DNA of 64,000 nt. Origin: Sulfurovum sp. XGS-02. Its GTDB lineage: Bacteria > Campylobacterota > Campylobacteria > Campylobacterales > Sulfurovaceae. Of the stretch, positions 1 to 64,000 are shown piece after piece. The position numbers and the translations under genes are program-made. Where the stretch lies: NCBI RefSeq assembly GCF_023213175.1, contig NZ_CP093312.1:558001-622000 (forward strand), read 5' to 3'. The notes under the pieces are model-generated. The model was not told the DNA's origin. It searched no databases and saw only the letters and a program-made list of their open reading frames with translations. Position 1 is the first letter of the stretch, and each line of letters opens with the position of its first letter.

Positions 1-1005
1 GAAAGCAGTTTTGATTCTCTCGATCTTGAAGATGAGAGTGTGGATGTAGTTATATCAAATGGTGCTATTAACCTAACCTCTTGTAAAGAGTCTGTATTTG
101 CAGAGATTTATCGTGTGTTAAAACCAAATGGGAAAATTTATTTCGCTGATATGATAGATATTTCTGAGCCATCATGTTGTAATGTCGAGCAAAGCTTATG
201 TTGTGAAAGTTCTGGTGAAGAAGATTGGGCAAATTGTGTAGCTGGAACACTGCATGAAAACGAACTTATAGAGTTGATTCAAAAATCTGGATTTAAAGAT
301 GTAGAGTGTACAGGGCATACGCACTATACAACGGCTGAAGCGACCAGAGGTGCGACATTTAGTGCTACAAAAATTCCTGCTGATGTGAGAAGAGAAAATC
401 ATTGGGATAGTTTATTTCAAAGTATAGATTACATGCAAGTACTTTGGCATCAAGTGCATCCCGGTAAATCTCTAGAACAGATCGAAGCCTTTGCGAAAAA
501 AGATGACTGTATCATTGATGTAGGCTGCGGTGCATCTTTGCTGGTCGATCATTTGATCGCAAAAGGATATCGAAATATCTATCTGCTTGATGCAGCGAAT
601 GCATCTTTGGAGATCGTCAAAGATCGCCTCAAAGATGATGCGGACATTCCTATATATATATGTTCTGATATTGTCAACTTCCAACCGACACAAAAATGCA
701 AAGTATGGCATGATAGGGCCATGTTCCATTTTCTGCTGAACAAACAAGACCGGATCAAATACTTTGACGTTTTGAATGATGCTTTACTTCCTGATGGTAT
801 GGCTATCATCAATACCTTTGCTACCGGAGGTGAAACCAAATGTGCCGGGTTGAACACTGCACAATATGACAGTAAAAAAATAGCCGAAGAACTCCCCAAA
901 GGTTTATCTTTGGTAGATACAGAAAACTTTGATCATACCACGCCAAAACATACCAAACAAAAATATTGTTGTTTTTATATCAAGAAGGGTACAGTAGATC
1001 CCTAA
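1..1005 (+). CDS. Double SAM-dependent methyltransferase (ArsM-like part + second domain), 5' end outside window
   Basis: The reading frame is open from the first base, so the N-terminus lies upstream; 334 residues are visible. The first ~115 residues look like the C-terminal part of an arsenite-methyltransferase (ArsM/UbiE) domain: a 'SVDVVISNGAINL' strand, then 'VLKPNGKIYFADM', a CC pair and the 'WANCVAGTL' block typical of ArsM. From about residue 130 a second class I methyltransferase begins, with glycine motif I 'IIDVGCGASLL' and a 'VWHDRAMFHFLL' block found in a widespread small methyltransferase family. Two methyltransferase domains in one chain is unusual. The acceptor of the second domain is unknown. 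A hairpin terminator overlaps the stop codon. Confidence 0.75.
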   Translation, partial: ESSFDSLDLEDESVDVVISNGAINLTSCKESVFAEIYRVLKPNGKIYFADMIDISEPSCCNVEQSLCCESSGEEDWANCVAGTLHENELIELIQKSGFKDVECTGHTHYTTAEATRGATFSATKIPADVRRENHWDSLFQSIDYMQVLWHQVHPGKSLEQIEAFAKKDDCIIDVGCGASLLVDHLIAKGYRNIYLLDAANASLEIVKDRLKDDADIPIYICSDIVNFQPTQKCKVWHDRAMFHFLLNKQDRIKYFDVLNDALLPDGMAIINTFATGGETKCAGLNTAQYDSKKIAEELPKGLSLVDTENFDHTTPKHTKQKYCCFYIKKGTVDP

Positions 1006-1035
1006 CTTCTTGTATGAAAAGGGATCTTATTTTTT
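996..1035 (+). terminator. Rho-independent terminator after the methyltransferase
   Basis: A 7-bp stem (AGATCCC at 996-1002 with GGGATCT at 1021-1027) is followed directly by a T-rich tract. The left arm includes the end of the methyltransferase gene. The small gene on the opposite strand ends within it. Confidence 0.6.
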
Positions 1036-1194
1036 ATCTTTAGGCGGTATCAGTCTATTATCTTGACCCATGTGTTTTCTATATTCCAACTCTTTTGGAT
1101 CTCTTCTCATAATATGAAAGAACATAAAGACATACCCGCCTACTACTATGGTCAGTACTATAAGAGAGAATATAATGATTTTCCAAAGCTCCAT
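1027..1194 (-). CDS. Small single-pass membrane protein (55 aa)
   Basis: A 55-residue reading frame begins with ATG at 1194 behind a good ribosome site (AAGGAG, 6 nt spacing). The protein starts MELWKIIIFSLIVLTIVVGG, a single hydrophobic transmembrane helix. A short hydrophilic, charged tail follows (RRDPKELEYRK...PPKDKK), probably cytoplasmic. It lies 24 nt downstream of the exported 109-aa protein on the same strand and probably shares its transcript. I do not recognise the family. Size and topology resemble small accessory subunits of membrane oxidoreductases, but nothing shows such a role. Confidence 0.6.
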   Translation of the reverse strand: MELWKIIIFSLIVLTIVVGGYVFMFFHIMRRDPKELEYRKHMGQDNRLIPPKDKK

Positions 1195-1218
1195 ACGCCA
1201 CTCCTTAGTGATTCATCT

Positions 1219-1548
1219 TTAATCATTACATCCGTTAGGCGGCACACCATCTTTTGCATACTTCACTGCATAGGCATAGATCTCTTTCCACCACTCTTTT
1301 TTGATCGTTTCTATTGGAAGGTTTGGACAAATATTTTTCGCCTCTTCCGGTAATTTACCATTCTCATAGATCTCTTCCCACTCTGCTTGTAAATGGTTTC
1401 TAGAAAACATGACACCTGAAAAGTTACATTTTTTGTAGAAATGCTTCTTGTATATGCGTTGTCCTTTTTTTACACCTGCCATAGAATTTGTCGGTATAGA
1501 CATCGATATGAAGAGTGAAAGTGTTACAGCTCCGATTATTTTTCTCAT
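1219..1548 (-). CDS. Small exported protein of sulfur-oxidiser type, unknown function
   Basis: 109 residues with a clear Sec signal peptide (MRKIIGAVTLSLFISMSIPT, cleavage near NSMAG). The mature part carries 'KKGQRIYKKHFYKKC', 'HLQAEWEEIYENGKLPEEAKNICP' and a C-terminal cysteine near the end. It resembles small periplasmic proteins that I associate with sulfur or cytochrome loci of Campylobacterota, but it has no CxxCH haem motif. Start ATG at 1548 has AAGGAG 7 nt upstream. It is divergent from the YeeE/YedE operon, with two palindromic operators between them, so both sides are probably co-regulated. Function is not assigned. Confidence 0.7.
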   Translation of the reverse strand: MRKIIGAVTLSLFISMSIPTNSMAGVKKGQRIYKKHFYKKCNFSGVMFSRNHLQAEWEEIYENGKLPEEAKNICPNLPIETIKKEWWKEIYAYAVKYAKDGVPPNGCND

Positions 1549-1584
1549 AGGGTTTCTCCTTGATACGTTTTAATAAAAGTATAT

Positions 1585-1619
1585 ATTAAAAACGTTAAGT
1601 TAGGCTTAACGTTTTTAAT
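1585..1619. promoter_or_regulatory. Perfect palindrome, putative operator 1
   Basis: Two 15-bp arms (ATTAAAAACGTTAAG and its exact reverse complement) flank the 5-nt spacer TTAGG. It lies between the divergent 109-aa protein gene and the YeeE/YedE operon. A near-identical copy starts 60 bp further on. Size and symmetry fit binding of a dimeric repressor, for example of the ArsR type often seen at sulfur loci. No regulator gene is in the window, so this is inference. Confidence 0.6.
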
Positions 1620-1644
1620 TTCTCTCTAAGAAATATCTCTTTAT

Positions 1645-1680
1645 AATAAAAACGTTAAGTTATAGTTAACATTTTTATAG
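1645..1680. promoter_or_regulatory. Imperfect palindrome, putative operator 2
   Basis: The block TAAAAACGTTAAGTTA of operator 1 recurs with its start at 1647, 60 bp from the start of the first copy. The right half is GTTAACATTTTTATA, so the palindrome is imperfect. It ends about 20 bp before the yeeE start codon, where a bound protein would block transcription of the + strand operon. Confidence 0.55.
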
Positions 1681-1700
1681 ATCTAAATAAAGGATAAATT

Positions 1701-2213
1701 ATGCCTCGTTCAATACCCTGGTGGCTTGGTGGTCTCTTAATGGCTTTACTGTTTTATTATACGTTTTCTATCTGGGGTGCTGATCGTCCTATTGGTGCAT
1801 CAACCGGAATGTCATATCTTGCTAATTTGATTTTTGATCTGGATCCAGAGCAGTATGAATATGCTGCGATCATAGAGACATCCGGTGCCTGGGAAGCTGT
1901 TATGCTTATCGGTGTATTTTTTGGCGGACTGTTTATGTCTACGGTTGTGACCAAAACATTTCATATAAGTTATATACCTACACTTTGGAAAGAAAGAAAA
2001 AACACTTCTGTTCCTTCTCGTATGGTTTGGAGCTTTATCGCCGGATTTCTTCTGATATATGGAGCGAGATTGGCTGGAGGCTGCAATGCTGGACATATAC
2101 TATCTGGCGGTAGTCAATTGGCTGTCAGTGGTATGATATTTGCTGTAGTGGCATTAGGTACCGGGATGATCACCGGTAGGTTTTTTTATAAGAAAAAAAG
2201 GAAAAAAGGATGA
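1701..2213 (+). CDS. YeeE/YedE family (sulfur transport) membrane protein, subunit 1
   Basis: 170 residues with about four transmembrane helices. The hallmark of the Sulf_transp/DUF395 family is near the C-terminus: 'RLAGGCNAGHILSGG', containing the conserved cysteine of the pore. Members of this family import thiosulfate or related reduced sulfur compounds. Here the protein is a half-size unit, and a second unit follows with a 4-nt overlap, so the two probably form a heteromeric channel. The start has an AAAGGA ribosome site. The DsrE-like protein downstream supports a sulfur-trafficking role; the exact substrate cannot be read from sequence. Confidence 0.85.
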   Translation: MPRSIPWWLGGLLMALLFYYTFSIWGADRPIGASTGMSYLANLIFDLDPEQYEYAAIIETSGAWEAVMLIGVFFGGLFMSTVVTKTFHISYIPTLWKERKNTSVPSRMVWSFIAGFLLIYGARLAGGCNAGHILSGGSQLAVSGMIFAVVALGTGMITGRFFYKKKRKKG

Positions 2214-2818
2214 TTGATCATATCATTAAAATGTTCGATGTGGTAGCAGATCAAGAACACGGGTCCATAGTAAAGGTACTGCTTATAGGATTTGCTTTTG
2301 GGGCTATTATCTTATATTCACGTCTTGACAAATTTGAAAAGATGGCCGGTTTTATGATATTTGAGGATACGCTTGTTCCCAGAATGGCTATGACCACAGT
2401 AGCACTTTCAAGTGTAGGGTTTTACTTCCTTGTCGATTCAGGCTATGCAACGTATAATATCAAACCGACGATGCTGGGTGGGCTAATCATTGGTGGCATC
2501 CTCTTTGGGATAGGCTTGGTCATTTTAGGTAAATGTCCATCAGCATTTCTTGTTTCAGTTTCTGAGGGACGACTTGACGCATTGGTAGGTGTGATCGGCG
2601 GTATGTTCGGTGGTTATGTTTTTACTATTGGGTATCCCTATATACAGAAGATCATAGGACCTGATATGGGCAGGATCAGAGTACCGGATTTTTTTACAGA
2701 ACATAGTCTGCTTATTGTAATCATTTTTAGTGGTATTTTACTGACCATTGCATTTTTGCTGCCGACTATAGAGTATGAAGACCCCGCTGATATAAATGCA
2801 AAAAATAAGAATAAATAA
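2210..2818 (+). CDS. YeeE/YedE family (sulfur transport) membrane protein, subunit 2
   Basis: 202 residues, with several hydrophobic helices. The conserved cysteine motif is 'GLVILGKCPSAFLVS', the equivalent of the GC-x-GH motif in its partner. The start codon overlaps the stop of the first YeeE gene (ATGA), which implies translational coupling and a stoichiometric pair. The C-terminal tail is charged and cytoplasmic. As with subunit 1, import of a reduced sulfur species is the family-based expectation. Confidence 0.8.
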   Translation: MIDHIIKMFDVVADQEHGSIVKVLLIGFAFGAIILYSRLDKFEKMAGFMIFEDTLVPRMAMTTVALSSVGFYFLVDSGYATYNIKPTMLGGLIIGGILFGIGLVILGKCPSAFLVSVSEGRLDALVGVIGGMFGGYVFTIGYPYIQKIIGPDMGRIRVPDFFTEHSLLIVIIFSGILLTIAFLLPTIEYEDPADINAKNKNK

Positions 2819-2834
2819 CAGGAGCAATGTAATC

Positions 2835-3281
2835 ATGAAAAAGTATATATTTTTAATCGTAGGTTTAGTAGGTTTGATACAGGCACAAGAGTACAAGTCC
2901 GTTTTTGATTGTAGTTCAGATAATGCCCGGTTTGTGATGTCACGTATGAACTTGATAGAAAGAACCATGGGTATGATCGAACAAAATGGTGACAAGGCAG
3001 ACTTTGCCATTACACTGCATGGAGGTTGCGTTCCTATGGTCTCAAATGTGTATGATGAAATAGTGCCTGATGAGGATATGCCTTATATAAAAATGTCACA
3101 GGAGATCATTACACGATTGGCTCAAAAGAAAAAGGTGAAGATCATTGTCTGTGCCATGTCACTGAATGCAAATGCGATTGACAAGCAAGAAGTTTTGCCT
3201 TTTATCCAAATATCCAAAAACAGTTTTATAGATACTATCGGTTTGCAAAATAGAGGGTATGCACTTATGACATTTAAATAA
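2835..3281 (+). CDS. Exported DsrE-like protein
   Basis: 148 residues from ATG 2835, chosen because AGGAG lies just upstream and a signal peptide follows at once (MKKYIFLIVGLVGLIQAQ). The rest fits the DsrE/DsrF fold: a 'SSDNARFVMSRMNLIERTM' helix, 'ADFAITLHGGCVPMVS', and 'KKVKIIVCAMSLNANAID' with the conserved late cysteine. DsrE-like proteins bind or relay persulfide sulfur. A periplasmic version encoded directly after a YeeE/YedE pair suggests handling of sulfur on its way into or out of the cell. Proposed role is inference from family and context. Confidence 0.7.
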   Translation: MKKYIFLIVGLVGLIQAQEYKSVFDCSSDNARFVMSRMNLIERTMGMIEQNGDKADFAITLHGGCVPMVSNVYDEIVPDEDMPYIKMSQEIITRLAQKKKVKIIVCAMSLNANAIDKQEVLPFIQISKNSFIDTIGLQNRGYALMTFK

Positions 3282-3298
3282 TGATATAAATCACTTTC

Positions 3299-3331
3299 AA
3301 AACCTTATAAACTAGAATGTTATAAGGTTTT
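3299..3331 (+). terminator. AT-rich 12-bp hairpin after the DsrE gene
   Basis: Perfect arms AAAACCTTATAA and TTATAAGGTTTT enclose a 9-nt loop. It sits 18 nt after the DsrE-like stop and probably ends the sulfur operon. The same arm sequence with the same 9-nt loop length recurs at 51712-51744, so this may be a dispersed repeat family. Confidence 0.5.
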
Positions 3332-3375
3332 AAAAAAGGATGGGTGATGTTGAGCGGTGTAGATTGTGTACCCGC

Positions 3376-4557
3376 TTACTGCTGAACGATATGCCCTACG
3401 AATTTAGACATATTATCCAGGATCCTTCCCCCTTTTCTAAAGCCAAGTCCACAGGCTTCATAGGCATAGAATACACCTGCCTGGTAGGATTGCCCCTGTG
3501 CATCTAACGGGAGCTCTGTATAAGCCTGGAAGACCATCTTGTGATTCTCATAGTCACCTTCCACACTTTCAATATTTTGTGCATGCTCATTTAAGATACT
3601 GACACTGCCTCCTTCTCTGCCGAAGACAGGTTTTTTCACCTGTTTTTTCCCTTCTAAGGGTTCAAAAGAACTCTCAAGGAGAAGAGGGTGGTTCGGATAG
3701 AGGTCCCATAGGATCTTGAGCAGCCCTTTGCATTGAAAAAGCAGTGTATAGGCAGGGTTGAAGATGATGGCCTTTTGGTTTTTGATAATATTTGTAAGGA
3801 GCATCGCCAGATCTGACTCTTCGAGTGCGATCTCTTCCCAAGGAATGAGCTTGAACCACAGTTCATAGTTCTTATCTTGATAAAAGATACCCTCATCCGG
3901 GGAGAACTCTATCTCATCAATGTAGGCAAACTCTGTGTTGAAACCCGCTTCTGTGGCAATATGCTGTAGAAGACGAACGGTATTTTCCTCTTCGGAATTC
4001 CCTTTGACAGAGGTAAAGAGAAAATTCCAGCCGTCATAACGCTCTTCAAATGTGGAGACATCTTCTTCCAGGGTCACCAAACGTTTAAAGTTGTCTATAA
4101 GTGCTTCATACAATGCATTGAACTGATGCGCTTCTTCAAGAGCATTCTTTTTGAGCATGGCCCACTGAATAATGGCCGTTTCAAACAGGGCAGTGGGAGT
4201 ATCCGCATTGAATTCCAAAAGTTTGATAGGTTTTCCATCCACACCTCCGGCTAGATCAAAACGTCCGTAAAGATGCCAGTGTACATCATTTTCCCATGAT
4301 GCTTTGATCACCTCTACAAGATTAAAGGGTATGCCTATCTCATGAAAGAGATTATTCTCTATAACATGTTCGGCTGCCTCTACAAACATGTCATAAAGTG
4401 TGTTGGTCGCATCATAATAGGCCTCAGCTTCCTCTTCAGAGATAATGACCAGTTTATCAGAGATATAGCTTGTGTCATCTCTGTCCGTGTGCCAGACAAA
4501 ACCGAGCGATTCTAAATAGTCTGTGTCTAGAGGTGTGGTTTTCTGTAAACTCAGCAT
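3376..4557 (-). CDS. Glutathionylspermidine synthase-like ATP-grasp protein
   Basis: 393 residues, matching the GSP-synthase C-terminal (ATP-grasp amide ligase) family also represented by YgiC/YjfC. Visible landmarks are 'HWHLYGRFDLAGG', 'LLEFNADTPTALFETAIIQW' (substrate and metal loop), and 'KKPVFGREGGSVSI' near residue 315 (nucleotide-binding segment). The amidase half of true bifunctional Gsp synthetase is absent. It lies 3 nt downstream of the UPF0323 lipoprotein gene, a pairing conserved in Helicobacter and Campylobacter. The likely reaction is ATP-dependent peptide-amine ligation, but the substrate in this lineage is not known. Confidence 0.85.
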   Translation of the reverse strand: MLSLQKTTPLDTDYLESLGFVWHTDRDDTSYISDKLVIISEEEAEAYYDATNTLYDMFVEAAEHVIENNLFHEIGIPFNLVEVIKASWENDVHWHLYGRFDLAGGVDGKPIKLLEFNADTPTALFETAIIQWAMLKKNALEEAHQFNALYEALIDNFKRLVTLEEDVSTFEERYDGWNFLFTSVKGNSEEENTVRLLQHIATEAGFNTEFAYIDEIEFSPDEGIFYQDKNYELWFKLIPWEEIALEESDLAMLLTNIIKNQKAIIFNPAYTLLFQCKGLLKILWDLYPNHPLLLESSFEPLEGKKQVKKPVFGREGGSVSILNEHAQNIESVEGDYENHKMVFQAYTELPLDAQGQSYQAGVFYAYEACGLGFRKGGRILDNMSKFVGHIVQQ

Positions 4558-4560
4558 CTT

Positions 4561-5151
4561 TTAGCCACCAAAAAAACCGCCGGAACGGCTTGAAGTACTT
4601 TTACTACCAAAAAATCCGCTTCTTTTGGCACTTCTTTTTTTGGCTGCATCAAAACTTTTTTGACTTCTTGTATAGGTAGAGGGAGATTTATATCCTGCTT
4701 TTCTGTTGTTTTGGTAATTTTGGTTACCAAAAAGCTTGGAACCTATCCATGAACCGATTACTGCTCCAGCCATACTGGATAGAAGTATTTCTCCAAGACC
4801 CATGCCACCCTGTTGTGAGATTTGAGGATTTTGTTCTTTGGTAAGATTGGAAGTGCCGTTGTCGATCTTGGCTGCCTCTTCTGCTACAAGCGCATCCATC
4901 TCAGGCTTGGTCAATACACGCTCTGTACCATCGAGTTGCTTCAATATGATACGTGTCTCTTCTGCAGGAAACTCATCTTTGATCTGGTATCTACCAGGCG
5001 CAGTCTCTTCTATAATGACAAATGCATTTTGCGCTTTAGGCTCTTCTTGCTGTTGTTGGTTATTGCTAAAGCAACCTGTTATTCCAGTAGCCAAAAGCGT
5101 ACCAAGGCCAGTTGCTGTTGCGATTGTGGAAAGTTTTTTTAAATGTTTCAT
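4561..5151 (-). CDS. UPF0323 family lipoprotein
   Basis: 196 residues from ATG 5151, chosen over the in-frame ATG at 5166 because the signal sequence MKHLKKLSTIATATGLG starts here. A lipobox follows, 'LATGITGC', with acylation at the cysteine. The middle has 'GRYQIKDEFPAEETRIILKQ', then a glycine-rich hydrophobic stretch (GEILLSSMAGAVIGSWIG). The tail is rich in Ser, Arg, Phe and Gly and ends SGGFFGG. This matches the epsilonproteobacterial UPF0323 lipoproteins. Its partner, 3 nt downstream, is the GSP-synthase-like protein; YgiB/YgiC pairs elsewhere have a similar arrangement. Function unknown. Confidence 0.8.
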   Translation of the reverse strand: MKHLKKLSTIATATGLGTLLATGITGCFSNNQQQQEEPKAQNAFVIIEETAPGRYQIKDEFPAEETRIILKQLDGTERVLTKPEMDALVAEEAAKIDNGTSNLTKEQNPQISQQGGMGLGEILLSSMAGAVIGSWIGSKLFGNQNYQNNRKAGYKSPSTYTRSQKSFDAAKKRSAKRSGFFGSKSTSSRSGGFFGG

Positions 5152-5309
5152 GTTGTATCCATCCATATTATAATCGTGGTAATCATAGCAAAAAATGATT
5201 AATTTATATGTATGGTAAAATATTGTTGTAAGGTATTTTTTAATTTGATTTGGTTACATGAATGTAGCTGAATTATTATAGGTTTGTTATATTTTAAAGG
5301 AAAGATTCT

Positions 5310-7211
5310 ATGGCAAAAATAATTATTTCAAAGGATCTTATAGTGCGTATAACAGCATTCTCTCTTGCAGCAGTTGCTGCAGTAGGTATGGCAATGAACG
5401 GTTGCAACAGCAACTCAACAACTACAGAAGCAGAAGTAAGTAGTATATCATTTGCTCCGGTAGCTATTTCAGCTAATGACAGTGAAAAATCAGTGATGAG
5501 AATTTCACCATCGATCACCGTTGGTTATGATGATAACACAAGTGTTACTTATGATCTAACATATAAAGAGTTGGCAAAGATGGGTGATACTATTGGTACA
5601 GGGAAAATCGGACGTATGACTGATATCAATGGTGATCCAATTTTAAAAGGTAATGATGAAGATATTTCAGATGGACCAGATGGAAATTCACTTATCTCAG
5701 TCGGAGGCAAACATTATTTAGTGACACATATGGAAGAGGCACCTGGAGAACTCTACAATACGGAAGTTAAAGTTGAAAATGGTGTTTTCTCAGCGGTTGA
5801 TACAAAGCCGGTTGATCTTTCAGTAATGGGTGGAACGATCATTAACTGTGCATCTTCAAAAACAATCTATGGAAGTCACTTGGGTGGAGAAGAAGATTAT
5901 TCTCTCAACTCCATATTTGCAGATCCGAATTCACCTTTCTATGTTGACTGTGCTTTAGATGGTACTGGAAATGATGTAGGCGGTGTAGCAAACTCTTTTT
6001 GTAAGTATGTAGACGGTATGAATAAATACTTAGGAGATGCAAATATAGATAAAACAAATGGCTATAATGGTGACAGTTTCTCTCCATACAATTATGGATA
6101 TATTGTTGAAGTACAACCTCAAGCAGACGGATCTACTAAAAGTGCGAAACACTATGTCACGGGTAAATACACACCTGAGTTAGCAACAATGATGCCTGAT
6201 GGTAAAACGGTTTATATGTCAGATGATGGTACAGCTAAAGGTTTGTGGAAGTTTGTTTCAGATACGAAGATCACAGATTTCAATGCAGATTGGGAGGGGA
6301 CACTATATGCAGCCAAGGTAATACAAACATCTGCCCAAAATGGCGGTGAATTTGATATTTCATGGATAGAACTTGGTCATGCAAAAGACAGTGAAATTGA
6401 ATCAATAATCAAATCTAAAATGAAAATAACAGATATCTTTGAAATTTCTAAACCAGATGTAAATGGAGTATGTGCTACAGGTACAAAAGTATATGAAGAT
6501 TCTACAGTTGAATGTCTTACACTTAAAGCAGGCCAAGAGACAGCTGCAGCATTCATGGAAACAAGAAAGTATGCAGCACTCAAAGGTGCAACAATCGAAT
6601 TTAGAAAAGAAGAAGGTCTTACCTATGATGCAGATAAAAATGTACTCTATATTTCAATGTCTGAGATAGCAAAGAGTATGGAAGATAATTATAAAGGATT
6701 AGAACCGATCAATGATATCAGACTTGCATCCAATATCTGTGGTGCTGTGTATGAGTTGGCATTAGACAACAGTTATAGCGGGACATCTATGAAAGCGGTA
6801 GTGGTTGGACAACCTTTAGATGTAAATGATACTTATGCGGATGAGTGGTCATGTCATCCAGACAGTATCTCAAATCCTGACAATATCACTTACATTGGGC
6901 ACAATACACTGCTTATCAGTGAGGATACAACAAAACATGTGAACAATATGAGTTGGGCATACAATACACAAACAAAAACGATGACAAGAATCGCTTCACT
7001 TCCTATCGGTGGAGAAGTTACTGGTGTAGATACAGCTGTTGTAGAAGATAAAGGCATTTTACTTATTAATACACAACATCCATTCAAGGACAATCCAAAA
7101 GCAGCAGATGGCTCTAAGCCAAACACCGCCTTGCTAGAAGCTGCAACAGATGATCAGTTAAAAGCAACGATCGGATATTTTGATGGTCTTCCAGCAGATA
7201 TCTTTGAGTAA
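5310..7211 (+). CDS. PhoX-like (DUF839) lipoprotein, putative phosphatase
   Basis: 633 residues with a hydrophobic N-terminus and lipobox 'GMAMNGC' (Cys32), so probably membrane-anchored and exported. The body resembles the PhoX/DUF839 beta-propeller family, which are Ca/Fe-dependent alkaline phosphatases: 'HLGGEEDYSLN' near residue 195, 'PYNYGYIVEVQ', 'DGKTVYMSDDGTAKGLWKFV', 'SNICGAVYELAL' and 'DTAVVEDKGILLINTQHP'. The usual PhoX proteins carry a Tat signal; here it is replaced by a lipoprotein signal. The ribosome site is AAAGGA. A strong terminator follows, so it is probably monocistronic. Enzyme activity is inferred from the family only. Confidence 0.75.
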   Translation: MAKIIISKDLIVRITAFSLAAVAAVGMAMNGCNSNSTTTEAEVSSISFAPVAISANDSEKSVMRISPSITVGYDDNTSVTYDLTYKELAKMGDTIGTGKIGRMTDINGDPILKGNDEDISDGPDGNSLISVGGKHYLVTHMEEAPGELYNTEVKVENGVFSAVDTKPVDLSVMGGTIINCASSKTIYGSHLGGEEDYSLNSIFADPNSPFYVDCALDGTGNDVGGVANSFCKYVDGMNKYLGDANIDKTNGYNGDSFSPYNYGYIVEVQPQADGSTKSAKHYVTGKYTPELATMMPDGKTVYMSDDGTAKGLWKFVSDTKITDFNADWEGTLYAAKVIQTSAQNGGEFDISWIELGHAKDSEIESIIKSKMKITDIFEISKPDVNGVCATGTKVYEDSTVECLTLKAGQETAAAFMETRKYAALKGATIEFRKEEGLTYDADKNVLYISMSEIAKSMEDNYKGLEPINDIRLASNICGAVYELALDNSYSGTSMKAVVVGQPLDVNDTYADEWSCHPDSISNPDNITYIGHNTLLISEDTTKHVNNMSWAYNTQTKTMTRIASLPIGGEVTGVDTAVVEDKGILLINTQHPFKDNPKAADGSKPNTALLEAATDDQLKATIGYFDGLPADIFE

Positions 7212-7235
7212 AGCATAATAGATATTGATGTGATT

Positions 7236-7272
7236 GGCATCCTGTAGTTAACAGGGTGCCTTTTATTTTTTT
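7236..7272 (+). terminator. Rho-independent terminator
   Basis: A 9-bp stem (GGCATCCTG at 7236-7244 with CAGGGTGCC at 7252-7260, one T-G wobble) is followed by TTTTATTTTTTT. It lies between the PhoX-like gene and the two-haem lipoprotein gene. Confidence 0.85.
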
Positions 7273-7286
7273 ATTTCAGGACAATA

Positions 7287-8972
7287 ATGAAAAGAACTAT
7301 TATTTTATTGACACTACTTCATTTCTTTGTAGGTTGTGGTAATAACTCTACATCAAATATATCTTCAGTACAGAGTTATATCCAGAATTTAGAAGTTGAG
7401 AATAATATCAGTTATGAGGAAATAATGAACACAAGAGGTTCCTATATTACTTCTATGTGTTACACAAAAACGATCGATCAAACTACAAATACTGTTTTTA
7501 ATCCATGCTATAGTTGTCATACGAAAGGTAAAATCCCAAATTATTATAATGATACCAATCTGCAAATGGAGTATAATTTTCCTGCGGAAGTGATGAAAAA
7601 TCCATTTATGAATCTTTTTAAAGATAGAAGCACGAAGGTTGCATTCATGACAGATAGTGCTACTTTAGCATATGTAAGACAATCCAATTATTTGAATCAT
7701 GAAGGAGAGATATTACCGACACAGGAACTTCCTATAGAGTGGAAAGGATATAGGCCTGACTGTTATTTTCATTTTGATGATGATGGATTTGATAAAGATC
7801 CTGAAGGTAAGTATACAGGTTGGAGAGCTTTTCGATATTATCCATTTTTAGGTACTTTTTGGCCAACCAATGGTTCAACTGATGATGTACTTATAAGACT
7901 CGATACCATTTTCAGACAAGATGAGAAGAATACATTTAGCAAAAAGATCTATTCGCTCAATTTAGCCATTGTAGAAGCATTGATAAAACAAAAAGAGATA
8001 GTACTTCCTTCGACCATAGATGAGAAGGTCTATGGTGTAGACCTTAATAGCAATGGCCTGTTAGATACAGCTTTTAGTATCTCTCCAATGGTTGAAAGTT
8101 ATGTAGGTTTGGCAAAATTATATCTTGGAGAAAATAAAGTACATTTGGCACAGGGACTTTTCCCTGAAAATACAGAGTTTTTACATTCTGTAAGATACAT
8201 AGACTGGGATGATGATAAAGAACAGATAGCTCTTTCAGCAAGAATGAAAGAACTACGTTATGCCAAAAAATATGCATGGAAGCGCTATGGAGAGATTGAA
8301 AGAGCAGCCCAGTCAGAATTTTTGGAAGCACTTGCACTTGATAACAGTACAGCAACTATGGCTTTTTTCAAGGGAAATTATGAAGAGGGATTACGAAATG
8401 AAATAGGATGGGTCTATCAAGGATTTATAGAAAATAAATCAGGAATACTAAGACCTCAGACACATGAGGAAACGATAGCTTGCATGGGATGCCATTCACA
8501 TCTTGGAGCCACAACAGATTCTACATTTGCATTTGCCCGTAAATTTGAAGGGAGTAAGAAAGATGAAAATGATTATGGATGGAATCATTGGAGTCAAAAA
8601 GGGCTTGATGGGGTCAAGGAACCATTAGTAGAATATCTAAATGATGGAAAACAGTATGAATACAGTTTCTACTTACAAAATAACCATTCTGCAAATGAAT
8701 TTCGAGACAATGATGAGGTACAACGTAAATTCTTTGATGCCAATGGAAGCATCAAGAAAGATATACTCAAGGCATTAAATGATGATATAACACTGCTACT
8801 CTTTCCTTCAAAAGAACGCGCTTTATCTTTAAATAAAGGGTATAAAGCAATCGTAGAGGAACAGAGTTATATCTATGGAAGAGATACACATATAAAACCA
8901 CTGAAGCATCTCTATAAGGTGATAAAAGAGGGACAGGTAACAGGGATAAAAAAACCTATAGTAAGGCCTTGA
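7287..8972 (+). CDS. Exported lipoprotein with two c-type haem motifs
   Basis: 561 residues starting with a short signal and a lipobox-like 'HFFVGCG' (Cys17). Two CxxCH haem-attachment motifs are present: CYSCH at 74-78 and CMGCH at 399-403, about 325 residues apart. The second lies in 'ETIACMGCHSHLGATTDSTFAFAR'-type context, typical of large di-haem or cytochrome-like surface proteins. No catalytic family is recognised beyond this. The lipid anchor, two haems and neighbouring PhoX-like lipoprotein suggest an envelope redox protein, though a terminator separates the two genes. Ends in a hairpin shared with the convergent ftsZ. Confidence 0.6.
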   Translation: MKRTIILLTLLHFFVGCGNNSTSNISSVQSYIQNLEVENNISYEEIMNTRGSYITSMCYTKTIDQTTNTVFNPCYSCHTKGKIPNYYNDTNLQMEYNFPAEVMKNPFMNLFKDRSTKVAFMTDSATLAYVRQSNYLNHEGEILPTQELPIEWKGYRPDCYFHFDDDGFDKDPEGKYTGWRAFRYYPFLGTFWPTNGSTDDVLIRLDTIFRQDEKNTFSKKIYSLNLAIVEALIKQKEIVLPSTIDEKVYGVDLNSNGLLDTAFSISPMVESYVGLAKLYLGENKVHLAQGLFPENTEFLHSVRYIDWDDDKEQIALSARMKELRYAKKYAWKRYGEIERAAQSEFLEALALDNSTATMAFFKGNYEEGLRNEIGWVYQGFIENKSGILRPQTHEETIACMGCHSHLGATTDSTFAFARKFEGSKKDENDYGWNHWSQKGLDGVKEPLVEYLNDGKQYEYSFYLQNNHSANEFRDNDEVQRKFFDANGSIKKDILKALNDDITLLLFPSKERALSLNKGYKAIVEEQSYIYGRDTHIKPLKHLYKVIKEGQVTGIKKPIVRP

Positions 8973-8979
8973 TTACACT

Positions 8980-9005
8980 AAAGAGAGATGGAAGGGTCTC
9001 TCTTT
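8980..9005. terminator. Hairpin between convergent haem lipoprotein gene and ftsZ
   Basis: Nine-bp arms AAAGAGAGA and TCTCTCTTT enclose an 8-nt loop. The position between converging genes suggests a bidirectional terminator, though the T tract is short on both strands. Confidence 0.5.
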
Positions 9006-9031
9006 AAAAGGGAGGGAAAAATCAATGGCTA

Positions 9032-10177
9032 TTAATCCATCTGCTTTCTAAGGAAAGTAGGTACATCCAAGATGTCTTCATTGTCACCATTGTATCCACC
9101 CACAACCATTTTGCTTCTTACCGTATTGATGTCACAGGTATTGGCATTCAACAGTGTCTTTTGTTTCGTCACTGTTGGTTCAGGTACGGCATTTTTATCT
9201 TCAAATCCTGTAGCAACGATAGTGATCTTCACTTCGTCAACAGCCATGTTTTCATTGGTCGTTGTACCAAAGATCACAGAAGCATCCTCATCTGCACTCT
9301 CTTCAACAATACTCATAGCTTCACCAATTTCCATAATAGGATAGTCAGGATGGATGTCAAAGTGTACAAGTACACCCATCGCACCGTCGATAGAGATGTT
9401 GTCAAGCAGTGGAGACTCGATCGCAGCTTTTGCTGCATCATAGGCTGCATTTGTTCCCGTACTGTATCCTGCACCCATGAGAGCAAGACCTCTGTGGCTC
9501 ATTACCGTTTTCACATCGGCAAAGTCAAGGTTGATATCATTTTCCCCGTGAGAAAGAATCACTTTAGAGATACCACCCACAGCTTGAGCAAGAATATCAT
9601 CTACCATTCTAAAGCTCTCTTTGATACCAAGGTTCTTCTCAACGATAGAAAGTAGTTTTTCATTCGGTACGACAATGATCGAGTCACTCTCTCTTTTGAG
9701 TTCTTCTAAACCTTCTTTTGCAAGCTTTGTTCTTTTTCTACCTTCAAACTTGAAAGGGCTTGTGACGATAGAAACAGTGAGTGCACCTACTTCTTTTGCA
9801 GCCTGTGCAATGATCGGTGCCGCACCTGTACCTGTACCTCCACCAAGACCTGCAGAGATAAAGACGATATCAGACCCCTCAAGCATCTTTTTGATATCCT
9901 CAAAACTTTCAAGCGCAGCTTCTCTTCCTTTGTCCGGAAGCATCCCTGCACCCAGTCCTCTTGTTGCATTGATACCCAATTGCATTTTGTATGGTGCCAA
10001 AGAGCTGTCCAGTGCTTGTGCATCTGTATTGGCAACGATCAGGTCGATCGTGTTGATCCCTTCACTTATCATATGATTGATCATGTTACCACCGCCGCCA
10101 CCGACGCCGATAGCTTTGATTTTTGCCCCGTTTGTGTGACATTTCGTTTCAACGATATCTATTTCAAACTCTTCCAT
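9032..10177 (-). CDS. ftsZ: Cell division protein FtsZ
   Basis: 381 residues, the usual FtsZ length. It shows the GTP-binding tubulin signature GGGTGTG (residues 112-118), the N-terminal 'IKAIGVGGGGGN' loop and 'VANTDAQAL'. The C-terminal conserved tail 'DILDVPTFLRKQMD' docks FtsA and other partners. FtsZ polymerises into the division ring in the cytoplasm at mid-cell. It is the last gene of the PpiD-like/ftsA/ftsZ run, 23 nt after ftsA, with a purine-rich ribosome site (GGGGGAA). Confidence 0.98.
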   Translation of the reverse strand: MEEFEIDIVETKCHTNGAKIKAIGVGGGGGNMINHMISEGINTIDLIVANTDAQALDSSLAPYKMQLGINATRGLGAGMLPDKGREAALESFEDIKKMLEGSDIVFISAGLGGGTGTGAAPIIAQAAKEVGALTVSIVTSPFKFEGRKRTKLAKEGLEELKRESDSIIVVPNEKLLSIVEKNLGIKESFRMVDDILAQAVGGISKVILSHGENDINLDFADVKTVMSHRGLALMGAGYSTGTNAAYDAAKAAIESPLLDNISIDGAMGVLVHFDIHPDYPIMEIGEAMSIVEESADEDASVIFGTTTNENMAVDEVKITIVATGFEDKNAVPEPTVTKQKTLLNANTCDINTVRSKMVVGGYNGDNEDILDVPTFLRKQMD

Positions 10178-10200
10178 GTGTTCCCCCTTTATTTAATTTT

Positions 10201-11589
10201 TTAAAAAAGCTGTCTTGCCCAACTCGCCAGTTTTTTAAACGGATTTCTATTTTCATGACCTAGGTCGGAAAGATCGTCAAATGAGATATCTGACTCTTCC
10301 TGATCTTTTTGGTTGTGTTCTTTCTCTTCTTTGTGACTTACGGCTGCCTGTACCTCTTCGGCATTCGAGGTATGGCCTATCCTGATGTCATTGAGGTTAT
10401 CTTCGAACATTGCCTTTGAGTGTAACAGCTCTTGCTGGAAATTTATCTCATATTGCGTATGACCGCCTGCTTTGTAGAGCAGTAACCCCACTACCGTTGA
10501 AAATGCCGGATCTTTGAGTTCATCAAAAAGACCATTGACATTATCTGGGTACCCCACTCTTACAGGCATACCGGTGAAGATGGCCTGTGCTAACTCTCTC
10601 ATACCTTTAAGCTTTGTCATACCTCCGGTCAAGATGATACCGGCACCGATCTGCTCTTTTAAGGCAGATTTTTCCAATGACTTGGAGAGGATCATCAGAG
10701 CCTCTTCTACACGTGAGAAGATCACAGAATGTACCACTTCCAAAGAGACACCGTTACGACTCTCTTCATCACCAATGATCGGGAGTTCTATGACTTCATT
10801 TGAACTCTCTATAAGACTCCCGTGACGTACTTTGACATTCTCGGCTATTTGTAAAGGTGTATGCAGTGCCATGGATAGGTCATTGGTGATGTGGTTTGAA
10901 CCTACACCCAGGAAATCATTGTATCGGATAGAGTTACCCGTATGTATGACAAGATTACTTGTTTGTCCACCCAGGTCTATCACAGCAACGCCAAGTTCTT
11001 TTTCATCTTCATCCATTGTCGCAATCGCAGAGGCATAACCGCTTAAGACAATACCGTCTATCTCAACACCCGCAGAGCGTACGGCTTTTTTAAGATTGGA
11101 AAGGTTTGATTTTTGTGTCATGATGATGTTGACATCTACTTCCATACGACTGGCATTCATACCGAAGGGATCTTCTATGAAGTCTTGATCATCTACTCTA
11201 AAGTTGTAAGGCAATACATGGATGACATCATACTCTGTAGGTACATTGGCATTGTAAAGGGCTGTTTGCATCACACGATTGATCTCTTTAATGGAGATAT
11301 CTTTATGCGGGATGTTGACAATACCTGTGGAGTTCAGACTCTTGGCATAGGCATTGGAGATAGAAACCGTGGCAGAAGTAATGTTACTGCCTGCAATACG
11401 TTTTGCATCGTTGATGGCTTTTTTGATAGATTTGGAAGCGAGTTCTATATTGGTGATCGCACCTTTCTTAACCCCTTGAGATTTAGAGATGCCATGTCCT
11501 TGAATGGTGACTTCGGAGTCTTGGATTTCAGCGATGATAGCGCATATTTTCGTGGAACCGATATCAATAGCTAAAATTGTGTCACTCAA
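10201..11589 (-). CDS. ftsA: Cell division protein FtsA
   Basis: 462 residues of the actin-like ATPase that anchors FtsZ to the membrane. Seen are the phosphate-1 loop 'ILAIDIGSTKICAII', the SHS2 region, 'GVAVIDLGGQTSNLVI' (phosphate 2), and 'GIILTGGMTKLKGM' (adenosine motif). The C-terminus ends in an amphipathic helix (FKKLASWARQLF) suitable for membrane binding. Translation starts at a TTG codon that overlaps the stop of the upstream PpiD-like gene (TTGA), behind GGGAGGG, so the two are coupled. A low-complexity acidic linker precedes the helix. Confidence 0.97.
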   Translation of the reverse strand: MSDTILAIDIGSTKICAIIAEIQDSEVTIQGHGISKSQGVKKGAITNIELASKSIKKAINDAKRIAGSNITSATVSISNAYAKSLNSTGIVNIPHKDISIKEINRVMQTALYNANVPTEYDVIHVLPYNFRVDDQDFIEDPFGMNASRMEVDVNIIMTQKSNLSNLKKAVRSAGVEIDGIVLSGYASAIATMDEDEKELGVAVIDLGGQTSNLVIHTGNSIRYNDFLGVGSNHITNDLSMALHTPLQIAENVKVRHGSLIESSNEVIELPIIGDEESRNGVSLEVVHSVIFSRVEEALMILSKSLEKSALKEQIGAGIILTGGMTKLKGMRELAQAIFTGMPVRVGYPDNVNGLFDELKDPAFSTVVGLLLYKAGGHTQYEINFQQELLHSKAMFEDNLNDIRIGHTSNAEEVQAAVSHKEEKEHNQKDQEESDISFDDLSDLGHENRNPFKKLASWARQLF

Positions 11590-13061
11590 TTTGTCAGCCC
11601 TCCCATGTAGACTTCTGTAGGATATTGTTTATCTAACATCTTAATCAGATTCGATTCAAATGTACTCTGTTTAAGTTTATTTGCCGTTTCTTTTACAAAA
11701 GCTGTCTGATTTACATCCATAGGCACCAGTTTTTGTTCTAAGATATTATAAACTATAACCTTATCGAATACGCTTATGATACCTTTTTCTTTTGATGATG
11801 TAAAGAGTTTTTGTAAAAATTGTAAACTTTCTTGTGTATTTAACGGATTTAGGTTGACATTTTCTTCCAATTTGACAAAATCAGAGATGATCGCATCGTT
11901 CTGATCAAAGGTATCAAGTGTTGACTCTGCCAAGGCTAAAAGCGCTTCTTTTTTCGCCTGGTTTTCATAAAGCAGTGTCACCTCTTTTTTTGCCTCTTCA
12001 TAGGTTTTTACCTTCGGTAACACAAGGTTTTCTATTTTTACAGTGGCATAGGCATCTGCAACGACTTTAGGCTTGAGGATATCTCCTACAGATTTTTCTT
12101 TCAATGCACTCCATACCTCTTCTGTAAGCATATCATCACCCAATGGGAGTGTGATCTTCTCACTGCTGTCAAGATTTCCTTTTTTAAATGCAATGTATGC
12201 TTTTTGTGCTGTCTTTTTTGTTTTCTTTATTTTGAGATCTTTTGTTACCAGTACTTTAGCCTCTTCGAAAGGAAGTTGTTTTCCTGTTTCGTCTGTATAA
12301 TTGAAGCTATTTGCATTATAGTGAGCCTTTATTTCATCATCAGTGACAGGCGTATCTTTACTTTGTGTCCATACGATAGAAAGTTCATACATTTGCGGTG
12401 TCAAAAAGTTCTCTTTTTGCATCTCCCAGTAGGCTTTCACTTTTGCCTCATCGATAACGAAGTTGAGATCATCGTTTGTCAATACTTTGTAGGCCAACTT
12501 GTCACTGACATTCATAGCTGCAGAGATAGCTTCCTCTTCTAGTGGCAAAGTCTCCACTGCAAGTAGTGAGAAGGTCTTTTCCAGTATGAGCTCTTCTCTG
12601 AGAGTCTCTTCAAAGGCATTGGCTCTGAGTCTTTGACTTTTAAGGTAACCCTCATAGATCTCTTTCACGAAAACACCGTCTTTTTGGAAGGCTCTGATCT
12701 CTTGTAGTTTCTGTGCTACTTCAGCATCTGAAACGATGATACCCAGGTCTTTTGCAAAGTTCAAGATCTTAGCCTGTGTCGCCAATCTGGCAAATGCCTG
12801 TTTGATCAGTCCCATCTCTTGGGCTTGTTTATCATCAAGTGTACCTTGCATGGCTTGATTGTATTGGTTGTATAGATTGCTGTATACCATGTTGAGTTTT
12901 GTCTGTTTGATCTCAATATCACCGACTTTGGCAACATTCCCTGCTTTTGAACCAAAATTGTAACTTCCCCAACCTACAAAACCTGCACCAATAAATGCGA
13001 TGGTTGCTACCCAGATGGTCCATACCAGGTATTTATTGTGTTTTTGCATCCAACTAATCAT
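11586..13061 (-). CDS. PpiD/SurA-like membrane-anchored periplasmic chaperone
   Basis: 491 residues. A short cytoplasmic start and one transmembrane helix (residues ~12-32, 'YLVWTIWVATIAFIGAGFVG') precede a SurA_N-type domain ('VAKVGDIEIKQTKLNMVYS...'). Further alpha-helical arms follow, together with a parvulin-like segment that is weakly preserved. The family folds exported outer-membrane or secreted proteins in the periplasm, and the isomerase domain is often inactive. Its location directly upstream of ftsA, overlapping by 4 nt, is conserved in Campylobacterota. Called peptidylprolyl isomerase in many genomes; catalytic activity cannot be confirmed here. Confidence 0.85.
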   Translation of the reverse strand: MISWMQKHNKYLVWTIWVATIAFIGAGFVGWGSYNFGSKAGNVAKVGDIEIKQTKLNMVYSNLYNQYNQAMQGTLDDKQAQEMGLIKQAFARLATQAKILNFAKDLGIIVSDAEVAQKLQEIRAFQKDGVFVKEIYEGYLKSQRLRANAFEETLREELILEKTFSLLAVETLPLEEEAISAAMNVSDKLAYKVLTNDDLNFVIDEAKVKAYWEMQKENFLTPQMYELSIVWTQSKDTPVTDDEIKAHYNANSFNYTDETGKQLPFEEAKVLVTKDLKIKKTKKTAQKAYIAFKKGNLDSSEKITLPLGDDMLTEEVWSALKEKSVGDILKPKVVADAYATVKIENLVLPKVKTYEEAKKEVTLLYENQAKKEALLALAESTLDTFDQNDAIISDFVKLEENVNLNPLNTQESLQFLQKLFTSSKEKGIISVFDKVIVYNILEQKLVPMDVNQTAFVKETANKLKQSTFESNLIKMLDKQYPTEVYMGGLTN

Positions 13062-13146
13062 ACTTCATCTACCTTCAATCGAAAAATTTGTACAATATTC
13101 TATCTAAAATAAGCTTATCGCTAATGAATGGGAGTGTGAAAAGAAT

Positions 13147-14454
13147 ATGACTGATCAAAATGTAAAAATGATGCAACGAGACCTGGAAGTGATATGGCAT
13201 CCTTGTACACAAATGAAGGATCATGAAACCCTACCGCTTGTACCTGTCAAATCAGGCAAAGGTGTCTATCTTTATGATTTTGATGGGAATGCATACATCG
13301 ATGCGGTCAGCTCCTGGTGGGTCAATATCTTTGGTCATGCCAATGAAACGATCAACAACAGGATCAAAGCCCAGCTTGATACTTTGGAACATGTACTTCT
13401 GGCAGGCTTCACACATGAACCTGCTATAGAGCTTGCACATAAACTTGTCAATATGACGCCTAAAGGCCTTGAAAAGGTCTTTTATGTGGACAACGGCTCT
13501 TCAGCGGTGGAAGCAGCATTAAAAATGAGTTACCATTATCATCTTAACATGGGAAAGCGTAAAGCACTTTTCCTCTCGTTAACAAATTCGTATCATGGAG
13601 AGACGATCGGTGCTTTGAGCGTAGGGGATGTCGAACTTTATAAAGATACCTATGCACCTCTACTCATTGCCAATATGCAAGTCCCTGTACCCAAAGACCA
13701 AAGTGTAGAAGCTGCCCAAGAGGCATTGCAGGCGTTGGAGGAAGTCCTAAAAGAAAGATCTGATGAGATAGCGGCCTTTATTGTTGAACCGCTTATTCAG
13801 GGTGCAGGAGGAATGCATATGTATCATCCTGCCTACCTTTCAGGTGCAAGAGCATTGACACAACAGTATGGCGTGCATCTTATCGCAGATGAGATCATGA
13901 CAGGGTTTGGACGTACAGGAAAGATGTTCGCCTGTGACCATGCAGAGATCTCTCCTGATTTTATGACCCTCTCCAAGGCTTTGACAGGAGGGTATCTGGC
14001 ACTTTCTGTGGTCATGACAACCAACGATGTTTATCAGGCTTTTTACTGTGACTATAATGAGTATAAAGCCTTTTTGCATTCGCACAGTTATACGGGGAAT
14101 CCTTTGGCGTGTGCAGCAGCACTGGCAACTTTGGAGATATTTGAACAGAATGATATCCTCGGTGAGAACGAGAAGAAAAGCAGATACATCATGGAACAGT
14201 TGGAGAAGTTTTCTGTTTTACCTAATGTCAAAGAGATAAGACAGCAGGGTATGGTCACCGCTATAGAGTTAAAGGGATATGAAACCACTGAACGTATAGG
14301 AGTAAAGATCTATAAATATGCCTTAACGAGAGGGGTACTGCTCAGGCCGCTGGGGCATATCATCTATTTCATGCCTCCGTATGTCATCTCTTATGAAGAG
14401 ATAGACAAAATGATAGAGGTCGCCTATGAAGGGGTAAAAAAGGTAGCTAGATAA
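13147..14454 (+). CDS. bioA: Adenosylmethionine-8-amino-7-oxononanoate aminotransferase
   Basis: 435 residues, class III PLP aminotransferase. It makes 7,8-diaminopelargonate from 7-keto-8-aminopelargonate with SAM as amino donor, in biotin synthesis. Visible: 'IWHPCTQMKD' and 'VDAVSSWWVN'-type BioA signature ('YIDAVSSWWVNIFGHAN'), 'VDNGSSAVEAALKMS' (cofactor phosphate), 'IADEIMTGFGRTG', and the PLP lysine K277 in 'LSKALTGGYLALS'. It is divergent from the ppiD-ftsA-ftsZ operon and stands alone, with no other biotin genes nearby. Biotin is also required by the guanidine carboxylase in this window. Confidence 0.95.
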   Translation: MTDQNVKMMQRDLEVIWHPCTQMKDHETLPLVPVKSGKGVYLYDFDGNAYIDAVSSWWVNIFGHANETINNRIKAQLDTLEHVLLAGFTHEPAIELAHKLVNMTPKGLEKVFYVDNGSSAVEAALKMSYHYHLNMGKRKALFLSLTNSYHGETIGALSVGDVELYKDTYAPLLIANMQVPVPKDQSVEAAQEALQALEEVLKERSDEIAAFIVEPLIQGAGGMHMYHPAYLSGARALTQQYGVHLIADEIMTGFGRTGKMFACDHAEISPDFMTLSKALTGGYLALSVVMTTNDVYQAFYCDYNEYKAFLHSHSYTGNPLACAAALATLEIFEQNDILGENEKKSRYIMEQLEKFSVLPNVKEIRQQGMVTAIELKGYETTERIGVKIYKYALTRGVLLRPLGHIIYFMPPYVISYEEIDKMIEVAYEGVKKVAR

Positions 14455-14456
14455 AT

Positions 14457-15680
14457 TTACCTTTTAAAGAAACGACGGTTTTCTTTTTTTAAACGGTGAT
14501 AATGTTTTTCGGCGCGTTTAATACCGAATTCCATGGCTTCTTTATAGAATTGTTCAGCCTTTTTTTTGTCTTGGTCCGTCTCTATACCGTGTTCATAAAA
14601 TTGTGCTATGTCACAAAGTGCTTCGGGGTAGTCCTCAAGGGCTAAACTATACATTTTTGCAAAGGCTTCAGGTATGTCTTTGGTGAGTAAAACACCTTTA
14701 AAGAGTTCTCTCGCCAACATAAATTGTGCAAACTTTGATTCCGAAGCGGCACAGACAAGTAATAGTTGTGCTGCTTCCGTCTCTTTCCCTTCTTCACTTA
14801 ACTTTTTGATATAGTCGAGCGTTTCTTCTATCTCCTCTTCAGTATATTCTTCCTGTGAGATCTTTCTTAAGAGATTTTCTACAGAATCAAACTTTTCGTA
14901 GGTTTTTTCTTTAAGCGGATATTGTTTTTTCATACTGTTAAGTTTCTGTGCAATGTAAGGAATCGCTTTGTATGGCTGTGAAGATGTTCCTTCTTCAGAC
15001 TTTATCGCAGGTTTGAGCTCTTTAAGGAGTTCCTCTTTCGAAGGCATCTCTTTATCTATGAATGTTTCAGTCTCTTGGGTCACTGGCTCTTCTACGACCG
15101 GTCCTTCTTCACTCTCTTCGGTATCAAAAAAAGTATCTCTATCTGTATGACTTGTCTCTTCTTGAGCTTCAAAGAAAGTATCTGTTGAACTCTGTTTAAG
15201 ATCCAGTGCAATGTCGTCATTCAGTACATGGTCCGCTTCAATATTTAGCAGGGCATCAAAAGCATTATGGTCCACTGTTTTTGTCTCACCCCCTATTTCA
15301 GTCTCTGTTTCTTCCTTTGTTGCTTCTGGAAGTTCATCAAGAATAAAATCATTCATATCGATCTCTTGAGGTTTTTCATTTCTGTTTGATATGACAAAAA
15401 GATCGAACTCGTCTATGATAGATTGCTCTTCTGCTGCCATAGCAGCCTGTGCTTGCTGTGAGGTTCTTTGAAGAATATCCTCTGTAGGCGTTTCAATATA
15501 TTGGTTAATGAGACCTTGTGCTTTTGCATAGTTCTCTGCCTGAATTGCTGTAATTATCTCCTGGATTTTCACATCTGTTTTAAGCAGTCCCAACTTTAAG
15601 ATCTGAAGCTGTATGGTCTCTACATCAGTGATGGAAATGGCATGGTTAATGATGCTTAATCTTTTTTGTGTCTGATTCAT
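14457..15680 (-). CDS. Acidic protein with C-terminal Sel1-like repeats
   Basis: 407 residues without a signal peptide. The N-terminal ~75 residues are helical. Residues ~100-230 are highly acidic, low-complexity and Thr/Glu-rich, likely disordered. The last ~130 residues contain Sel1/TPR-like helical pairs, e.g. 'AAQLLLVCAASESKFAQFML', 'ALCDIAQFYEHGIETDQDKK' and 'AEQFYKEAMEFGIKRAEKHY'. Such repeats mediate protein contacts. It converges on bioA with 2 nt between the stops. No specific function recognised. Confidence 0.65.
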   Translation of the reverse strand: MNQTQKRLSIINHAISITDVETIQLQILKLGLLKTDVKIQEIITAIQAENYAKAQGLINQYIETPTEDILQRTSQQAQAAMAAEEQSIIDEFDLFVISNRNEKPQEIDMNDFILDELPEATKEETETEIGGETKTVDHNAFDALLNIEADHVLNDDIALDLKQSSTDTFFEAQEETSHTDRDTFFDTEESEEGPVVEEPVTQETETFIDKEMPSKEELLKELKPAIKSEEGTSSQPYKAIPYIAQKLNSMKKQYPLKEKTYEKFDSVENLLRKISQEEYTEEEIEETLDYIKKLSEEGKETEAAQLLLVCAASESKFAQFMLARELFKGVLLTKDIPEAFAKMYSLALEDYPEALCDIAQFYEHGIETDQDKKKAEQFYKEAMEFGIKRAEKHYHRLKKENRRFFKR

Positions 15681-15743
15681 ATCAGGTGTCCTATATTAAA
15701 TAGTATTTGAAGGAGTATAACAAAAGTATGCTTTACAGAAGTA

Positions 15744-15772
15744 TTGACAGTTTAACTATAGTTCTTTATAAC
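15744..15772 (+). promoter_or_regulatory. Consensus-like sigma-70 promoter facing an antisense direction
   Basis: TTGACA (15744-15749) and TATAAC (15767-15772) are separated by exactly 17 bp. The promoter points to higher coordinates, into the 3' end of a minus-strand gene, where no + strand gene starts for about 750 bp. It may drive an antisense or small RNA, or be a chance match in AT-rich DNA. Confidence 0.35.
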
Positions 15773-15809
15773 GACACTTTATAAACGGGAAAAGAAGGGA
15801 AAAAATGCT

Positions 15810-16385
15810 TTACAGATTTGCTGATAAAGCTAACAATCTGCAAGAGTTTTCCAAAATAGAAATCTTCTTTGCCATCTCTGTGATGTCCCTGTCGTAAGAG
15901 ATAAGGCCAAATCCTTTGATAAGAAGTAGATGTGTGTCATGTTTCTGGAAAAACTTCGGGATCTCATAAGGTGCACGTTCCATCCAGTCATCTATATTTT
16001 TGGGGTCATATACGATGATCTCACCCAGGACTTTTTGACCAAAGTAGTCTTGCGGAGAGACTTTACCATGTTTGAGTGAGTATGCTGTCGCATAAGGGGG
16101 CATAGTATAACAGACATATTTTGCATTGGGGATGGTTTTATAGATATGTTCATGGATATTTACATCAGGGTTTGCCATACTCCAGCGATAGTCTCTCTTT
16201 TGACAATCAAGTTTGACAAGTGAATGTTCAGTAAATTCATCCAAGATTGTATCTTTAGAGTTGATGATAAATCCGCTGCTGCTTACCCTTGCCGAGATGG
16301 AGCCATGATAGACACCAAAGAAGTTTTTGTTAAACAGAGAGAGTGAAACATGTTTAATGTCTTCAATGAGATGCTTATCTACCAT
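15810..16385 (-). CDS. Class II aldolase/adducin-fold protein lacking the zinc ligands
   Basis: 191 residues aligning with the class II aldolase/adducin fold: 'GSISARVSSSGFIINSKD' near the start, 'NPDVNIHEHIYKTIPNAKYV' and 'HLLLIKGFGLISYDRD'. The family zinc site is normally built from a His-x-His in 'HNHAVH'-like and a His in 'HHG'-like segments. Here these read 'CYTMPPYA' and 'IKGFG', so all three histidines appear lost. It may be a non-catalytic member. It is divergent from rsmH and separated from it by a structured leader. Role unknown. Confidence 0.7.
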   Translation of the reverse strand: MVDKHLIEDIKHVSLSLFNKNFFGVYHGSISARVSSSGFIINSKDTILDEFTEHSLVKLDCQKRDYRWSMANPDVNIHEHIYKTIPNAKYVCYTMPPYATAYSLKHGKVSPQDYFGQKVLGEIIVYDPKNIDDWMERAPYEIPKFFQKHDTHLLLIKGFGLISYDRDITEMAKKISILENSCRLLALSANL

Positions 16386-16434
16386 TTGGGTAACCTTTAG
16401 TTAGGAATATTTCGGTATTATATCATTAAAATAG

Positions 16435-16490
16435 TTGAACCCTCTGAATCACCCAGGCACCCATGATGGGTTTTAGATCAGAAGGTTCAA
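16435..16490 (+). ncRNA. Structured leader RNA upstream of rsmH
   Basis: A 13-bp stem (TTGAACCCTCTGA at 16435-16447 with TCAGAAGGTTCAA at 16478-16490, one C-A mismatch) encloses an inner hairpin ACCCA-TGA-TGGGT (16459-16471). No T tract follows, so it is not an intrinsic terminator. It lies 29 nt before the rsmH start codon. I cannot match it to a riboswitch class I know. Confidence 0.45.
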
Positions 16491-16519
16491 ATCAAACGAT
16501 CATACGATGAAGGAAACAG

Positions 16520-17455
16520 ATGGAAACACCTCACATACCCGTACTTTTAGATGAAGTCTTGGAGAGTTTTGAAGGGGTGGGTGAAGGATATTTTGTTGAC
16601 TGTACACTTGGCTATGCAGGGCATAGTTCTGAAATACTGGCCAAATATAAAAATTTGAAACATATAGGAATAGACAGAGATGATGAGGCTTTGGCTTTTT
16701 CTAAAAAACGTCTGGAACCTTATGAGGAACGCAGCACGCTCTACAAGGGTACATTTGCAACAGTCTTTCCTACATTGCAGGAGAGTCCGATTGTAGCGGT
16801 ATTGGCAGATTTCGGTGTCTCCTCTTTACAACTGGATAAAGAAGAGAGAGGTTTTTCTTTTACTTCTGAAACACTCGATATGAGGATGGATGCATCCTCA
16901 CCGCTCTCAGCGTATGAAGTGGTGAATACTTATCCGCAAGAGAAACTCGAATATATCTTTGATATGTATGGTGAGATACGATCCTTTAAAAAATTGGCAT
17001 CTGCTGTGGTGGAAGCAAGGGCACAGTCACCTATCAACTCTGCTAAAGAATTAAGCGAGATCGCAAAAACCGTGATCCCCGCAGGAGGAAAGATACACCC
17101 TGCAACATTGATGTTTCAGGCTATCCGTATAGAGGTTAACAATGAACTGGGTGAAATAGAAGGATTACTGGATGCTTTGGAACAAAAGCATGTGAAGGGG
17201 GAAGTGGTTTCTCTCATCTCCTTTCATTCTTTAGAAGATCGTCTGGTAAAGAACCGTTTTAAAAAATGGGCACAAAATTGTATTTGTAATCCCCAGGCAA
17301 TGCGCTGTACCTGCGGTAAAAACCATGCGTTAGGTAAAGCATTTTCTTCCAAGCCTGTAACAGCAAGCAAAGAGGAACTCAAAGTGAATCCCCGAAGCAG
17401 GTCTGCAAAACTGAGAAGTTTCAGGTTCAAAAAAGACAGTGTAGATGGCAAGTAG
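16520..17455 (+). CDS. rsmH: 16S rRNA (cytosine(1402)-N4)-methyltransferase
   Basis: 311 residues, typical RsmH/MraW length. Motifs: 'HIPVLLDEVLESF' at the N-terminus, 'VDCTLGYAGHS' (SAM binding), 'LADFGVSSLQLD', 'GFSFTSETLDMRMD', 'HPATLMFQAIRIEVNNELGE' and 'VVSLISFHSLEDRLVK'. It methylates C1402 of 16S rRNA in the decoding site. As in many bacteria it precedes an FtsL-like gene, overlapping it by 11 nt, a remnant of the dcw cluster. Ribosome site AAGGAA. A stable structured leader lies just upstream. Confidence 0.97.
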   Translation: METPHIPVLLDEVLESFEGVGEGYFVDCTLGYAGHSSEILAKYKNLKHIGIDRDDEALAFSKKRLEPYEERSTLYKGTFATVFPTLQESPIVAVLADFGVSSLQLDKEERGFSFTSETLDMRMDASSPLSAYEVVNTYPQEKLEYIFDMYGEIRSFKKLASAVVEARAQSPINSAKELSEIAKTVIPAGGKIHPATLMFQAIRIEVNNELGEIEGLLDALEQKHVKGEVVSLISFHSLEDRLVKNRFKKWAQNCICNPQAMRCTCGKNHALGKAFSSKPVTASKEELKVNPRSRSAKLRSFRFKKDSVDGK

Positions 17456-17714
17456 AAAGAAAAAACTGAAGCCTAACGGTATCACGTTTGGTATGGCAAT
17501 GGTCATATTGATGTCAATAGCCATTATTTTGATCTTGACAAGTATTAAAATTTACTTGAGCAATCAGATCTATTATGAGAGTAAGGTTGTGAACAAAATG
17601 ACACGTGAGGTTTCCGTACTCAAAGCTGAAAATGTGATGCTTCAACAGAGTGTAGAGGCATTGAAGTTCAAGAACAGAGTCACAGATACCATCTTTGTCA
17701 TACAGGATAATTGA
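17445..17714 (+). CDS. FtsL-like membrane protein
   Basis: 89 residues. A basic cytoplasmic start (ASRKKKLKPNG) is followed by one transmembrane helix (~17-37) and a periplasmic heptad-type segment ('SKVVNKMTREVSVLKAENVM'). This is the FtsL/DivIC layout, and the position immediately after rsmH is the classical place of ftsL. Sequence similarity in this family is low, so the call rests on topology and context. The start ATG overlaps the rsmH stop region by 11 nt. Confidence 0.65.
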   Translation: MASRKKKLKPNGITFGMAMVILMSIAIILILTSIKIYLSNQIYYESKVVNKMTREVSVLKAENVMLQQSVEALKFKNRVTDTIFVIQDN

Positions 17715-17732
17715 CAATGGGGTTAACACAGT

Positions 17733-20700
17733 ATGATACGTAGTTTTATTCGTTTCGCAGTAGACAAGCCTATTATCAACCATATTTTGATGGTTTTTAT
17801 GTTGGTGCTCTCTGTTTTTGCTTATCAGAACATTGCCAAAGAGATATTTCCGCCTTCTACTCTTGATCAGATATCGGTCCAGGGCGGATATGTCGGTACA
17901 AGTGCTGATGTGTTGGATAAAATGGTTGTCACCAGTATAGAAGATGAACTTAAAAGTCTTCCCGAGATAGATACCCTTTACACCAGTATACAAAACGGCA
18001 GTTTCAGTATCAATGCAGATATTAAACCCGGAAGTGATACCCAGCTGGTCCTTTCGGATGTGAAAGATATTATCTCAAAAACAAGACGTGATCTTCCTGC
18101 CGATATGGATGAACCTATTGCCCGTATCGTGGTACATGAATATCCACTTCTACTTGTAGCAGTTTCGGGGGATGTAGAAAAAAAAGCACTGATCGACGCG
18201 GCAGATGCGCTTAAAAGCAAACTCGCACTGATCCATGACCTGAGCAGTATAGAGATACGCGGAGACACGGATGAAGAGGTGATCATTACCTTGGACCAAA
18301 AAAAGCTGGATGCATACGGTCTGGATAAATCCGGAGTCTATCAAGCCATTTCTACGCTGTCGAGTATTTTCCCTGCAGGAACACTTGACGGGCAGGGTGA
18401 CCATCTTTATATCTCTACGATCAATGGTGAGAAAAGTGCAAAGGCGCTGGGAGAAACACTCTTGAGCGTAGGCGGAAAAACTTTTCGTCTTAACGATGTG
18501 GCCGAAGTCTATTATGGTTTGGGTGATCCTACACAGATATCGCACTATAATGGTAAACAGAATATCTCTTTAAACATCAATAAAAGTAAAGAGGGTAATG
18601 CGATTGCCTTGAGTAAAGAGATACGGAAAATACTTGTAGCATTCAATGAAAAATATGAGCATGTTAAATTTGAAGCCTATACGGATACTTCTATCTGGAT
18701 CAAAAACCGTTTGAATCTTGTCTCTTCAAATATTTTGTTCGGACTGATCCTGGTCTTTATGGCACTCTTTTTATCTGTCAATATGCGTATTGCTTGGGTG
18801 GTGGGCATCGGGATACCGGCGAGTTTTTTCATTACATTGATCATCATGGAGATGATAGGCTACAGTTTGAATATGCTGACGCTGCTTGGAGCACTGATCG
18901 CCCTTGGTATGCTGGTCGATGAAGCTATTGTTGTGGCGGAGAATATCTATAGACATATGGAGATGGGAAAGGCACCAAGAGAAGCTGCAATAGAGGGTGC
19001 TATCGAAATGTTTCCTGCAGTGCTTACGGCAACATTGACCACAGTCTTTGCCTTTTTGCCACTGTTGATCATGAGCGGTAAAATGGGAATGTTCATGCAG
19101 GTGCTTCCTGTGATGATATCAGTACTGCTCATCTCCTCTTTGTTCGAGGCATTTTATTTCTTGCCTTTACACTCCAAAGAGTTCTTTGCTATGGGTACCT
19201 TTAAAAAAGAGAAAGATGACGGTAGTTTCTGGAAAGGCTGGGTGAAGTGGTACCAAAGGTTCCTGGGGAAACTGCTAGTACATAAGAAGTGGTCTCTTTC
19301 GATCATACTGATCTTTATTATTTTGGGAACGTTGGGTATGGCAAAGATCACCAAGTTTCAGCTTTTTCCTGAGTTCGATGCACAGCAGGTCTATCTGAAT
19401 GGAAAAGTGAACATCAACAACGATCTGCAAGATACGGAAGTCTATGTCACACAGATAGAAGAAGCACTCTTAGAGATACTGGATGAAAAAGAGATGGATT
19501 CGGTCACTTCGGTGATAGGATTTAAGTTTAACAAAGATCAAAGTTTTGAGTTGGGTGAGAACCTTTTCCAGATCTTTATCAACCTGCATGAAAAAGCACC
19601 TGAAAACTTTTTTGACAAGTACATTAATCCGGTATTCTCTTTGGAGTATGATGGCAGTGATATGATAAGAGATAGACTCTCTCAAGAGATCGCCAAAGAG
19701 ATACAAGAACGTATAGTTCCCAAATTCAAAGCCCAGAAACTTCATGAGGAAAAACTCTATGAAGAGTTTAATGTCTATGTGCAGCAGGCAGGTATCGTGA
19801 GTAATGATATAGAGATCGGTTTTGAGCATCACGATAGAGAGAAGATGTTAACAGCCATGAAAAGGGTAGAAAAGAAGCTTGGGAGTATCAACGGAGTCGA
19901 AGACATTGCAGACAATGCCAATGAGGGAGAGCGTGAACTCAAACTGCGTGTCAATGAATATGGGCAGCAGTTAGGTTTTAGTGAAGGGTACGTGACCTCT
20001 GTATTGAAGGGTGCATTTTTGAAGGCGGAGTATGCAAAGATGTTCAACAAAGATGGCTTGGTCAGAGTGAAGATAGAGGATGTGTATAAAGAGGATGCAT
20101 CAGCGATAAAAAACTTTCAACTGACAACCCCTGATGGGCAGAAAGTGGTACGACTTGCAGATATCTGCGATTTTACCTATCAAAAAAGCTTTGTCAAAAT
20201 ATTTAAAGAGGATGGTGAAAAAGTACGTTCACTCTATGCGAGGGTAGAAAAGAAGGTCATTACCCCTGTTGAGGTGATGCAGCAGTTAAAACCGCTTTTG
20301 GATGAGATACAAAAAGAGGGAGTCAAGATCATTATAAAAGGGGAAGAAAAAGAGAATGAAAAGCTGAAAAAAGAGCTTGGACAGGCGTTGATGATCGCTA
20401 TATTCCTGATCTTTATCACTTTGGTCTGGATGTTTAACTCTTTGGTTCTACCCTTGATCATACTGACAACGATTCCATTGTCCCTTTTTGGTGCTCTGGT
20501 CGGAACAAAACTCATGGGTATCAATATGACGATGCCTGGTATGATGGGAGTCATAGGACTTGCAGGCGTCGTGGTCAATGATGGCCTCATAATGCTTGAC
20601 TTCATCAAAGGAAGTAAAAAATATGACCAGATACAACAAAAAGCGGGGATGAGACTTCGCCCTATCTTACTTACCTCTGTGACCACGGTACTGGGTCTGT

Positions 20701-20846
20701 CCTCTTTGATGTTCTTTGCTTCGGGACAGGCACTGATACTTCAGCCTATGGCTATCTCACTAGGTTTTGGTATCGCGTGGGCAACGGTGTTAAATCTTTA
20801 CTATGTGCCTTTGATGTATGCAGTGATATATAGAGTGAAGTGTTAA
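17733..20846 (+). CDS. RND-family efflux permease
   Basis: 1037 residues, the size of AcrB/HAE1 type pumps, with 12 predicted helices and two large periplasmic loops. TM4 carries 'LIALGMLVDEAIVVAENIYRH': the usual proton-relay pair Asp-Asp reads Asp-Glu here. The second half has 'TMPGMMGVIGLAGVVVNDGLIMLDF' and 'RLRPILLTSVTTVLGLSSL'. It exports hydrophobic or lipid-like compounds using proton flow. No membrane-fusion protein or TolC-type gene lies beside it, so partners must be elsewhere, or it works alone. It follows the FtsL-like gene with 18 nt between. Confidence 0.9.
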   Translation: MIRSFIRFAVDKPIINHILMVFMLVLSVFAYQNIAKEIFPPSTLDQISVQGGYVGTSADVLDKMVVTSIEDELKSLPEIDTLYTSIQNGSFSINADIKPGSDTQLVLSDVKDIISKTRRDLPADMDEPIARIVVHEYPLLLVAVSGDVEKKALIDAADALKSKLALIHDLSSIEIRGDTDEEVIITLDQKKLDAYGLDKSGVYQAISTLSSIFPAGTLDGQGDHLYISTINGEKSAKALGETLLSVGGKTFRLNDVAEVYYGLGDPTQISHYNGKQNISLNINKSKEGNAIALSKEIRKILVAFNEKYEHVKFEAYTDTSIWIKNRLNLVSSNILFGLILVFMALFLSVNMRIAWVVGIGIPASFFITLIIMEMIGYSLNMLTLLGALIALGMLVDEAIVVAENIYRHMEMGKAPREAAIEGAIEMFPAVLTATLTTVFAFLPLLIMSGKMGMFMQVLPVMISVLLISSLFEAFYFLPLHSKEFFAMGTFKKEKDDGSFWKGWVKWYQRFLGKLLVHKKWSLSIILIFIILGTLGMAKITKFQLFPEFDAQQVYLNGKVNINNDLQDTEVYVTQIEEALLEILDEKEMDSVTSVIGFKFNKDQSFELGENLFQIFINLHEKAPENFFDKYINPVFSLEYDGSDMIRDRLSQEIAKEIQERIVPKFKAQKLHEEKLYEEFNVYVQQAGIVSNDIEIGFEHHDREKMLTAMKRVEKKLGSINGVEDIADNANEGERELKLRVNEYGQQLGFSEGYVTSVLKGAFLKAEYAKMFNKDGLVRVKIEDVYKEDASAIKNFQLTTPDGQKVVRLADICDFTYQKSFVKIFKEDGEKVRSLYARVEKKVITPVEVMQQLKPLLDEIQKEGVKIIIKGEEKENEKLKKELGQALMIAIFLIFITLVWMFNSLVLPLIILTTIPLSLFGALVGTKLMGINMTMPGMMGVIGLAGVVVNDGLIMLDFIKGSKKYDQIQQKAGMRLRPILLTSVTTVLGLSSLMFFASGQALILQPMAISLGFGIAWATVLNLYYVPLMYAVIYRVKC

Positions 20847-21661
20847 GCTTTTAGACTTAGCTCATCCATTCCTAGTAAATGTTCCATACTCATGTCATCT
20901 CCATACTCTTTGAAAAGTTGACAAATTCTGTCAAGTTGAATGTCTGAACGTTCGAGATAAGGGTTATTGTCTATGAATTGCCAAAAGGATTGTGGATTTT
21001 GACACAGTTCTTTGAGGTAGTACTTTGTGAGTAGTCCCATGGTTCCCTCTGTTTTTTCACCTGCGATGAAGAAATCTTCTTTTCTGATAACGTATGGGAA
21101 TCTCATCCCATGGAAATCTATGGCATCACCTATAGGCTCAAAGAAAACACTTTGCCTTTTTAGAATACGGTGAAGAGAACGTTCCATAATGGCAAACATT
21201 TTAGTATACTTGTAGAGAAGAACATTGATTCTAGTTGCACACATCAGCGCTAAGGAAAGATAGGTTCTTAATTGTAACTGAGAAAAATCTTTGTGTTCGA
21301 TCTGATCATGTAGTAAAGCAAAGCGTGAAATCTCACAAATAGGTAGGGTTTGTGTCAACTTTTCAATATCTTTGATATGTAAATCTTTCTCCATAGGTAT
21401 TTTCTGTGAAGGTGTTCGATGATTGGCAAAAAAGATTCTTACAGACCCAACATACTTTTGTGTTTCATTATGTTGTAAAAGATAGATAAAGGATTGCTTA
21501 TCATCTTGGCTAAAGATATATTTTTTACTCTCTTCAACATCAGGATAGTGGTTAACAATCACATCATTTCTAATCTCTTTTACAGCTTGAAAATGTTCTT
21601 GGGTAGTGGCAAACACAAGGGAGTATTCTAATGTTAGTAGATGAAAAACTTTATCAAGCAT
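20843..21661 (-). CDS. LuxI/FeeM-type N-acyltransferase-like protein
   Basis: 272 residues from ATG 21661, preferred over ATG 21685 because AAAGGA lies 7 nt upstream. The N-terminal half resembles the autoinducer-synthase / N-acyl amino acid synthase branch of the GNAT fold: 'HFQAVKEIRNDVIVNHYPD', 'KYVGSVRIFFANHRTP', then 'LPICEISRFALL', the acidic-Arg motif of this group. These enzymes join fatty acyl groups from acyl-ACP to amino acids or related amines. It is divergent from a TonB-type receptor gene. The specific product is not known; assignment is moderate. Confidence 0.5.
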   Translation of the reverse strand: MLDKVFHLLTLEYSLVFATTQEHFQAVKEIRNDVIVNHYPDVEESKKYIFSQDDKQSFIYLLQHNETQKYVGSVRIFFANHRTPSQKIPMEKDLHIKDIEKLTQTLPICEISRFALLHDQIEHKDFSQLQLRTYLSLALMCATRINVLLYKYTKMFAIMERSLHRILKRQSVFFEPIGDAIDFHGMRFPYVIRKEDFFIAGEKTEGTMGLLTKYYLKELCQNPQSFWQFIDNNPYLERSDIQLDRICQLFKEYGDDMSMEHLLGMDELSLKA

Positions 21662-21834
21662 TAAAATTCCTTTTATGTCTAGCATAAAAAGTATAAAGTT
21701 TTTTTTGTTACATGTAGCTAAAAGAAAGCTTAAAAAAATGTTTTTATATTTGTTTAATATATTTAATAATATCAGGTAAGCCTATGAAAATCTAGGGTAT
21801 GATTAAAAAATCAATGTTATATAATGGATAAAAG

Positions 21835-23751
21835 ATGGGATATTTTTTTGGACAAGGAATGATACAAAAGAGTTTAGTTTTTTTATGTCTTCTCTTTTCA
21901 GGTCTGCTCTATGCAGAGAATATTGACACTATTTTGCAGGAGTACAATCAAAAAAATGCATTGAGTCAAAAAACGATTGATGAGAATAAGGGGCACTTAA
22001 TACTTTTCACTAGAGAAAAGCTTGAAGAGATGCACGCCAAAACACTGAAGGATGTGTTTAAGACCACACCTATCATTTACTATCATGAAAATAGGTTTGC
22101 TTTGCCTGATCCTATGACTTCTGGTGCATTTGAGCCCTACAGAAGTAATTATGTCCGTTTATATGTCGATGGTATCGAGATTACCCAGGGATGGATGGGT
22201 AGTGGATTGATGCTCTATGGTGATGTGAATATAGATTTCGTTGACCATATAGAGTTTTACTATTTAACCCCTTCTTTTGAGACGACTGTAGAGCCTGCAT
22301 ATCTTACTGTTTTTCTTTACTCTAAGGATCCAAAACGAGATCCGGGAGGGAAGTTGAATCTCATAGGTGGAAGCAGAGGGTACAATGCTCAAAGCATGAG
22401 CTATGGTGAAGAAAAAGAAAGTTATTCGTATATGGTCAACTTTTCTCATACAGATGCAAAAAGAGAGACGATAGATAATGGAACTTCTACCCCGCTTAGT
22501 AGAGACTTTGAGCGTACACAACTTTTTTCTTATCTAAAAACAGAAGACCAAATCTTTCATCTTCAGATGATGAAAAAGAATACTGACAGCCTTGCAGGTA
22601 TGAGTTGGGATGCTACACCTTTAGAGAGCCAAATCGATTACCTTAATTTACATATGGATTACAGCATTGATTTAAGTGAACATTGGCACGCACAGGTTTC
22701 CTATGATTGGCTTAAATCAGATATGTATCAAGCTGACGAACTTCCTTTAGCATGGTCAGATGCTTTAGGCTTAAATGTTTTTGATGGAGAGTATAAAAAC
22801 AGTACATATTCAGGAGAATTAACCTATGCAGAAACGATAGGAAAACATCGTATTACTGCAGGAGTAAAAGGGAGATACAAGAAGCTTGATTCATTTGAGA
22901 ACTTTGGGCAAGATACTTTGACCACTCCTTTTACTTCTGAGACGATTGGCTCAATTTTCTTTCAAGATCAATATGCACTAAATTCAGAGCAGTTATTGAC
23001 CTTTGGTATATCTCATAATAACATATCAAGAAACGGTGGAATAAATGACGATTCTCTTTTACAATTACGTCTAGGTTATCTATATGCGGGTGAGCATTGG
23101 AGCTATAAGGCGTATCTCTACCGTAGTCAATTTCCTATAGAACCTTTGGTGCGATATTTGGATCTAGGGCAACCCGAAGCTTTGCAAATGTATCAAGATG
23201 CTCAGCCACAAACCTCTTTAGGGATCACGCAAGAATTCGGATATGCTTACGAAAAACAACATGTAAGACTATTTTTACATGCTATGAAAGATGAAGACAG
23301 TCTATTTCAGGATCGACAAAACGGCTTAGGAGAGGAAACAAAATATTGCACATCAATTCTTACCTATGATTATAATTTCAATATAGACAACAAATTGAAT
23401 TTACAGCTCTATTATGCCCACTATAAAGATATCTTTAATTTAGAGAAACTTGAAGATATCAGCGGATACCTTAGTTTCGCAAATAGTTATGAAAACTTTG
23501 ATTTTTACAATGGAATTGTTTGGCATCGAAACAGTATCAATTGGACAAATTATTATGATTTAACAAGCTCTGTTTCATGGAATATCAGTGAAGACCTTAC
23601 AGTGACATTGAAGGGAGACAACCTCTTAAATAAGGCAAAAAAAACGAGTCAGGCTACGGTAAATTTGGCAACAACGCCTCCTACTGTAAGTGCTTTGGAG
23701 ATTACACCTATTGATCAGCGTGTTATCATTGAGTTGGAGTATATGTTTTGA
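21835..23751 (+). CDS. TonB-dependent receptor-like outer membrane protein
   Basis: 638 residues with a signal peptide (MIQKSLVFLCLLFSGLLYA region). A plug-type domain follows: 'LILFTREKLEEMHAKTLKDVFKTTPII' and 'NYVRLYVDGIEITQ'. Many alternating barrel strands follow, ending in a final aromatic strand 'VIIELEYMF', the outer-membrane insertion signal. At 638 residues it is on the short side for the family. It is the first of three overlapping genes (receptor, small periplasmic protein, GGDEF/EAL), which suggests it senses or admits a ligand for c-di-GMP signalling. Ligand unknown. Start could also be ATG 21859. Confidence 0.8.
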   Translation: MGYFFGQGMIQKSLVFLCLLFSGLLYAENIDTILQEYNQKNALSQKTIDENKGHLILFTREKLEEMHAKTLKDVFKTTPIIYYHENRFALPDPMTSGAFEPYRSNYVRLYVDGIEITQGWMGSGLMLYGDVNIDFVDHIEFYYLTPSFETTVEPAYLTVFLYSKDPKRDPGGKLNLIGGSRGYNAQSMSYGEEKESYSYMVNFSHTDAKRETIDNGTSTPLSRDFERTQLFSYLKTEDQIFHLQMMKKNTDSLAGMSWDATPLESQIDYLNLHMDYSIDLSEHWHAQVSYDWLKSDMYQADELPLAWSDALGLNVFDGEYKNSTYSGELTYAETIGKHRITAGVKGRYKKLDSFENFGQDTLTTPFTSETIGSIFFQDQYALNSEQLLTFGISHNNISRNGGINDDSLLQLRLGYLYAGEHWSYKAYLYRSQFPIEPLVRYLDLGQPEALQMYQDAQPQTSLGITQEFGYAYEKQHVRLFLHAMKDEDSLFQDRQNGLGEETKYCTSILTYDYNFNIDNKLNLQLYYAHYKDIFNLEKLEDISGYLSFANSYENFDFYNGIVWHRNSINWTNYYDLTSSVSWNISEDLTVTLKGDNLLNKAKKTSQATVNLATTPPTVSALEITPIDQRVIIELEYMF

Positions 23752-24203
23752 GAAAGATTCTTTTTCTTTTCATCATACTGTATGGGCAGTTATATGCACT
23801 AGAGAGGGAGAGTACACTTAAAATGTATCACGGTATCTTTAGTGCTTTGTCTTCAAAAGCATCCATTACTGTGTATACAAATGATAAAGAGTACAGAGAT
23901 GTATTTATCCATTCTAAAAAAATTGTATTATCCAATACACCTGAAGAAGCAGATATCGCTTTAGTGACAGAAGAGAGAACGTTAAAAGATATTTTGTATG
24001 CTAAGAGTAGAAATAAAGACCTGGATAACAAACCGATCATTTTTGTTACAAATTATCATTTTTTAAAGATATCAGAGGAGATAGTAGGAGCATTTTATTG
24101 GCGTAAGGGACGTTCACAGTTGTTATTCATCAAAAATAGATTGAAACAATATAACATGATTTTACCTAAAGAGTATCAAAACTTTATGATTGATGAATTA
24201 TGA
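23748..24203 (+). CDS. Small periplasmic YfiR-like protein
   Basis: 151 residues from a TTG start that overlaps the receptor stop codon (TTGA), with GGAG 8 nt upstream. A signal peptide (RKILFLFIILYGQLYA) is followed by an alpha/beta domain: 'SKASITVYTNDKEY', 'ADIALVTEERTL', 'NKPIIFVTNYHFL'. It ends with 'VGAFYWRKGRSQLLFIKNRL'. That final segment resembles the end of DUF4154/YfiR proteins, which repress membrane diguanylate cyclases from the periplasm. Length fits YfiR. It sits between an outer-membrane receptor and a membrane c-di-GMP protein, with a 4-nt overlap to the latter. The YfiR assignment is a pattern-level judgement. Confidence 0.5.
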   Translation: MRKILFLFIILYGQLYALERESTLKMYHGIFSALSSKASITVYTNDKEYRDVFIHSKKIVLSNTPEEADIALVTEERTLKDILYAKSRNKDLDNKPIIFVTNYHFLKISEEIVGAFYWRKGRSQLLFIKNRLKQYNMILPKEYQNFMIDEL

Positions 24204-26089
24204 AAAGACAATATTTTGATAAATTTATTTTTTTCTTGATGGTCTTACTCATCACGTTTGCTCTGTTTTTACAGATTACAACCGTGCAAAGTACTGAGAA
24301 ACTTAAAAAAGAAGAGATACAAAAAGCAGAACAATATGCAGCTAAAATTGCCCAACTTATACAACGTCGAACAGCAAATGATCTAGAGACGGTACTTACA
24401 GACAATCTTGAACTTAGAGATCATCTTAATGAATCCCTCCAAGCCTTTTTAACCAAACAATATCAATATATTTTTGTACTTAAAAAAGATCTAAAGGGGA
24501 ATTATCGTTTTTTACTGGATGGCTCAGAAGAAGAACCTGAAGAGTATAAAACGATTTTTTTTCCTAAAAGCAAACTTTTTGACCGTGTCTATGAGACACA
24601 AAAAATGCAAATTATTGAGCAGCATGAAGGTGTTGAACAGGTATGGTTGTCGTTGGTTTACCCTATTGTGAGAGAGAACAAAACAGATGCACTTTTGGTT
24701 TTAGACCTTTCAGAGTCTTATGGCCAACATCTTAATGATTTCAATTTTCCATTGATGGCTGTTGTATGGATGATGCAGATTTTCTTACTTCTTAGTATGT
24801 TGTTGCTAGTTTTTCTTGCATATAGGTATTATAAAATCCGTAAAGAGCTCATTATAGATAATTTGACCTCTGTATATAAAAAGCAATACCTACAAGAGTT
24901 TTTTGATAAAAATAGATTGGATGACTACAATGTTATGTTACTAGATATCGATGAATTTAAAAAGGTCAATCAAAAATTTGGTTATGAATTTGGGGATATG
25001 ATTCTGCAAGAGTTTACGCAAACACTTAAATCTATCATGTCCCCCAATGCCATTATTGTACGTACAGGAGGAGCAGAGTTTCTGGTTGTCTCATCTAAAT
25101 CTGAGAATACAGCAGAAGCAGAAGCACAAAAAATATTTGATAGATTAAAAGAAAAAAAATATCTTATCGGTAATGAAATACAGTATTTAACTGTTTCAAT
25201 GAGTGCCATGAGTATTCCGGAAGAAAGTACGTCTCTACAAAACATTGAAAGATTGTTGGACGAAAAGCTTTTAGAAGTAAAAAGTAAAGGTAAAAATGCT
25301 TTAGCAATTTTCTCCAAAGAAGAACTTAGTGGTGTGAATTATAATAATATTGATTATATAAAAGAGGCTTTAGAGGAAGAACGATTAATATGTCTTTATC
25401 AGCCAATTTATGAGACTGAGACAAAAAAAATTACGAAATATGAAGCTTTAGTGAGACTTATTGACAAAGAGGACCCAGAAAAGCTTATTGTGCCTTTCCA
25501 TTTTATGAAATTACTCAAAGGGACAAGTCAATATATAAAAATGAGTAAATTGGTTTTACGAGAAGTATTTAAAACCCTAAAGAGATATGAAGATATTGAA
25601 ATCAGTGTGAATGTAGATCTAGATGATTTAGACAATGCTGATATGATGAAACTTATTACACACAATTTATATGAACATAGAATGCTGGCAAATAGATTGA
25701 CTTTTGAAATCTTGGAAGATCATGAGGTGAAAGATCATGGGAAAGTTATGTTTTATCTGCAACAGTTAAAGGCATTTGGTTCGAAAGTAGCACTTGATGA
25801 CTTCGGAAGTGGATATGCAAGTTATAGTTATTTGATAAAGCTGAATATAGATATTTTAAAAATTGATGGAAGTATTATTAAAGAATTAAAACATAGATCT
25901 GATCATGCTAAAACTGTCATTAAATCTATTCGAGAATTGGCTGAATCTTTTCACTATGATTTGGTTGCTGAATTTGTCTCAGATGAAGAGATCTATAACA
26001 TCATCAAAGAACTAGGTATTCAATATGTTCAAGGATATTATTTGGGAGAACCGAAACCTATTGAATGGTATATAGATAAAAACTACTAA
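24200..26089 (+). CDS. Membrane GGDEF/EAL c-di-GMP protein with degenerate GGDEF
   Basis: 629 residues. One helix near the N-terminus and another at ~178-205 flank a periplasmic sensor region. Residues ~220-380 form a GGDEF domain whose active-site loop is GGAEF (290-294), with Ala at the catalytic acidic position, so cyclase activity is doubtful. Residues ~390-625 form an EAL domain that keeps its key parts: EAL 415-417, 'ISVNVD', 'FEILED', 'LDDFGSG', 'LKIDGS', 'VAEFVSDEE' and 'VQGYYLGEP'. It therefore probably hydrolyses c-di-GMP, perhaps under GTP control by the GGDEF part. It overlaps the YfiR-like gene by 4 nt. Confidence 0.88.
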   Translation: MKRQYFDKFIFFLMVLLITFALFLQITTVQSTEKLKKEEIQKAEQYAAKIAQLIQRRTANDLETVLTDNLELRDHLNESLQAFLTKQYQYIFVLKKDLKGNYRFLLDGSEEEPEEYKTIFFPKSKLFDRVYETQKMQIIEQHEGVEQVWLSLVYPIVRENKTDALLVLDLSESYGQHLNDFNFPLMAVVWMMQIFLLLSMLLLVFLAYRYYKIRKELIIDNLTSVYKKQYLQEFFDKNRLDDYNVMLLDIDEFKKVNQKFGYEFGDMILQEFTQTLKSIMSPNAIIVRTGGAEFLVVSSKSENTAEAEAQKIFDRLKEKKYLIGNEIQYLTVSMSAMSIPEESTSLQNIERLLDEKLLEVKSKGKNALAIFSKEELSGVNYNNIDYIKEALEEERLICLYQPIYETETKKITKYEALVRLIDKEDPEKLIVPFHFMKLLKGTSQYIKMSKLVLREVFKTLKRYEDIEISVNVDLDDLDNADMMKLITHNLYEHRMLANRLTFEILEDHEVKDHGKVMFYLQQLKAFGSKVALDDFGSGYASYSYLIKLNIDILKIDGSIIKELKHRSDHAKTVIKSIRELAESFHYDLVAEFVSDEEIYNIIKELGIQYVQGYYLGEPKPIEWYIDKNY

Positions 26090-26120
26090 GCGCTTACACT
26101 CACTATTAAAACTATTTGGC

Positions 26121-26203
26121 TATAATTATTGACTTTTATATCAATATAGGATACAACCGTGGGTAGCATCATTGCGATCCATGGTAAATAAGGATCGATA
26201 TAC
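26121..26203 (+). promoter_or_regulatory. Leader with possible 10-codon ORF and ribosome-site hairpin
   Basis: An extended -10 (TGGCTATAAT, ending 26126) is followed by a micro-ORF GTG 26159 to TAA 26191 encoding MGSIIAIHGK, preceded by AGGATA. CGATCC (26175-26180) can pair with GGATCG (26192-26197), which would hide the AAGGA site of the next gene. Translation of the micro-ORF would open this hairpin. Suggestive only. Confidence 0.35.
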
Positions 26204-27100
26204 GTGCTAAGTGCTGTTGAGAGAAAAATAGAACAATTTATAGCTGACCTGAACGATAAAGAGGTAAGTAGACTTTATGCTCAATTACCTCATGGAAAAA
26301 GACTGCGTGCAAAGCTCATTTTGAAAATAGCAGGAAATAACATTTCTGTTGTGAAAACTGCTGCTATCGTTGAGATGATACATGCTGCCAGTTTGTTACA
26401 TGATGATGTGATAGACGATGCCTATACCAGACGTTCTAAACCTTCTCTCAATGCACTTTATGGCAATAAAACAGCCATCATGCTGGGTGATGTCCTTTAC
26501 TCAAAAGGTTTTTTAGAGTTAAATAATATTAGTACGGATGTGGCCAAGATGATCTCCAATGCCGTTGTCCAACTCAGTCTTGGAGAGCTCAAAGATGTTT
26601 CACTTTCCAAAACATTTAATTTGGACAAAGAGGTCTATATTGAAATGATCTACCAAAAAACGGCTTCTCTTATGGAAGCCAGTGCTGGAGCTGCCGCTTT
26701 ATTGGCCGGTAAGTCTAAAGAAGCCTATATGACCTACGGTAGAAACCTGGGTATAGCCTTTCAAATGATCGATGACCTGCTTGATATTACATCTGACAGT
26801 GCTACATTGGGTAAACCTGCTTTGCATGATTTTGAAGAGGGTAAGACCACACTGCCTTATATCTATCTGTATGAACGGTTGGAGAGTGGGGAGAAAGAGA
26901 AGTTAAGATCACTGCATGCAAAAAAGCTCTCTGCTGAAGAACAACTTTGGATCAAAGCGAAAATGCAGGAACACAAAGTGATACAAAAAAGTTATCAGGA
27001 AGCCAAGGTCCTGATAGAAGAGGCGATAAAACTGATGAATGAAAAAGGTGAAGATGCACTCTCAAATATCGCTATGCAGATGATAGAAAGGGATTTTTAA
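26204..27100 (+). CDS. Polyprenyl diphosphate synthase
   Basis: 298 residues from GTG 26204. Both aspartate-rich motifs of trans-prenyl synthases are present: 'LLHDDVIDDA' (DDxxD at 67-71) and 'FQMIDDLLD'. Also 'HGKRLRAKLIL' near the N-terminus (pyrophosphate binding) and 'LGDVLYSKGF'. The enzyme extends farnesyl diphosphate with IPP to the long chain of menaquinone; Campylobacter has the equivalent octaprenyl synthase at the same position before hemA. Stop and hemA start overlap as TAATG. The chain length made cannot be told from sequence alone. Confidence 0.9.
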   Translation: MLSAVERKIEQFIADLNDKEVSRLYAQLPHGKRLRAKLILKIAGNNISVVKTAAIVEMIHAASLLHDDVIDDAYTRRSKPSLNALYGNKTAIMLGDVLYSKGFLELNNISTDVAKMISNAVVQLSLGELKDVSLSKTFNLDKEVYIEMIYQKTASLMEASAGAAALLAGKSKEAYMTYGRNLGIAFQMIDDLLDITSDSATLGKPALHDFEEGKTTLPYIYLYERLESGEKEKLRSLHAKKLSAEEQLWIKAKMQEHKVIQKSYQEAKVLIEEAIKLMNEKGEDALSNIAMQMIERDF

Positions 27101-28407
27101 TGTATTACCAAGTGATGAGTTTTTCGCATAAAAACTGTGATCAGGGTATGAGAGAAAAGTTAGCATTTGCCAATGATGAAGAAAAAATTGAAATGCTCAA
27201 TCAGTTGGTTGAATTTGAGTTTATTCATGAAGCATTTATTGTTTCTACTTGTAACCGTGTTGAAATCGTATTGGCAACACGTGACAACTTTTCAAGTTAT
27301 CATACGATCCTGGGACTGATGAGCCAAAAGAGCGAATTGAATTTTTATGAGATCAAATCTTCTGGGGTACGTTATGATGATGAAGAGGCAATACAGCATA
27401 TTTTTTCTGTGGTCTCTTCACTGGATTCTTTGGTCATAGGTGAATCCCAGATCACAGGACAGGTGAAAGAGGCATTTATGCTCTCTCATCAAAACGGTAC
27501 AGCAGGTCGTAAACTCAATCGTGTCATCTCTTACGCTGTGAAGTGTGCTGCAGAAGTACGCAATGCAACGAATATTTCCCAAAACCCTATTTCGATCGCT
27601 TCAGTTGCCGTGTCACAGGCACATAAACTTTTGGGTGACAGTATGGCTGGAACAACAGCCGTGGTAGTTGGAGCTGGTGAAATGGGCGTATTGGCAACGA
27701 AACATCTGCTTAGAGCGGGGTGTGATGTGGTGATGCTTGGAAGAGACCAGGAGAAGGTCGAAGCGCTGGCAGAGACCCTGGGTGAAAATGTTAAAGCAGC
27801 CACCATGGAAAAACTTCCAAAGTATTTGAACCGTTACCGTCTACTTTTTACAGCGACTTCAGCCAGGGAGCCGATCATTACACAGGATCTTATAGAGAAT
27901 GAAGCCCTGCCAAGACTCTGGTTTGACATGGCAATTCCTAGAGATATTGAAGATATAGCGTTGGAGAAACTACAACTTTTCCGTATCGATGACCTTCGTA
28001 CTATCTCTCAGGATAATCATGCATTACGTGAAGAGCAGGCTGTAAGAGCAGCTGAGATCGTAGAGAGATATAAAGAAGAGTTTTATGCATGGCTCAGAGC
28101 ACTCTCTATAGAACCGGTGATAAAAGAGATGAGAGAACAGGTGAATGACGCCATAGACGCTGAAATGAAAAGAGCCCTCAAAAAAGGTTTTGTACCCGCA
28201 GAAGCCGAAGCAAATATGCGTAAAATGGCAGAGCAGATGTTCAAGCGTTTTTTACATGAACCGACACAAAACCTGAGACACTCTTCCACAGAGAAGAAAA
28301 ATGCGAACTGCATAGAATCGATCAAAAAAATGTTCAATATAGACACAGAAAACATTGATGTAAAACAGTATAAAAATGATCATCATACAAAAGGATACAA
28401 CGCGTGA
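27100..28407 (+). CDS. hemA: Glutamyl-tRNA reductase
   Basis: 435 residues. It reduces glutamyl-tRNA to glutamate-1-semialdehyde, the first step of haem synthesis by the C5 route. The catalytic cysteine lies in '[14 protein letters not shown]' (about residue 50), followed by '[18 protein letters not shown]' and the NADPH loop '[17 protein letters not shown]'. The C-terminal dimerisation helix is present, with '[14 protein letters not shown]'. Translationally coupled to its neighbours: TAATG with the prenyl synthase, GTGA with proS. Confidence 0.97.
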
Positions 28408-29924
28408 GATTTTCAAGATTATTAATCCCTACAACCAAAGAGACACCCAATGATGCAACATTGGCAAGTCATATCTATCTTATTAGAGGTGGATTTATAC
28501 AGTCGGTGGGGGGAAGCGGACTTTACAATTTTCTGCCTTTAGGCAAAAAGATACTGGATAAAGTACATGCAGTAGTGAAAGAGGAGTTAGATAAAGCAGG
28601 GTGCCAGGAAGTGAGTCTCTCTTTTGTTACACCTGCAGCACTCTGGGAAGAGAGCGGCCGTTTAGAGAAGTATGGTAAAGAGCTGTTACGCTTTAAAGAC
28701 CGTAAGGAGAATGACTTTATTTTAGGACCGACCCATGAAGAGATGATGGTGAACCTGGTGAGACAGACAGTGAAAAGTTATAAGCAGCTTCCTCTAAATG
28801 TTTATCAGATAAACCTCAAGTTCCGTGATGAGATCAGACCAAGGTTTGGTCTGATGCGCGGGCGTGAATTTCTCATGAAAGATGCCTATAGTTTTCATAC
28901 CTCTACAGAAGATATGCAAAGAGAGTTTGCATTGATGGAAGAGACGTATAAAAAGATATTCACACGTCTAGGACTGGAGTTCAGGGTTGTAGATGCAGAC
29001 TCCGGGGCGATAGGAGGAAGTGGCAGTAAAGAGTTTATGGTACTGGCTGATTCCGGCGAAGATACGATCGTGGTGTGTAATGAGTGTGACTACGGTGCCA
29101 ACATAGAGGCTGCTGTCGCAAAACCGAAAGCCTATGATGCTTCTACAGAGATCCAAGTGATCGCAATGAAAGCACTCTATGATGAAGGAATCAGTAAAAT
29201 CGTGCATTTTGCTTTACCTGCATCTGTAGAACTTCAGGATGTCAAAGCATGTAATGCGGTCAATGCCAATGATCTTGTAGAACATGAAGAAGCAGCAGAG
29301 ATAGAGACACTGGTTGTAGACGCTGTGCTGGAAGGAATAGATACTCTGGCAGCTGAAGAGAAATCCTATGCCGATATCTCAGCAGTGCAAGAGGGCGATG
29401 CTTGTGCCTCTTGCGGTGGTGCATTACGTTATACCAAGGGTATCGAAGCCGGGCACATCTTCCAACTGGGCACGCGATACTCTGAACCGTTAGCGGCAAA
29501 CTTCTTGGATGAAAACGGGAAATCCCAGCCTATGGTTATGGGAACCTATGGTATCGGAGTGAGCCGTTTGCTAGCAGCGATCATCGAACAGAACCATGAT
29601 GAAAAAGGGTGTATCTGGACGAAAGAGTCTGCGCCGTTCGATCTGCAGATCATCGTCTCAAATATCAAAGATGAAGCGCAGGTTGCTTTAGGTGAAAAAC
29701 TCTATGAATCGATGTTGGCCAAAGGTGTGGATGTGCTGCTTGATGACAGAAAAGACCGATTCGGTGCGAAGATAAAAGATTATGAACTTGTCGGTGTACC
29801 TCATGCAGTAGTCATAGGGAAGAAACTCTCCGAGGGTACAGTTGAGTTTATGACCAGGGACGGTATGGTCAAAGAAGAAGTATCTGTAGATACCATAGCT
29901 GATCTACTGGCTGAAAGATTTTAA
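28404..29924 (+). CDS. proS: Prolyl-tRNA synthetase with shortened editing domain
   Basis: 506 residues, starting at GTG 28404 behind AAGGA. Class II motifs are intact: '[20 protein letters not shown]' (motif 2), 'GPTHEEMM' and '[13 protein letters not shown]' (motif 3), plus the anticodon-binding C-terminus ('[12 protein letters not shown]'). Typical bacterial ProRS has about 570 residues, with a ~180-residue insertion (INS) editing domain. Here the insertion, between '[10 protein letters not shown]' and '[12 protein letters not shown]', is only about 110 residues. A CxxC ('CASCG') precedes the catalytic core resumption. Deacylation of Ala-tRNA(Pro) may be weak or absent. Confidence 0.95.
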
Positions 29925-29925
29925 T

Positions 29926-30348
29926 ATGATATTTCTGATCATTCCTTTTGCTCTCATCGAACTGTACCTTTCGCTAAAGACAGGAGAGACGATAGGTTTC
30001 TTTTGGTCTGTGGTATGGATCGTACTTAGTTTTGCTCTGGGTATGATACTTTTACAAAAATCTTCACAAACGATGATGGGGAATATGCAGTCCATGAGAC
30101 AGGGAAAACTTGACTTGAGAAGATTTCAAAATGCAAGTATGTCCTATTTTATTGCTGCGATACTACTCATTATTCCGGGAGTATTCAGTGACCTTTTGGG
30201 TGTCATTGCATTTTTTTATTCACTTTATTTACAATTTATTGCTAAAATAACCCCCGAAGGAACAACACATTTTAGAAAACAAGGAGATGATGATGTCATT
30301 GATGTCGAAATTATTGATGAGCACAGTTCTAGCAAGCGTGACTCTTAG
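29926..30348 (+). CDS. fxsA: FxsA family membrane protein
   Basis: 140 residues with about three or four hydrophobic helices. Family landmarks: an N-terminal 'PFALIELYLSLKTGETIGFF', the 'GKLDLRRFQNASMSYFIAAILLIIPGVFSDLLG' region (abridged: LIIPGVFSDLLG), and a polar C-terminal tail with 'DVIDVEIIDE'. FxsA is named for suppressing phage exclusion in E. coli when overexpressed; its normal role is unclear. It begins 1 nt after proS and overlaps the thioredoxin-fold gene by about 56 nt. Confidence 0.85.
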   Translation: MIFLIIPFALIELYLSLKTGETIGFFWSVVWIVLSFALGMILLQKSSQTMMGNMQSMRQGKLDLRRFQNASMSYFIAAILLIIPGVFSDLLGVIAFFYSLYLQFIAKITPEGTTHFRKQGDDDVIDVEIIDEHSSSKRDS

Positions 30349-31126
30349 TGCCAATGCACAGCCAGATAATAAACTATTAGTTAAATATGTGAAGAAATCT
30401 GTGGTGAAAAACCCGCAGGTGAAAGTAAAAGGCGTAACCGTTCTTGAATCTAAAACAGATGAAAGATTACCTGGATGGACGATCTTGTTAACGACGATGG
30501 ATCTTGAGTATCAGAAAAGAGAGCTCCATGCACCCGAGATGATGTTTGTAAAAGACGGACTTGTCACAGGGCATTTGGTGAACCTAAAAACAGGAAATGA
30601 TTACAGAGATGAGATCAAACCTAGTGTCCCTGAGAACTATTATGATGATGCCCACTTGCTGTTTGGTAACAAGGATGCAGAGCATAAGATACTTGTCTTT
30701 TCTGACCCGCAGTGTCCGTTCTGTCAAGAAGTAGTACCGGAGATCTTTAAATTATCTAAAGAGAACCCGACAAAAATTGCAGTCTATTATTATCACCTGC
30801 CGTTACTTCGTATCCATCCTGTTTCAGATGTACTGACACGTGTGATGCATGTGGCACAACATGAAGGTAGAACTGATGTGGTTGAGAAGATCTATTCACT
30901 TAAGATCGATCCAAGAGAAACAGACATGACGAAGATACTTGCGGCAGTCAAAAAGCATACCGGTTATAGTGTCACAGCGGCACAGGTAGATGCAAAAGAG
31001 GTGAAAGCAGCAATGCAGGCGGATGAAATGGCATCAAGTAAAATGATGGTCACAGGTACACCTACGATCTATATAGATGGTGAGTGGGATAAAATGCGTA
31101 ATGGGCATAAAAAGCTTATAAAGTAA
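30293..31126 (+). CDS. Periplasmic thiol:disulfide protein, DsbC/DsbG-like
   Basis: 277 residues from ATG 30293, the third of three consecutive in-frame ATGs and the one best spaced (6 nt) from AAGGAG. A signal peptide is followed by an N-terminal domain (~25-115) and a thioredoxin-fold domain with the CPFC active site (Cys141, Cys144) in 'LVFSDPQCPFCQEV'. The cis-Pro loop is 'VTGTPTIYIDGEW'. The layout fits a periplasmic oxidoreductase or isomerase for exported proteins. The same gene lies between proS and hemC in related genomes. The specific substrates are not known. Confidence 0.85.
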   Translation: MSLMSKLLMSTVLASVTLSANAQPDNKLLVKYVKKSVVKNPQVKVKGVTVLESKTDERLPGWTILLTTMDLEYQKRELHAPEMMFVKDGLVTGHLVNLKTGNDYRDEIKPSVPENYYDDAHLLFGNKDAEHKILVFSDPQCPFCQEVVPEIFKLSKENPTKIAVYYYHLPLLRIHPVSDVLTRVMHVAQHEGRTDVVEKIYSLKIDPRETDMTKILAAVKKHTGYSVTAAQVDAKEVKAAMQADEMASSKMMVTGTPTIYIDGEWDKMRNGHKKLIK

Positions 31127-31181
31127 TAGAATTGGCGTCTGTATGAGGCTATGTCTTATGCAGAGATAGACAAGGGTAACA

Positions 31182-32135
31182 GTGGAAAAATTAATTATCG
31201 CAACAAGAGCAAGTGATCTTGCACTTTGGCAGGCATATCATATCAAAGAGAGAATCGAAACATCGTTTCCAGAGATCACAGTAGAACTGAATAAGATCAC
31301 TTCTAAAGGTGACAAGATACTGGACAAACCGCTTGCATTGATAGGGGGGAAAGGGCACTTTACCAAAGAGCTTGAAGATGAGATGCTTGAAGGGAATGCA
31401 GATCTTGCTGTACATTCTCTTAAGGATGTTCCTACCTACATCCCAGAAGGTTTGGAACTGTGTGCCATTACGACACGACAAGATCAGAGTGATGTGCTTC
31501 TCTCACATACCTATGAAAGTCTGGATGCACTTCCTCAGGGTGCAGTGGTAGGGACCACAAGTCTGAGAAGACGTATGCAACTTCTTGAGAAACGTCCGGA
31601 TCTTGTGGTCAAAGAACTTAGAGGAAATGTCAACACAAGACTCAGAAAGCTTAAAGAAGGACAGTATGATGCGATCATACTTGCCTATATAGGGCTGCAT
31701 AGGCTTGACCTGCTGAAAGACATTCCTTTTGTAGAAAAGCTGGATTTCTTTATCCCACCTATGGGACAGGCTGCCTTGGGTATAGAGATTGTGAGTGATA
31801 ATGAGAGGGTTAGAGAAATAGCGATGACCTTGAATGATGAGAATTCTTATCTCTGTACAAAATTAGAACGTGATTTTGTCTCAAAGATAGGCGCTGGCTG
31901 TTCTGCCCCTGTGGCCGTGAATGCGATCATCACAGGTGATGATATCACGGTTAAAGCGATGCTTGGGTACCCTGACGGTACGAATATCATGCATAAAGAG
32001 TTGACAGCAAAGGTGGATGCATGTGATGCATTGGGTGAAGAGTTGTCTGAAGCAATGATTGCGGAAGGTGCTCTGGATATACTCGAAAAAGCAGAATCTA
32101 TAGCCTTTAAAGATGAAATGCCAGAAAGACTATAA
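31182..32135 (+). CDS. hemC: Porphobilinogen deaminase (hydroxymethylbilane synthase)
   Basis: 317 residues from GTG 31182 with AAGGG upstream. It joins four porphobilinogens into hydroxymethylbilane. Motifs: 'IATRASDLALWQAYHIK', 'DLAVHSLKDVPTYIPEGLEL' (Asp and Arg/Lys active-site stretch), 'VGTTSLRRRMQLL', 'ELRGNVNTRLRKL'. The dipyrromethane-carrying cysteine is in 'GAGCSAPVAV'. Part of the conserved hemA-proS-fxsA-dsb-hemC-ubiD order. Confidence 0.97.
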   Translation: MEKLIIATRASDLALWQAYHIKERIETSFPEITVELNKITSKGDKILDKPLALIGGKGHFTKELEDEMLEGNADLAVHSLKDVPTYIPEGLELCAITTRQDQSDVLLSHTYESLDALPQGAVVGTTSLRRRMQLLEKRPDLVVKELRGNVNTRLRKLKEGQYDAIILAYIGLHRLDLLKDIPFVEKLDFFIPPMGQAALGIEIVSDNERVREIAMTLNDENSYLCTKLERDFVSKIGAGCSAPVAVNAIITGDDITVKAMLGYPDGTNIMHKELTAKVDACDALGEELSEAMIAEGALDILEKAESIAFKDEMPERL

Positions 32136-32184
32136 GCAGAAAATTGTTTATAGATCGAATGTTTTAGAAAAAAGAGAACAGTAA

Positions 32185-34005
32185 ATGCAAGATGTAGTAC
32201 AATGGCTGAAAGATAACGGTAACTTAAAGATCATAGATGAACCGTTGGATGTGGAACTTGAAATTCCTCATGTGGCGTATATAGAGGTTAAGAGAGAGGA
32301 CTCCCGTCCTCTTCTTTTTACACATCCTGTAAACAAAGCCAAAGGCATAGCGTATGATATGCCTGTACTAATGAATATCTTTGCCAACAAGGAGCTCACT
32401 GAAAAGATCTTTGGTAAACACCCTGATGATGTAGCCAAGGGCATAGATGAGCTGCTTAAGCTCAAACCGCCCAAAGGTCTTAAAGCGAAGCTAGCTATGC
32501 TGCCTAAACTCTTTTCACTTAAAAATGTATTTCCCAAACGTTTAAAATTCAAAGGTGAATGCCAAGAGGTCATCATTCCTAAAGATGAGGTAGATTTAGA
32601 CAGGTTACCCATACTGAAGACATGGGAAGAGGACGGTGGTCCTTTTATCACGATGGGACAGGTCTATACAAGAAGTCTTGACGGCGAGATGCAAAATCTC
32701 GGGATGTACCGACTCCAGCAGTATGATAAAAAGAGACTGGGGATGCATTGGCAGATACACAAAGATGCCTCCCACTTCTTTGACCAGTATCAAAGAGCCG
32801 GTAAAAAAATGCCTGTAACCGTTGCCATAGGCGGTGACCCTCTTTATATTTGGTGCGGGCAGGCTCCTATGCCTCACGGTATGTTTGAATTGCTGCTTTA
32901 TGGTTTTGTACGCAATAAAAATGCACAGCTGGTGAAGTCGATCACTAATGACATCTATATCCCTCGTGATGTCGATGTGGTCATAGAAGGTTTCGTGGAC
33001 CCAGAAGTGATGGAGATAGAAGGACCTTTTGGTGACCATACGGGGTACTATACTCTTAAAGAACCTTTTCCTGTGATGGAAGTAGAGACGATCACGATGA
33101 AAAAACATCCAGTATTTCAGGCTACAGTGGTAGGAAAACCACCGTTAGAAGATAAATATATGGGCTGGGCAACAGAACGTATATTCCTGCCGATGCTTAA
33201 ACCTATGGCTCCAGACCTTATAGACTACAATATGCCTGAAAACGGTGTGTTTCATAACCTTATACTGGCAAAGATGAAAACACTCTATAAAGGGCATGCA
33301 CAGCAGTTCATGCATGCATTCTGGGGTGTGGGCCAGATGAGTTTTGTGAAACATGCCATTTTTGTAGGAGAAGATGCGCCTGAGCTTGAAGAGAGTCAAG
33401 CTCTGGCAGCACATATACTTAATCGACTTGATCAGAGCAGGGTGCTCATTACACAGGGGATCGTGGATCACCTTGACCATTCCTCCTCAGAACAGTTTGT
33501 CGGTGGCAAACTGGGTGTGGATACGACAGGAGATGAAGTAAAAAACGGTGTAGAAGCCTTACTTTTAGATGATGCACTGCTTGAGAAGATGCAAGAGATA
33601 AGCAGCAGTGTAGTAGGATTGAAGCAATACATGACAGAGACGAAAACGCCGATCTGTGTGATCAGTGTTAATAAGCAAAACTCTCAACGTGAGCTGATAG
33701 ACAAACTCAAAGGTCTTGAGAAGCATATCAAACTGCTTGTCATTGTGGATCATGCGAATAATGATCTGGATGATGCATATATGCTCATCTGGCGTGTCGT
33801 GAACAATATAGATGCTGGCAGGGATGTCATACTGAAACCGTTCATAGTGATAGATGGAACCAATAAAAGTGAAGTAGACGGCTATGAAAGAGAGTGGCCC
33901 GGAGATACTTTCTGTACAAAAGAGGTACTTGACAGGCTTCAAGAAAAAGGGATCATAGAGATAGATGAAGCATTTATCAAAAAATTTGGATTGCTTCCTT
34001 TTTAA
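32185..34005 (+). CDS. UbiD-family decarboxylase of menaquinone synthesis
   Basis: 606 residues, UbiD family. UbiD enzymes use prenylated FMN; the conserved segments are seen as 'MGMYRLQQYDKKRLGMHWQ'-like ('GMYRLQQYDKKRLGMHW'), 'VAIGGDPLYIWCGQAP', 'GPFGDHTGYYTL' (Glu/Asp acid-base region) and 'TTGDEVKNGVEALLL'. In Campylobacterota this gene serves the futalosine pathway of menaquinone synthesis as a late decarboxylase. The prenyl synthase at the start of this run makes the side chain for the same quinone. Confidence 0.9.
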   Translation: MQDVVQWLKDNGNLKIIDEPLDVELEIPHVAYIEVKREDSRPLLFTHPVNKAKGIAYDMPVLMNIFANKELTEKIFGKHPDDVAKGIDELLKLKPPKGLKAKLAMLPKLFSLKNVFPKRLKFKGECQEVIIPKDEVDLDRLPILKTWEEDGGPFITMGQVYTRSLDGEMQNLGMYRLQQYDKKRLGMHWQIHKDASHFFDQYQRAGKKMPVTVAIGGDPLYIWCGQAPMPHGMFELLLYGFVRNKNAQLVKSITNDIYIPRDVDVVIEGFVDPEVMEIEGPFGDHTGYYTLKEPFPVMEVETITMKKHPVFQATVVGKPPLEDKYMGWATERIFLPMLKPMAPDLIDYNMPENGVFHNLILAKMKTLYKGHAQQFMHAFWGVGQMSFVKHAIFVGEDAPELEESQALAAHILNRLDQSRVLITQGIVDHLDHSSSEQFVGGKLGVDTTGDEVKNGVEALLLDDALLEKMQEISSSVVGLKQYMTETKTPICVISVNKQNSQRELIDKLKGLEKHIKLLVIVDHANNDLDDAYMLIWRVVNNIDAGRDVILKPFIVIDGTNKSEVDGYEREWPGDTFCTKEVLDRLQEKGIIEIDEAFIKKFGLLPF

Positions 34006-34076
34006 TTTAATTTCCTTTTAAAGGTATTGTGATAACATTTCCTTGTTAATAAAAATTATCAATAAGGAAACAAAAC

Positions 34077-34673
34077 ATGTTAGTAACTAAAAAAGCTCCA
34101 GACTTTACAGCAACAGCCGTACTTGCAGACGGTTCAATCGTAGACAACTTCAATCTTATGGAAAACCTAGGTGAAAAAGGTGCAGTTCTTTTCTTCTACC
34201 CACTAGACTTTACTTTTGTATGTCCATCAGAGATCATTGCATTTTCTCACAGAGCTAAAGAGTTCAGAGAAAGAGGTATCAATGTGATCGGTTGTTCCAT
34301 CGATTCTCAATTCTCACACTTCGCTTGGAGAGAAACTCCAGTAAATGAAGGTGGTATCGGTAGAGTTGATATGCCACTAGTAGCAGACCTTAACAAGCAA
34401 ATTGCTAGAGATTACGATGTACTTCTTGATGATGCTGTAGCGCTAAGAGGTTCTTTCCTTATTGATGCTGACGGTACAGTTAGACATGCAGTGATCAATG
34501 ACCTTCCACTTGGTAGAAACATTGATGAGATGATCAGAATGGTAGATACAATGCTATTTACTAATGAGCATGGTGAAGTATGTCCAGCTGGTTGGCAAAA
34601 AGGTGACGAAGGTATGAAAGCAGACACTGCTGGTGTTGCTGAATATCTTGCAAAACACGAAGGCGATCTATAA
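34077..34673 (+). CDS. ahpC: Peroxiredoxin (2-Cys, AhpC/TSA type)
   Basis: 198 residues. Peroxidatic Cys49 lies in 'FYPLDFTFVCPSEIIAF'; resolving Cys169 in 'GEVCPAGWQKGDEGM'. The GGIG and Arg ('FAWRETP') positions are typical. It reduces hydrogen peroxide and organic peroxides in the cytoplasm. Codon use is markedly biased to frequent codons, as expected of an abundant protein. AAGGAA ribosome site. A Fur-family regulator follows after a region with two overlapping hairpins, so peroxide- or iron-responsive control is plausible. Confidence 0.95.
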   Translation: MLVTKKAPDFTATAVLADGSIVDNFNLMENLGEKGAVLFFYPLDFTFVCPSEIIAFSHRAKEFRERGINVIGCSIDSQFSHFAWRETPVNEGGIGRVDMPLVADLNKQIARDYDVLLDDAVALRGSFLIDADGTVRHAVINDLPLGRNIDEMIRMVDTMLFTNEHGEVCPAGWQKGDEGMKADTAGVAEYLAKHEGDL

Positions 34674-34680
34674 GACCTTA

Positions 34681-34744
34681 GTATATTCCCATCTTCAAAG
34701 ATGGGTGTATACATAAGGCTATAGGATGATAGCTTTATGTATAC
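34681..34744 (+). promoter_or_regulatory. Two overlapping, mutually exclusive hairpins between ahpC and the Fur-family gene
   Basis: Hairpin A pairs 34681-34694 with 34699-34712 (two internal mismatches). Hairpin B pairs 34707-34722 with 34729-34744, 16 bp with one G-T wobble and a 6-nt loop. Both use GTATAC at 34707-34712, so they cannot form together. A may terminate ahpC. B ends 15 nt before the regulator's start codon. B is also a DNA palindrome that could be an operator. Confidence 0.5.
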
Positions 34745-34759
34745 ATTGAAAGGATAACT

Positions 34760-35179
34760 ATGACAGATTATGCAGTTCTACTTAAAAATAGTGGACTAAA
34801 AGCTACATTTCAACGTATGAATATATTGGAAAAGATAGAAGCGTATGGACATATGTCTATAGATACTATCTATGCAGAGGTCATTAAAACACATCCATCT
34901 CTTTCTCTAGCAACCGTCTATAAAAATATTATTCTCATGGTAGAGAAGGGTGTACTGGTAGAAGTGCCTATCACAGGAAAAAAATCCAAATATGAGCTTT
35001 TAAAAGAGGATCATATCCATCTGGTCTGTACGGAATGTGGAGAGGTAGAGGACAAACCGCAACATACTGTTGCAGATGAGCTTTTTACTTCTATCACAAA
35101 GCAAGAGAACTTTACCATAAGTAAACAACAGATCAATCTTTACGGAGTGTGTAGTCACTGTAGAGAAGAAGTTGCTTAA
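34760..35179 (+). CDS. Fur family transcriptional regulator (PerR/Fur type)
   Basis: 139 residues. The winged-helix part has 'GLKATFQRMNILEKI' and 'SLSLATVYKNIILMVEKGVL' (recognition helix). The C-terminal half has 'EDHIHLVCTECGEVED' and 'YGVCSHCREE', giving the paired CxxC structural zinc site. The neighbour is a peroxiredoxin, which favours a PerR-like peroxide sensor over an iron Fur, but the sequence alone does not decide. AAAGGA ribosome site. The palindrome just upstream may be its own operator. Confidence 0.9.
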   Translation: MTDYAVLLKNSGLKATFQRMNILEKIEAYGHMSIDTIYAEVIKTHPSLSLATVYKNIILMVEKGVLVEVPITGKKSKYELLKEDHIHLVCTECGEVEDKPQHTVADELFTSITKQENFTISKQQINLYGVCSHCREEVA

Positions 35180-35213
35180 GGATTACAGGTTAGATACGCT
35201 TACCTGTAACTGT

Positions 35214-35897
35214 TTATTTAAATAACGCTGATCCGATCCTTACCAGATTTGACCCGCATTTTATAGCCAATTCATAATCACCGCTCATCCCCATAGAACA
35301 GATATTCGCACCTTCTTTTTTCAGTTTCTCATAGATACCGAACGTGGTTTCAAAACTCTGTTGTATCAGTTTTTTATCTTCACTGTGAGCCCCTATGGTC
35401 ATCACACCTTTGAGATTGATCTGAGGACAGGTCTCTTTGATCGTTTGGTAGATATCCACAGCTTCTTCGGGAGTGACACCTGATTTTGTTGCTTCATTGG
35501 CTGCATTGATCTGAAGCAGGCAGTGCATCTTTGCCTCTTTTGCCAAGAGCTTTTTGTTCAGTTCGGTTGCCAGTTCTATACTGTCAAGTGATTGCATCAG
35601 TGTAGGGCGCAAGTCTATGAGATTATTGATCTTGTTTTTTTGGAGAGAACCGATCATATGCCACTCAAGCGGAAGGTCCTCGAGTGCATGCATACGCTCT
35701 TTGAGCTGTTGTACCTGGTTTTCACCAAAGGCTCTTTGACCTAGCTCATAGAGTGTGGAAATGTTTTCAATATCCGTATATTTAGCAACGGTGACCAGTT
35801 TTACAATATGGTGTTCACTTACTGTAATACGCGCTTGTTCTATATTCCAGATCACTTCATCCAGGTTTGCTCTTAAGTGTTCTTTGTCCAATATCAT
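35214..35897 (-). CDS. YggS family pyridoxal-phosphate homeostasis protein
   Basis: 227 residues, one-domain alanine-racemase-like TIM barrel. The PLP lysine is K39 in 'KLVTVAKYTDIENI'. Also 'RAFGENQVQQLKER', 'EWHMIGSLQKNKIN' and the C-terminal phosphate-binding 'GMSGDYELAIKCGSNLVRIGSALF'. These proteins buffer PLP supply rather than catalyse a known reaction. Transcribed away from the Fur gene, downstream of rseP on the same strand. Confidence 0.92.
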   Translation of the reverse strand: MILDKEHLRANLDEVIWNIEQARITVSEHHIVKLVTVAKYTDIENISTLYELGQRAFGENQVQQLKERMHALEDLPLEWHMIGSLQKNKINNLIDLRPTLMQSLDSIELATELNKKLLAKEAKMHCLLQINAANEATKSGVTPEEAVDIYQTIKETCPQINLKGVMTIGAHSEDKKLIQQSFETTFGIYEKLKKEGANICSMGMSGDYELAIKCGSNLVRIGSALFK

Positions 35898-35960
35898 ACT
35901 TCTTATCCTTTTCTAATGAATTACCTGATCGGTTCGTTAACACTTCGACTGTTTTGGTTG

Positions 35961-37013
35961 TTATCCCCACAGTCTATTGATATCATTATACAATCCTAAC
36001 ATCATAAGAGAGATGAGTATAGCCCACCCTACCAATGTAATGATATACATTACCTGTTCGCTCGCAGTTTTTCCCGTAATCATCTCATAGAGGTTAAACA
36101 TAATATGTCCACCGTCCAGTGCAGGGATAGGGAGCAGGTTCAACACCCCCAGGTTGACTGAAATGAGTGCGGTAAAAAAGAAAAGAGCCAGTATCCCTGC
36201 AGCACTTGCTTCAGCCGTGACATCTACAATGGTGATGATCCCTCCTAGTTTATCGGCACCAACCACTCCGGTGATCAGTTTTTCTACACTTTGTACAATG
36301 AGCAGAGAGGCTTTCTTTGTCTCATCCCATGCATACTCCAATCCATCTATCAATCCGAAGTAGGCCGTCGTTTGTTTTCCTAATGGACTGATACCGATGA
36401 TACGCCTGGTGATCTTTTCTCCAAAGATATTTTTGTCCTCTATCACTTTTGGTGTAAGCTGCAGTGTGATCAGTTGTCCCCCACGCTCTACGATAAGCGT
36501 GATGTCACCTTTCTCACCGTTGATATTCTCACCGATCTCTTCCCAGTAAAGAATATTATTACCGTTGATTTGAACGATTTTGTCCTCTTTGGTTAAACCC
36601 GCTTTGAATGCAGGTGTCTCTTTTCCCACTTCCCCTACATAAGGCAAAAGCTTAGGAACACCGATGTTTGCAATCGCAAAGTAAAGCAGAAAGGCCAGCA
36701 GGAAATTGGCAAAAGGTCCGGCCAATAGAATGATGATACGTTGCCATGGTTTTTTCACATTGTATGAATCTTCGTCATAAGAGAGGGCTGTAGGATCCAT
36801 GTCATCCTGCCCTTTCATTTTGACATATCCGCCAAGCGGTATGGCAGAGAGGCTCCACTCTGTTTTCCCTATCATCCTGGAGTAGAGTTTTTTCCCAAAA
36901 CCTATGCTAAAAACATCCACCTGTACACCAAAAAAACGTGCTGCTGTAAAATGTCCAAGCTCATGAAAAAAGATCAATACCGACAAGACTAAAAGTGCAA
37001 CTATAATGCCCAT
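35961..37013 (-). CDS. rseP: Site-2 (RIP) membrane metalloprotease RseP
   Basis: 350 residues. The zinc motif HELGH (17-21) sits in the first helix; the second zinc/active motif is 'NLLPIPALDGGHIMF'. One PDZ domain lies between (~115-190, 'PAFKAGLTKEDKIVQINGN'). It cleaves transmembrane segments, usually of anti-sigma factors or signal-peptide remnants. Length is shorter than the E. coli protein, which has two PDZ domains, as is common in Campylobacterota. In many epsilonproteobacteria it lies next to pgsA; here pgsA is about 18.5 kb away. Confidence 0.93.
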   Translation of the reverse strand: MGIIVALLVLSVLIFFHELGHFTAARFFGVQVDVFSIGFGKKLYSRMIGKTEWSLSAIPLGGYVKMKGQDDMDPTALSYDEDSYNVKKPWQRIIILLAGPFANFLLAFLLYFAIANIGVPKLLPYVGEVGKETPAFKAGLTKEDKIVQINGNNILYWEEIGENINGEKGDITLIVERGGQLITLQLTPKVIEDKNIFGEKITRRIIGISPLGKQTTAYFGLIDGLEYAWDETKKASLLIVQSVEKLITGVVGADKLGGIITIVDVTAEASAAGILALFFFTALISVNLGVLNLLPIPALDGGHIMFNLYEMITGKTASEQVMYIITLVGWAILISLMMLGLYNDINRLWG

Positions 37014-37123
37014 AAAATTCCTCTGTGTGAATATATTGAATTATATCTAAGTGTAGTAAAAAGTTGATATAGATTAAAACTATAATGAAAAATTTTGCTA
37101 AAATAAATGAGAAGGATGAAAAG

Positions 37124-38233
37124 ATGAATGAAAATAAGGGTATGTCAATAGCAATAACAGAAGAGATTGAAAGTGAAGATTTAGAGGGGCTGGATGAAAT
37201 TAACGATACACCTTTGGAAATGAGAGAAGAAAATATAGAGCCTTTTGAAGATGAGACTGATGAAATGGCAGATAGCCCTATACCTGAGCCAGTATTGCCG
37301 GGCAAAGCCAAAAAACATATCAGAACCATGCATCTCATTCAAAAAACAAAAAAGATGCTCAAAGATACACATGATCGGGAAGAGGCTTGTAAACGTCAGC
37401 TTGAAAAAGATATCAAAGCGTATGAAGATGCCAAGTCACGACTGAAAGCGAATGGACTTGATGCATGTGTATCATTGGTAAAAAAATTGGGATATGAGAC
37501 AAACAATGATGATCTGGAAGAGAAGGAAACGGCTGAATTCAGTCCCAATAAAGCGTTCACCCCCTTAGTTTTAAAAGATATTTCCAGTGGCAGACTCACA
37601 GGTTTCCTCTATGCTTTACTCGGAGGGGGCATTACAGCCGTAGGCTTGGTGTATCTTGCAACAGAAAAATTAGACATGGTACTCGATATGACCAAGGTAC
37701 CCTCAGAGGATCAGATACAAAGTATATTAGCCTGGTTCAGTACGCTTGTAGGGTTACATGAAGATGTGAATATCGGTGCAGCTGTCCTAAGTTTTTCAGT
37801 GATTTTGGTCATGCTCCCTATCTATATCACTCGTGTATATTTGAAAAAAAGAAATAATCTTCACCTTGCAGTGAAACAATTCATAGAAGCAGAACTGTAC
37901 ATAGAGAAAAAATCTAACTGTAAAATGGAAATAGACAAAATAACTATGCATATCAGAGATGCGATAGGAGTAATGAGAACCTATGAAGTGATCCTCAATG
38001 AACAGAAGGGCAAACTGGAACGTATCCACTATGTGGAAGGGGAGAGAGAAAAGGGGACAGAGTATCATTATAAATCCTATGCAGAGATACTTGAAACAAA
38101 AGAAGTGATACGTGCAATAATGGAATATATGAATACACCTATAACAGTCGAAGGAAAATTGTCTGAGAAAAGCGTACTTCTTTTACAGCATGCAAAAGAT
38201 CAGGCCGATAAAATGCTTAAACGGTTTTATTAA
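37124..38233 (+). CDS. Membrane protein with acidic N-terminus and coiled coils, unknown family
   Basis: 369 residues from ATG 37124, chosen over in-frame ATG 37085 because AAGGA lies 8 nt upstream only here. Residues 1-70 are strongly acidic. A charged helical segment follows (~75-130). Then two transmembrane helices ('LTGFLYALLGGGITAVGLVYLA' region and 'AAVLSFSVILVMLPIYITRVYL' region) separated by ~45 residues, and a C-terminal helical, coiled-coil part. I do not recognise the family. It is divergent from rseP and is followed by a weak AT hairpin. Confidence 0.6.
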   Translation: MNENKGMSIAITEEIESEDLEGLDEINDTPLEMREENIEPFEDETDEMADSPIPEPVLPGKAKKHIRTMHLIQKTKKMLKDTHDREEACKRQLEKDIKAYEDAKSRLKANGLDACVSLVKKLGYETNNDDLEEKETAEFSPNKAFTPLVLKDISSGRLTGFLYALLGGGITAVGLVYLATEKLDMVLDMTKVPSEDQIQSILAWFSTLVGLHEDVNIGAAVLSFSVILVMLPIYITRVYLKKRNNLHLAVKQFIEAELYIEKKSNCKMEIDKITMHIRDAIGVMRTYEVILNEQKGKLERIHYVEGEREKGTEYHYKSYAEILETKEVIRAIMEYMNTPITVEGKLSEKSVLLLQHAKDQADKMLKRFY

Positions 38234-38352
38234 TGTATAACTACATGCAGAGGGATCGGTTTGGAAAATGACTTTCAATGATAGTTGTCGAAAACTATTT
38301 ATATAGTTCACCCCATCATCTTTCTCCACATCTATACAAATACATCATACCT

Positions 38353-38373
38353 ATCTATTTTTTTTAAATAGAT
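38353..38373 (+). terminator. AT-only hairpin downstream of the coiled-coil membrane protein
   Basis: ATCTATTT pairs with AAATAGAT across a 5-T loop. It is weak, but it is the only stem between the preceding gene and the guanidine operon leader. The rest of 38234-38435 is AT-rich, with no gene seen. Confidence 0.3.
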
Positions 38374-38489
38374 CAAAATATTATAATGATTAAAAATTAA
38401 TCATATACCCATATACTATAGGATGAAATCTAGGCTATACTTTGAATACAAGACATGACATGAGGTTGTAAAATCTCAGATAAGTTAAA

Positions 38490-38592
38490 AGAGAACTAGG
38501 GTTCCGGCAGAGTATTCTGTGTCAGGTCCGAGAGTTTTCGACCTCTTGAGTAGAGGTTACACGGAGGGATAAAAGCCCGGGAGATTTATACC
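38490..38592 (+). ncRNA. Guanidine-I (ykkC) riboswitch
   Basis: The conserved core is unmistakable in order: CTAGGGTTCCG (38496-38506), GGTCCGAGAG (38525-38534), and ACGGAGGGATAAAAGCCCGG (38561-38580) followed by GAGA. These are the invariant segments of the ykkC subtype 1 aptamer, which binds guanidinium and turns on downstream genes. It lies 41 nt before the first gene of the guanidine operon. A TATACT box at 38436-38441 is a possible -10 element. Confidence 0.95.
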
Positions 38593-38608
38593 CTTTTGCC
38601 GTGTTTTA
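38559..38608 (+). terminator. Expression-platform hairpin of the guanidine-I riboswitch
   Basis: ACACGGAGGG (38559-38568) can pair with CCCT (38591-38594) and CCGTGT (38599-38604), followed by TTT. The left arm lies inside the conserved aptamer, so ligand binding would block this stem. This fits transcription-level ON control. Confidence 0.55.
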
Positions 38609-38632
38609 AACCAAATACTCAAGGAATCTCTT

Positions 38633-39703
38633 ATGAAACACTTTTTCAAATCCACATCAAAATTCTTAGTCGCCACTACATTGGTTATGGGTCTTAGTAC
38701 ATCATCACTTATGGCAGAGGTAAAAAATAAATTTCAAGTCTCCTGGACAATCTATGTCGGATGGATGCCGTGGGATTATGCTCAGCAAAAGGGCATCGTT
38801 GACAAATGGGCTAAAAAATACGATATCGAGATCGATCTAGTTCAGGTCAATGACTATATTGAATCGATCAACCAATACAGTGCTGGTAAATTTGATGGCT
38901 GTCTCATGACAAACATGGATGCATTGACGATTCCGGCTGCCGGTGGTATCGACTCAACTGCAGTGATCATGGGTGATTTCTCTAATGGTAATGACGGTCT
39001 TATTCTTAAAGATAAAAAGAGCCTAGCTGATATCAAAGGTCAGAAGGTAAACCTTGTTGAACTTTCAGTATCTCACTATTTCCTTGCACGTGCACTTGAG
39101 TCTGTGAATTTAAGTGAAAAAGACATCACGGTTGTAAACACTTCGGATGCCGATATGGTTTCTGCGTACAGTTCTGATGAAGTGACAGCAATGGCAACAT
39201 GGAATCCACAACTCAGTGAGATCATGACAAACAATAAAAGTGCCAACCTTGTCTATGATTCAAGTAAGATCCCGGGTGAGATTATCGATATGCTGGTTAT
39301 CAACACGGAAACACTCAAAGACAATCCGAAATTGGCAAAAGCATTGACAGGTGCTTGGTTTGAAGTGATGGCATTGATGAAAAAAGGGGATGAAAAAGCC
39401 TTGACATTTATGGCAGAGGCTTCAGGAACAGACCTTGCGGGTTACAAGAGCCAACTTGACTCTACAATGATGTTCTATGATGCAAGTGATGCAGTGACAT
39501 TTGCCGTTAGTCCAGATCTTCCAGAAACGATGAAAAAAGTGAGCGAGTTCTCATTTGATCACGGAATTCTTGGAGAGGGTGCACCAAATGCTGAATTCAT
39601 TGGTATGGAGTTCCCAGGTGGTAAAACGTTCGGTGATACCAACAACATCAAGCTTCGTTTCACAGAAACTTATGTGAAAATGGCTGCGGAAGGGAAGCTG
39701 TAA
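38633..39703 (+). CDS. ABC transporter substrate-binding protein, probable guanidine uptake
   Basis: 356 residues with a Sec signal peptide (MKHFFKSTSKFLVATTLVMG..., cleavage near LMAE). The mature protein resembles NMT1/taurine-nitrate type binding proteins of the urea-carboxylase-associated group: 'SWTIYVGWMPWDYAQQKGI', 'VNDYIESINQYSAGKFDGC' and 'ATWNPQLSEI'. It is the first gene after the guanidine-I riboswitch and is followed by permease and ATPase genes. Uptake of guanidine or a guanidine compound is inferred from the riboswitch and the catabolic genes downstream. Confidence 0.88.
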   Translation: MKHFFKSTSKFLVATTLVMGLSTSSLMAEVKNKFQVSWTIYVGWMPWDYAQQKGIVDKWAKKYDIEIDLVQVNDYIESINQYSAGKFDGCLMTNMDALTIPAAGGIDSTAVIMGDFSNGNDGLILKDKKSLADIKGQKVNLVELSVSHYFLARALESVNLSEKDITVVNTSDADMVSAYSSDEVTAMATWNPQLSEIMTNNKSANLVYDSSKIPGEIIDMLVINTETLKDNPKLAKALTGAWFEVMALMKKGDEKALTFMAEASGTDLAGYKSQLDSTMMFYDASDAVTFAVSPDLPETMKKVSEFSFDHGILGEGAPNAEFIGMEFPGGKTFGDTNNIKLRFTETYVKMAAEGKL

Positions 39704-39712
39704 GGTACTCCT

Positions 39713-40537
39713 ATGAAACGATTTATGAACCTTCGGCCATCAAGAGGAGCAACGCTCTTCTTGGGATTATTACCATTTATTATTGTCGCGGTGTTCTATC
39801 TCGTGGCATCTGATATGCGTCTTTCGGAAAATCCGAATGATAAGCTTCTGCCTTCCATGGCAAGCTTTTCAGAGGCTATCGACCGTATGGCATTTACACC
39901 AAGTAAACGAACAGGTGAAATACTTTTCATTGGAGATACGGTCTCTTCACTTGAACGATTAGGACTCGGGGTCCTCATAAGTGCTGTATTGGCAATGCTT
40001 ATCGGTATCCCTCTAGGGTTTATTCCCTTCCTTCGTGCAGGATTATCACCTTTTGTGGCGGCCTTTTCCATGGTCCCGCCCATGGCGATCCTGCCTATTT
40101 TGTTCATTGTGTTCGGTATGGGAGAGCTGGCAAAGGTTGCACTGATCGTCATCGGGGTGACACCTTTACTTGTCCGTGATATGCAGCAGCGTGTCTCTGA
40201 GATACCGGTGGAACAGCTTATTAAAGCGCAGACACTTGGAGGATCAAGCTGGACGATCGTGATGCGTGTTGTATTGCCACAGGTTTTCCCAAGACTGCTT
40301 GATGCAGTTCGTATCACACTGGGTACGGCATGGATCTTTCTTATTTCGGCAGAAGCGATCGCAGCTACCGAAGGTTTAGGATACCGTATCTTTTTGGTAC
40401 GCCGTTATATGTCAATGGATGTGATCCTGCCTTATGTAGCATGGATCACATTCCTTGCCTTCTTGTTCGATTTTGCCTTAAAGAAGCTGACCTATAAACT
40501 ATTCCCTTGGTATACAGCCGGAAAGGAGGGGGCATGA
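39713..40537 (+). CDS. ABC transporter permease, probable guanidine uptake
   Basis: 274 residues, six predicted helices, binding-protein-dependent permease fold. The EAA loop reads 'IPVEQLIKAQTLGGSSWTIVMRVVLP'-like (core 'QLIKAQTLGGSSW'). It belongs with SsuC/TauC type permeases of the urea-carboxylase-associated transporter. The stop codon overlaps the ATPase start (ATGA). Confidence 0.9.
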   Translation: MKRFMNLRPSRGATLFLGLLPFIIVAVFYLVASDMRLSENPNDKLLPSMASFSEAIDRMAFTPSKRTGEILFIGDTVSSLERLGLGVLISAVLAMLIGIPLGFIPFLRAGLSPFVAAFSMVPPMAILPILFIVFGMGELAKVALIVIGVTPLLVRDMQQRVSEIPVEQLIKAQTLGGSSWTIVMRVVLPQVFPRLLDAVRITLGTAWIFLISAEAIAATEGLGYRIFLVRRYMSMDVILPYVAWITFLAFLFDFALKKLTYKLFPWYTAGKEGA

Positions 40538-41298
40538 GTCTTATTCATATTAAAAACCTTTGGAAAAAGTATGATGACAATGTCGTATTGGAAAGAATCA
40601 ATCTTGATATCGAAGAGGGAGAGTTTTGTACGCTGGTCGGTCCCTCTGGCTGTGGAAAGAGTACATTCTTAAAAATGCTTCTTGGACAGGAGATACCCAC
40701 AAGTGGGACATTCCTTCTTGATGGGAAGCCTTTTCCTGACGAACCGGGAATAGAACGAGGTATCGTATTTCAGCGTTACTCTGTGTTTCCGCATTTAACG
40801 GTGTTGGGGAATGTAATGATGTCTATGGAACTCAAAGCGTCAAAATTTTTTGGGAAATTCTTTGGAACAAAGCGTAAAGAAGCTAAAGAGCGTGCCATGG
40901 AGATGCTTAGGTCAGTCGGTCTTGGTGATGCGGCAGATAAATACCCCAGCGAACTCTCAGGAGGTATGCAACAGCGTCTCTCTATTGCACAGTCATTGGT
41001 CACTAAACCAAAGATACTTTTGCTGGATGAACCATTTGGTGCCTTGGATCCGGGGATTCGTGCCGATATGCATAAGCTTATCTTGGATCTTTGGAAGAAG
41101 AACAATCTCACGATCGTGATGGTTACCCATGATCTTCATGAGAGCTTCTACCTTGGTACACGTCTGCTTGTCTTTGATAAGGTACGTTATGAACCGCAGG
41201 CACCTAACATGTACGGGGCATTAATCACGTATGACATACCTGTAGGTGATACAAGAGAATCAGTCTTAAAAGATGTAGAAGAATCTATAAATGAATAA
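40534..41298 (+). CDS. ABC transporter ATP-binding protein, probable guanidine uptake
   Basis: 254 residues from ATG 40534, which has AAGGAGG upstream and overlaps the permease stop. Walker A 'VGPSGCGKST', Q-loop 'VFQRYSVFPHLTV', signature 'LSGGMQQRLSIAQ', Walker B 'KILLLDEPFGALD' and H-loop 'VMVTHD' are all present. It powers the importer formed with the two preceding genes. The C-terminal ~45 residues go beyond the nucleotide-binding core, as in the SsuB/TauB relatives. Confidence 0.92.
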   Translation: MSLIHIKNLWKKYDDNVVLERINLDIEEGEFCTLVGPSGCGKSTFLKMLLGQEIPTSGTFLLDGKPFPDEPGIERGIVFQRYSVFPHLTVLGNVMMSMELKASKFFGKFFGTKRKEAKERAMEMLRSVGLGDAADKYPSELSGGMQQRLSIAQSLVTKPKILLLDEPFGALDPGIRADMHKLILDLWKKNNLTIVMVTHDLHESFYLGTRLLVFDKVRYEPQAPNMYGALITYDIPVGDTRESVLKDVEESINE

Positions 41299-41311
41299 AG
41301 GAATAACAACA

Positions 41312-42049
41312 ATGATAACAATGTATAAAGATATAAAACCGGAGAGTATCCTTTTTGATGAAGTACTTCCGGGAGGTGCCAGATGGTCAAAGATCATTAA
41401 GCGTGGCGACAAGCTTCGCATTACAACGAAAGATGGCTTAGGTTCTCTTTCAGCCATGTTCTACAATGCGGATAACACTGCTGAGCGTTTTAACTCAGCT
41501 GATACGGTAAAGATCCAGCATAATGCTTACTTCACGAAAGGAAGAGTACTCTACTCAGAACAGGGTCGTGTACTTTTCTCGATTACTGATGAGACAACAG
41601 GAGGGCTTTTTGACGCTATCGGCGGGATAAGCAATCCTCGTATTGTCCATAAGAATTTTGGAGAAGGTGACTACGAGCATTTGCGTAACCGTTATTACAA
41701 AAGTGACCGTGAAAACTTCCTGGTCGAACTGGGTAAATACGGTATGGGTAAACGTGATATGATCCAGGCGATCAACTTCTTTAGAAGAGTCGACGTCAAA
41801 GAGGGAAGTAAACTTGAACTCTCACCGGATCGTGCCAAACCGGGAAGCTACATTGACCTGCGTGCAGAGATGAACGTACTTTTGGTACTCTCAAACACAC
41901 CACATGTAATGGAAGCGGGTGAGTATAATCCAAGTGATGTACAATTGACACTTTATAAGGCACCCCCTGTGACCGAGGATGACCTATGTATGAACTTTAC
42001 ACCACAATCACAACGTGCTTTTATCAACAACGCACGTTATTTTGCCTAA
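41312..42049 (+). CDS. Carboxyguanidine deiminase subunit (DUF1989), non-cysteine type
   Basis: 245 residues from ATG 41312 (AAAGGA 8 nt upstream). Urea-carboxylase-associated family (DUF1989): 'EVLPGGARWSKIIKRGDKLRI', 'LSAMFYNADNTAERFNSADT', and 'YIDLRAEMNVLLVLSNTPHVM' near the end. In the guanidine pathway the paired DUF1989 proteins CgdA/CgdB convert carboxyguanidine to allophanate plus ammonia. Here the segment that reads TCGNHDTLGGHC in the partner is 'TTGGLFDAIGGI', so the Cys and His residues are missing. It is probably the structural or substrate-shaping subunit. Confidence 0.85.
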   Translation: MITMYKDIKPESILFDEVLPGGARWSKIIKRGDKLRITTKDGLGSLSAMFYNADNTAERFNSADTVKIQHNAYFTKGRVLYSEQGRVLFSITDETTGGLFDAIGGISNPRIVHKNFGEGDYEHLRNRYYKSDRENFLVELGKYGMGKRDMIQAINFFRRVDVKEGSKLELSPDRAKPGSYIDLRAEMNVLLVLSNTPHVMEAGEYNPSDVQLTLYKAPPVTEDDLCMNFTPQSQRAFINNARYFA

Positions 42050-42056
42050 GGAGAGA

Positions 42057-42680
42057 ATGATGAGCAGAGATATTAAAGATGCAGTATACAATGAAAAGGT
42101 GGCAGCCGGTGTACCTTGGAGCCATGTGGTCAAAAAAGGCCAAACCCTTCGTATCATCGATCTTAAAGGGTGTCAGGCAGTCGATACGCTTTTTTACAAT
42201 GCAAACGACCATGAAGAGCGTTATTCAGCCAACGACACGGTGAGAGAACAGGGAAGCATTTTTGTGACAACAGGAACAAAACTGATCTCAACAGATGACA
42301 ATGTGATGATGGAAGTGACAGAAGATACCTGTGGTAACCATGACACACTGGGTGGTCACTGCAGTGCAGAGAGTAACACGGTACGTTATGCACTTGATAC
42401 CAAATATATGCACAGTTGCCGTGACAACTACCTCTATGAGATCGGTGAGCTGGAGATGGACCCAAGAGACCTTACCAACAACATCAACTTCTTTATGAAC
42501 GTTCCGGTTGAAGATGACGGTTTCCTTGTGATCGTAGACGGTGTCTCCAAACCTGGCGACTATGTGGACCTGAAAGCTGAGATGGATACCTTGGTACTGG
42601 TTTCTAACTGTCCGCAGTTGAACAACCCGTGCAACGCCTACGATCCATCTCCTGTTCAAATGGTAATCTGGGACGATTAA
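42057..42680 (+). CDS. Carboxyguanidine deiminase subunit (DUF1989), with conserved Cys/His site
   Basis: 207 residues from ATG 42057 (or 42060), behind AAGGAGAGA. Second DUF1989 protein: 'GVPWSHVVKKGQTLRIIDLK', 'AVDTLFYNANDHEERYSAND', then 'TCGNHDTLGGHCSAESN', which holds Cys, His and Cys suited to metal binding or catalysis. The end 'YVDLKAEMDTLVLVSNCPQLN' is typical. With the preceding gene it should form the heteromeric carboxyguanidine deiminase. The two proteins share the same fold, so the pair arose by duplication. Confidence 0.88.
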   Translation: MMSRDIKDAVYNEKVAAGVPWSHVVKKGQTLRIIDLKGCQAVDTLFYNANDHEERYSANDTVREQGSIFVTTGTKLISTDDNVMMEVTEDTCGNHDTLGGHCSAESNTVRYALDTKYMHSCRDNYLYEIGELEMDPRDLTNNINFFMNVPVEDDGFLVIVDGVSKPGDYVDLKAEMDTLVLVSNCPQLNNPCNAYDPSPVQMVIWDD

Positions 42681-42684
42681 GATC

Positions 42685-43692
42685 ATGGCAAAGCTACGTG
42701 GTTACTTTCGTTTTGAGGATGCACTCATCCCCAATATGTTAGCCTGGAGTTATATACTGGCAGCATACATCGGTGGTTTTTACGCCATCATGTCAGATGC
42801 CATTATCTATAACCTTGTAGGAACTGTTTTGCTTGCACACAGTATGGTGATCTCAGCCTATTTCGTACATGAGTGTGCTCACGATTCACTCTTTAAGAAG
42901 AACCGTCATAATCATCTCTTCGGTGAGATCTTTCTCTGGATAGCCGGTGCTTCGTACAGTGAGTATGAAGCGGTCAGACATAAACATGTACGACATCATA
43001 TGGATAGGGCAGATATCGTCTCATTTGATTTTAGAACGAGGCTGCAGATGTACCCTAAACTGCTTAAGGTGATCCAGGCATTGGAGTGGATGTATATTCC
43101 TGCATTGGAGATCATGATGCATGTATTGGTGATCTTATTGCCTTTTGTAAAAGAGTCACGTAAGCATCTGCGTTCCCGTGTGGTCACGGTACTGTTGCTG
43201 CGTATCGCATTTTTTGCGCTTTTGGCATCTGTTTCGTTGAAGATTTTGGTATTTTATCCACTCGCATATATGCTCTTTTTGACAGTGATGCGTTTTATGG
43301 ATGTCCATCAGCATACGTATGATCTTTATGAAACGCTGGATCGCAAACGCGGTGATGAGGTCAAGCAGTATGACAGTGTGTTTGAAAAACACAATACATA
43401 TTCGAACTTATTATCTAGACGTTATCCGTGGTTGAACCTTCTGGTACTGAACTTTGCGTACCATAACGTACATCATGACCAGCAGATGCAGCCCTGGTAT
43501 CGTCTGCCTAGATTGCATGAAAAACTCTATGGTAAGGATGAGAGCCAGGTACTGCTGTTTAAAAACCTTATCGAGAGTTACCATCGTTTCCGTGTGGCCC
43601 GTATCATTAATTCAGATTCTACTGGTATAGATGTACATAAAGGTAAAGATTTCATAGGCGTAGATGGCGTTTCATTTTTGACGGCTCATTAA
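42685..43692 (+). CDS. Membrane di-iron desaturase/hydroxylase-type protein
   Basis: 335 residues with several transmembrane helices. All histidine boxes of the fatty acid desaturase / AlkB membrane di-iron family are present: HECAH (62-66), HKHVRHH (99-105), a middle 'DVHQHTYD', and HNVHH (260-264). Such enzymes use O2 to desaturate or hydroxylate an alkyl chain. It sits inside the guanidine operon, 4 nt after the deiminase gene, and is not part of the known guanidine pathway. A role in hydroxylating an alkyl-substituted guanidine to release guanidine is possible but is inference. Alternatively it acts on membrane lipids. Confidence 0.85.
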   Translation: MAKLRGYFRFEDALIPNMLAWSYILAAYIGGFYAIMSDAIIYNLVGTVLLAHSMVISAYFVHECAHDSLFKKNRHNHLFGEIFLWIAGASYSEYEAVRHKHVRHHMDRADIVSFDFRTRLQMYPKLLKVIQALEWMYIPALEIMMHVLVILLPFVKESRKHLRSRVVTVLLLRIAFFALLASVSLKILVFYPLAYMLFLTVMRFMDVHQHTYDLYETLDRKRGDEVKQYDSVFEKHNTYSNLLSRRYPWLNLLVLNFAYHNVHHDQQMQPWYRLPRLHEKLYGKDESQVLLFKNLIESYHRFRVARIINSDSTGIDVHKGKDFIGVDGVSFLTAH

Positions 43693-43701
43693 GGAGAGAA
43701 T

Positions 43702-44484
43702 ATGACACAAGTGAAAAAATTTTGGCCGATCCTGACAGGCACACACCGTTACGAGAAAACACTCTCTACACGCGGTCATGGCAAAGGTGTGATCATAGAT
43801 GCGCCGATCTTGGCCTATCTTATCGAGACGGCCAACGGGCGTATCCTCTATGATGTGGGATGTGATTACAATAAGATCGCTGATGAGGTGAAACGCAAGC
43901 ACTTCTACGAACATGAGGGGTTCCCTTTCGGTCCTCCTCAGATGACTGAGGAGCAGCGTCTTCCCAACCGTCTGGCGGAACTTGGCTTGAAGACAGAAGA
44001 TGTGGATGTCGTCTTTTGCGGCCATCTCCACTTTGATCATGCCGGAGGTGTTTGTGAGTTCTGTAATGCCGAAGTCCATGTACATGAAAAGGAGCTCGAA
44101 GCAGCAAGAGAGCCTGCGGATGAAGCCTATTTTGCAGAAGATCTGGATTGCCCGATCAATTGGCGTATTTACAAAGGTGAGTATGACCTTGTTCCTGGTG
44201 TCCGTGCCATCGAGACACCGGGACACACGGCCGGTCATATGTCAATGATGATCGAACTGCCAAAGGGCAAACCGATCCTGCTTGCAGGGGATGCTGCAGA
44301 CCTAAGTGAGAACCTTGAAAAAGAGATCGCTCCGGGTCTGTGTTGGCAGGATAATGAAGCTATGGCGATCGAGAGTATTCGTAAGCTTAAAGAGCTTGCA
44401 TATCGTACAGGGGCAGAGATCTGGCCCAATCATGATATGCAGTATTTTGAATCTAAAAACCGTTTCCCACGGTTTTTTTCCTAA
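43702..44484 (+). CDS. Metallo-beta-lactamase-fold hydrolase, N-acyl homoserine lactonase family
   Basis: 260 residues. The zinc motif HLHFDH occupies 108-113, followed by 'IETPGHTAGHMSMMI' and 'LLAGDAADL', and 'IWPNHDMQYF' at the end. The pattern is that of the AiiA/AHL lactonase-like branch of the MBL superfamily. These hydrolyse lactones or related esters. It is encoded 9 nt after the desaturase-like gene, with AAGGAG upstream. The substrate is unknown; it may process a product of the neighbouring oxygenase-like protein. Confidence 0.85.
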   Translation: MTQVKKFWPILTGTHRYEKTLSTRGHGKGVIIDAPILAYLIETANGRILYDVGCDYNKIADEVKRKHFYEHEGFPFGPPQMTEEQRLPNRLAELGLKTEDVDVVFCGHLHFDHAGGVCEFCNAEVHVHEKELEAAREPADEAYFAEDLDCPINWRIYKGEYDLVPGVRAIETPGHTAGHMSMMIELPKGKPILLAGDAADLSENLEKEIAPGLCWQDNEAMAIESIRKLKELAYRTGAEIWPNHDMQYFESKNRFPRFFS

Positions 44485-44506
44485 GGTATGAAAGAACCAC
44501 TCTTTC

Positions 44507-44552
44507 CGTTTCATAAGACGGCTTATGAAATGTAAACGTTCGGGACGGCCCG
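44507..44552 (+). ncRNA. Guanidine-II (mini-ykkC) riboswitch inside the operon
   Basis: Two successive hairpins each carry the loop ACGG, the defining feature of this class (ACGR loops). Hairpin 1: TTTCATAAG-ACGG-CTTATGAAA (44509-44530), extendable by G-T and C-G to 44507-44532. Hairpin 2: CGGG-ACGG-CCCG (44541-44552). The linker is 8-10 nt. The ribosome site AAGGA of the carboxylase gene begins 12 nt after hairpin 2, which fits translational control. Each loop is known to bind guanidinium. Confidence 0.88.
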
Positions 44553-44575
44553 TAAACTAATTCTAAGGACATAAA

Positions 44576-47500
44576 ATGTTTACCAAAATATTAATCGCTA
44601 ATCGCGGTGAGATCGCTTGTCGTGTCATACGTACACTGAAGAAGATGGATATTCGATCCGTTGTTGTCTATACGGCTGCTGATACTGACTCCCTTCATGT
44701 CAGTCTTGCTGATGAAGCATACTATATCGGTCATGGTGTTGCCAGTGAAAGTTACTTGGATACGGAAAAGATTCTGAATATCGCGATCAAGAGCGGTGCA
44801 GAGGCGGTTCATCCAGGATATGGATTTCTCAGCGAAAATGCAGCTTTCGCCAATGCATGTGAGGCAGCAGGTATCCGTTTTATAGGTCCACGTACCGAAC
44901 ATATGGAGCAGTTTGGTCTTAAGCATACGGCCCGAGCACTTGCCGAACAGAACTCTGTACCACTTCTTCCTGGATCTTCTATTTTGAGTGATCTTGAGGA
45001 AGCGAAGAGCGAAGCGAAACGTATCGTCTACCCGGTGATGTTAAAGAGTACAGCCGGGGGTGGTGGTATCGGTATGCAGCTGTGTTATGATGAAAATGAG
45101 TTGTGCAGTGCCTATGAATCGGTCAAACGTTTAAGTGAGAACAACTTCTCTGATGGAGGAATGTTCTTAGAAAAGTATGTGGCTTCGGCACGTCATATCG
45201 AAGTACAGATCTTTGGAGACGGTAAGGGATATGTGGCTGTACTGGGAGACAGAGACTGTTCGGTCCAGCGCCGTAACCAAAAGGTGATAGAGGAGACGCC
45301 AGCACCGGGTATCGCTGATGCAACGAGAGAGGCACTTTACAAAGCGGCAAAAGATCTGACTGCATCGGTCTCTTATCTCTCAGCGGGTACTGTGGAGTTT
45401 GTGTACGACACCACTACGGATGAATTCTACTTCCTTGAAGTGAACACACGACTTCAAGTAGAGCATGGTATCACAGAGGAAGTGACAGGTGTGGATTTGG
45501 TGGAGTGGATGATCCGTCAAGCCTATGGAGAGAATCCTGGACTCTACAGCTATGAACATGCTCCAGAGGGACACGCTATGCAGGTGCGTATCTATGCGGA
45601 AGACCCTTCCAAGAACTTTCAGCCTAGTTCAGGTGTGTTGACCAACGTTAAATTTGCCGAGGGTATACGATGTGATACCTTTATCGAAACAGGCCTTGAA
45701 GTCTCTGCTTTCTATGATCCGATGATCGCAAAGCTTATCATTAAAGGTAAAGACCGTGAAGAAGCATTGAATATGATCAATGATGCTATAGAAAATACAG
45801 AAATAGACGGGATAGAGACCAACTTACGTTATTTAGGGGCTATCGTTAGATCTGATATCTTTAAAGATGGAGTACAGACGACAAAATATCTCAACACGTT
45901 TGATTTTACGCCAAATAGCATCGATGTACTTCGTCCTGGTACACAGACTACTATACAGGATTTTCCTGGACGTACGGGTTACTGGGATATCGGTGTACCG
46001 CCTTCAGGTCCTTTTGATAACTTCAGTTTCCGCTATGCCAACCGTATCGTAGGAAATGATGCAGCAGCTTCAGGTATGGAGATAGCAATCGCCGGTCCCA
46101 CACTGCGTTTTAACACAGACAGTGTTATAGCCCTGTGCGGAGCAGAGATCGATGCGTTCCTGGATGGTGAAGCGATCGGGATGAATGAAGCGGTAGATGT
46201 CAAAGCAGGTAGTACGCTTAAACTTAAAAAAGTGCATAATCAAGGCTTTAGAACCTACCTGGCCGTACGCGGTGGTTTTGATGTGCCTGAATACCTTGGA
46301 AGCCGTTCTACTTTTACCTTGGGACAGTTCGGGGGACATGCAGGCCGTACACTGATCTCGGGTGATGTACTGCATATCGGTTCTATGATTGATGGTGAGA
46401 CAGCGAAGCAGAAAACAGTCCCACATGAAAATTTTGAGAACCGCTGGGAGATAGGGGTGCTTTACGGACCGCATGGTGCACCTGATTTCTTTACCGACAG
46501 TGACATCAAGACCTTTTTTGAGATAGAGTGGGAGATCCATTATAACTCCAACCGTACCGGTATACGTTTGATCGGTCCTAAGCCTGAATGGGCAAGAACA
46601 GATGGAGGTGAGGCAGGACTTCATCCTTCTAATATTCACGACAATGCCTATGCGATAGGATCGGTGGACTTCACGGGAGATATGCCGGTGATCCTGGGGC
46701 CTGACGGTCCGAGTTTGGGAGGTTTTGTCTGCCCTGTGACGATTATCAATGCAGAGCTGTGGAAAATGGGTCAACTTCGTGCGGGGGACAAGGTAAAATT
46801 TGTTCCTGTAGAGCATGAGACTGCCATGGAGATGATCAAAGCCCAAGATAACGCCATTACTGAGCTTGAGACCTATGATGAAAAAACATTCCTTGCACCT
46901 AAACCGATAGGTACGCCTATTCTCTATAGTGATGAGGGAGAGAAAGATCTTCCTTCCATAGTTATACGTCAGTCGGGAGACAGCAACCTACTGGTCGAGT
47001 ATGGAGAGATGGAACTGGATATCTCTTTACGTTTCAGAGTACATGTGTTGATGGAAGCACTTAAAGAAGCAGCGATCGAAGGTGTGAGCGATATCACCCC
47101 GGGGATACGCTCTTTGCAGATACACTTTGAACCAAGGGTGTGCGATAGGTCGGCGCTTATCGAACGTTTAAAAGAGATAGAGTTGACACTTCCGTCGATC
47201 GATGATATCGAAGTGCCTTCACGTATTGTACACTTGCCGTTATCATGGGATGATGAATCAACCCGTGTTGCGATCGACAAGTATATGAAAACAGTGCGTG
47301 CCGATGCCCCATGGTGCCCGAGCAATATCGAGTTCATCCGACGTATGAACGGATTGAAGAGTATCGACGATGTCAGAGAGATCGTCTTTGGTGCAAACTA
47401 TGTGGTCATGGGACTGGGAGATGTCTATCTGGGAGCACCGGTTGCCACACCGCTTGATCCAAGACACCGTCTGGTAACGACAAAATACAATCCTGCCCGT

Positions 47501-48175
47501 ACCTGGACCCCTGAGAATGCTGTAGGTATCGGTGGTGCCTATATGTGTGTGTATGGGATGGAAGGACCTGGAGGCTACCAGTTTGTCGGACGTACGGTAC
47601 AGATGTGGAATCGTTATAGACAAACATCGAACTTCACAGAGGATAAACCGTGGCTGCTGCGTTTCTTTGATCAGATCAAGTTTTATGAAGTGAGTGCAGA
47701 TGAACTCCATCAGATGCGTGAAGATTTCCCAAGAGGACGTGTGGAGATCAAAGTGGAAGAGACCACTTTCAGTTTGAAGAAATATAAGGATTTCCTAGCC
47801 CAAAATGAGGCATCGATAAAGAGCTTTAAAAAGACACAGCAGGAAGCATTTGAGGAAGAGCGTCAAATGTGGGAACGTACCGGACTCGCAAACTTTACTA
47901 CGGTTAGTGAAGAGATAGAAGAACAGAGTATGGAACGTATCGAGATCGCTGAGAATGCTGAAGCTGTCGAATCTCCGGTTCAGGGAAGCCTCTGGAAGGT
48001 GATGGCCAAGTTGGGAGATGTGGTCGAAGAGGGTGAAGTACTTGCTATCGCGGAGTCTATGAAAATGGAAGTAGATATCGAAGCACCTGAACATGGAAAG
48101 ATCACGCAGGTACTCTGTAGTGAAGGTGAGAATATTCAGGCGGGTAAAACGCTTTTTGTGATTGAACCTGTATAA
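44576..48175 (+). CDS. Guanidine (urea) carboxylase, biotin-dependent
   Basis: 1199 residues, full length for the family. Domains in order: biotin carboxylase (~1-450; ATP-grasp '[14 protein letters not shown]', '[20 protein letters not shown]'), AHS2/KipA-like carboxyltransferase half (~455-760, '[20 protein letters not shown]'), AHS1/KipI-like half (~795-1030), then a linker and a biotin-carrier domain with biotin lysine K1163 in '[13 protein letters not shown]'. It carboxylates the substrate with ATP and bicarbonate. Annotated relatives are called urea carboxylase. Two guanidine riboswitches and a DUF1989 pair make guanidine the expected substrate, giving carboxyguanidine. It is preceded by its own guanidine-II riboswitch. 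Confidence 0.95.
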
Positions 48176-48186
48176 GTGTGTCTGTG

Positions 48187-49035
48187 ATGAAAATAGAACA
48201 CTTTAAGACAATGTGGGGGTTTGAAGGCGACTTTGAAACAGCGTGTATTCAAGCCCAAGAGAAAGGTTTCAAGGGGATAGAAGGGCAAGCCCCCAAAACT
48301 AAAGAGGAGCGTGCATACTGGAAAGCATGCCTGGAAAAGTACGGGCTTGACTATATTGGTGAGATCGTCACAGGAGGAGATTATGTTCCTTCACGACACC
48401 AGAGCGTGCAAGCACATATCGATGATGTGCAAAGTGCGATAGAGAATGCTTTGGAACTCAATCCGCGTTTTATGAGCTGTCTGGGAGGGCTTGATGCCTG
48501 GAGCGATGAGGAGTTCATTCTATTTTTCACAGGTGCAATGGAGCATGCGAGAAAGCATGATCTGCAGATTGTGTTTGAAACACATCGCAGCCGTATTCTC
48601 TTTACGCCCTGGAGAACCAGAGAGATAACAGAGGCACTGCCTCAGATCAAACTGACACTTGATATCAGCCATTGGTGTGTGGTATGTGAGCGTCTGATGA
48701 GTACCGAGCTTGAAACGATCAGAGCGATCGCTCCTCATGTTTATCATATACATGGGCGTGTCGGCTATGACCAGGGACCGCAAGTGCCTCACCCGGGTGC
48801 ACCTGAGTACAAAGAGGCGCTGCTCTCGCACCAGGAGGTATGGGAGATCATCTGGGATGCACAGCAGACTAAGGGTATGGAGATCACAACGATGACACCG
48901 GAGTTTGGACCAGACGGCTATCTGCATACACTCCCCTTTACCAATGCACCTGTTGCTGATCTTTGGGAGCTGAACTGCTGGATGGCAGAGTGTGAGAAGG
49001 AGCATTTTAATGGTTACACCAAAAAAAGGGTCTGA
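48187..49035 (+). CDS. Xylose isomerase-like TIM barrel protein (sugar phosphate isomerase/epimerase family)
   Basis: 282 residues from ATG 48187 (a GTG at 48178 is also possible; no strong ribosome site for either). AP-endonuclease-2/xylose isomerase fold: 'GFKGIEGQAPKTKEERAYW', 'IVFETHRSRILFTPWR', 'IKLTLDISHWCVVCERL', 'HVYHIHGRVGYDQGPQ' and 'EITTMTPEFGPDGY'. The Glu, Asp/His, His and Glu residues in these strands match the metal ligands of the fold. It lies 11 nt after the carboxylase gene and is in the operon. No such protein belongs to the known guanidine pathway; substrate unknown. Confidence 0.8.
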   Translation: MKIEHFKTMWGFEGDFETACIQAQEKGFKGIEGQAPKTKEERAYWKACLEKYGLDYIGEIVTGGDYVPSRHQSVQAHIDDVQSAIENALELNPRFMSCLGGLDAWSDEEFILFFTGAMEHARKHDLQIVFETHRSRILFTPWRTREITEALPQIKLTLDISHWCVVCERLMSTELETIRAIAPHVYHIHGRVGYDQGPQVPHPGAPEYKEALLSHQEVWEIIWDAQQTKGMEITTMTPEFGPDGYLHTLPFTNAPVADLWELNCWMAECEKEHFNGYTKKRV

Positions 49036-49036
49036 T

Positions 49037-49924
49037 ATGAGAGCACATCTACCCGTGATCGTACTTTTAGGTGCTTCGATACTATGGGGTTTGACATGGA
49101 TTCCGCTTAAGAGCATCAATACCATGGGGATAGACGGCATCCCGCTGATCTTCTTTACCTACGGTATGATGGCACTGATCTTAAGCCCAATACTCATGAA
49201 GCAGTTTTCCATATGGAGAGAGCATAAAAAGATGATGTTTCTTATCGCACTCTTTGGGGGCAGTGCAAACCTTGCCTTCTCTTACGCACTGATCAACGGT
49301 GAAGTGATACGGGTGATGGTACTCTTCTATCTTCTACCAGTATGGGGTGTGGCTGGAGGACGGCTCTTTTTAAAAGAGACGATCGACAGATGGCGCTATC
49401 TTGGTGTTTTGTTGGCGATCAGCGGCGCATTTTTAATCCTTGGCGGGTTTGAAGTGCTTGATACACCGCCGTCTTGGATAGACCTTGTCGCACTCGCTTC
49501 AGGGCTCTTCTTTGCAATGAACAACCTTCTTTTCCGTGCCGTGCAGTCGATACCTGTAGCTTCAAAGATCGGTAGTATGTTCATAGGGTGTTTTACACTC
49601 GCAGCACTCTTCTTGTATGCAGGGGTAGAGCAGCTTCCAAGCGGTATCACTGATGATGCATGGATTCTTCTTGCAGGGTATGCGCTCTTTTGGCTGTTTG
49701 TGGCAAATATAGGATCGCAGTGGAGCGTGACGCATATGGATGCGGGGCGTTCGTCGATCATTATTATTTTAGAACTCATTACAGCAGTTATTTCTGCCAC
49801 CCTGATCGCAGGGGAGACGATGAGCACGATAGAAACTATCGGGGGTGCACTGATCATCATGGCTGCGTTTATAGAAGCGCTACGTACTCAAGATGATGAT
49901 GAACCTGTTACTACGATGAATTAG
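49037..49924 (+). CDS. EamA/DMT family transporter
   Basis: 295 residues from ATG 49037, 1 nt after the preceding stop, with AAAGGG upstream. Ten predicted helices in two EamA repeats, e.g. 'VIVLLGASILWGLTWIPLKS' at the start and 'SIIIILELITAVISATLIAG' near the end. The DMT superfamily includes the small SMR guanidinium exporters, but this is the long 10-helix type. It may export guanidine or a product, or import a precursor. Direction and cargo cannot be read from sequence. Confidence 0.85.
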   Translation: MRAHLPVIVLLGASILWGLTWIPLKSINTMGIDGIPLIFFTYGMMALILSPILMKQFSIWREHKKMMFLIALFGGSANLAFSYALINGEVIRVMVLFYLLPVWGVAGGRLFLKETIDRWRYLGVLLAISGAFLILGGFEVLDTPPSWIDLVALASGLFFAMNNLLFRAVQSIPVASKIGSMFIGCFTLAALFLYAGVEQLPSGITDDAWILLAGYALFWLFVANIGSQWSVTHMDAGRSSIIIILELITAVISATLIAGETMSTIETIGGALIIMAAFIEALRTQDDDEPVTTMN

Positions 49925-49940
49925 AATGAAAGGAATAGAG

Positions 49941-51278
49941 ATGAATATAGAAAAATTACAACAATTATATAAAGAGAAAACACTCACACCTAGAGAGTAT
50001 ATGAAGCAGATCAAAGAGAATATTGAAGCACATGCAGAGAACCCGATCTGGATCTACGTGCTGAGTGAGAGCGAACTGGAGCCTTATTTAGCAAAGCTTG
50101 AAAGCTGCAAAGTGGAGAGCCTGCCACTTTATGGGATCCCTTTTGCGATTAAAGACAACATTGATCTAGAAGGGGTAGCAACGACGGCAGCATGTGAAGA
50201 GTACAGTTATATTGCTGAGAAGTCTGCTTATGTAGTGCAGAAGCTGATCGAAGCAGGAGCGATCCCGGTGGGGAAGACCAACCTTGACCAGTTCGCTACG
50301 GGACTGGTGGGTACCCGTTCACCTTATGGAGCGTGCCAGAACAGCATAGACCCTAAGTATATCTCAGGGGGATCAAGCTCAGGTTCGGCGGTAAGTATCG
50401 CGCTTGATATGGCTATCTTCTCTCTGGGGACAGATACGGCAGGTTCAGGGCGTGTGCCTGCTGCATTCAACAACCTAGTGGGGCTTAAGCCATCCAAGGG
50501 TGTGTTGAGTACTTCGGGTGTGGTGCCTGCCTGTCGAAGTCTGGACTGTGTTTCGATCTTTGCGAAAACCACTGAAGATACACAGAAGGTTTTTGATGTA
50601 GCTGCTTCATTTGATGCAGAGGATCCGTACAGTCGACCTATGCCTGTGATAGAAAAAAATGTTCCATCCTCTTTTCGCTTTGCCATTCCTAAAGAAGATC
50701 AGTTAAAGTTTTTTGGGGACAGTGAGGCAGAAGCACTTTACCGAAAAGCAGTGAAAACATTTGAAGAGATGGGTGGAACGGCTGTAGAGATCGACTTCTC
50801 ACCTATGCTTGAAGCGGCAAATCTACTCTATTACGGACCGTGGGTTGCTGAGCGTTATGTAGCAGTGAAGGAGATGATAGAAACGATGCCTGAACGCCTC
50901 ATCGATGTGACAAGAACGATCATAGAATCCGGAAAAACGAAGAGTGCAGAGGATTACTTTAACGCTGAATACAAGATCAAAGCCTATAAACGCCAGGGAG
51001 ATCTACTTATGAAAGAGATTGACTTTGCACTGACTCCGACCACGGGGACGATCTATACGATAGAAGAGGTCAATGCAGACCCTATACAGCTGAACACGAA
51101 TCTTGGCTACTACACCAACTTCATGAACCTGCTTGACTTCTCTGCCTATGCTGTTCCTGCAGGATTTAGAGAGAACGGTCTTCCGTTTGGTGTGACACTC
51201 TTTGCTGACGCTTTTGAAGACAGAAAGCTTATGGAGCTGGGTGAATCTTACATACAAAAGGCTTCCCATGGAAAATAA
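49941..51278 (+). CDS. atzF: Allophanate hydrolase, amidase part
   Basis: 445 residues from ATG 49941 (AAAGGA 6 nt upstream). Amidase-signature triad at the spacing of AtzF: Lys71 ('PFAIKDNIDLEG'), Ser145 ('SGGSSSGSAVS') and nucleophile Ser169 ('TDTAGSGRVPAA'). It deaminates allophanate to N-carboxycarbamate, which falls apart to CO2 and ammonia. Full AtzF proteins have ~600 residues with a second C-terminal domain; here the chain stops after the amidase domain. The missing domain is encoded separately by the overlapping next gene. Confidence 0.93.
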   Translation: MNIEKLQQLYKEKTLTPREYMKQIKENIEAHAENPIWIYVLSESELEPYLAKLESCKVESLPLYGIPFAIKDNIDLEGVATTAACEEYSYIAEKSAYVVQKLIEAGAIPVGKTNLDQFATGLVGTRSPYGACQNSIDPKYISGGSSSGSAVSIALDMAIFSLGTDTAGSGRVPAAFNNLVGLKPSKGVLSTSGVVPACRSLDCVSIFAKTTEDTQKVFDVAASFDAEDPYSRPMPVIEKNVPSSFRFAIPKEDQLKFFGDSEAEALYRKAVKTFEEMGGTAVEIDFSPMLEAANLLYYGPWVAERYVAVKEMIETMPERLIDVTRTIIESGKTKSAEDYFNAEYKIKAYKRQGDLLMKEIDFALTPTTGTIYTIEEVNADPIQLNTNLGYYTNFMNLLDFSAYAVPAGFRENGLPFGVTLFADAFEDRKLMELGESYIQKASHGK

Positions 51279-51657
51279 AACGATAGAGATAGCCGTCTGC
51301 GGCGCACACATGACAGGTCTGCCGCTCAATTACCAACTCGCTGAGTTGGATGCAACATTTGTTAAAGCAACGAAAACAGACAAGATCTACCGTCTTTACG
51401 AAGTGCCTGAGAAGGTACCACCCCGCCCGGGTATGATACGCGATACACAAAACGGTTCATCCCTGGAACTGGAAGTATGGTCCATGCCTCTGGAGAACTT
51501 CGGTGCTTTCATGATACAGATTGCCGAGCCTCTTGGTATCGGAACAGTGATCTTGGAAGATGGAAGTTCTGTGTATGGCTTCTTGTGTGAGAGTGATCCG
51601 ATCAAGGATGCGAAAGAGATCACATCTTATGGTGGCTGGAGAGCTTATATCTCGTAA
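51268..51657 (+). CDS. Allophanate hydrolase C-terminal domain as a separate protein
   Basis: 129 residues from ATG 51268, overlapping the amidase stop by 11 nt. It matches the C-terminal domain of AtzF (gamma-glutamylcyclotransferase-like fold): 'EIAVCGAHMTGLPLNYQLAE', 'YRLYEVPEKVPPRPGM', 'LEVWSMPLENFGAFM' and 'IGTVILEDGSSVYGFLCE'. In AtzF this domain has been linked to decarboxylation of N-carboxycarbamate. It is the last gene of the guanidine operon. Confidence 0.88.
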   Translation: MENKTIEIAVCGAHMTGLPLNYQLAELDATFVKATKTDKIYRLYEVPEKVPPRPGMIRDTQNGSSLELEVWSMPLENFGAFMIQIAEPLGIGTVILEDGSSVYGFLCESDPIKDAKEITSYGGWRAYIS

Positions 51658-51711
51658 TCTGTTTTATATCTCTTTCTATAGACGTTTAAGATTTTATAAA
51701 CAAGTGTATGA

Positions 51712-51744
51712 AAACCTTATAAAGTTATATATTTTATAAGGTTT
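51712..51744 (+). terminator. AT-rich 12-bp hairpin ending the guanidine operon
   Basis: Perfect arms AAACCTTATAAA and TTTATAAGGTTT enclose a 9-nt loop. Same arm core and loop length as the hairpin at 3299-3331. The right half and loop (AAGTTATATATTTTATAAGG) recur at 52600-52619. Confidence 0.45.
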
Positions 51745-51794
51745 GATGAATAAGGCATATTGGAGATACTCTTATCTTTACATAATGTGATAAT

Positions 51795-52508
51795 TTAATC
51801 ATTATTACTCAAGTATTCATCTTCCTGCCAGTTTTGAATTCCATGCTCTTTATATTTATATCTCTTTAATAACGATTCATAATATGCTTTAGCTAGTTTA
51901 TCACATGTTAATATTTCTTTGATGTTTTCTTGATTTTCTTTCGCATTAAAGGAGCATTGATTGACAAACTCAATTGTAAATTCTGGGTAATTTCTTGATA
52001 TTAGTTCCATAGTATCATCTGTAGCAATAAAGCCTTCTTGAATAACTCTTACATAAAATCCAGTTTTGTATTCTTTAACCACTAATGAAGTGAGATTCTT
52101 TATCCCTGTAACTGATGATATTTTCCAACAAGGTTGTCTAGGTTGAGATACTTCAAAAATAACTTCACCACATTGAAATCGATCACCAATACAAACATCA
52201 CTATCATCCAAATCCAGTATTGTTATATTTTCTCCAAATGCACATTCTGGTAGTTCTAAACTATATGTCTTTTTAAAAAAATCGTAGTATTTTTGGCTAT
52301 AAACACATACAGCTTTATCAGCTCCTCCATGATTTACTTTATCCCCTTGCATATCATCAATAAAACCTAAATTGTTTATAAAAAGTCTTTTATGCGGGTC
52401 AATTTTCTTTTTTCTGTAAGCAGATGGATATTGTTTTCTTTTCCCATCATTGATCTCTTCTACAGTCCCACAATAAATATGTTTAATATTTGTTTTTATA
52501 ACATTCAT
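51795..52508 (-). CDS. MOSC domain protein (YiiM-like)
   Basis: 237 residues. MOSC landmarks: 'MQGDKVNHGGADKAVCVY' and 'FGENITILDLDDSDVCIGDRF', then 'VSQPRQPCWKISSV' with the conserved cysteine of the sulfur-carrier fold. YiiM-type proteins reduce N-hydroxylated compounds with molybdenum cofactor. Its base composition is more AT-rich than that of the operon upstream, with many Lys, Asn and Ile codons, so recent transfer is possible. It converges on the guanidine operon and stands alone. Confidence 0.85.
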   Translation of the reverse strand: MNVIKTNIKHIYCGTVEEINDGKRKQYPSAYRKKKIDPHKRLFINNLGFIDDMQGDKVNHGGADKAVCVYSQKYYDFFKKTYSLELPECAFGENITILDLDDSDVCIGDRFQCGEVIFEVSQPRQPCWKISSVTGIKNLTSLVVKEYKTGFYVRVIQEGFIATDDTMELISRNYPEFTIEFVNQCSFNAKENQENIKEILTCDKLAKAYYESLLKRYKYKEHGIQNWQEDEYLSNND

Positions 52509-52744
52509 CTTTTTCCTTTTTTATATTATACATTTTACATGAATATGATTGTAACTTTTGTAATCTAATATAGACTATAACGGACAAAAGTTCCTCATCA
52601 AGTTATATATTTTATAAGGTTATTTGTTTTTAAAGATTTTATACTGCTTTCCATTTATTATTGAGTTTGTTAGGTATATCTATATTGCTTATGGAATAAA
52701 TGAGTAGAATTATATGTATAGAGTTAAAAAATGGGGAGGCCGCA
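52509..52744. other. AT-rich intergenic region between MOSC gene and porin 1
   Basis: No gene is seen. It contains the 20-bp partial copy (52600-52619) of the repeat at 51722-51741 and, on the minus strand, the probable promoter of the MOSC gene. Confidence 0.4.
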
Positions 52745-52762
52745 CACTCTCCAAGGAGAGTG
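52745..52762 (-). terminator. Hairpin after porin 1
   Basis: CACTCTCC pairs with GGAGAGTG across AA. On the minus strand it follows the porin stop by ~42 nt and is itself followed by CCCATTTTTT. Nearly the same element follows porin 2 at 54259-54276. Confidence 0.6.
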
Positions 52763-52803
52763 GCGTATTCAAAACAGGTTTTTTAGAAGATTACAATGTT
52801 TGA

Positions 52804-53970
52804 TTAAAACTTATATGTTGCGATAAGCTCAAGTGCTTGGTTTGCACCTGACCCATCACCATAATCAGTGTTAGAGTAGATCCCAGCAACATCGATACAA
52901 TCAGTAATTCCGTATCCTAAGATCAGGTCGAATTCAGATCCTTCTTCAACGAATGCTGCAGTCTCTTCATAGTATGAATAATCAGCAACCACAGAAACAC
53001 CACTAAATTCTGTTGCAGCTTCAACTTTGAAAGCATCACCAACTCCATTAGAACCCAAGCTATTCCACATAGTAGTATAGACAGCGTCATTATCCATAAA
53101 TCCTGCAGGAGCATCACTTGTATATACATATGCAGCCATAAGGTCAAATCCACCTACTGAACCTGATGCTTTGATACCATATACATCTGATGTATCTGCT
53201 CCATCCCAATCAGTATTTATATATTGAGCAGCAACATCTATACCTGCGATCTTTGTACCTGCATCAGCATACACTTGAGTATATTTACCACCATAAGAAT
53301 CATCATCTATATTGTAGTACCAGATGCTAGCATCAAATGCATCGCTATACGCTGCACCGACTGTCCAGTTGTCTCCATCAAGACTTACAAAGTCCACACC
53401 ACCGTTAACACCTCTAAATTCTGTAATGTATGAAGCACTTAAAGTAACGTTAGGGATCGATGTGTTCATAATAGTATATGCTTCATATGAACCTATAGCC
53501 AATAACCAGTCAAATCCGCTTATCTGTGGAGTGTGCATGAGTTGACGACCAAGTACGAAAGTCGTATCACCATAGGTTGCAGTAATGTTAGCAACATTCA
53601 AGAAAGCACCAGTTGTTTTATAAGAGTCTCCCCAACCTTCAAAACCAACAAAAGAGATACTTTCATTCATGAGGTTTGTATATCCAATACCTGAGAGGTT
53701 GGCTGTAATGCCATCCATGATCTTGTGTGATGCATCTACAGTGACAGCTGCACCTAATGAACTGGATTCCTTATCAAAAATGCTATTTGCTCCGAAGAAA
53801 TCATCAGAGTAATAATAAAGTGTAGCTTTACTCTCAACTGTTGTGTTACTGTTACATGCTGCTTCAACAACCGGTGCTTCTACTACTGGCTCTGCTGGTG
53901 CTATATCTCCTCCTGCAAATGCCGAACTGACAGCTAATGCTGCGACTAAACTTAATTTTGTCCATTTCAT
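52804..53970 (-). CDS. Outer membrane porin 1
   Basis: 388 residues from ATG 53970 (AAGGAA upstream). Signal peptide MKWTKLSLVAALAVSSAFAG, then a short Pro/Glu/Val-rich linker ('PAEPVVEAPVVEAACNSNT') and many amphipathic beta strands. The C-terminal strand 'ALELIATYKF' ends in Phe as in outer-membrane barrels. It fits the major porin type of Sulfurovum-like bacteria. It has the same signal, linker, strand pattern and end as the neighbouring porin 2, so the two are tandem paralogs. Terminal codon bias suggests high expression. Pore selectivity unknown. Confidence 0.85.
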   Translation of the reverse strand: MKWTKLSLVAALAVSSAFAGGDIAPAEPVVEAPVVEAACNSNTTVESKATLYYYSDDFFGANSIFDKESSSLGAAVTVDASHKIMDGITANLSGIGYTNLMNESISFVGFEGWGDSYKTTGAFLNVANITATYGDTTFVLGRQLMHTPQISGFDWLLAIGSYEAYTIMNTSIPNVTLSASYITEFRGVNGGVDFVSLDGDNWTVGAAYSDAFDASIWYYNIDDDSYGGKYTQVYADAGTKIAGIDVAAQYINTDWDGADTSDVYGIKASGSVGGFDLMAAYVYTSDAPAGFMDNDAVYTTMWNSLGSNGVGDAFKVEAATEFSGVSVVADYSYYEETAAFVEEGSEFDLILGYGITDCIDVAGIYSNTDYGDGSGANQALELIATYKF

Positions 53971-53989
53971 GTTATTTCCTTGTGTTATA

Positions 53990-54011
53990 TTTTGGATAAT
54001 AAAGTGTAACA
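53990..54011 (-). promoter_or_regulatory. Conserved upstream block of porin 1
   Basis: Read on the minus strand this is TGTTACACTTTATTATCCAA, about 20-40 nt before the porin 1 start. It differs from the porin 2 block at 55484-55505 by one base. It probably contains the -10 region or a shared regulator site. Confidence 0.45.
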
Positions 54012-54258
54012 CAACGTTAACAAAAAATGAACGGATATATGATTATTTTTTAATCAATTGAATATATCTATTTATAATATATAAATAAATTATATTTATT
54101 AGAAAAATATAGTTATGGTATAAGATTATAATAATAATTCTGATTTAATGAAACTGTTTTTACTGTTCGATCTATCAGCAAATATACAGATCAATAGCGT
54201 GTTTTCAAGTATATTATGAGAAGATATTGAAAAGTGATTGAAGGGGAGTGGACCCGAA
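54012..54258. other. AT-rich spacer between the porin genes
   Basis: No gene seen. Very AT-rich, with several short A/T tracts that may be part of the porin 1 promoter region (minus strand). Confidence 0.4.
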
Positions 54259-54276
54259 CACTCTCCGAAGAGAGTG
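54259..54276 (-). terminator. Hairpin after porin 2
   Basis: CACTCTC pairs with GAGAGTG across CGAA. Same position relative to the stop and same flanks (GGCGTATTCAAA) as the hairpin after porin 1, so the duplicated unit included the 3' region. Confidence 0.55.
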
Positions 54277-54315
54277 GCGTATTCAAACGGGTTGTAAGAG
54301 AATTACAATGTTTGA

Positions 54316-55464
54316 TTAAAACTTGTAAGTTGCGATAAGCTCCATAACTTGCTCATCATCACCTGTACCATAATCAGTAATAGTATAGGCAGCATCTAGA
54401 GAGATACAATCAGTAAATCCGTATCCTAAGACAAGGTCAAATTCTGATCCACCTTCTGTACCAATATTTTCATATTCAAAGTCACCATAAGCAACAGATA
54501 CTGCTATACCGCTGAACTCAGTTGCTGCAGAAACCATAAAGTTATCACCAACTGAGATAGAAGTAGGAGTCATCCACATACTTGTGTAAAGACCATCCCA
54601 ATCAACAAATCCTGCTGGATTATCATCTACTTTTACATATGCTGCTGTAAGGTCAAATCCAGCTAATGCTGTTTCTGCTTTAACACCATATGCTGTAGAA
54701 CTATCCGTCAAATCCCAGTCTGTATCTACATATTGACCTGCAACTTTGAATGAACCAAAGTCATAACCAAGATCAGCATATACTTGTGTATAAAGTGCAG
54801 CATCTACATTGTAGTACCAAACACTTGCATCAAATGTATCGCTGTATGAAGCACCTACTGTCCAGTTGTCACCATCAAGAGCAGCAAAGTCTGTACCTGA
54901 GCCGTTCATTCTATATTCTGCAATGTATGAACCAACTAAAGTAAGGTTTGAGATAGATTTATTTACTACTGTATAAGCTTCAAATGAACCCGGAGCTAGT
55001 AACCAATCAAAACTTTGAATCATTGGCGTGTCAAGAAGCTGACGACCAAGAACGAAAGTTGTATCACCATATGCTGCAGTGATGTTAGCAATGTTTAGGA
55101 AAGCACCTGTCTCTTGACCTTCGAACTGACCCCAAACATCTGGCTTGTCATAGGAATTTGTAAGGTTAGTAAAACCTACTGCAGTAACGTTAGCAGTTAC
55201 GTTATCTGTGATTTTATGAGCTACATCTAAAGTAACAGCTGCACCTAATGCACTGCTATCTCCTTTATACCAATCTAAATCACCATAACCATCTGTTGTA
55301 AAAGAGTAAAGTACAGCTTTACTATTGATCGTAGTGTTACTGTTACAAGCAGCAGCTTCAACAACCGGCGCTTCAACAACTGGTTCTACTGGAGCAATGT
55401 CTCCACCTGCAACTGCTGAGCTAACAGCTAAAGCTGCTACTAAACTTAATTTTGTCCATTTCAT
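54316..55464 (-). CDS. Outer membrane porin 2 (tandem paralog of porin 1)
   Basis: 382 residues from ATG 55464 with AAGGGA upstream. Signal peptide MKWTKLSLVAALAVSSAVAG and linker 'PVEPVVEAPVVEAAACNSNT' are almost identical to porin 1. The barrel strands align throughout ('TTFVLGRQLLDTPMIQSFDW' against 'TTFVLGRQLMHTPQISGFDW'). The end 'VMELIATYKF' is shared. Loops differ most, as expected for surface-exposed parts. Each gene has its own promoter block and hairpin, so they can be expressed independently. Confidence 0.85.
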   Translation of the reverse strand: MKWTKLSLVAALAVSSAVAGGDIAPVEPVVEAPVVEAAACNSNTTINSKAVLYSFTTDGYGDLDWYKGDSSALGAAVTLDVAHKITDNVTANVTAVGFTNLTNSYDKPDVWGQFEGQETGAFLNIANITAAYGDTTFVLGRQLLDTPMIQSFDWLLAPGSFEAYTVVNKSISNLTLVGSYIAEYRMNGSGTDFAALDGDNWTVGASYSDTFDASVWYYNVDAALYTQVYADLGYDFGSFKVAGQYVDTDWDLTDSSTAYGVKAETALAGFDLTAAYVKVDDNPAGFVDWDGLYTSMWMTPTSISVGDNFMVSAATEFSGIAVSVAYGDFEYENIGTEGGSEFDLVLGYGFTDCISLDAAYTITDYGTGDDEQVMELIATYKF

Positions 55465-55483
55465 GTTTTTCCCTTGTTTTGAA

Positions 55484-55505
55484 TTTTGGATAACAAAGTG
55501 TAACA
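55484..55505 (-). promoter_or_regulatory. Conserved upstream block of porin 2
   Basis: On the minus strand TGTTACACTTTGTTATCCAA, one base different from the block before porin 1, at the same distance from the start codon. Confidence 0.45.
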
Positions 55506-55556
55506 TAAGGATTAACAGATGATAAATAGAGAGGTGATTAATTTTTAACCAATTGA

Positions 55557-56114
55557 CTAGATAGAAGTATTTTTAAAGAAATCTCTGACATATTCATAAC
55601 CAGAGTAGAGTGTCAATGCAACAGCACTCCATAAGAGAAGTTCGGCACCTGGCCATTGCATCAGTAAAAAACCTATGGCTACCATCTGTGCTACGGTTTT
55701 GACCTTTCCCATCCATGAGGCCGCGATGTCAAGACCCTGACTGACAGCCGACACCCTAAGTCCAGTGATGAAGAGTTCTCGTGTGAGTATAAGAAAGATG
55801 GCCCAAGGAGATGCTGACCCCAGCATCATCAATCCTAGAAATCCTGCCAGCGTCAGCATTTTGTCTGCCAAAGGGTCGAGGATCTTACCCATGGTAGTGA
55901 TCTGGTTAAAAGTACGTGCTATATAGCCATCAAAGAAGTCTGTAGCAGACGCGACTACGAAGATAAAAGCTGCAAAGTAGTTGAGCCAAGAGGGGTGTAT
56001 GCCTTGAAAGAGAGATGCATCCTGATTGACCAGAAAAAGGAACATCACTGGAGCAAGAAGAAGGCGGATAAATGCTAAGATATTTGGAATGTTAAATATT
56101 TGTGCTTTATTCAT
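55557..56114 (-). CDS. pgsA: CDP-diacylglycerol-glycerol-3-phosphate 3-phosphatidyltransferase
   Basis: 185 residues, four or five membrane helices. The CDP-alcohol phosphotransferase motif D-x2-D-G-x2-A-R-x8-G-x3-D-x3-D is seen as 'ATDFFDGYIARTFNQITTMGKILDPLADK'; the key residues are DGYIAR, then G, then DPLADK. It makes phosphatidylglycerol phosphate in the inner membrane. Downstream of fabL-like and dapA on the same strand, after a spacer containing a long palindrome. Confidence 0.93.
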   Translation of the reverse strand: MNKAQIFNIPNILAFIRLLLAPVMFLFLVNQDASLFQGIHPSWLNYFAAFIFVVASATDFFDGYIARTFNQITTMGKILDPLADKMLTLAGFLGLMMLGSASPWAIFLILTRELFITGLRVSAVSQGLDIAASWMGKVKTVAQMVAIGFLLMQWPGAELLLWSAVALTLYSGYEYVRDFFKNTSI

Positions 56115-56153
56115 TCTCTTGTCCTGAGCTAATCATGTAGGTTAAATTTCTTT

Positions 56154-56199
56154 GTTACTTTTTTCTTTTTTGTACTGCGACAAAAGAGAAAAAAGTAAC
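56154..56199. repeat. 20-bp palindromic repeat (REP-like)
   Basis: GTTACTTTTTTCTTTTTTGT (56154-56173) pairs with 56180-56199 with a single G-T wobble; loop ACTGCG. It lies between pgsA and the fabL-like gene. The sequence style (GTTACTTTTT...AAAAAGTAAC) is seen as a dispersed palindrome in many bacteria. Confidence 0.55.
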
Positions 56200-56302
56200 C
56201 CAAAAAGAAAAAAATGCAAGCGAAGCCAACTGTATACAGCGATTGAGTTGTTCGCTAGATCGAATATTCGTTTATTACTTACTGAATAAAGAATAGATAA
56301 CT

Positions 56303-57082
56303 TTAACGGAATGTCGTTCCACCATCGACAACAAGTGTTTGACCTGTGATCCATGATGCTTCGTCTGTACAGAGGAAATAGACAGAACCGGCAAGGTCTT
56401 CTGGACTTCCCATTCTGTTGACTGATGAACGTTTAATGGTCTCAGCTTTGACCTCTTCATAGTTTGTAAATGCTTTGAGTGCATCTGTATCGATAGGTCC
56501 GCCGGATACAGCATTGACTCTGATACCCATTTCTCCCAGTTCAACAGCAGCATAACGAGCCATAGCTTCAACCGCTGCTTTGTTCGTACCGTGACCTGCA
56601 TAGTTTTCAATGTAGATAAGGTTACCTGTGGAAGAGAGTGTAACAATGGCACCACCACCTACTTTTTCCATACGTACGGCAGCTTCTTGAGAACCGCGTA
56701 CAAATGCACCTACGGTTGCAGTATAAATATTTGTTAAACCTTTTGAAGGTCTGAGTTTCATGAATTTACCGTAACCGCCTACGACCGGACGTCCATAGAT
56801 CATAGCGTTAGAGACAAAGAAATCTACTCTGTCAAAGTCCTTATCGATCGCTTCAAAGAGAGGTTTAAATTCATCAAGTTCTAATATGTTCAGTGGGTAT
56901 GCTCTTGCCTTCACACCGTATTTGCTCTCAAGGTCTGCAGCGATCTCATCTGCAGCTTCTTTGTTAGAGTTATATGTAAATGCGATATTTACACCGTTTT
57001 GAGCAAACTTTTCAGCTACGGCTTTACCAATACCTTTGGTTGCTCCTGTGATGACAAGTGTTTTACCTTTCATTTCTGACAT
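56303..57082 (-). CDS. fabL: Enoyl-ACP reductase of FabL type (SDR)
   Basis: 259 residues, short-chain dehydrogenase fold. NAD(P) loop 'VITGATKGIGKAVAEKF'. The active site reads 'YAGHGTNK', i.e. Tyr-x6-Lys, the spacing of enoyl-ACP reductases (FabI/FabL) and not the Tyr-x3-Lys of ordinary SDRs. The C-terminus 'ASWITGQTLVVDGGTTFR' is typical. It would reduce trans-2-enoyl-ACP in fatty acid synthesis. Ribosome site AGGAG lies inside the end of dapA, 2 nt separating the genes. The dapA-SDR order matches Campylobacter. Confidence 0.82.
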   Translation of the reverse strand: MSEMKGKTLVITGATKGIGKAVAEKFAQNGVNIAFTYNSNKEAADEIAADLESKYGVKARAYPLNILELDEFKPLFEAIDKDFDRVDFFVSNAMIYGRPVVGGYGKFMKLRPSKGLTNIYTATVGAFVRGSQEAAVRMEKVGGGAIVTLSSTGNLIYIENYAGHGTNKAAVEAMARYAAVELGEMGIRVNAVSGGPIDTDALKAFTNYEEVKAETIKRSSVNRMGSPEDLAGSVYFLCTDEASWITGQTLVVDGGTTFR

Positions 57083-57084
57083 AT

Positions 57085-57978
57085 TTACGCTCCTACTATA
57101 TTGTATTTTTTCATAACTTCTTCGATCTTTTTCATATTCTTACTGCTTGGGGGTACCAGTGGTAATCTGTATTCGAGTGTATCGATCAGTCCTGCGATGT
57201 ACATCGCAGCTTTGATAGGGATAGGGTTACTTTCACAGAAAAGCACTTTGTTGATCTCAAAAAGTTTATCATTGATGGCTTTAGATTTTACAAAGTCACC
57301 TTCAAGTGCCGCATGAGCAAGCTCTGCTTTCATATCTGGCAAAAGGTTGGAAGTCACAGAAGTGATTCCTTTTCCTCCACTTGCCAAAATAGGAAAATCG
57401 ATCGCATCATCACCTGAGAAGACATACAAGTCAGGTACTTTTGCCAAAAGTTCAACCGTTCTTTCGATTGATCCTGTCGCTTCTTTGATACCCATGATGT
57501 TCTCTACATCATCATAGAGTCTTTTTACTGTATCAGGTAAGATATCTACACCTGTACGTCCGGGCACATTATAGAGCATGAAAGGGACTTTGACCGCAGA
57601 AGCAATCGCTTTGTAGTGTTGGTAGAGTCCTTCCTGGCTTGGTTTGTTGTAGTACGGACTCACAGAGAAGATCGCATCAACACCACACTCTTCTGCATGT
57701 TTAGCAATATCTATAGCTTCATGTGTTGCATTGCTGCCTGCACCTGCAAGGACTTTGGTTTCAGTACCTTTACAGACTTCAACGGCTATCTCGATACATC
57801 TTTTATGCTCATCATGACTTAGTGTCGCACTCTCACCCGTCGTTCCTACAGGACATACCGCATCGATTCCATGTGCAATTTGTCTTTTGATCAGTGTCGC
57901 AAAGGTTGCTTCATCCAATGTACCATTTTTAAATGGAGTGATCAGTGCAGTGGTCGCACCCGTAATATAGTTACTCAT
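57085..57978 (-). CDS. dapA: 4-hydroxy-tetrahydrodipicolinate synthase
   Basis: 297 residues. TIM barrel of the DapA/NAL family: '[16 protein letters not shown]', '[17 protein letters not shown]', '[20 protein letters not shown]' (Tyr of the triad), and the Schiff-base lysine in '[13 protein letters not shown]'. It condenses pyruvate and aspartate semialdehyde in lysine and meso-diaminopimelate synthesis. Flanked by the M16 peptidase and fabL-like genes in the conserved epsilon order. Confidence 0.96.
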
Positions 57979-57988
57979 GTCTACTATC

Positions 57989-59317
57989 CTAGTTTTTTTT
58001 CAAGATCACAGTGGTTGAAAAATTGTGATCAAAATACTTTTTAGCGGCATCGCTAATATCTTTGAGCGTAATTTTATCTAATTTCTCTTCATATTCAAGT
58101 AAAGGCTGAATATTTCCCTTCACATAATAGTCTCCATAGAGCCCTGCAACGGAACTTGAACTCTCCAAAGAGTAGATGAATTCTGCTTTTGTATTGATCT
58201 TGACCTTATCCAGTTCAGCTTGTGTGACATCACCGTTTTTGATCTTTTCAAGTTCAGCCAGGATCTCTTTTTCCAAATCATCCAAAGAGGCTTGAGGGGA
58301 ACACATCGCCATGATGAGGAACACACCCGGGTCAGCAAGTTCCATATTGTAGCCATAAACCTGGTTTGCCAGGTGCTTTTCATTCACCAGTGTTTTTTCA
58401 AAACGAGAACTTTTCCCGGCACTGAGTATATGGCTGATGGCAGAAAGTACTACCTGGTCATCATCTTCATAGTTTGGGATGGAGTAGGTGATCGCAATCG
58501 TATCGACCTGGTTACTCTCTTTATGGAGTACGGCTCTTTTGGCACCATCCACTTTAGGCTCCACAGCGGTGACTTTTGGAATCTCATGTTTATTTTGAAT
58601 ATGCCCGAAATATGTTTCAGTTTCTTTGAATACCTCTTCAGGTGTGATATCTCCAGCCACGACTAAAATGGCATTGCTTGGCTGATAATAACGGTGATAG
58701 AACTCTCTGATATCTTCTATCTTCCATGAGAGAATATCTTCCATAAAACCGATCGGAAGCCAGTGGTAAGGATGGTAGGTAAAGTGTGTATTGAAGACCC
58801 TGAAGTAAAGATAGCCCATAGGATTGTTATCTGTTCTTAGACGTCTCTCTTCAGCGACCACATCACGCTCTTTTTGAAACTCTTCATCGGTGAGTTTGAG
58901 GTTATGCATCAGTTCAGAGAAGAGATCAAGGCTCAGTGCAAGGTTCTTGCTGGCTGTTTTAATAAAATAGTGTGTTTTGTCAAAGCCTGTGGCTGCATTA
59001 TTGACACCCCCACGACTTTTCACGATCGTGTCAAATTCACCCTCTTTGAGTTTATCTGTAGATTTGAAAGAGAGGTGCTCAAGCATATGGGCCATACCGC
59101 TTTTACCCATCACTTCATTTCTGCTTCCTACTTTGTAGTAGATATCTGTGGTGATAACGCCTGAATCGTTATCCATAGGGATGACAACGATCTGCATACC
59201 GTTGTCCAATGTTTTTGTAAAATGTTCTGGCAATGAATTGGCCATTGATACTCCTGTTGTGAACATACATCCGATGATACATGTATAAATAAAAAGTTTG
59301 AGGCTTTTTAGGCTCAT
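57989..59317 (-). CDS. M16 family zinc peptidase, exported
   Basis: 442 residues with a signal sequence ('[20 protein letters not shown]'). The inverted zinc motif H-x2-E-H is 'HMLEH' (77-81), with the downstream Glu in '[12 protein letters not shown]'. The second, non-catalytic half is the usual M16C domain. These peptidases degrade or process peptides in the periplasm. The start overlaps the pyrD stop (ATGA). Same place as the Campylobacter zinc-protease gene upstream of dapA. Confidence 0.92.
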
Positions 59318-60390
59318 TTGTAATCTGCTCCGATGGCTTCGCTGATATGTTTATAACCATCTTTTTGTAAGAGTTTAATTAAACCTTCATTGATCTCTTG
59401 GATAAGTGCCGGACCTCTGTAGACAAGCATGCTGTAGACCTGTACCAAAGAGGCACCGGCTTTGATACGTCTGTAGGCTTCTTCTGCAGAGTCTATACCT
59501 CCTACGGAGATGAGTATGGTTTTACCATAGAGCTCTTTACCTATGGCTTTGAAGAGCTGATAGGATTTTTCAGTAAGAAGTGCTCCAGAGATACCACCGA
59601 AATCTTTGGCATGCGGTGTTAAAGAGTAGTCTATGGTAGTATTGGTAGCGATAATACCTGCTGCACCTGCTTCTACTGCTGTTTTACATAGTGCAACTGC
59701 ATCTTCAGGTTCCATATCTGGTGCAATTTTAAGCAGTACAGGCTGAGTGGTGATCTCTTTAGCCATCTTGAAAATAGCATTAATGAACGCTTCATTCTGC
59801 AGGTCTCTTAGTCCTGGAGTGTTTGGAGAAGAGATGTTGATCACGATGTAGTCACCATAATCTTTAAAAGCCCTAAAAAGTGTCTCATAGTCATCTAGTG
59901 CATCATCTTCTGATGTAAGTTTATTCTTCCCGATGTTGATTCCCATAGGATAATCAAAAAAGTAGAGCTTTTTAAGCTGCTGAAGCATGTAGTGGCTACC
60001 TTTGTTGTTAAAGCCCATCGCATTTTGAATGGAGTTGTCTTCAATGAGCCTAAAGAGTCTTGGTTTTGCATTCCCCCCTTGCGGTTTTGGTGTCACAGTA
60101 CCTATCTCTGTAAAACCAAACCCTAAAGTCGGCATAGCAGTAATGTACTGACCGTTTTTGTCAAATCCTGCACCTAAGCCTACAGGATTTTGAAAAGTAC
60201 GTCCGAAGATCTCCTGCTGGAGCATAGGGTGAGTAACAAAGTTCTGGTTTTTGACAAAACGCAAGAGAATAGGGCAGTGTGCGATTGCTCTAAGTCCAAG
60301 ACCTGCAACAGTGTGTGCGGTCTCAGGATCAAGTTTAAAAAGTATTTTTTTGAGGTTTTGGTAAGAAAAAATTGACAAGGGAGACTCCAT
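59314..60390 (-). CDS. pyrD: Dihydroorotate dehydrogenase (quinone), class 2
   Basis: 358 residues with the class 2 N-terminal helix ('SYQNLKKILFKLDPETAHTV') for membrane and quinone contact. FMN-site motifs: 'NPVGLGAGFDKNGQ', 'FTEIGTVTPKPQGGN', 'NISSPNTPGLR' (catalytic Ser) and 'IISVGGIDSAEEAYRR'-type ('LISVGGIDSAEEAY'). It oxidises dihydroorotate to orotate in pyrimidine synthesis and passes electrons to menaquinone. Confidence 0.96.
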   Translation of the reverse strand: MESPLSIFSYQNLKKILFKLDPETAHTVAGLGLRAIAHCPILLRFVKNQNFVTHPMLQQEIFGRTFQNPVGLGAGFDKNGQYITAMPTLGFGFTEIGTVTPKPQGGNAKPRLFRLIEDNSIQNAMGFNNKGSHYMLQQLKKLYFFDYPMGINIGKNKLTSEDDALDDYETLFRAFKDYGDYIVINISSPNTPGLRDLQNEAFINAIFKMAKEITTQPVLLKIAPDMEPEDAVALCKTAVEAGAAGIIATNTTIDYSLTPHAKDFGGISGALLTEKSYQLFKAIGKELYGKTILISVGGIDSAEEAYRRIKAGASLVQVYSMLVYRGPALIQEINEGLIKLLQKDGYKHISEAIGADYK

Positions 60391-60420
60391 AATTATAGTG
60401 TGCTAATTATAGCGAAATAA

Positions 60421-60918
60421 TCAAAAAAAGTAATGTAGAGAGAGGTTTGCACCCTGCATGGTATCGAGTGGATCCATGGCGGATACTTTATAATAGTGAT
60501 AGGAAAGATCTACATCGATTGTTGCTGTGGCATAGATCAGGAATCCGAAATTTCCTCCAAAAAAAAACCCGTCATTGTCCAAAAGATCGCTCTCTTCATA
60601 GTGAAGATATCCGACAGTGGCACCAAGATACGGTCTTAATTTTGGGGTTCCGAAGAGTTCATCCAGGAGTATTTTATCTATTTCCATTGCAAATGTCTGA
60701 AGATCATTATTGCCAGTGAGTGTAAACACAGTACGCCAATCCAGGGTCTGTTTACCATAGCGAAATCCCGCAATCGTTTCATTTTGGCTGGATGTTGTTG
60801 ATTTCAAATCTATGGAATGCGTGGCTAGGGTCGCTCCGATGAAAGGAAATTGCTCATTCTCCTGCTGTGCAAAAAGCATAGTAGATAAAAAAGTAAAGAG
60901 GAGGGTGAATCGTAACAT
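60421..60918 (-). CDS. Small outer-membrane beta-barrel-like protein
   Basis: 165 residues from ATG 60918 (AAGGAG 9 nt upstream), 2 nt after msbA. Signal peptide 'MLRFTLLFTFLSTMLFAQ'. The rest shows alternating strands and Gly-rich turns ('FIGATLATHSIDL', 'LRPYLGATVGYLHYEESDLL', 'FFFGGNFGFLIYATATIDVD'), ending 'GANLSLHYFF', an aromatic last strand typical of outer-membrane barrels. About eight strands would fit the OmpA/OmpW-size class. Function unknown. Its place in the msbA operon may relate to envelope assembly. Confidence 0.65.
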   Translation of the reverse strand: MLRFTLLFTFLSTMLFAQQENEQFPFIGATLATHSIDLKSTTSSQNETIAGFRYGKQTLDWRTVFTLTGNNDLQTFAMEIDKILLDELFGTPKLRPYLGATVGYLHYEESDLLDNDGFFFGGNFGFLIYATATIDVDLSYHYYKVSAMDPLDTMQGANLSLHYFF

Positions 60919-60920
60919 AA

Positions 60921-62624
60921 TTATAAACTCCTTGATAATTTTTGATAGGTCGGACACTCCTGCAGCAAGGTTTGATGTGATCCCCTGCAGATGATCTCTC
61001 CTTTTTGGAATACCAAGATGGTATCGGCATCTTCTATGGTACTTAATCTATGCGCGACAGTAAAGGTGATCATTTCTGATTTGAGTTCATGCAGGGCTTG
61101 TTGTATCAGTGCTTCACTTTTGTTATCCAGCGCAGAGGTTGCTTCATCCAGTATGAGAATATCCGGGTTCTTATAGAGTGCGCGTGCCAGAGCGATACGC
61201 TGTCTTTGCCCTCCTGAGAGGTTGTCACCGCTTTCAGATAAAAGTGTGTGTATCCCCTCATCCAACTGATTGATGAACTCCATCGCATGTGCTTTTTCCA
61301 ATGCTTTGATCACACGTGTTTCATCTATCTCTTCACCGTAAGCCACATTGGCTGCGATGGAGTCGTTAAAGATATAGATACGCTGTGTCACATAGGCTAT
61401 CTTTTGATGTAGGGAAGTGAGCGTGAAATCTTTGTTCTCTTTACCGTTGATAAAGATCTTTCCTTCACTAGGGTCATAGAAACGCACCAGCAGGTTGACC
61501 AACGAACTTTTACCCGCGCCACTATCACCTACCAATGCAATGGAGTCACCTTTTTGGGCGTGAAGGGTGATATGCTTTAATGCCGGGGTCTCATCGTATT
61601 GGAGTGAAACATTTTCTAAGGTGATGGTTTCAATGTTCTCCGTGAGTTCATCCTTCCCTGATATGACAGCAGGCTTGGTATCAAGCAGTTCATGCATACG
61701 TGTATTGGCAGTGATGGCATCTTGTGCTTTGTTGTAAAGTGATGAAAGACGTTTTACAGGATCATAAAGCATGAAAAGTGCAGTTGCAAAAGCAAAAAAG
61801 GAACCTACGGTCATATGTCCGTCTATGACCTCTTTCCCTCCTATGTAAATGACAATCCCTATAGCCACTGATCCCAGCGTTTCCATCAGCGGTGATGTCA
61901 AAGCATTTGTTTTCACCTGTTTCATAAGAAATCTAAAGACGCTTTGATTGTCTTTCTTGAAACGTTCCTCTTCATACATTTGGCTTGAGTTGGACTTGAT
62001 CACTTCAATGTTGGAAAATATTTCATTGAGTCTTGTTGTCATATCAGCTGTACTCTCTTGAGAAAGTTTGGAGTATTTACGCATTTTTTTAGCAAGTCTA
62101 GAGAGAGGAAAGACTGCCAGCGGCATGATCACCAAAAAATAAAAGGCAAGTTTGGGGTTTTGATAAATGACATACCCCGTCAATGCAAGAATGGTCAATG
62201 TTTCTCTAATGAGATCAGGAATGATATTGGCAACGACCATTTGGATACGTGCAATGTCATTGGTGACACGAGAGAGTATCTCTCCGGAGTGTGTTTTTCT
62301 GAAAAATTCCATATCGAGGTAAGTGAGGTGGGAGACAAGCTGGTCACGCAGTTTCCTTACGACATCCTGTCCGATGTAAGAGGTATAGTAGGTTTGTATG
62401 TACCTTCCTAACCCTTTGAGTGCAAAGACACCCACGAGGAAAAACGGCATAAGCAAGAGCATTTCCCTGTCTTTATTGATGAAGACATCATCCAGTACAG
62501 GCTTAATGAGCTGTGCTGTTGCCGCAGTACCGACCGCAACAGCGATCATCCCCAGTATGGCAAAGAAAAATTGTCTTTTGTAGCCTGAAAGATAGGGGAG
62601 ATACTGTCTGAGAAGGTCTTTCAT
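60921..62624 (-). CDS. msbA: MsbA-like ABC exporter (lipid A flippase)
   Basis: 567 residues: six-helix ABC exporter domain (~1-310) fused to an ATPase. Walker A 'LVGDSGAGKSSLVN', Q-loop 'IAYVTQRIYIFND', signature 'LSGGQRQRIALARAL', Walker B 'PDILILDEATSALD', H-loop 'TVAHRLSTI'. MsbA flips lipid A core or lipooligosaccharide across the inner membrane. Position next to cysS and pyrD matches Campylobacter. The start overlaps the cysS stop (TAATG). Confidence 0.9.
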   Translation of the reverse strand: MKDLLRQYLPYLSGYKRQFFFAILGMIAVAVGTAATAQLIKPVLDDVFINKDREMLLLMPFFLVGVFALKGLGRYIQTYYTSYIGQDVVRKLRDQLVSHLTYLDMEFFRKTHSGEILSRVTNDIARIQMVVANIIPDLIRETLTILALTGYVIYQNPKLAFYFLVIMPLAVFPLSRLAKKMRKYSKLSQESTADMTTRLNEIFSNIEVIKSNSSQMYEEERFKKDNQSVFRFLMKQVKTNALTSPLMETLGSVAIGIVIYIGGKEVIDGHMTVGSFFAFATALFMLYDPVKRLSSLYNKAQDAITANTRMHELLDTKPAVISGKDELTENIETITLENVSLQYDETPALKHITLHAQKGDSIALVGDSGAGKSSLVNLLVRFYDPSEGKIFINGKENKDFTLTSLHQKIAYVTQRIYIFNDSIAANVAYGEEIDETRVIKALEKAHAMEFINQLDEGIHTLLSESGDNLSGGQRQRIALARALYKNPDILILDEATSALDNKSEALIQQALHELKSEMITFTVAHRLSTIEDADTILVFQKGEIICRGSHQTLLQECPTYQKLSRSL

Positions 62625-64000
62625 TACGCTTTTTCCCAGAGTGTGCCATCAGGGGTATCCATGATCGATATTCCCAAGGCTGTCAGTTCATCACGGATGG
62701 CATCCGAACGTTCAAAGTTTTTCTCTTTTTTTGCCTCTGTACGTTCAGAGAGCAGTGTCTCTATCTGTGTTTTAAGGGTTTCATCCACACCGATCTGAAA
62801 ATAGGAGAAAGGCTCTTTGCCGCCAAAGCCAAGCAGTGCATCGATAAATTCGATGTTTGCCAAAGTCTCTTTTTTGAGAGCTTTGTCTTTTGGATTGCTA
62901 TCTAAGGCATCATTGGTTGTAGCGATCATTTCATCGATTACGGCAAGGGCTATGGAGATGTTGAGGTCATCCCCCATCGCATCAAGCAGTGCTTTTTTGA
63001 ATGTTTTATTGACCGCAGAAGCTTTTCCGGGACTGACACGTTTTTTCAGTCTGTAGAGCTTGTCGAGTCTTTTTTTAGAAGTGAGCAGATCTTCTTCATT
63101 GAAATTAAAGTCATTTCTGTAGTGTACAGAGTTGAGGTAGTAGCGCAGCACTTCCCCGTCGTAGACCTTGAGCGCATCCTTGAGAAAGAAACTGTTCCCC
63201 AGAGACTTGCTCATCTTTTCTCCATCTATCTGCACAAAACCGTTATGCATCCAGTACTTTGCCAGTTCATGTCCTGTCGCACATCGGCTTTGTGCAGCTT
63301 CATTCTCATGGTGAGGGAAAAGCAGGTCAGCACCGCCTGCATGGATGTCAATACTGTACTCTTGCGTACCGTGCTGCTTTGCAAAGTGTTTTTCTATCAT
63401 CGCTGAACACTCTATATGCCAGCCCGGACGGCCTGAAGAGAAGGGGGTATCAAAACAGATATCCTCACTGCCTTTACACGCTTTCCAGAGTGCAAAATCT
63501 TTTGGGTTTCTTTTCTCAGAAGTGTGTGCTACACGGCTCTGGTTGTCCTCATCTTCGCCTACCTGGTGTGATATCTCTCCATAGTGTGCATCTTTGCTTG
63601 TATCAAAGTAGACATCACCCGAGGAGATAACATAGGCTATGTCTTTGTCTATGAGGGTTTGTATCATATTCTCTATTGCCTGCAAGGACTCCGTGGCTTT
63701 TGGTTCGATATCAGCACGCTCTATGCCGAGGGCTCCCATCTCTTCAAGGTATCGGCCGATGTAAAAAGAGGTGATCTCTTCCATGCTTTTGCCCGTCTCT
63801 TCTACTTTTTTGATGATCTTGTCATCGATATCGGTGAAGTTCTTCCCCAGTGTGACTTTGTAGCCAAGGGCTTTGAGCGTGCGTGAGAGAAGGTCAAAAG
63901 AGAGGCTACTTCGTGCGTGGCCTAAATGCGCATCGTCATAAACAGTAGGTCCGCAGACATAAATGCTTACTTCTCCTTTACGGATGGGTTCAAAAGAGAG
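62624..64000 (-). CDS. cysS: Cysteinyl-tRNA synthetase, N-terminus beyond window end
   Basis: The frame stays open past ATG 63784 to the end of the window; 458 residues are visible. The first visible stretch is 'IRKGEVSIYVCGPTVYDDAH' with the HIGH-type motif HLGH and the zinc cysteine in VCGPTVYD. KMSKS is present as 'GEKMSKSLGN'. Zinc-site residues are 'HIECS' and 'HHENE'. The end is 'GISIMDTPDGTLWEKA'. Only a few N-terminal residues are missing. It charges tRNA(Cys). First gene of the cysS-msbA run. Confidence 0.96.
   Translation of the reverse strand, partial: LSFEPIRKGEVSIYVCGPTVYDDAHLGHARSSLSFDLLSRTLKALGYKVTLGKNFTDIDDKIIKKVEETGKSMEEITSFYIGRYLEEMGALGIERADIEPKATESLQAIENMIQTLIDKDIAYVISSGDVYFDTSKDAHYGEISHQVGEDEDNQSRVAHTSEKRNPKDFALWKACKGSEDICFDTPFSSGRPGWHIECSAMIEKHFAKQHGTQEYSIDIHAGGADLLFPHHENEAAQSRCATGHELAKYWMHNGFVQIDGEKMSKSLGNSFFLKDALKVYDGEVLRYYLNSVHYRNDFNFNEEDLLTSKKRLDKLYRLKKRVSPGKASAVNKTFKKALLDAMGDDLNISIALAVIDEMIATTNDALDSNPKDKALKKETLANIEFIDALLGFGGKEPFSYFQIGVDETLKTQIETLLSERTEAKKEKNFERSDAIRDELTALGISIMDTPDGTLWEKA

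Follow-up and report, generated by a model that had tools for sequence, protein, structure and literature searches.

This study examined a window of 64,000 nucleotides in which a pair of short hairpins precedes a guanidine carboxylase gene. On sequence evidence, this element (44507-44552) is a real guanidine-II riboswitch within a dual-riboswitch guanidine operon, and the preliminary description, which had placed guanidine-II inside an operon headed by guanidine-I, is supported by Rfam matches, covariation and recurrence in relatives. The element very probably serves as an ON switch for carboxylase translation in a guanidine-assimilation operon. Both aptamers were observed, as were their conservation and covariation, the gene content of the operon, and a conserved complementarity between the guanidine-I P2 strand and a Shine-Dalgarno (SD) sequence. 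Counted against the explanation were a sub-cut-off model score, the ACGG/ACGG loops, and an SD that is mostly open in the predicted free fold.

Table 1. Features of the guanidine operon in the window, and paired guanidine-II elements in three related operons (L021-L023, own coordinates).
Feature	Position	Strand	Basis
Guanidine-I riboswitch aptamer	38485..38585	+	Rfam RF00442, 91.5 bits (cut-off 63), full length
Aptamer P2 strand TCTTGAGTA, candidate anti-SD	38544..38552	+	9-bp complementarity to 38616-38624, covarying
TACTCAAGGA, SD region of substrate-binding protein gene	38616..38625	+	Masked in predicted ligand-free fold
ABC importer genes: substrate-binding protein, permease, ATPase	38633..41298	+	TIGR03427, 556.7 bits (substrate-binding protein); ABC family matches
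Carboxyguanidine deiminase subunits UAAP1/UAAP2 (CgdA/B)	41291..42680	+	TIGR03425, 291 bits; TIGR03424, 342.7 bits; subunit identity by literature
Accessory genes: PF00487 desaturase-like, MBL-fold lactonase-like	42685..44484	+	Family matches
Extra hairpin P0, GAAAGA-ACCAC-TCTTTC, directly 5' of P1	44490..44506	+	Recurrent in order
Guanidine-II P1 hairpin	44507..44532, ACGG loop 44518-44521	+	Sequence reading, Rfam alignment, covariation
P1-P2 linker TAAACGTT	44533..44540	+	Sequence reading
Guanidine-II P2 hairpin, CGGG-ACGG-CCCG	44541..44552, ACGG loop 44545-44548	+	Sequence reading, Rfam alignment, covariation
AAGGA SD of carboxylase gene	44565..44569	+	Sequence reading
Guanidine carboxylase, 1199 aa	44576..48175	+	TIGR02712, 1932 bits; D698 and D949
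Accessory genes: xylose isomerase-like TIM barrel, EamA transporter	48178..49924	+	Family matches
Allophanate hydrolase and separate AH_C domain protein	49926..51657	+	TIGR02713, PF21986
L021, two guanidine-II elements	8259-8303, about 11525-11572		
L022, two guanidine-II elements	8250-8294, 11520-11561		
L023, two guanidine-II elements	8254-8298, about 11520-11567		

The hairpin pair and its conservation

Direct reading confirmed the ACGG-loop hairpin pair as first described, with stems of 9-11 bp and 4 bp, a linker of 8-10 nt, and 12 nt between the end of P2 and the AAGGA; the carboxylase ATG (44576) follows P2 at 23 nt. P1 (CGTTTCATAAG-ACGG-CTTATGAAATG) forms 11 pairs, nine of them in a tight core (44509-44530), and the linker is 8 nt, or 10 nt when P1 is taken as 9 bp, within the 7-40 nt expected of RF01068. 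Further features by which that family is recognized were also found, namely two ACGR-tetraloop hairpins, stems that covary in relatives, and a position before a guanidine carboxylase. Full-length alignment of 44510-44552 to Rfam RF01068 (guanidine-II, mini-ykkC) gave 28.7 bits (E 0.018, 4227 Rfam families against 13 kb), the sole match in the 2.19-Mb genome at E<=10 (whole-genome E 7e-4). The Rfam search proposed beforehand recovered ykkC (RF00442) at 91.5 bits, and mini-ykkC as the only match in the genome but under the gathering score of 32 bits, so that the window element taken alone is sub-threshold.

A carboxylase-core search of 299 genomes of the order recovered 16 with the operon, the window's genome included, and no match among the other listed genomes of the window's genus and family. 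In the 15 other operons (carboxylase-core identity 57-89%), guanidine-I always lay upstream of the importer and two ACGR hairpins always lay directly 5' of the carboxylase (15/15 in each case), and both ACGR loops were invariant in 16/16 operons. Guanidine-II sites exceeded the RF01068 cut-off in nine of the 15 relatives, homologous positions reaching 32-39.7 bits. Across an alignment of 14 sequences, 97.3% of P1/P2 cells were paired, double-sided changes occurred at 9 of 13 pairs, and the covariation score was 0.617, compared with 0.228 in shuffles (0/500) and <=0.16 in slid controls. The comparison with homologous operons suggested in the preliminary description returned covarying stems and retained ACGR loops, with no loop loss in relatives.

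A degenerate guanidine-II whose function has been lost would account for the score of 28.7 bits under the 32-bit cut-off, the AU-rich P1, and the presence of ACGG in both loops, a combination reported as rarer and weaker (PMC9300104). Such decay is improbable, as P1 forms a fully paired helix of 9-11 bp, P2 is intact, and P1 covaries across relatives, and therefore selection has kept it. That the hairpins are not guanidine sensors at all, and instead stabilize mRNA or arose by chance, is scarcely credible; an extra hairpin (P0) does lie 5' of P1, and intergenic hairpins are able to act in mRNA processing, yet in 16/16 operons the ACGR loops are unchanged and closed by G-C pairs. P0 itself is a recurrent feature of the order (mean best stem 5.7 pairs versus 4.1 shuffled), and is not recurrent in Pseudomonadota (3.7 versus 4.0).

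Candidate expression platforms

In the published guanidine-II model, the linker masks the ribosome-binding site unless it is stretched by the kissing of the loops. On a message from presumably co-transcribed operon genes, guanidinium binding would bring the two ACGG loops to kiss, which would stretch the linker and open the ribosome-binding/start region of the carboxylase, making guanidine-II a putative ON switch for its translation. The proposal that guanidine-II gates carboxylase translation stands as regards position and fit to the published model, but the sequence did not reveal the expression platform.

The linker GTAAACGTT (44532-44540) is complementary to AATGTTTAC (44575-44583) across the start codon, with 9 pairs (shuffle P 0.01 in the window). 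Strong complementarity of this kind was confined to the window and to relatives L020 and L031 (P 0.01-0.02); that in L029 was weaker (0.05), and the remaining operons of the order compared had none. Even in the predicted free fold the carboxylase SD is largely exposed (0.72 unpaired), and opening of the linker in the model raised AUG accessibility only from 0.10 to 0.23. Masking of the SD by the linker was rejected as a general guanidine-II platform, there being no conserved anti-SD in the linker and small or nil effects in accessibility modelling. The 3' arm of P0 was discarded as an anti-SD, its complementarity being no better than that of shuffles, and so was a terminator-like AACCGT-ttccc-ACGGTTTTTTT 5' of guanidine-II, which lies in the coding end of the MBL gene, has a different form in relatives, and drew no call from the scanner. 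At 44462-44482, just 5' of guanidine-II, a terminator-like hairpin with a T run coincides with the end of the MBL gene; it is not the same in relatives and may have arisen as a by-product of the codons there.

The guanidine-I aptamer, the only RF00442 match over cut-off in the genome, has a P2 strand, TCTTGAGTA, that stands opposite TACTCAAGG (38616-38624; shuffle P 0.004) in the SD region of the first gene. Duplex energy between P2 strand and SD was better than in shuffles in 14/14 leaders of the order (P<=0.006). Among the other leaders of the order, 95% of anti-SD helix cells were paired, with both-sided changes at two positions, and slid controls reached <=50%; the window's own copy is shifted by one base, so that it was partly counted as mispaired in the covariation alignment. 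Similar complementarity was found outside the order in 13 of 47 leaders at P<=0.02. Structure prediction for the free window leader places the SD inside a long hairpin, and when the aptamer was imposed on the model the SD was still paired, with other bases.

A translational rather than transcriptional guanidine-I is favoured for this lineage from these comparisons, because the P2 strand complements the SD of the first gene in every aligned leader and there is no long U-tract. Guanidinium would hold the aptamer together and keep the P2 strand off the SD of the first importer gene, presumably the ON state. The preliminary description had instead assigned transcription to guanidine-I. A division of labour of this kind, in which guanidine-I works by transcription termination and guanidine-II by translation, would agree with the general literature, where guanidine-I is called transcriptional (PMC12186494, PMC9094411), with the proposal made for the Vreelandella operon (PMC12508155), and with an alternative stem ACACGG/CCGTGT 3' of the aptamer, after which the window has a TTTT run. 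A long U-tract after that stem was not found in leaders of the order, which have just 2-4 consecutive T/U there, and covarying pairing of the P2 strand with the SD is present in 14/14 aligned operon leaders; the transcriptional role is thus doubtful, and the division of labour rather unlikely. A possible, still tentative extension of the translational reading is that the dual operon of the order is wholly translational, guanidine-I P2 masking the importer SD and the guanidine-II linker masking the carboxylase start codon, with a third aptamer (guanidine-II before CgdA) in some members, giving one guanidine gate per metabolic step on one mRNA.

Operon genes and additional aptamers

Residue D698 of the carboxylase aligns to N1330 of Kluyveromyces lactis urea amidolyase and D949 to D1584. 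Asp at these two K. lactis positions is the residue pair used to call guanidine carboxylases (PMC11410670), and by alignment the enzyme has both, which marks it as a guanidine rather than a urea carboxylase. In one relative (L030, 4527-8130) the carboxylase frame is interrupted, the longest open frame being 670 aa, and the guanidine-II element is intact. The operon (38485-51657) has a G+C content of 0.44-0.48 versus 0.35-0.41 in nearby flanks, and was likely acquired horizontally from outside, because its G+C lies above that of the flanks and it is absent in close kin. The accessory genes of the window (desaturase-like, MBL lactonase-like, TIM-barrel, and EamA) recur beside the guanidine pathway in L021-L023, and their products may act on some guanidino compound other than guanidine.

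The operons of L021-L023, all from one genus, carry three aptamers, with guanidine-I at the head, guanidine-II before UAAP1, and guanidine-II before the carboxylase. An extra guanidine-I was seen in L018 (12495-13914) before an ORF of 428 aa resembling an outer-membrane porin, just 5' of the guanidine-I that belongs to the importer, and also in L019 and L020, the ORF having been read in L018 only; its placement suggests a guanidine-induced porin. In another genus of the order (L117, f8 g15, 1501-1882), guanidine-II lies directly before a 105-aa SMR (SugE/Gdx-like) exporter gene.

Distribution and comparison with known systems

Among 80 named loci of more distant origin, mostly from Pseudomonadota, a strict pattern placed guanidine-II before the carboxylase in at least 27, and at least 23 of those 27 also had guanidine-I upstream in the operon, both counts being lower bounds; Rfam guanidine-II was present in 28 of the 44 genomes of this set. 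The initial belief that no case of both classes in one operon had been described was wrong, as such operons are published in PMC12508155 and PMC12186494. The homologous operon of Vreelandella boliviensis begins with guanidine-I and has guanidine-II in the gap from cgdB to the carboxylase gene; in-line probing gave a KD of 44 uM for guanidine-I, with guanidine only, and of 93 uM for guanidine-II, which bound guanidine and methylguanidine equally, and the authors proposed a model combining transcriptional and translational control (PMC12508155). The same paper states the dual operon for several other bacteria, and PMC12186494 gives the same guanidine-I and guanidine-II layout for Raoultella, Erwinia, and Klebsiella. 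A targeted literature search found no paper on guanidine riboswitches in Campylobacterota, a weak indication given its limited journal coverage. The present data extend the dual operon to a further bacterial order, with comparative support there, and suggest guanidine-I as a translational switch in this lineage. The three-aptamer operons are naturally suited to exploring why a single message should sense one ligand several times.

Compared with RF01068, the window element shares the two hairpins, ACGR loops, a linker of 8-10 nt, and the position just 5' of the ribosome-binding site, but differs in its AU-rich P1, ACGG in both loops, the extra 5' hairpin P0, and the lack of an obvious anti-SD in the linker. 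The V. boliviensis operon has in common with that of the window the guanidine-I head, guanidine-II 5' of the carboxylase, ABC importer, CgdA/B, and allophanate hydrolase. As extra genes it has a methylguanidine hydroxylase and a lyase, whereas those of the window are desaturase-like, MBL, TIM-barrel, and EamA genes, the first two intervening between CgdB and guanidine-II; guanidine-I is thought to be transcriptional there, and looks translational in the window lineage. Raoultella, Erwinia, and Klebsiella resemble the window in having importer and deiminase with guanidine-I, and carboxylase and allophanate hydrolase with guanidine-II, but belong to another bacterial group, and accessory genes go unmentioned in the available part of PMC12186494. 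Since the pairing of guanidine-I with guanidine-II has already been described in other bacteria, it is a known, conserved, and ordinary arrangement, found here in a further lineage with a few new details, of which the less expected are the three-aptamer operons in one genus, the lineage-specific P0 and, tentatively, the pairing between linker and start codon.
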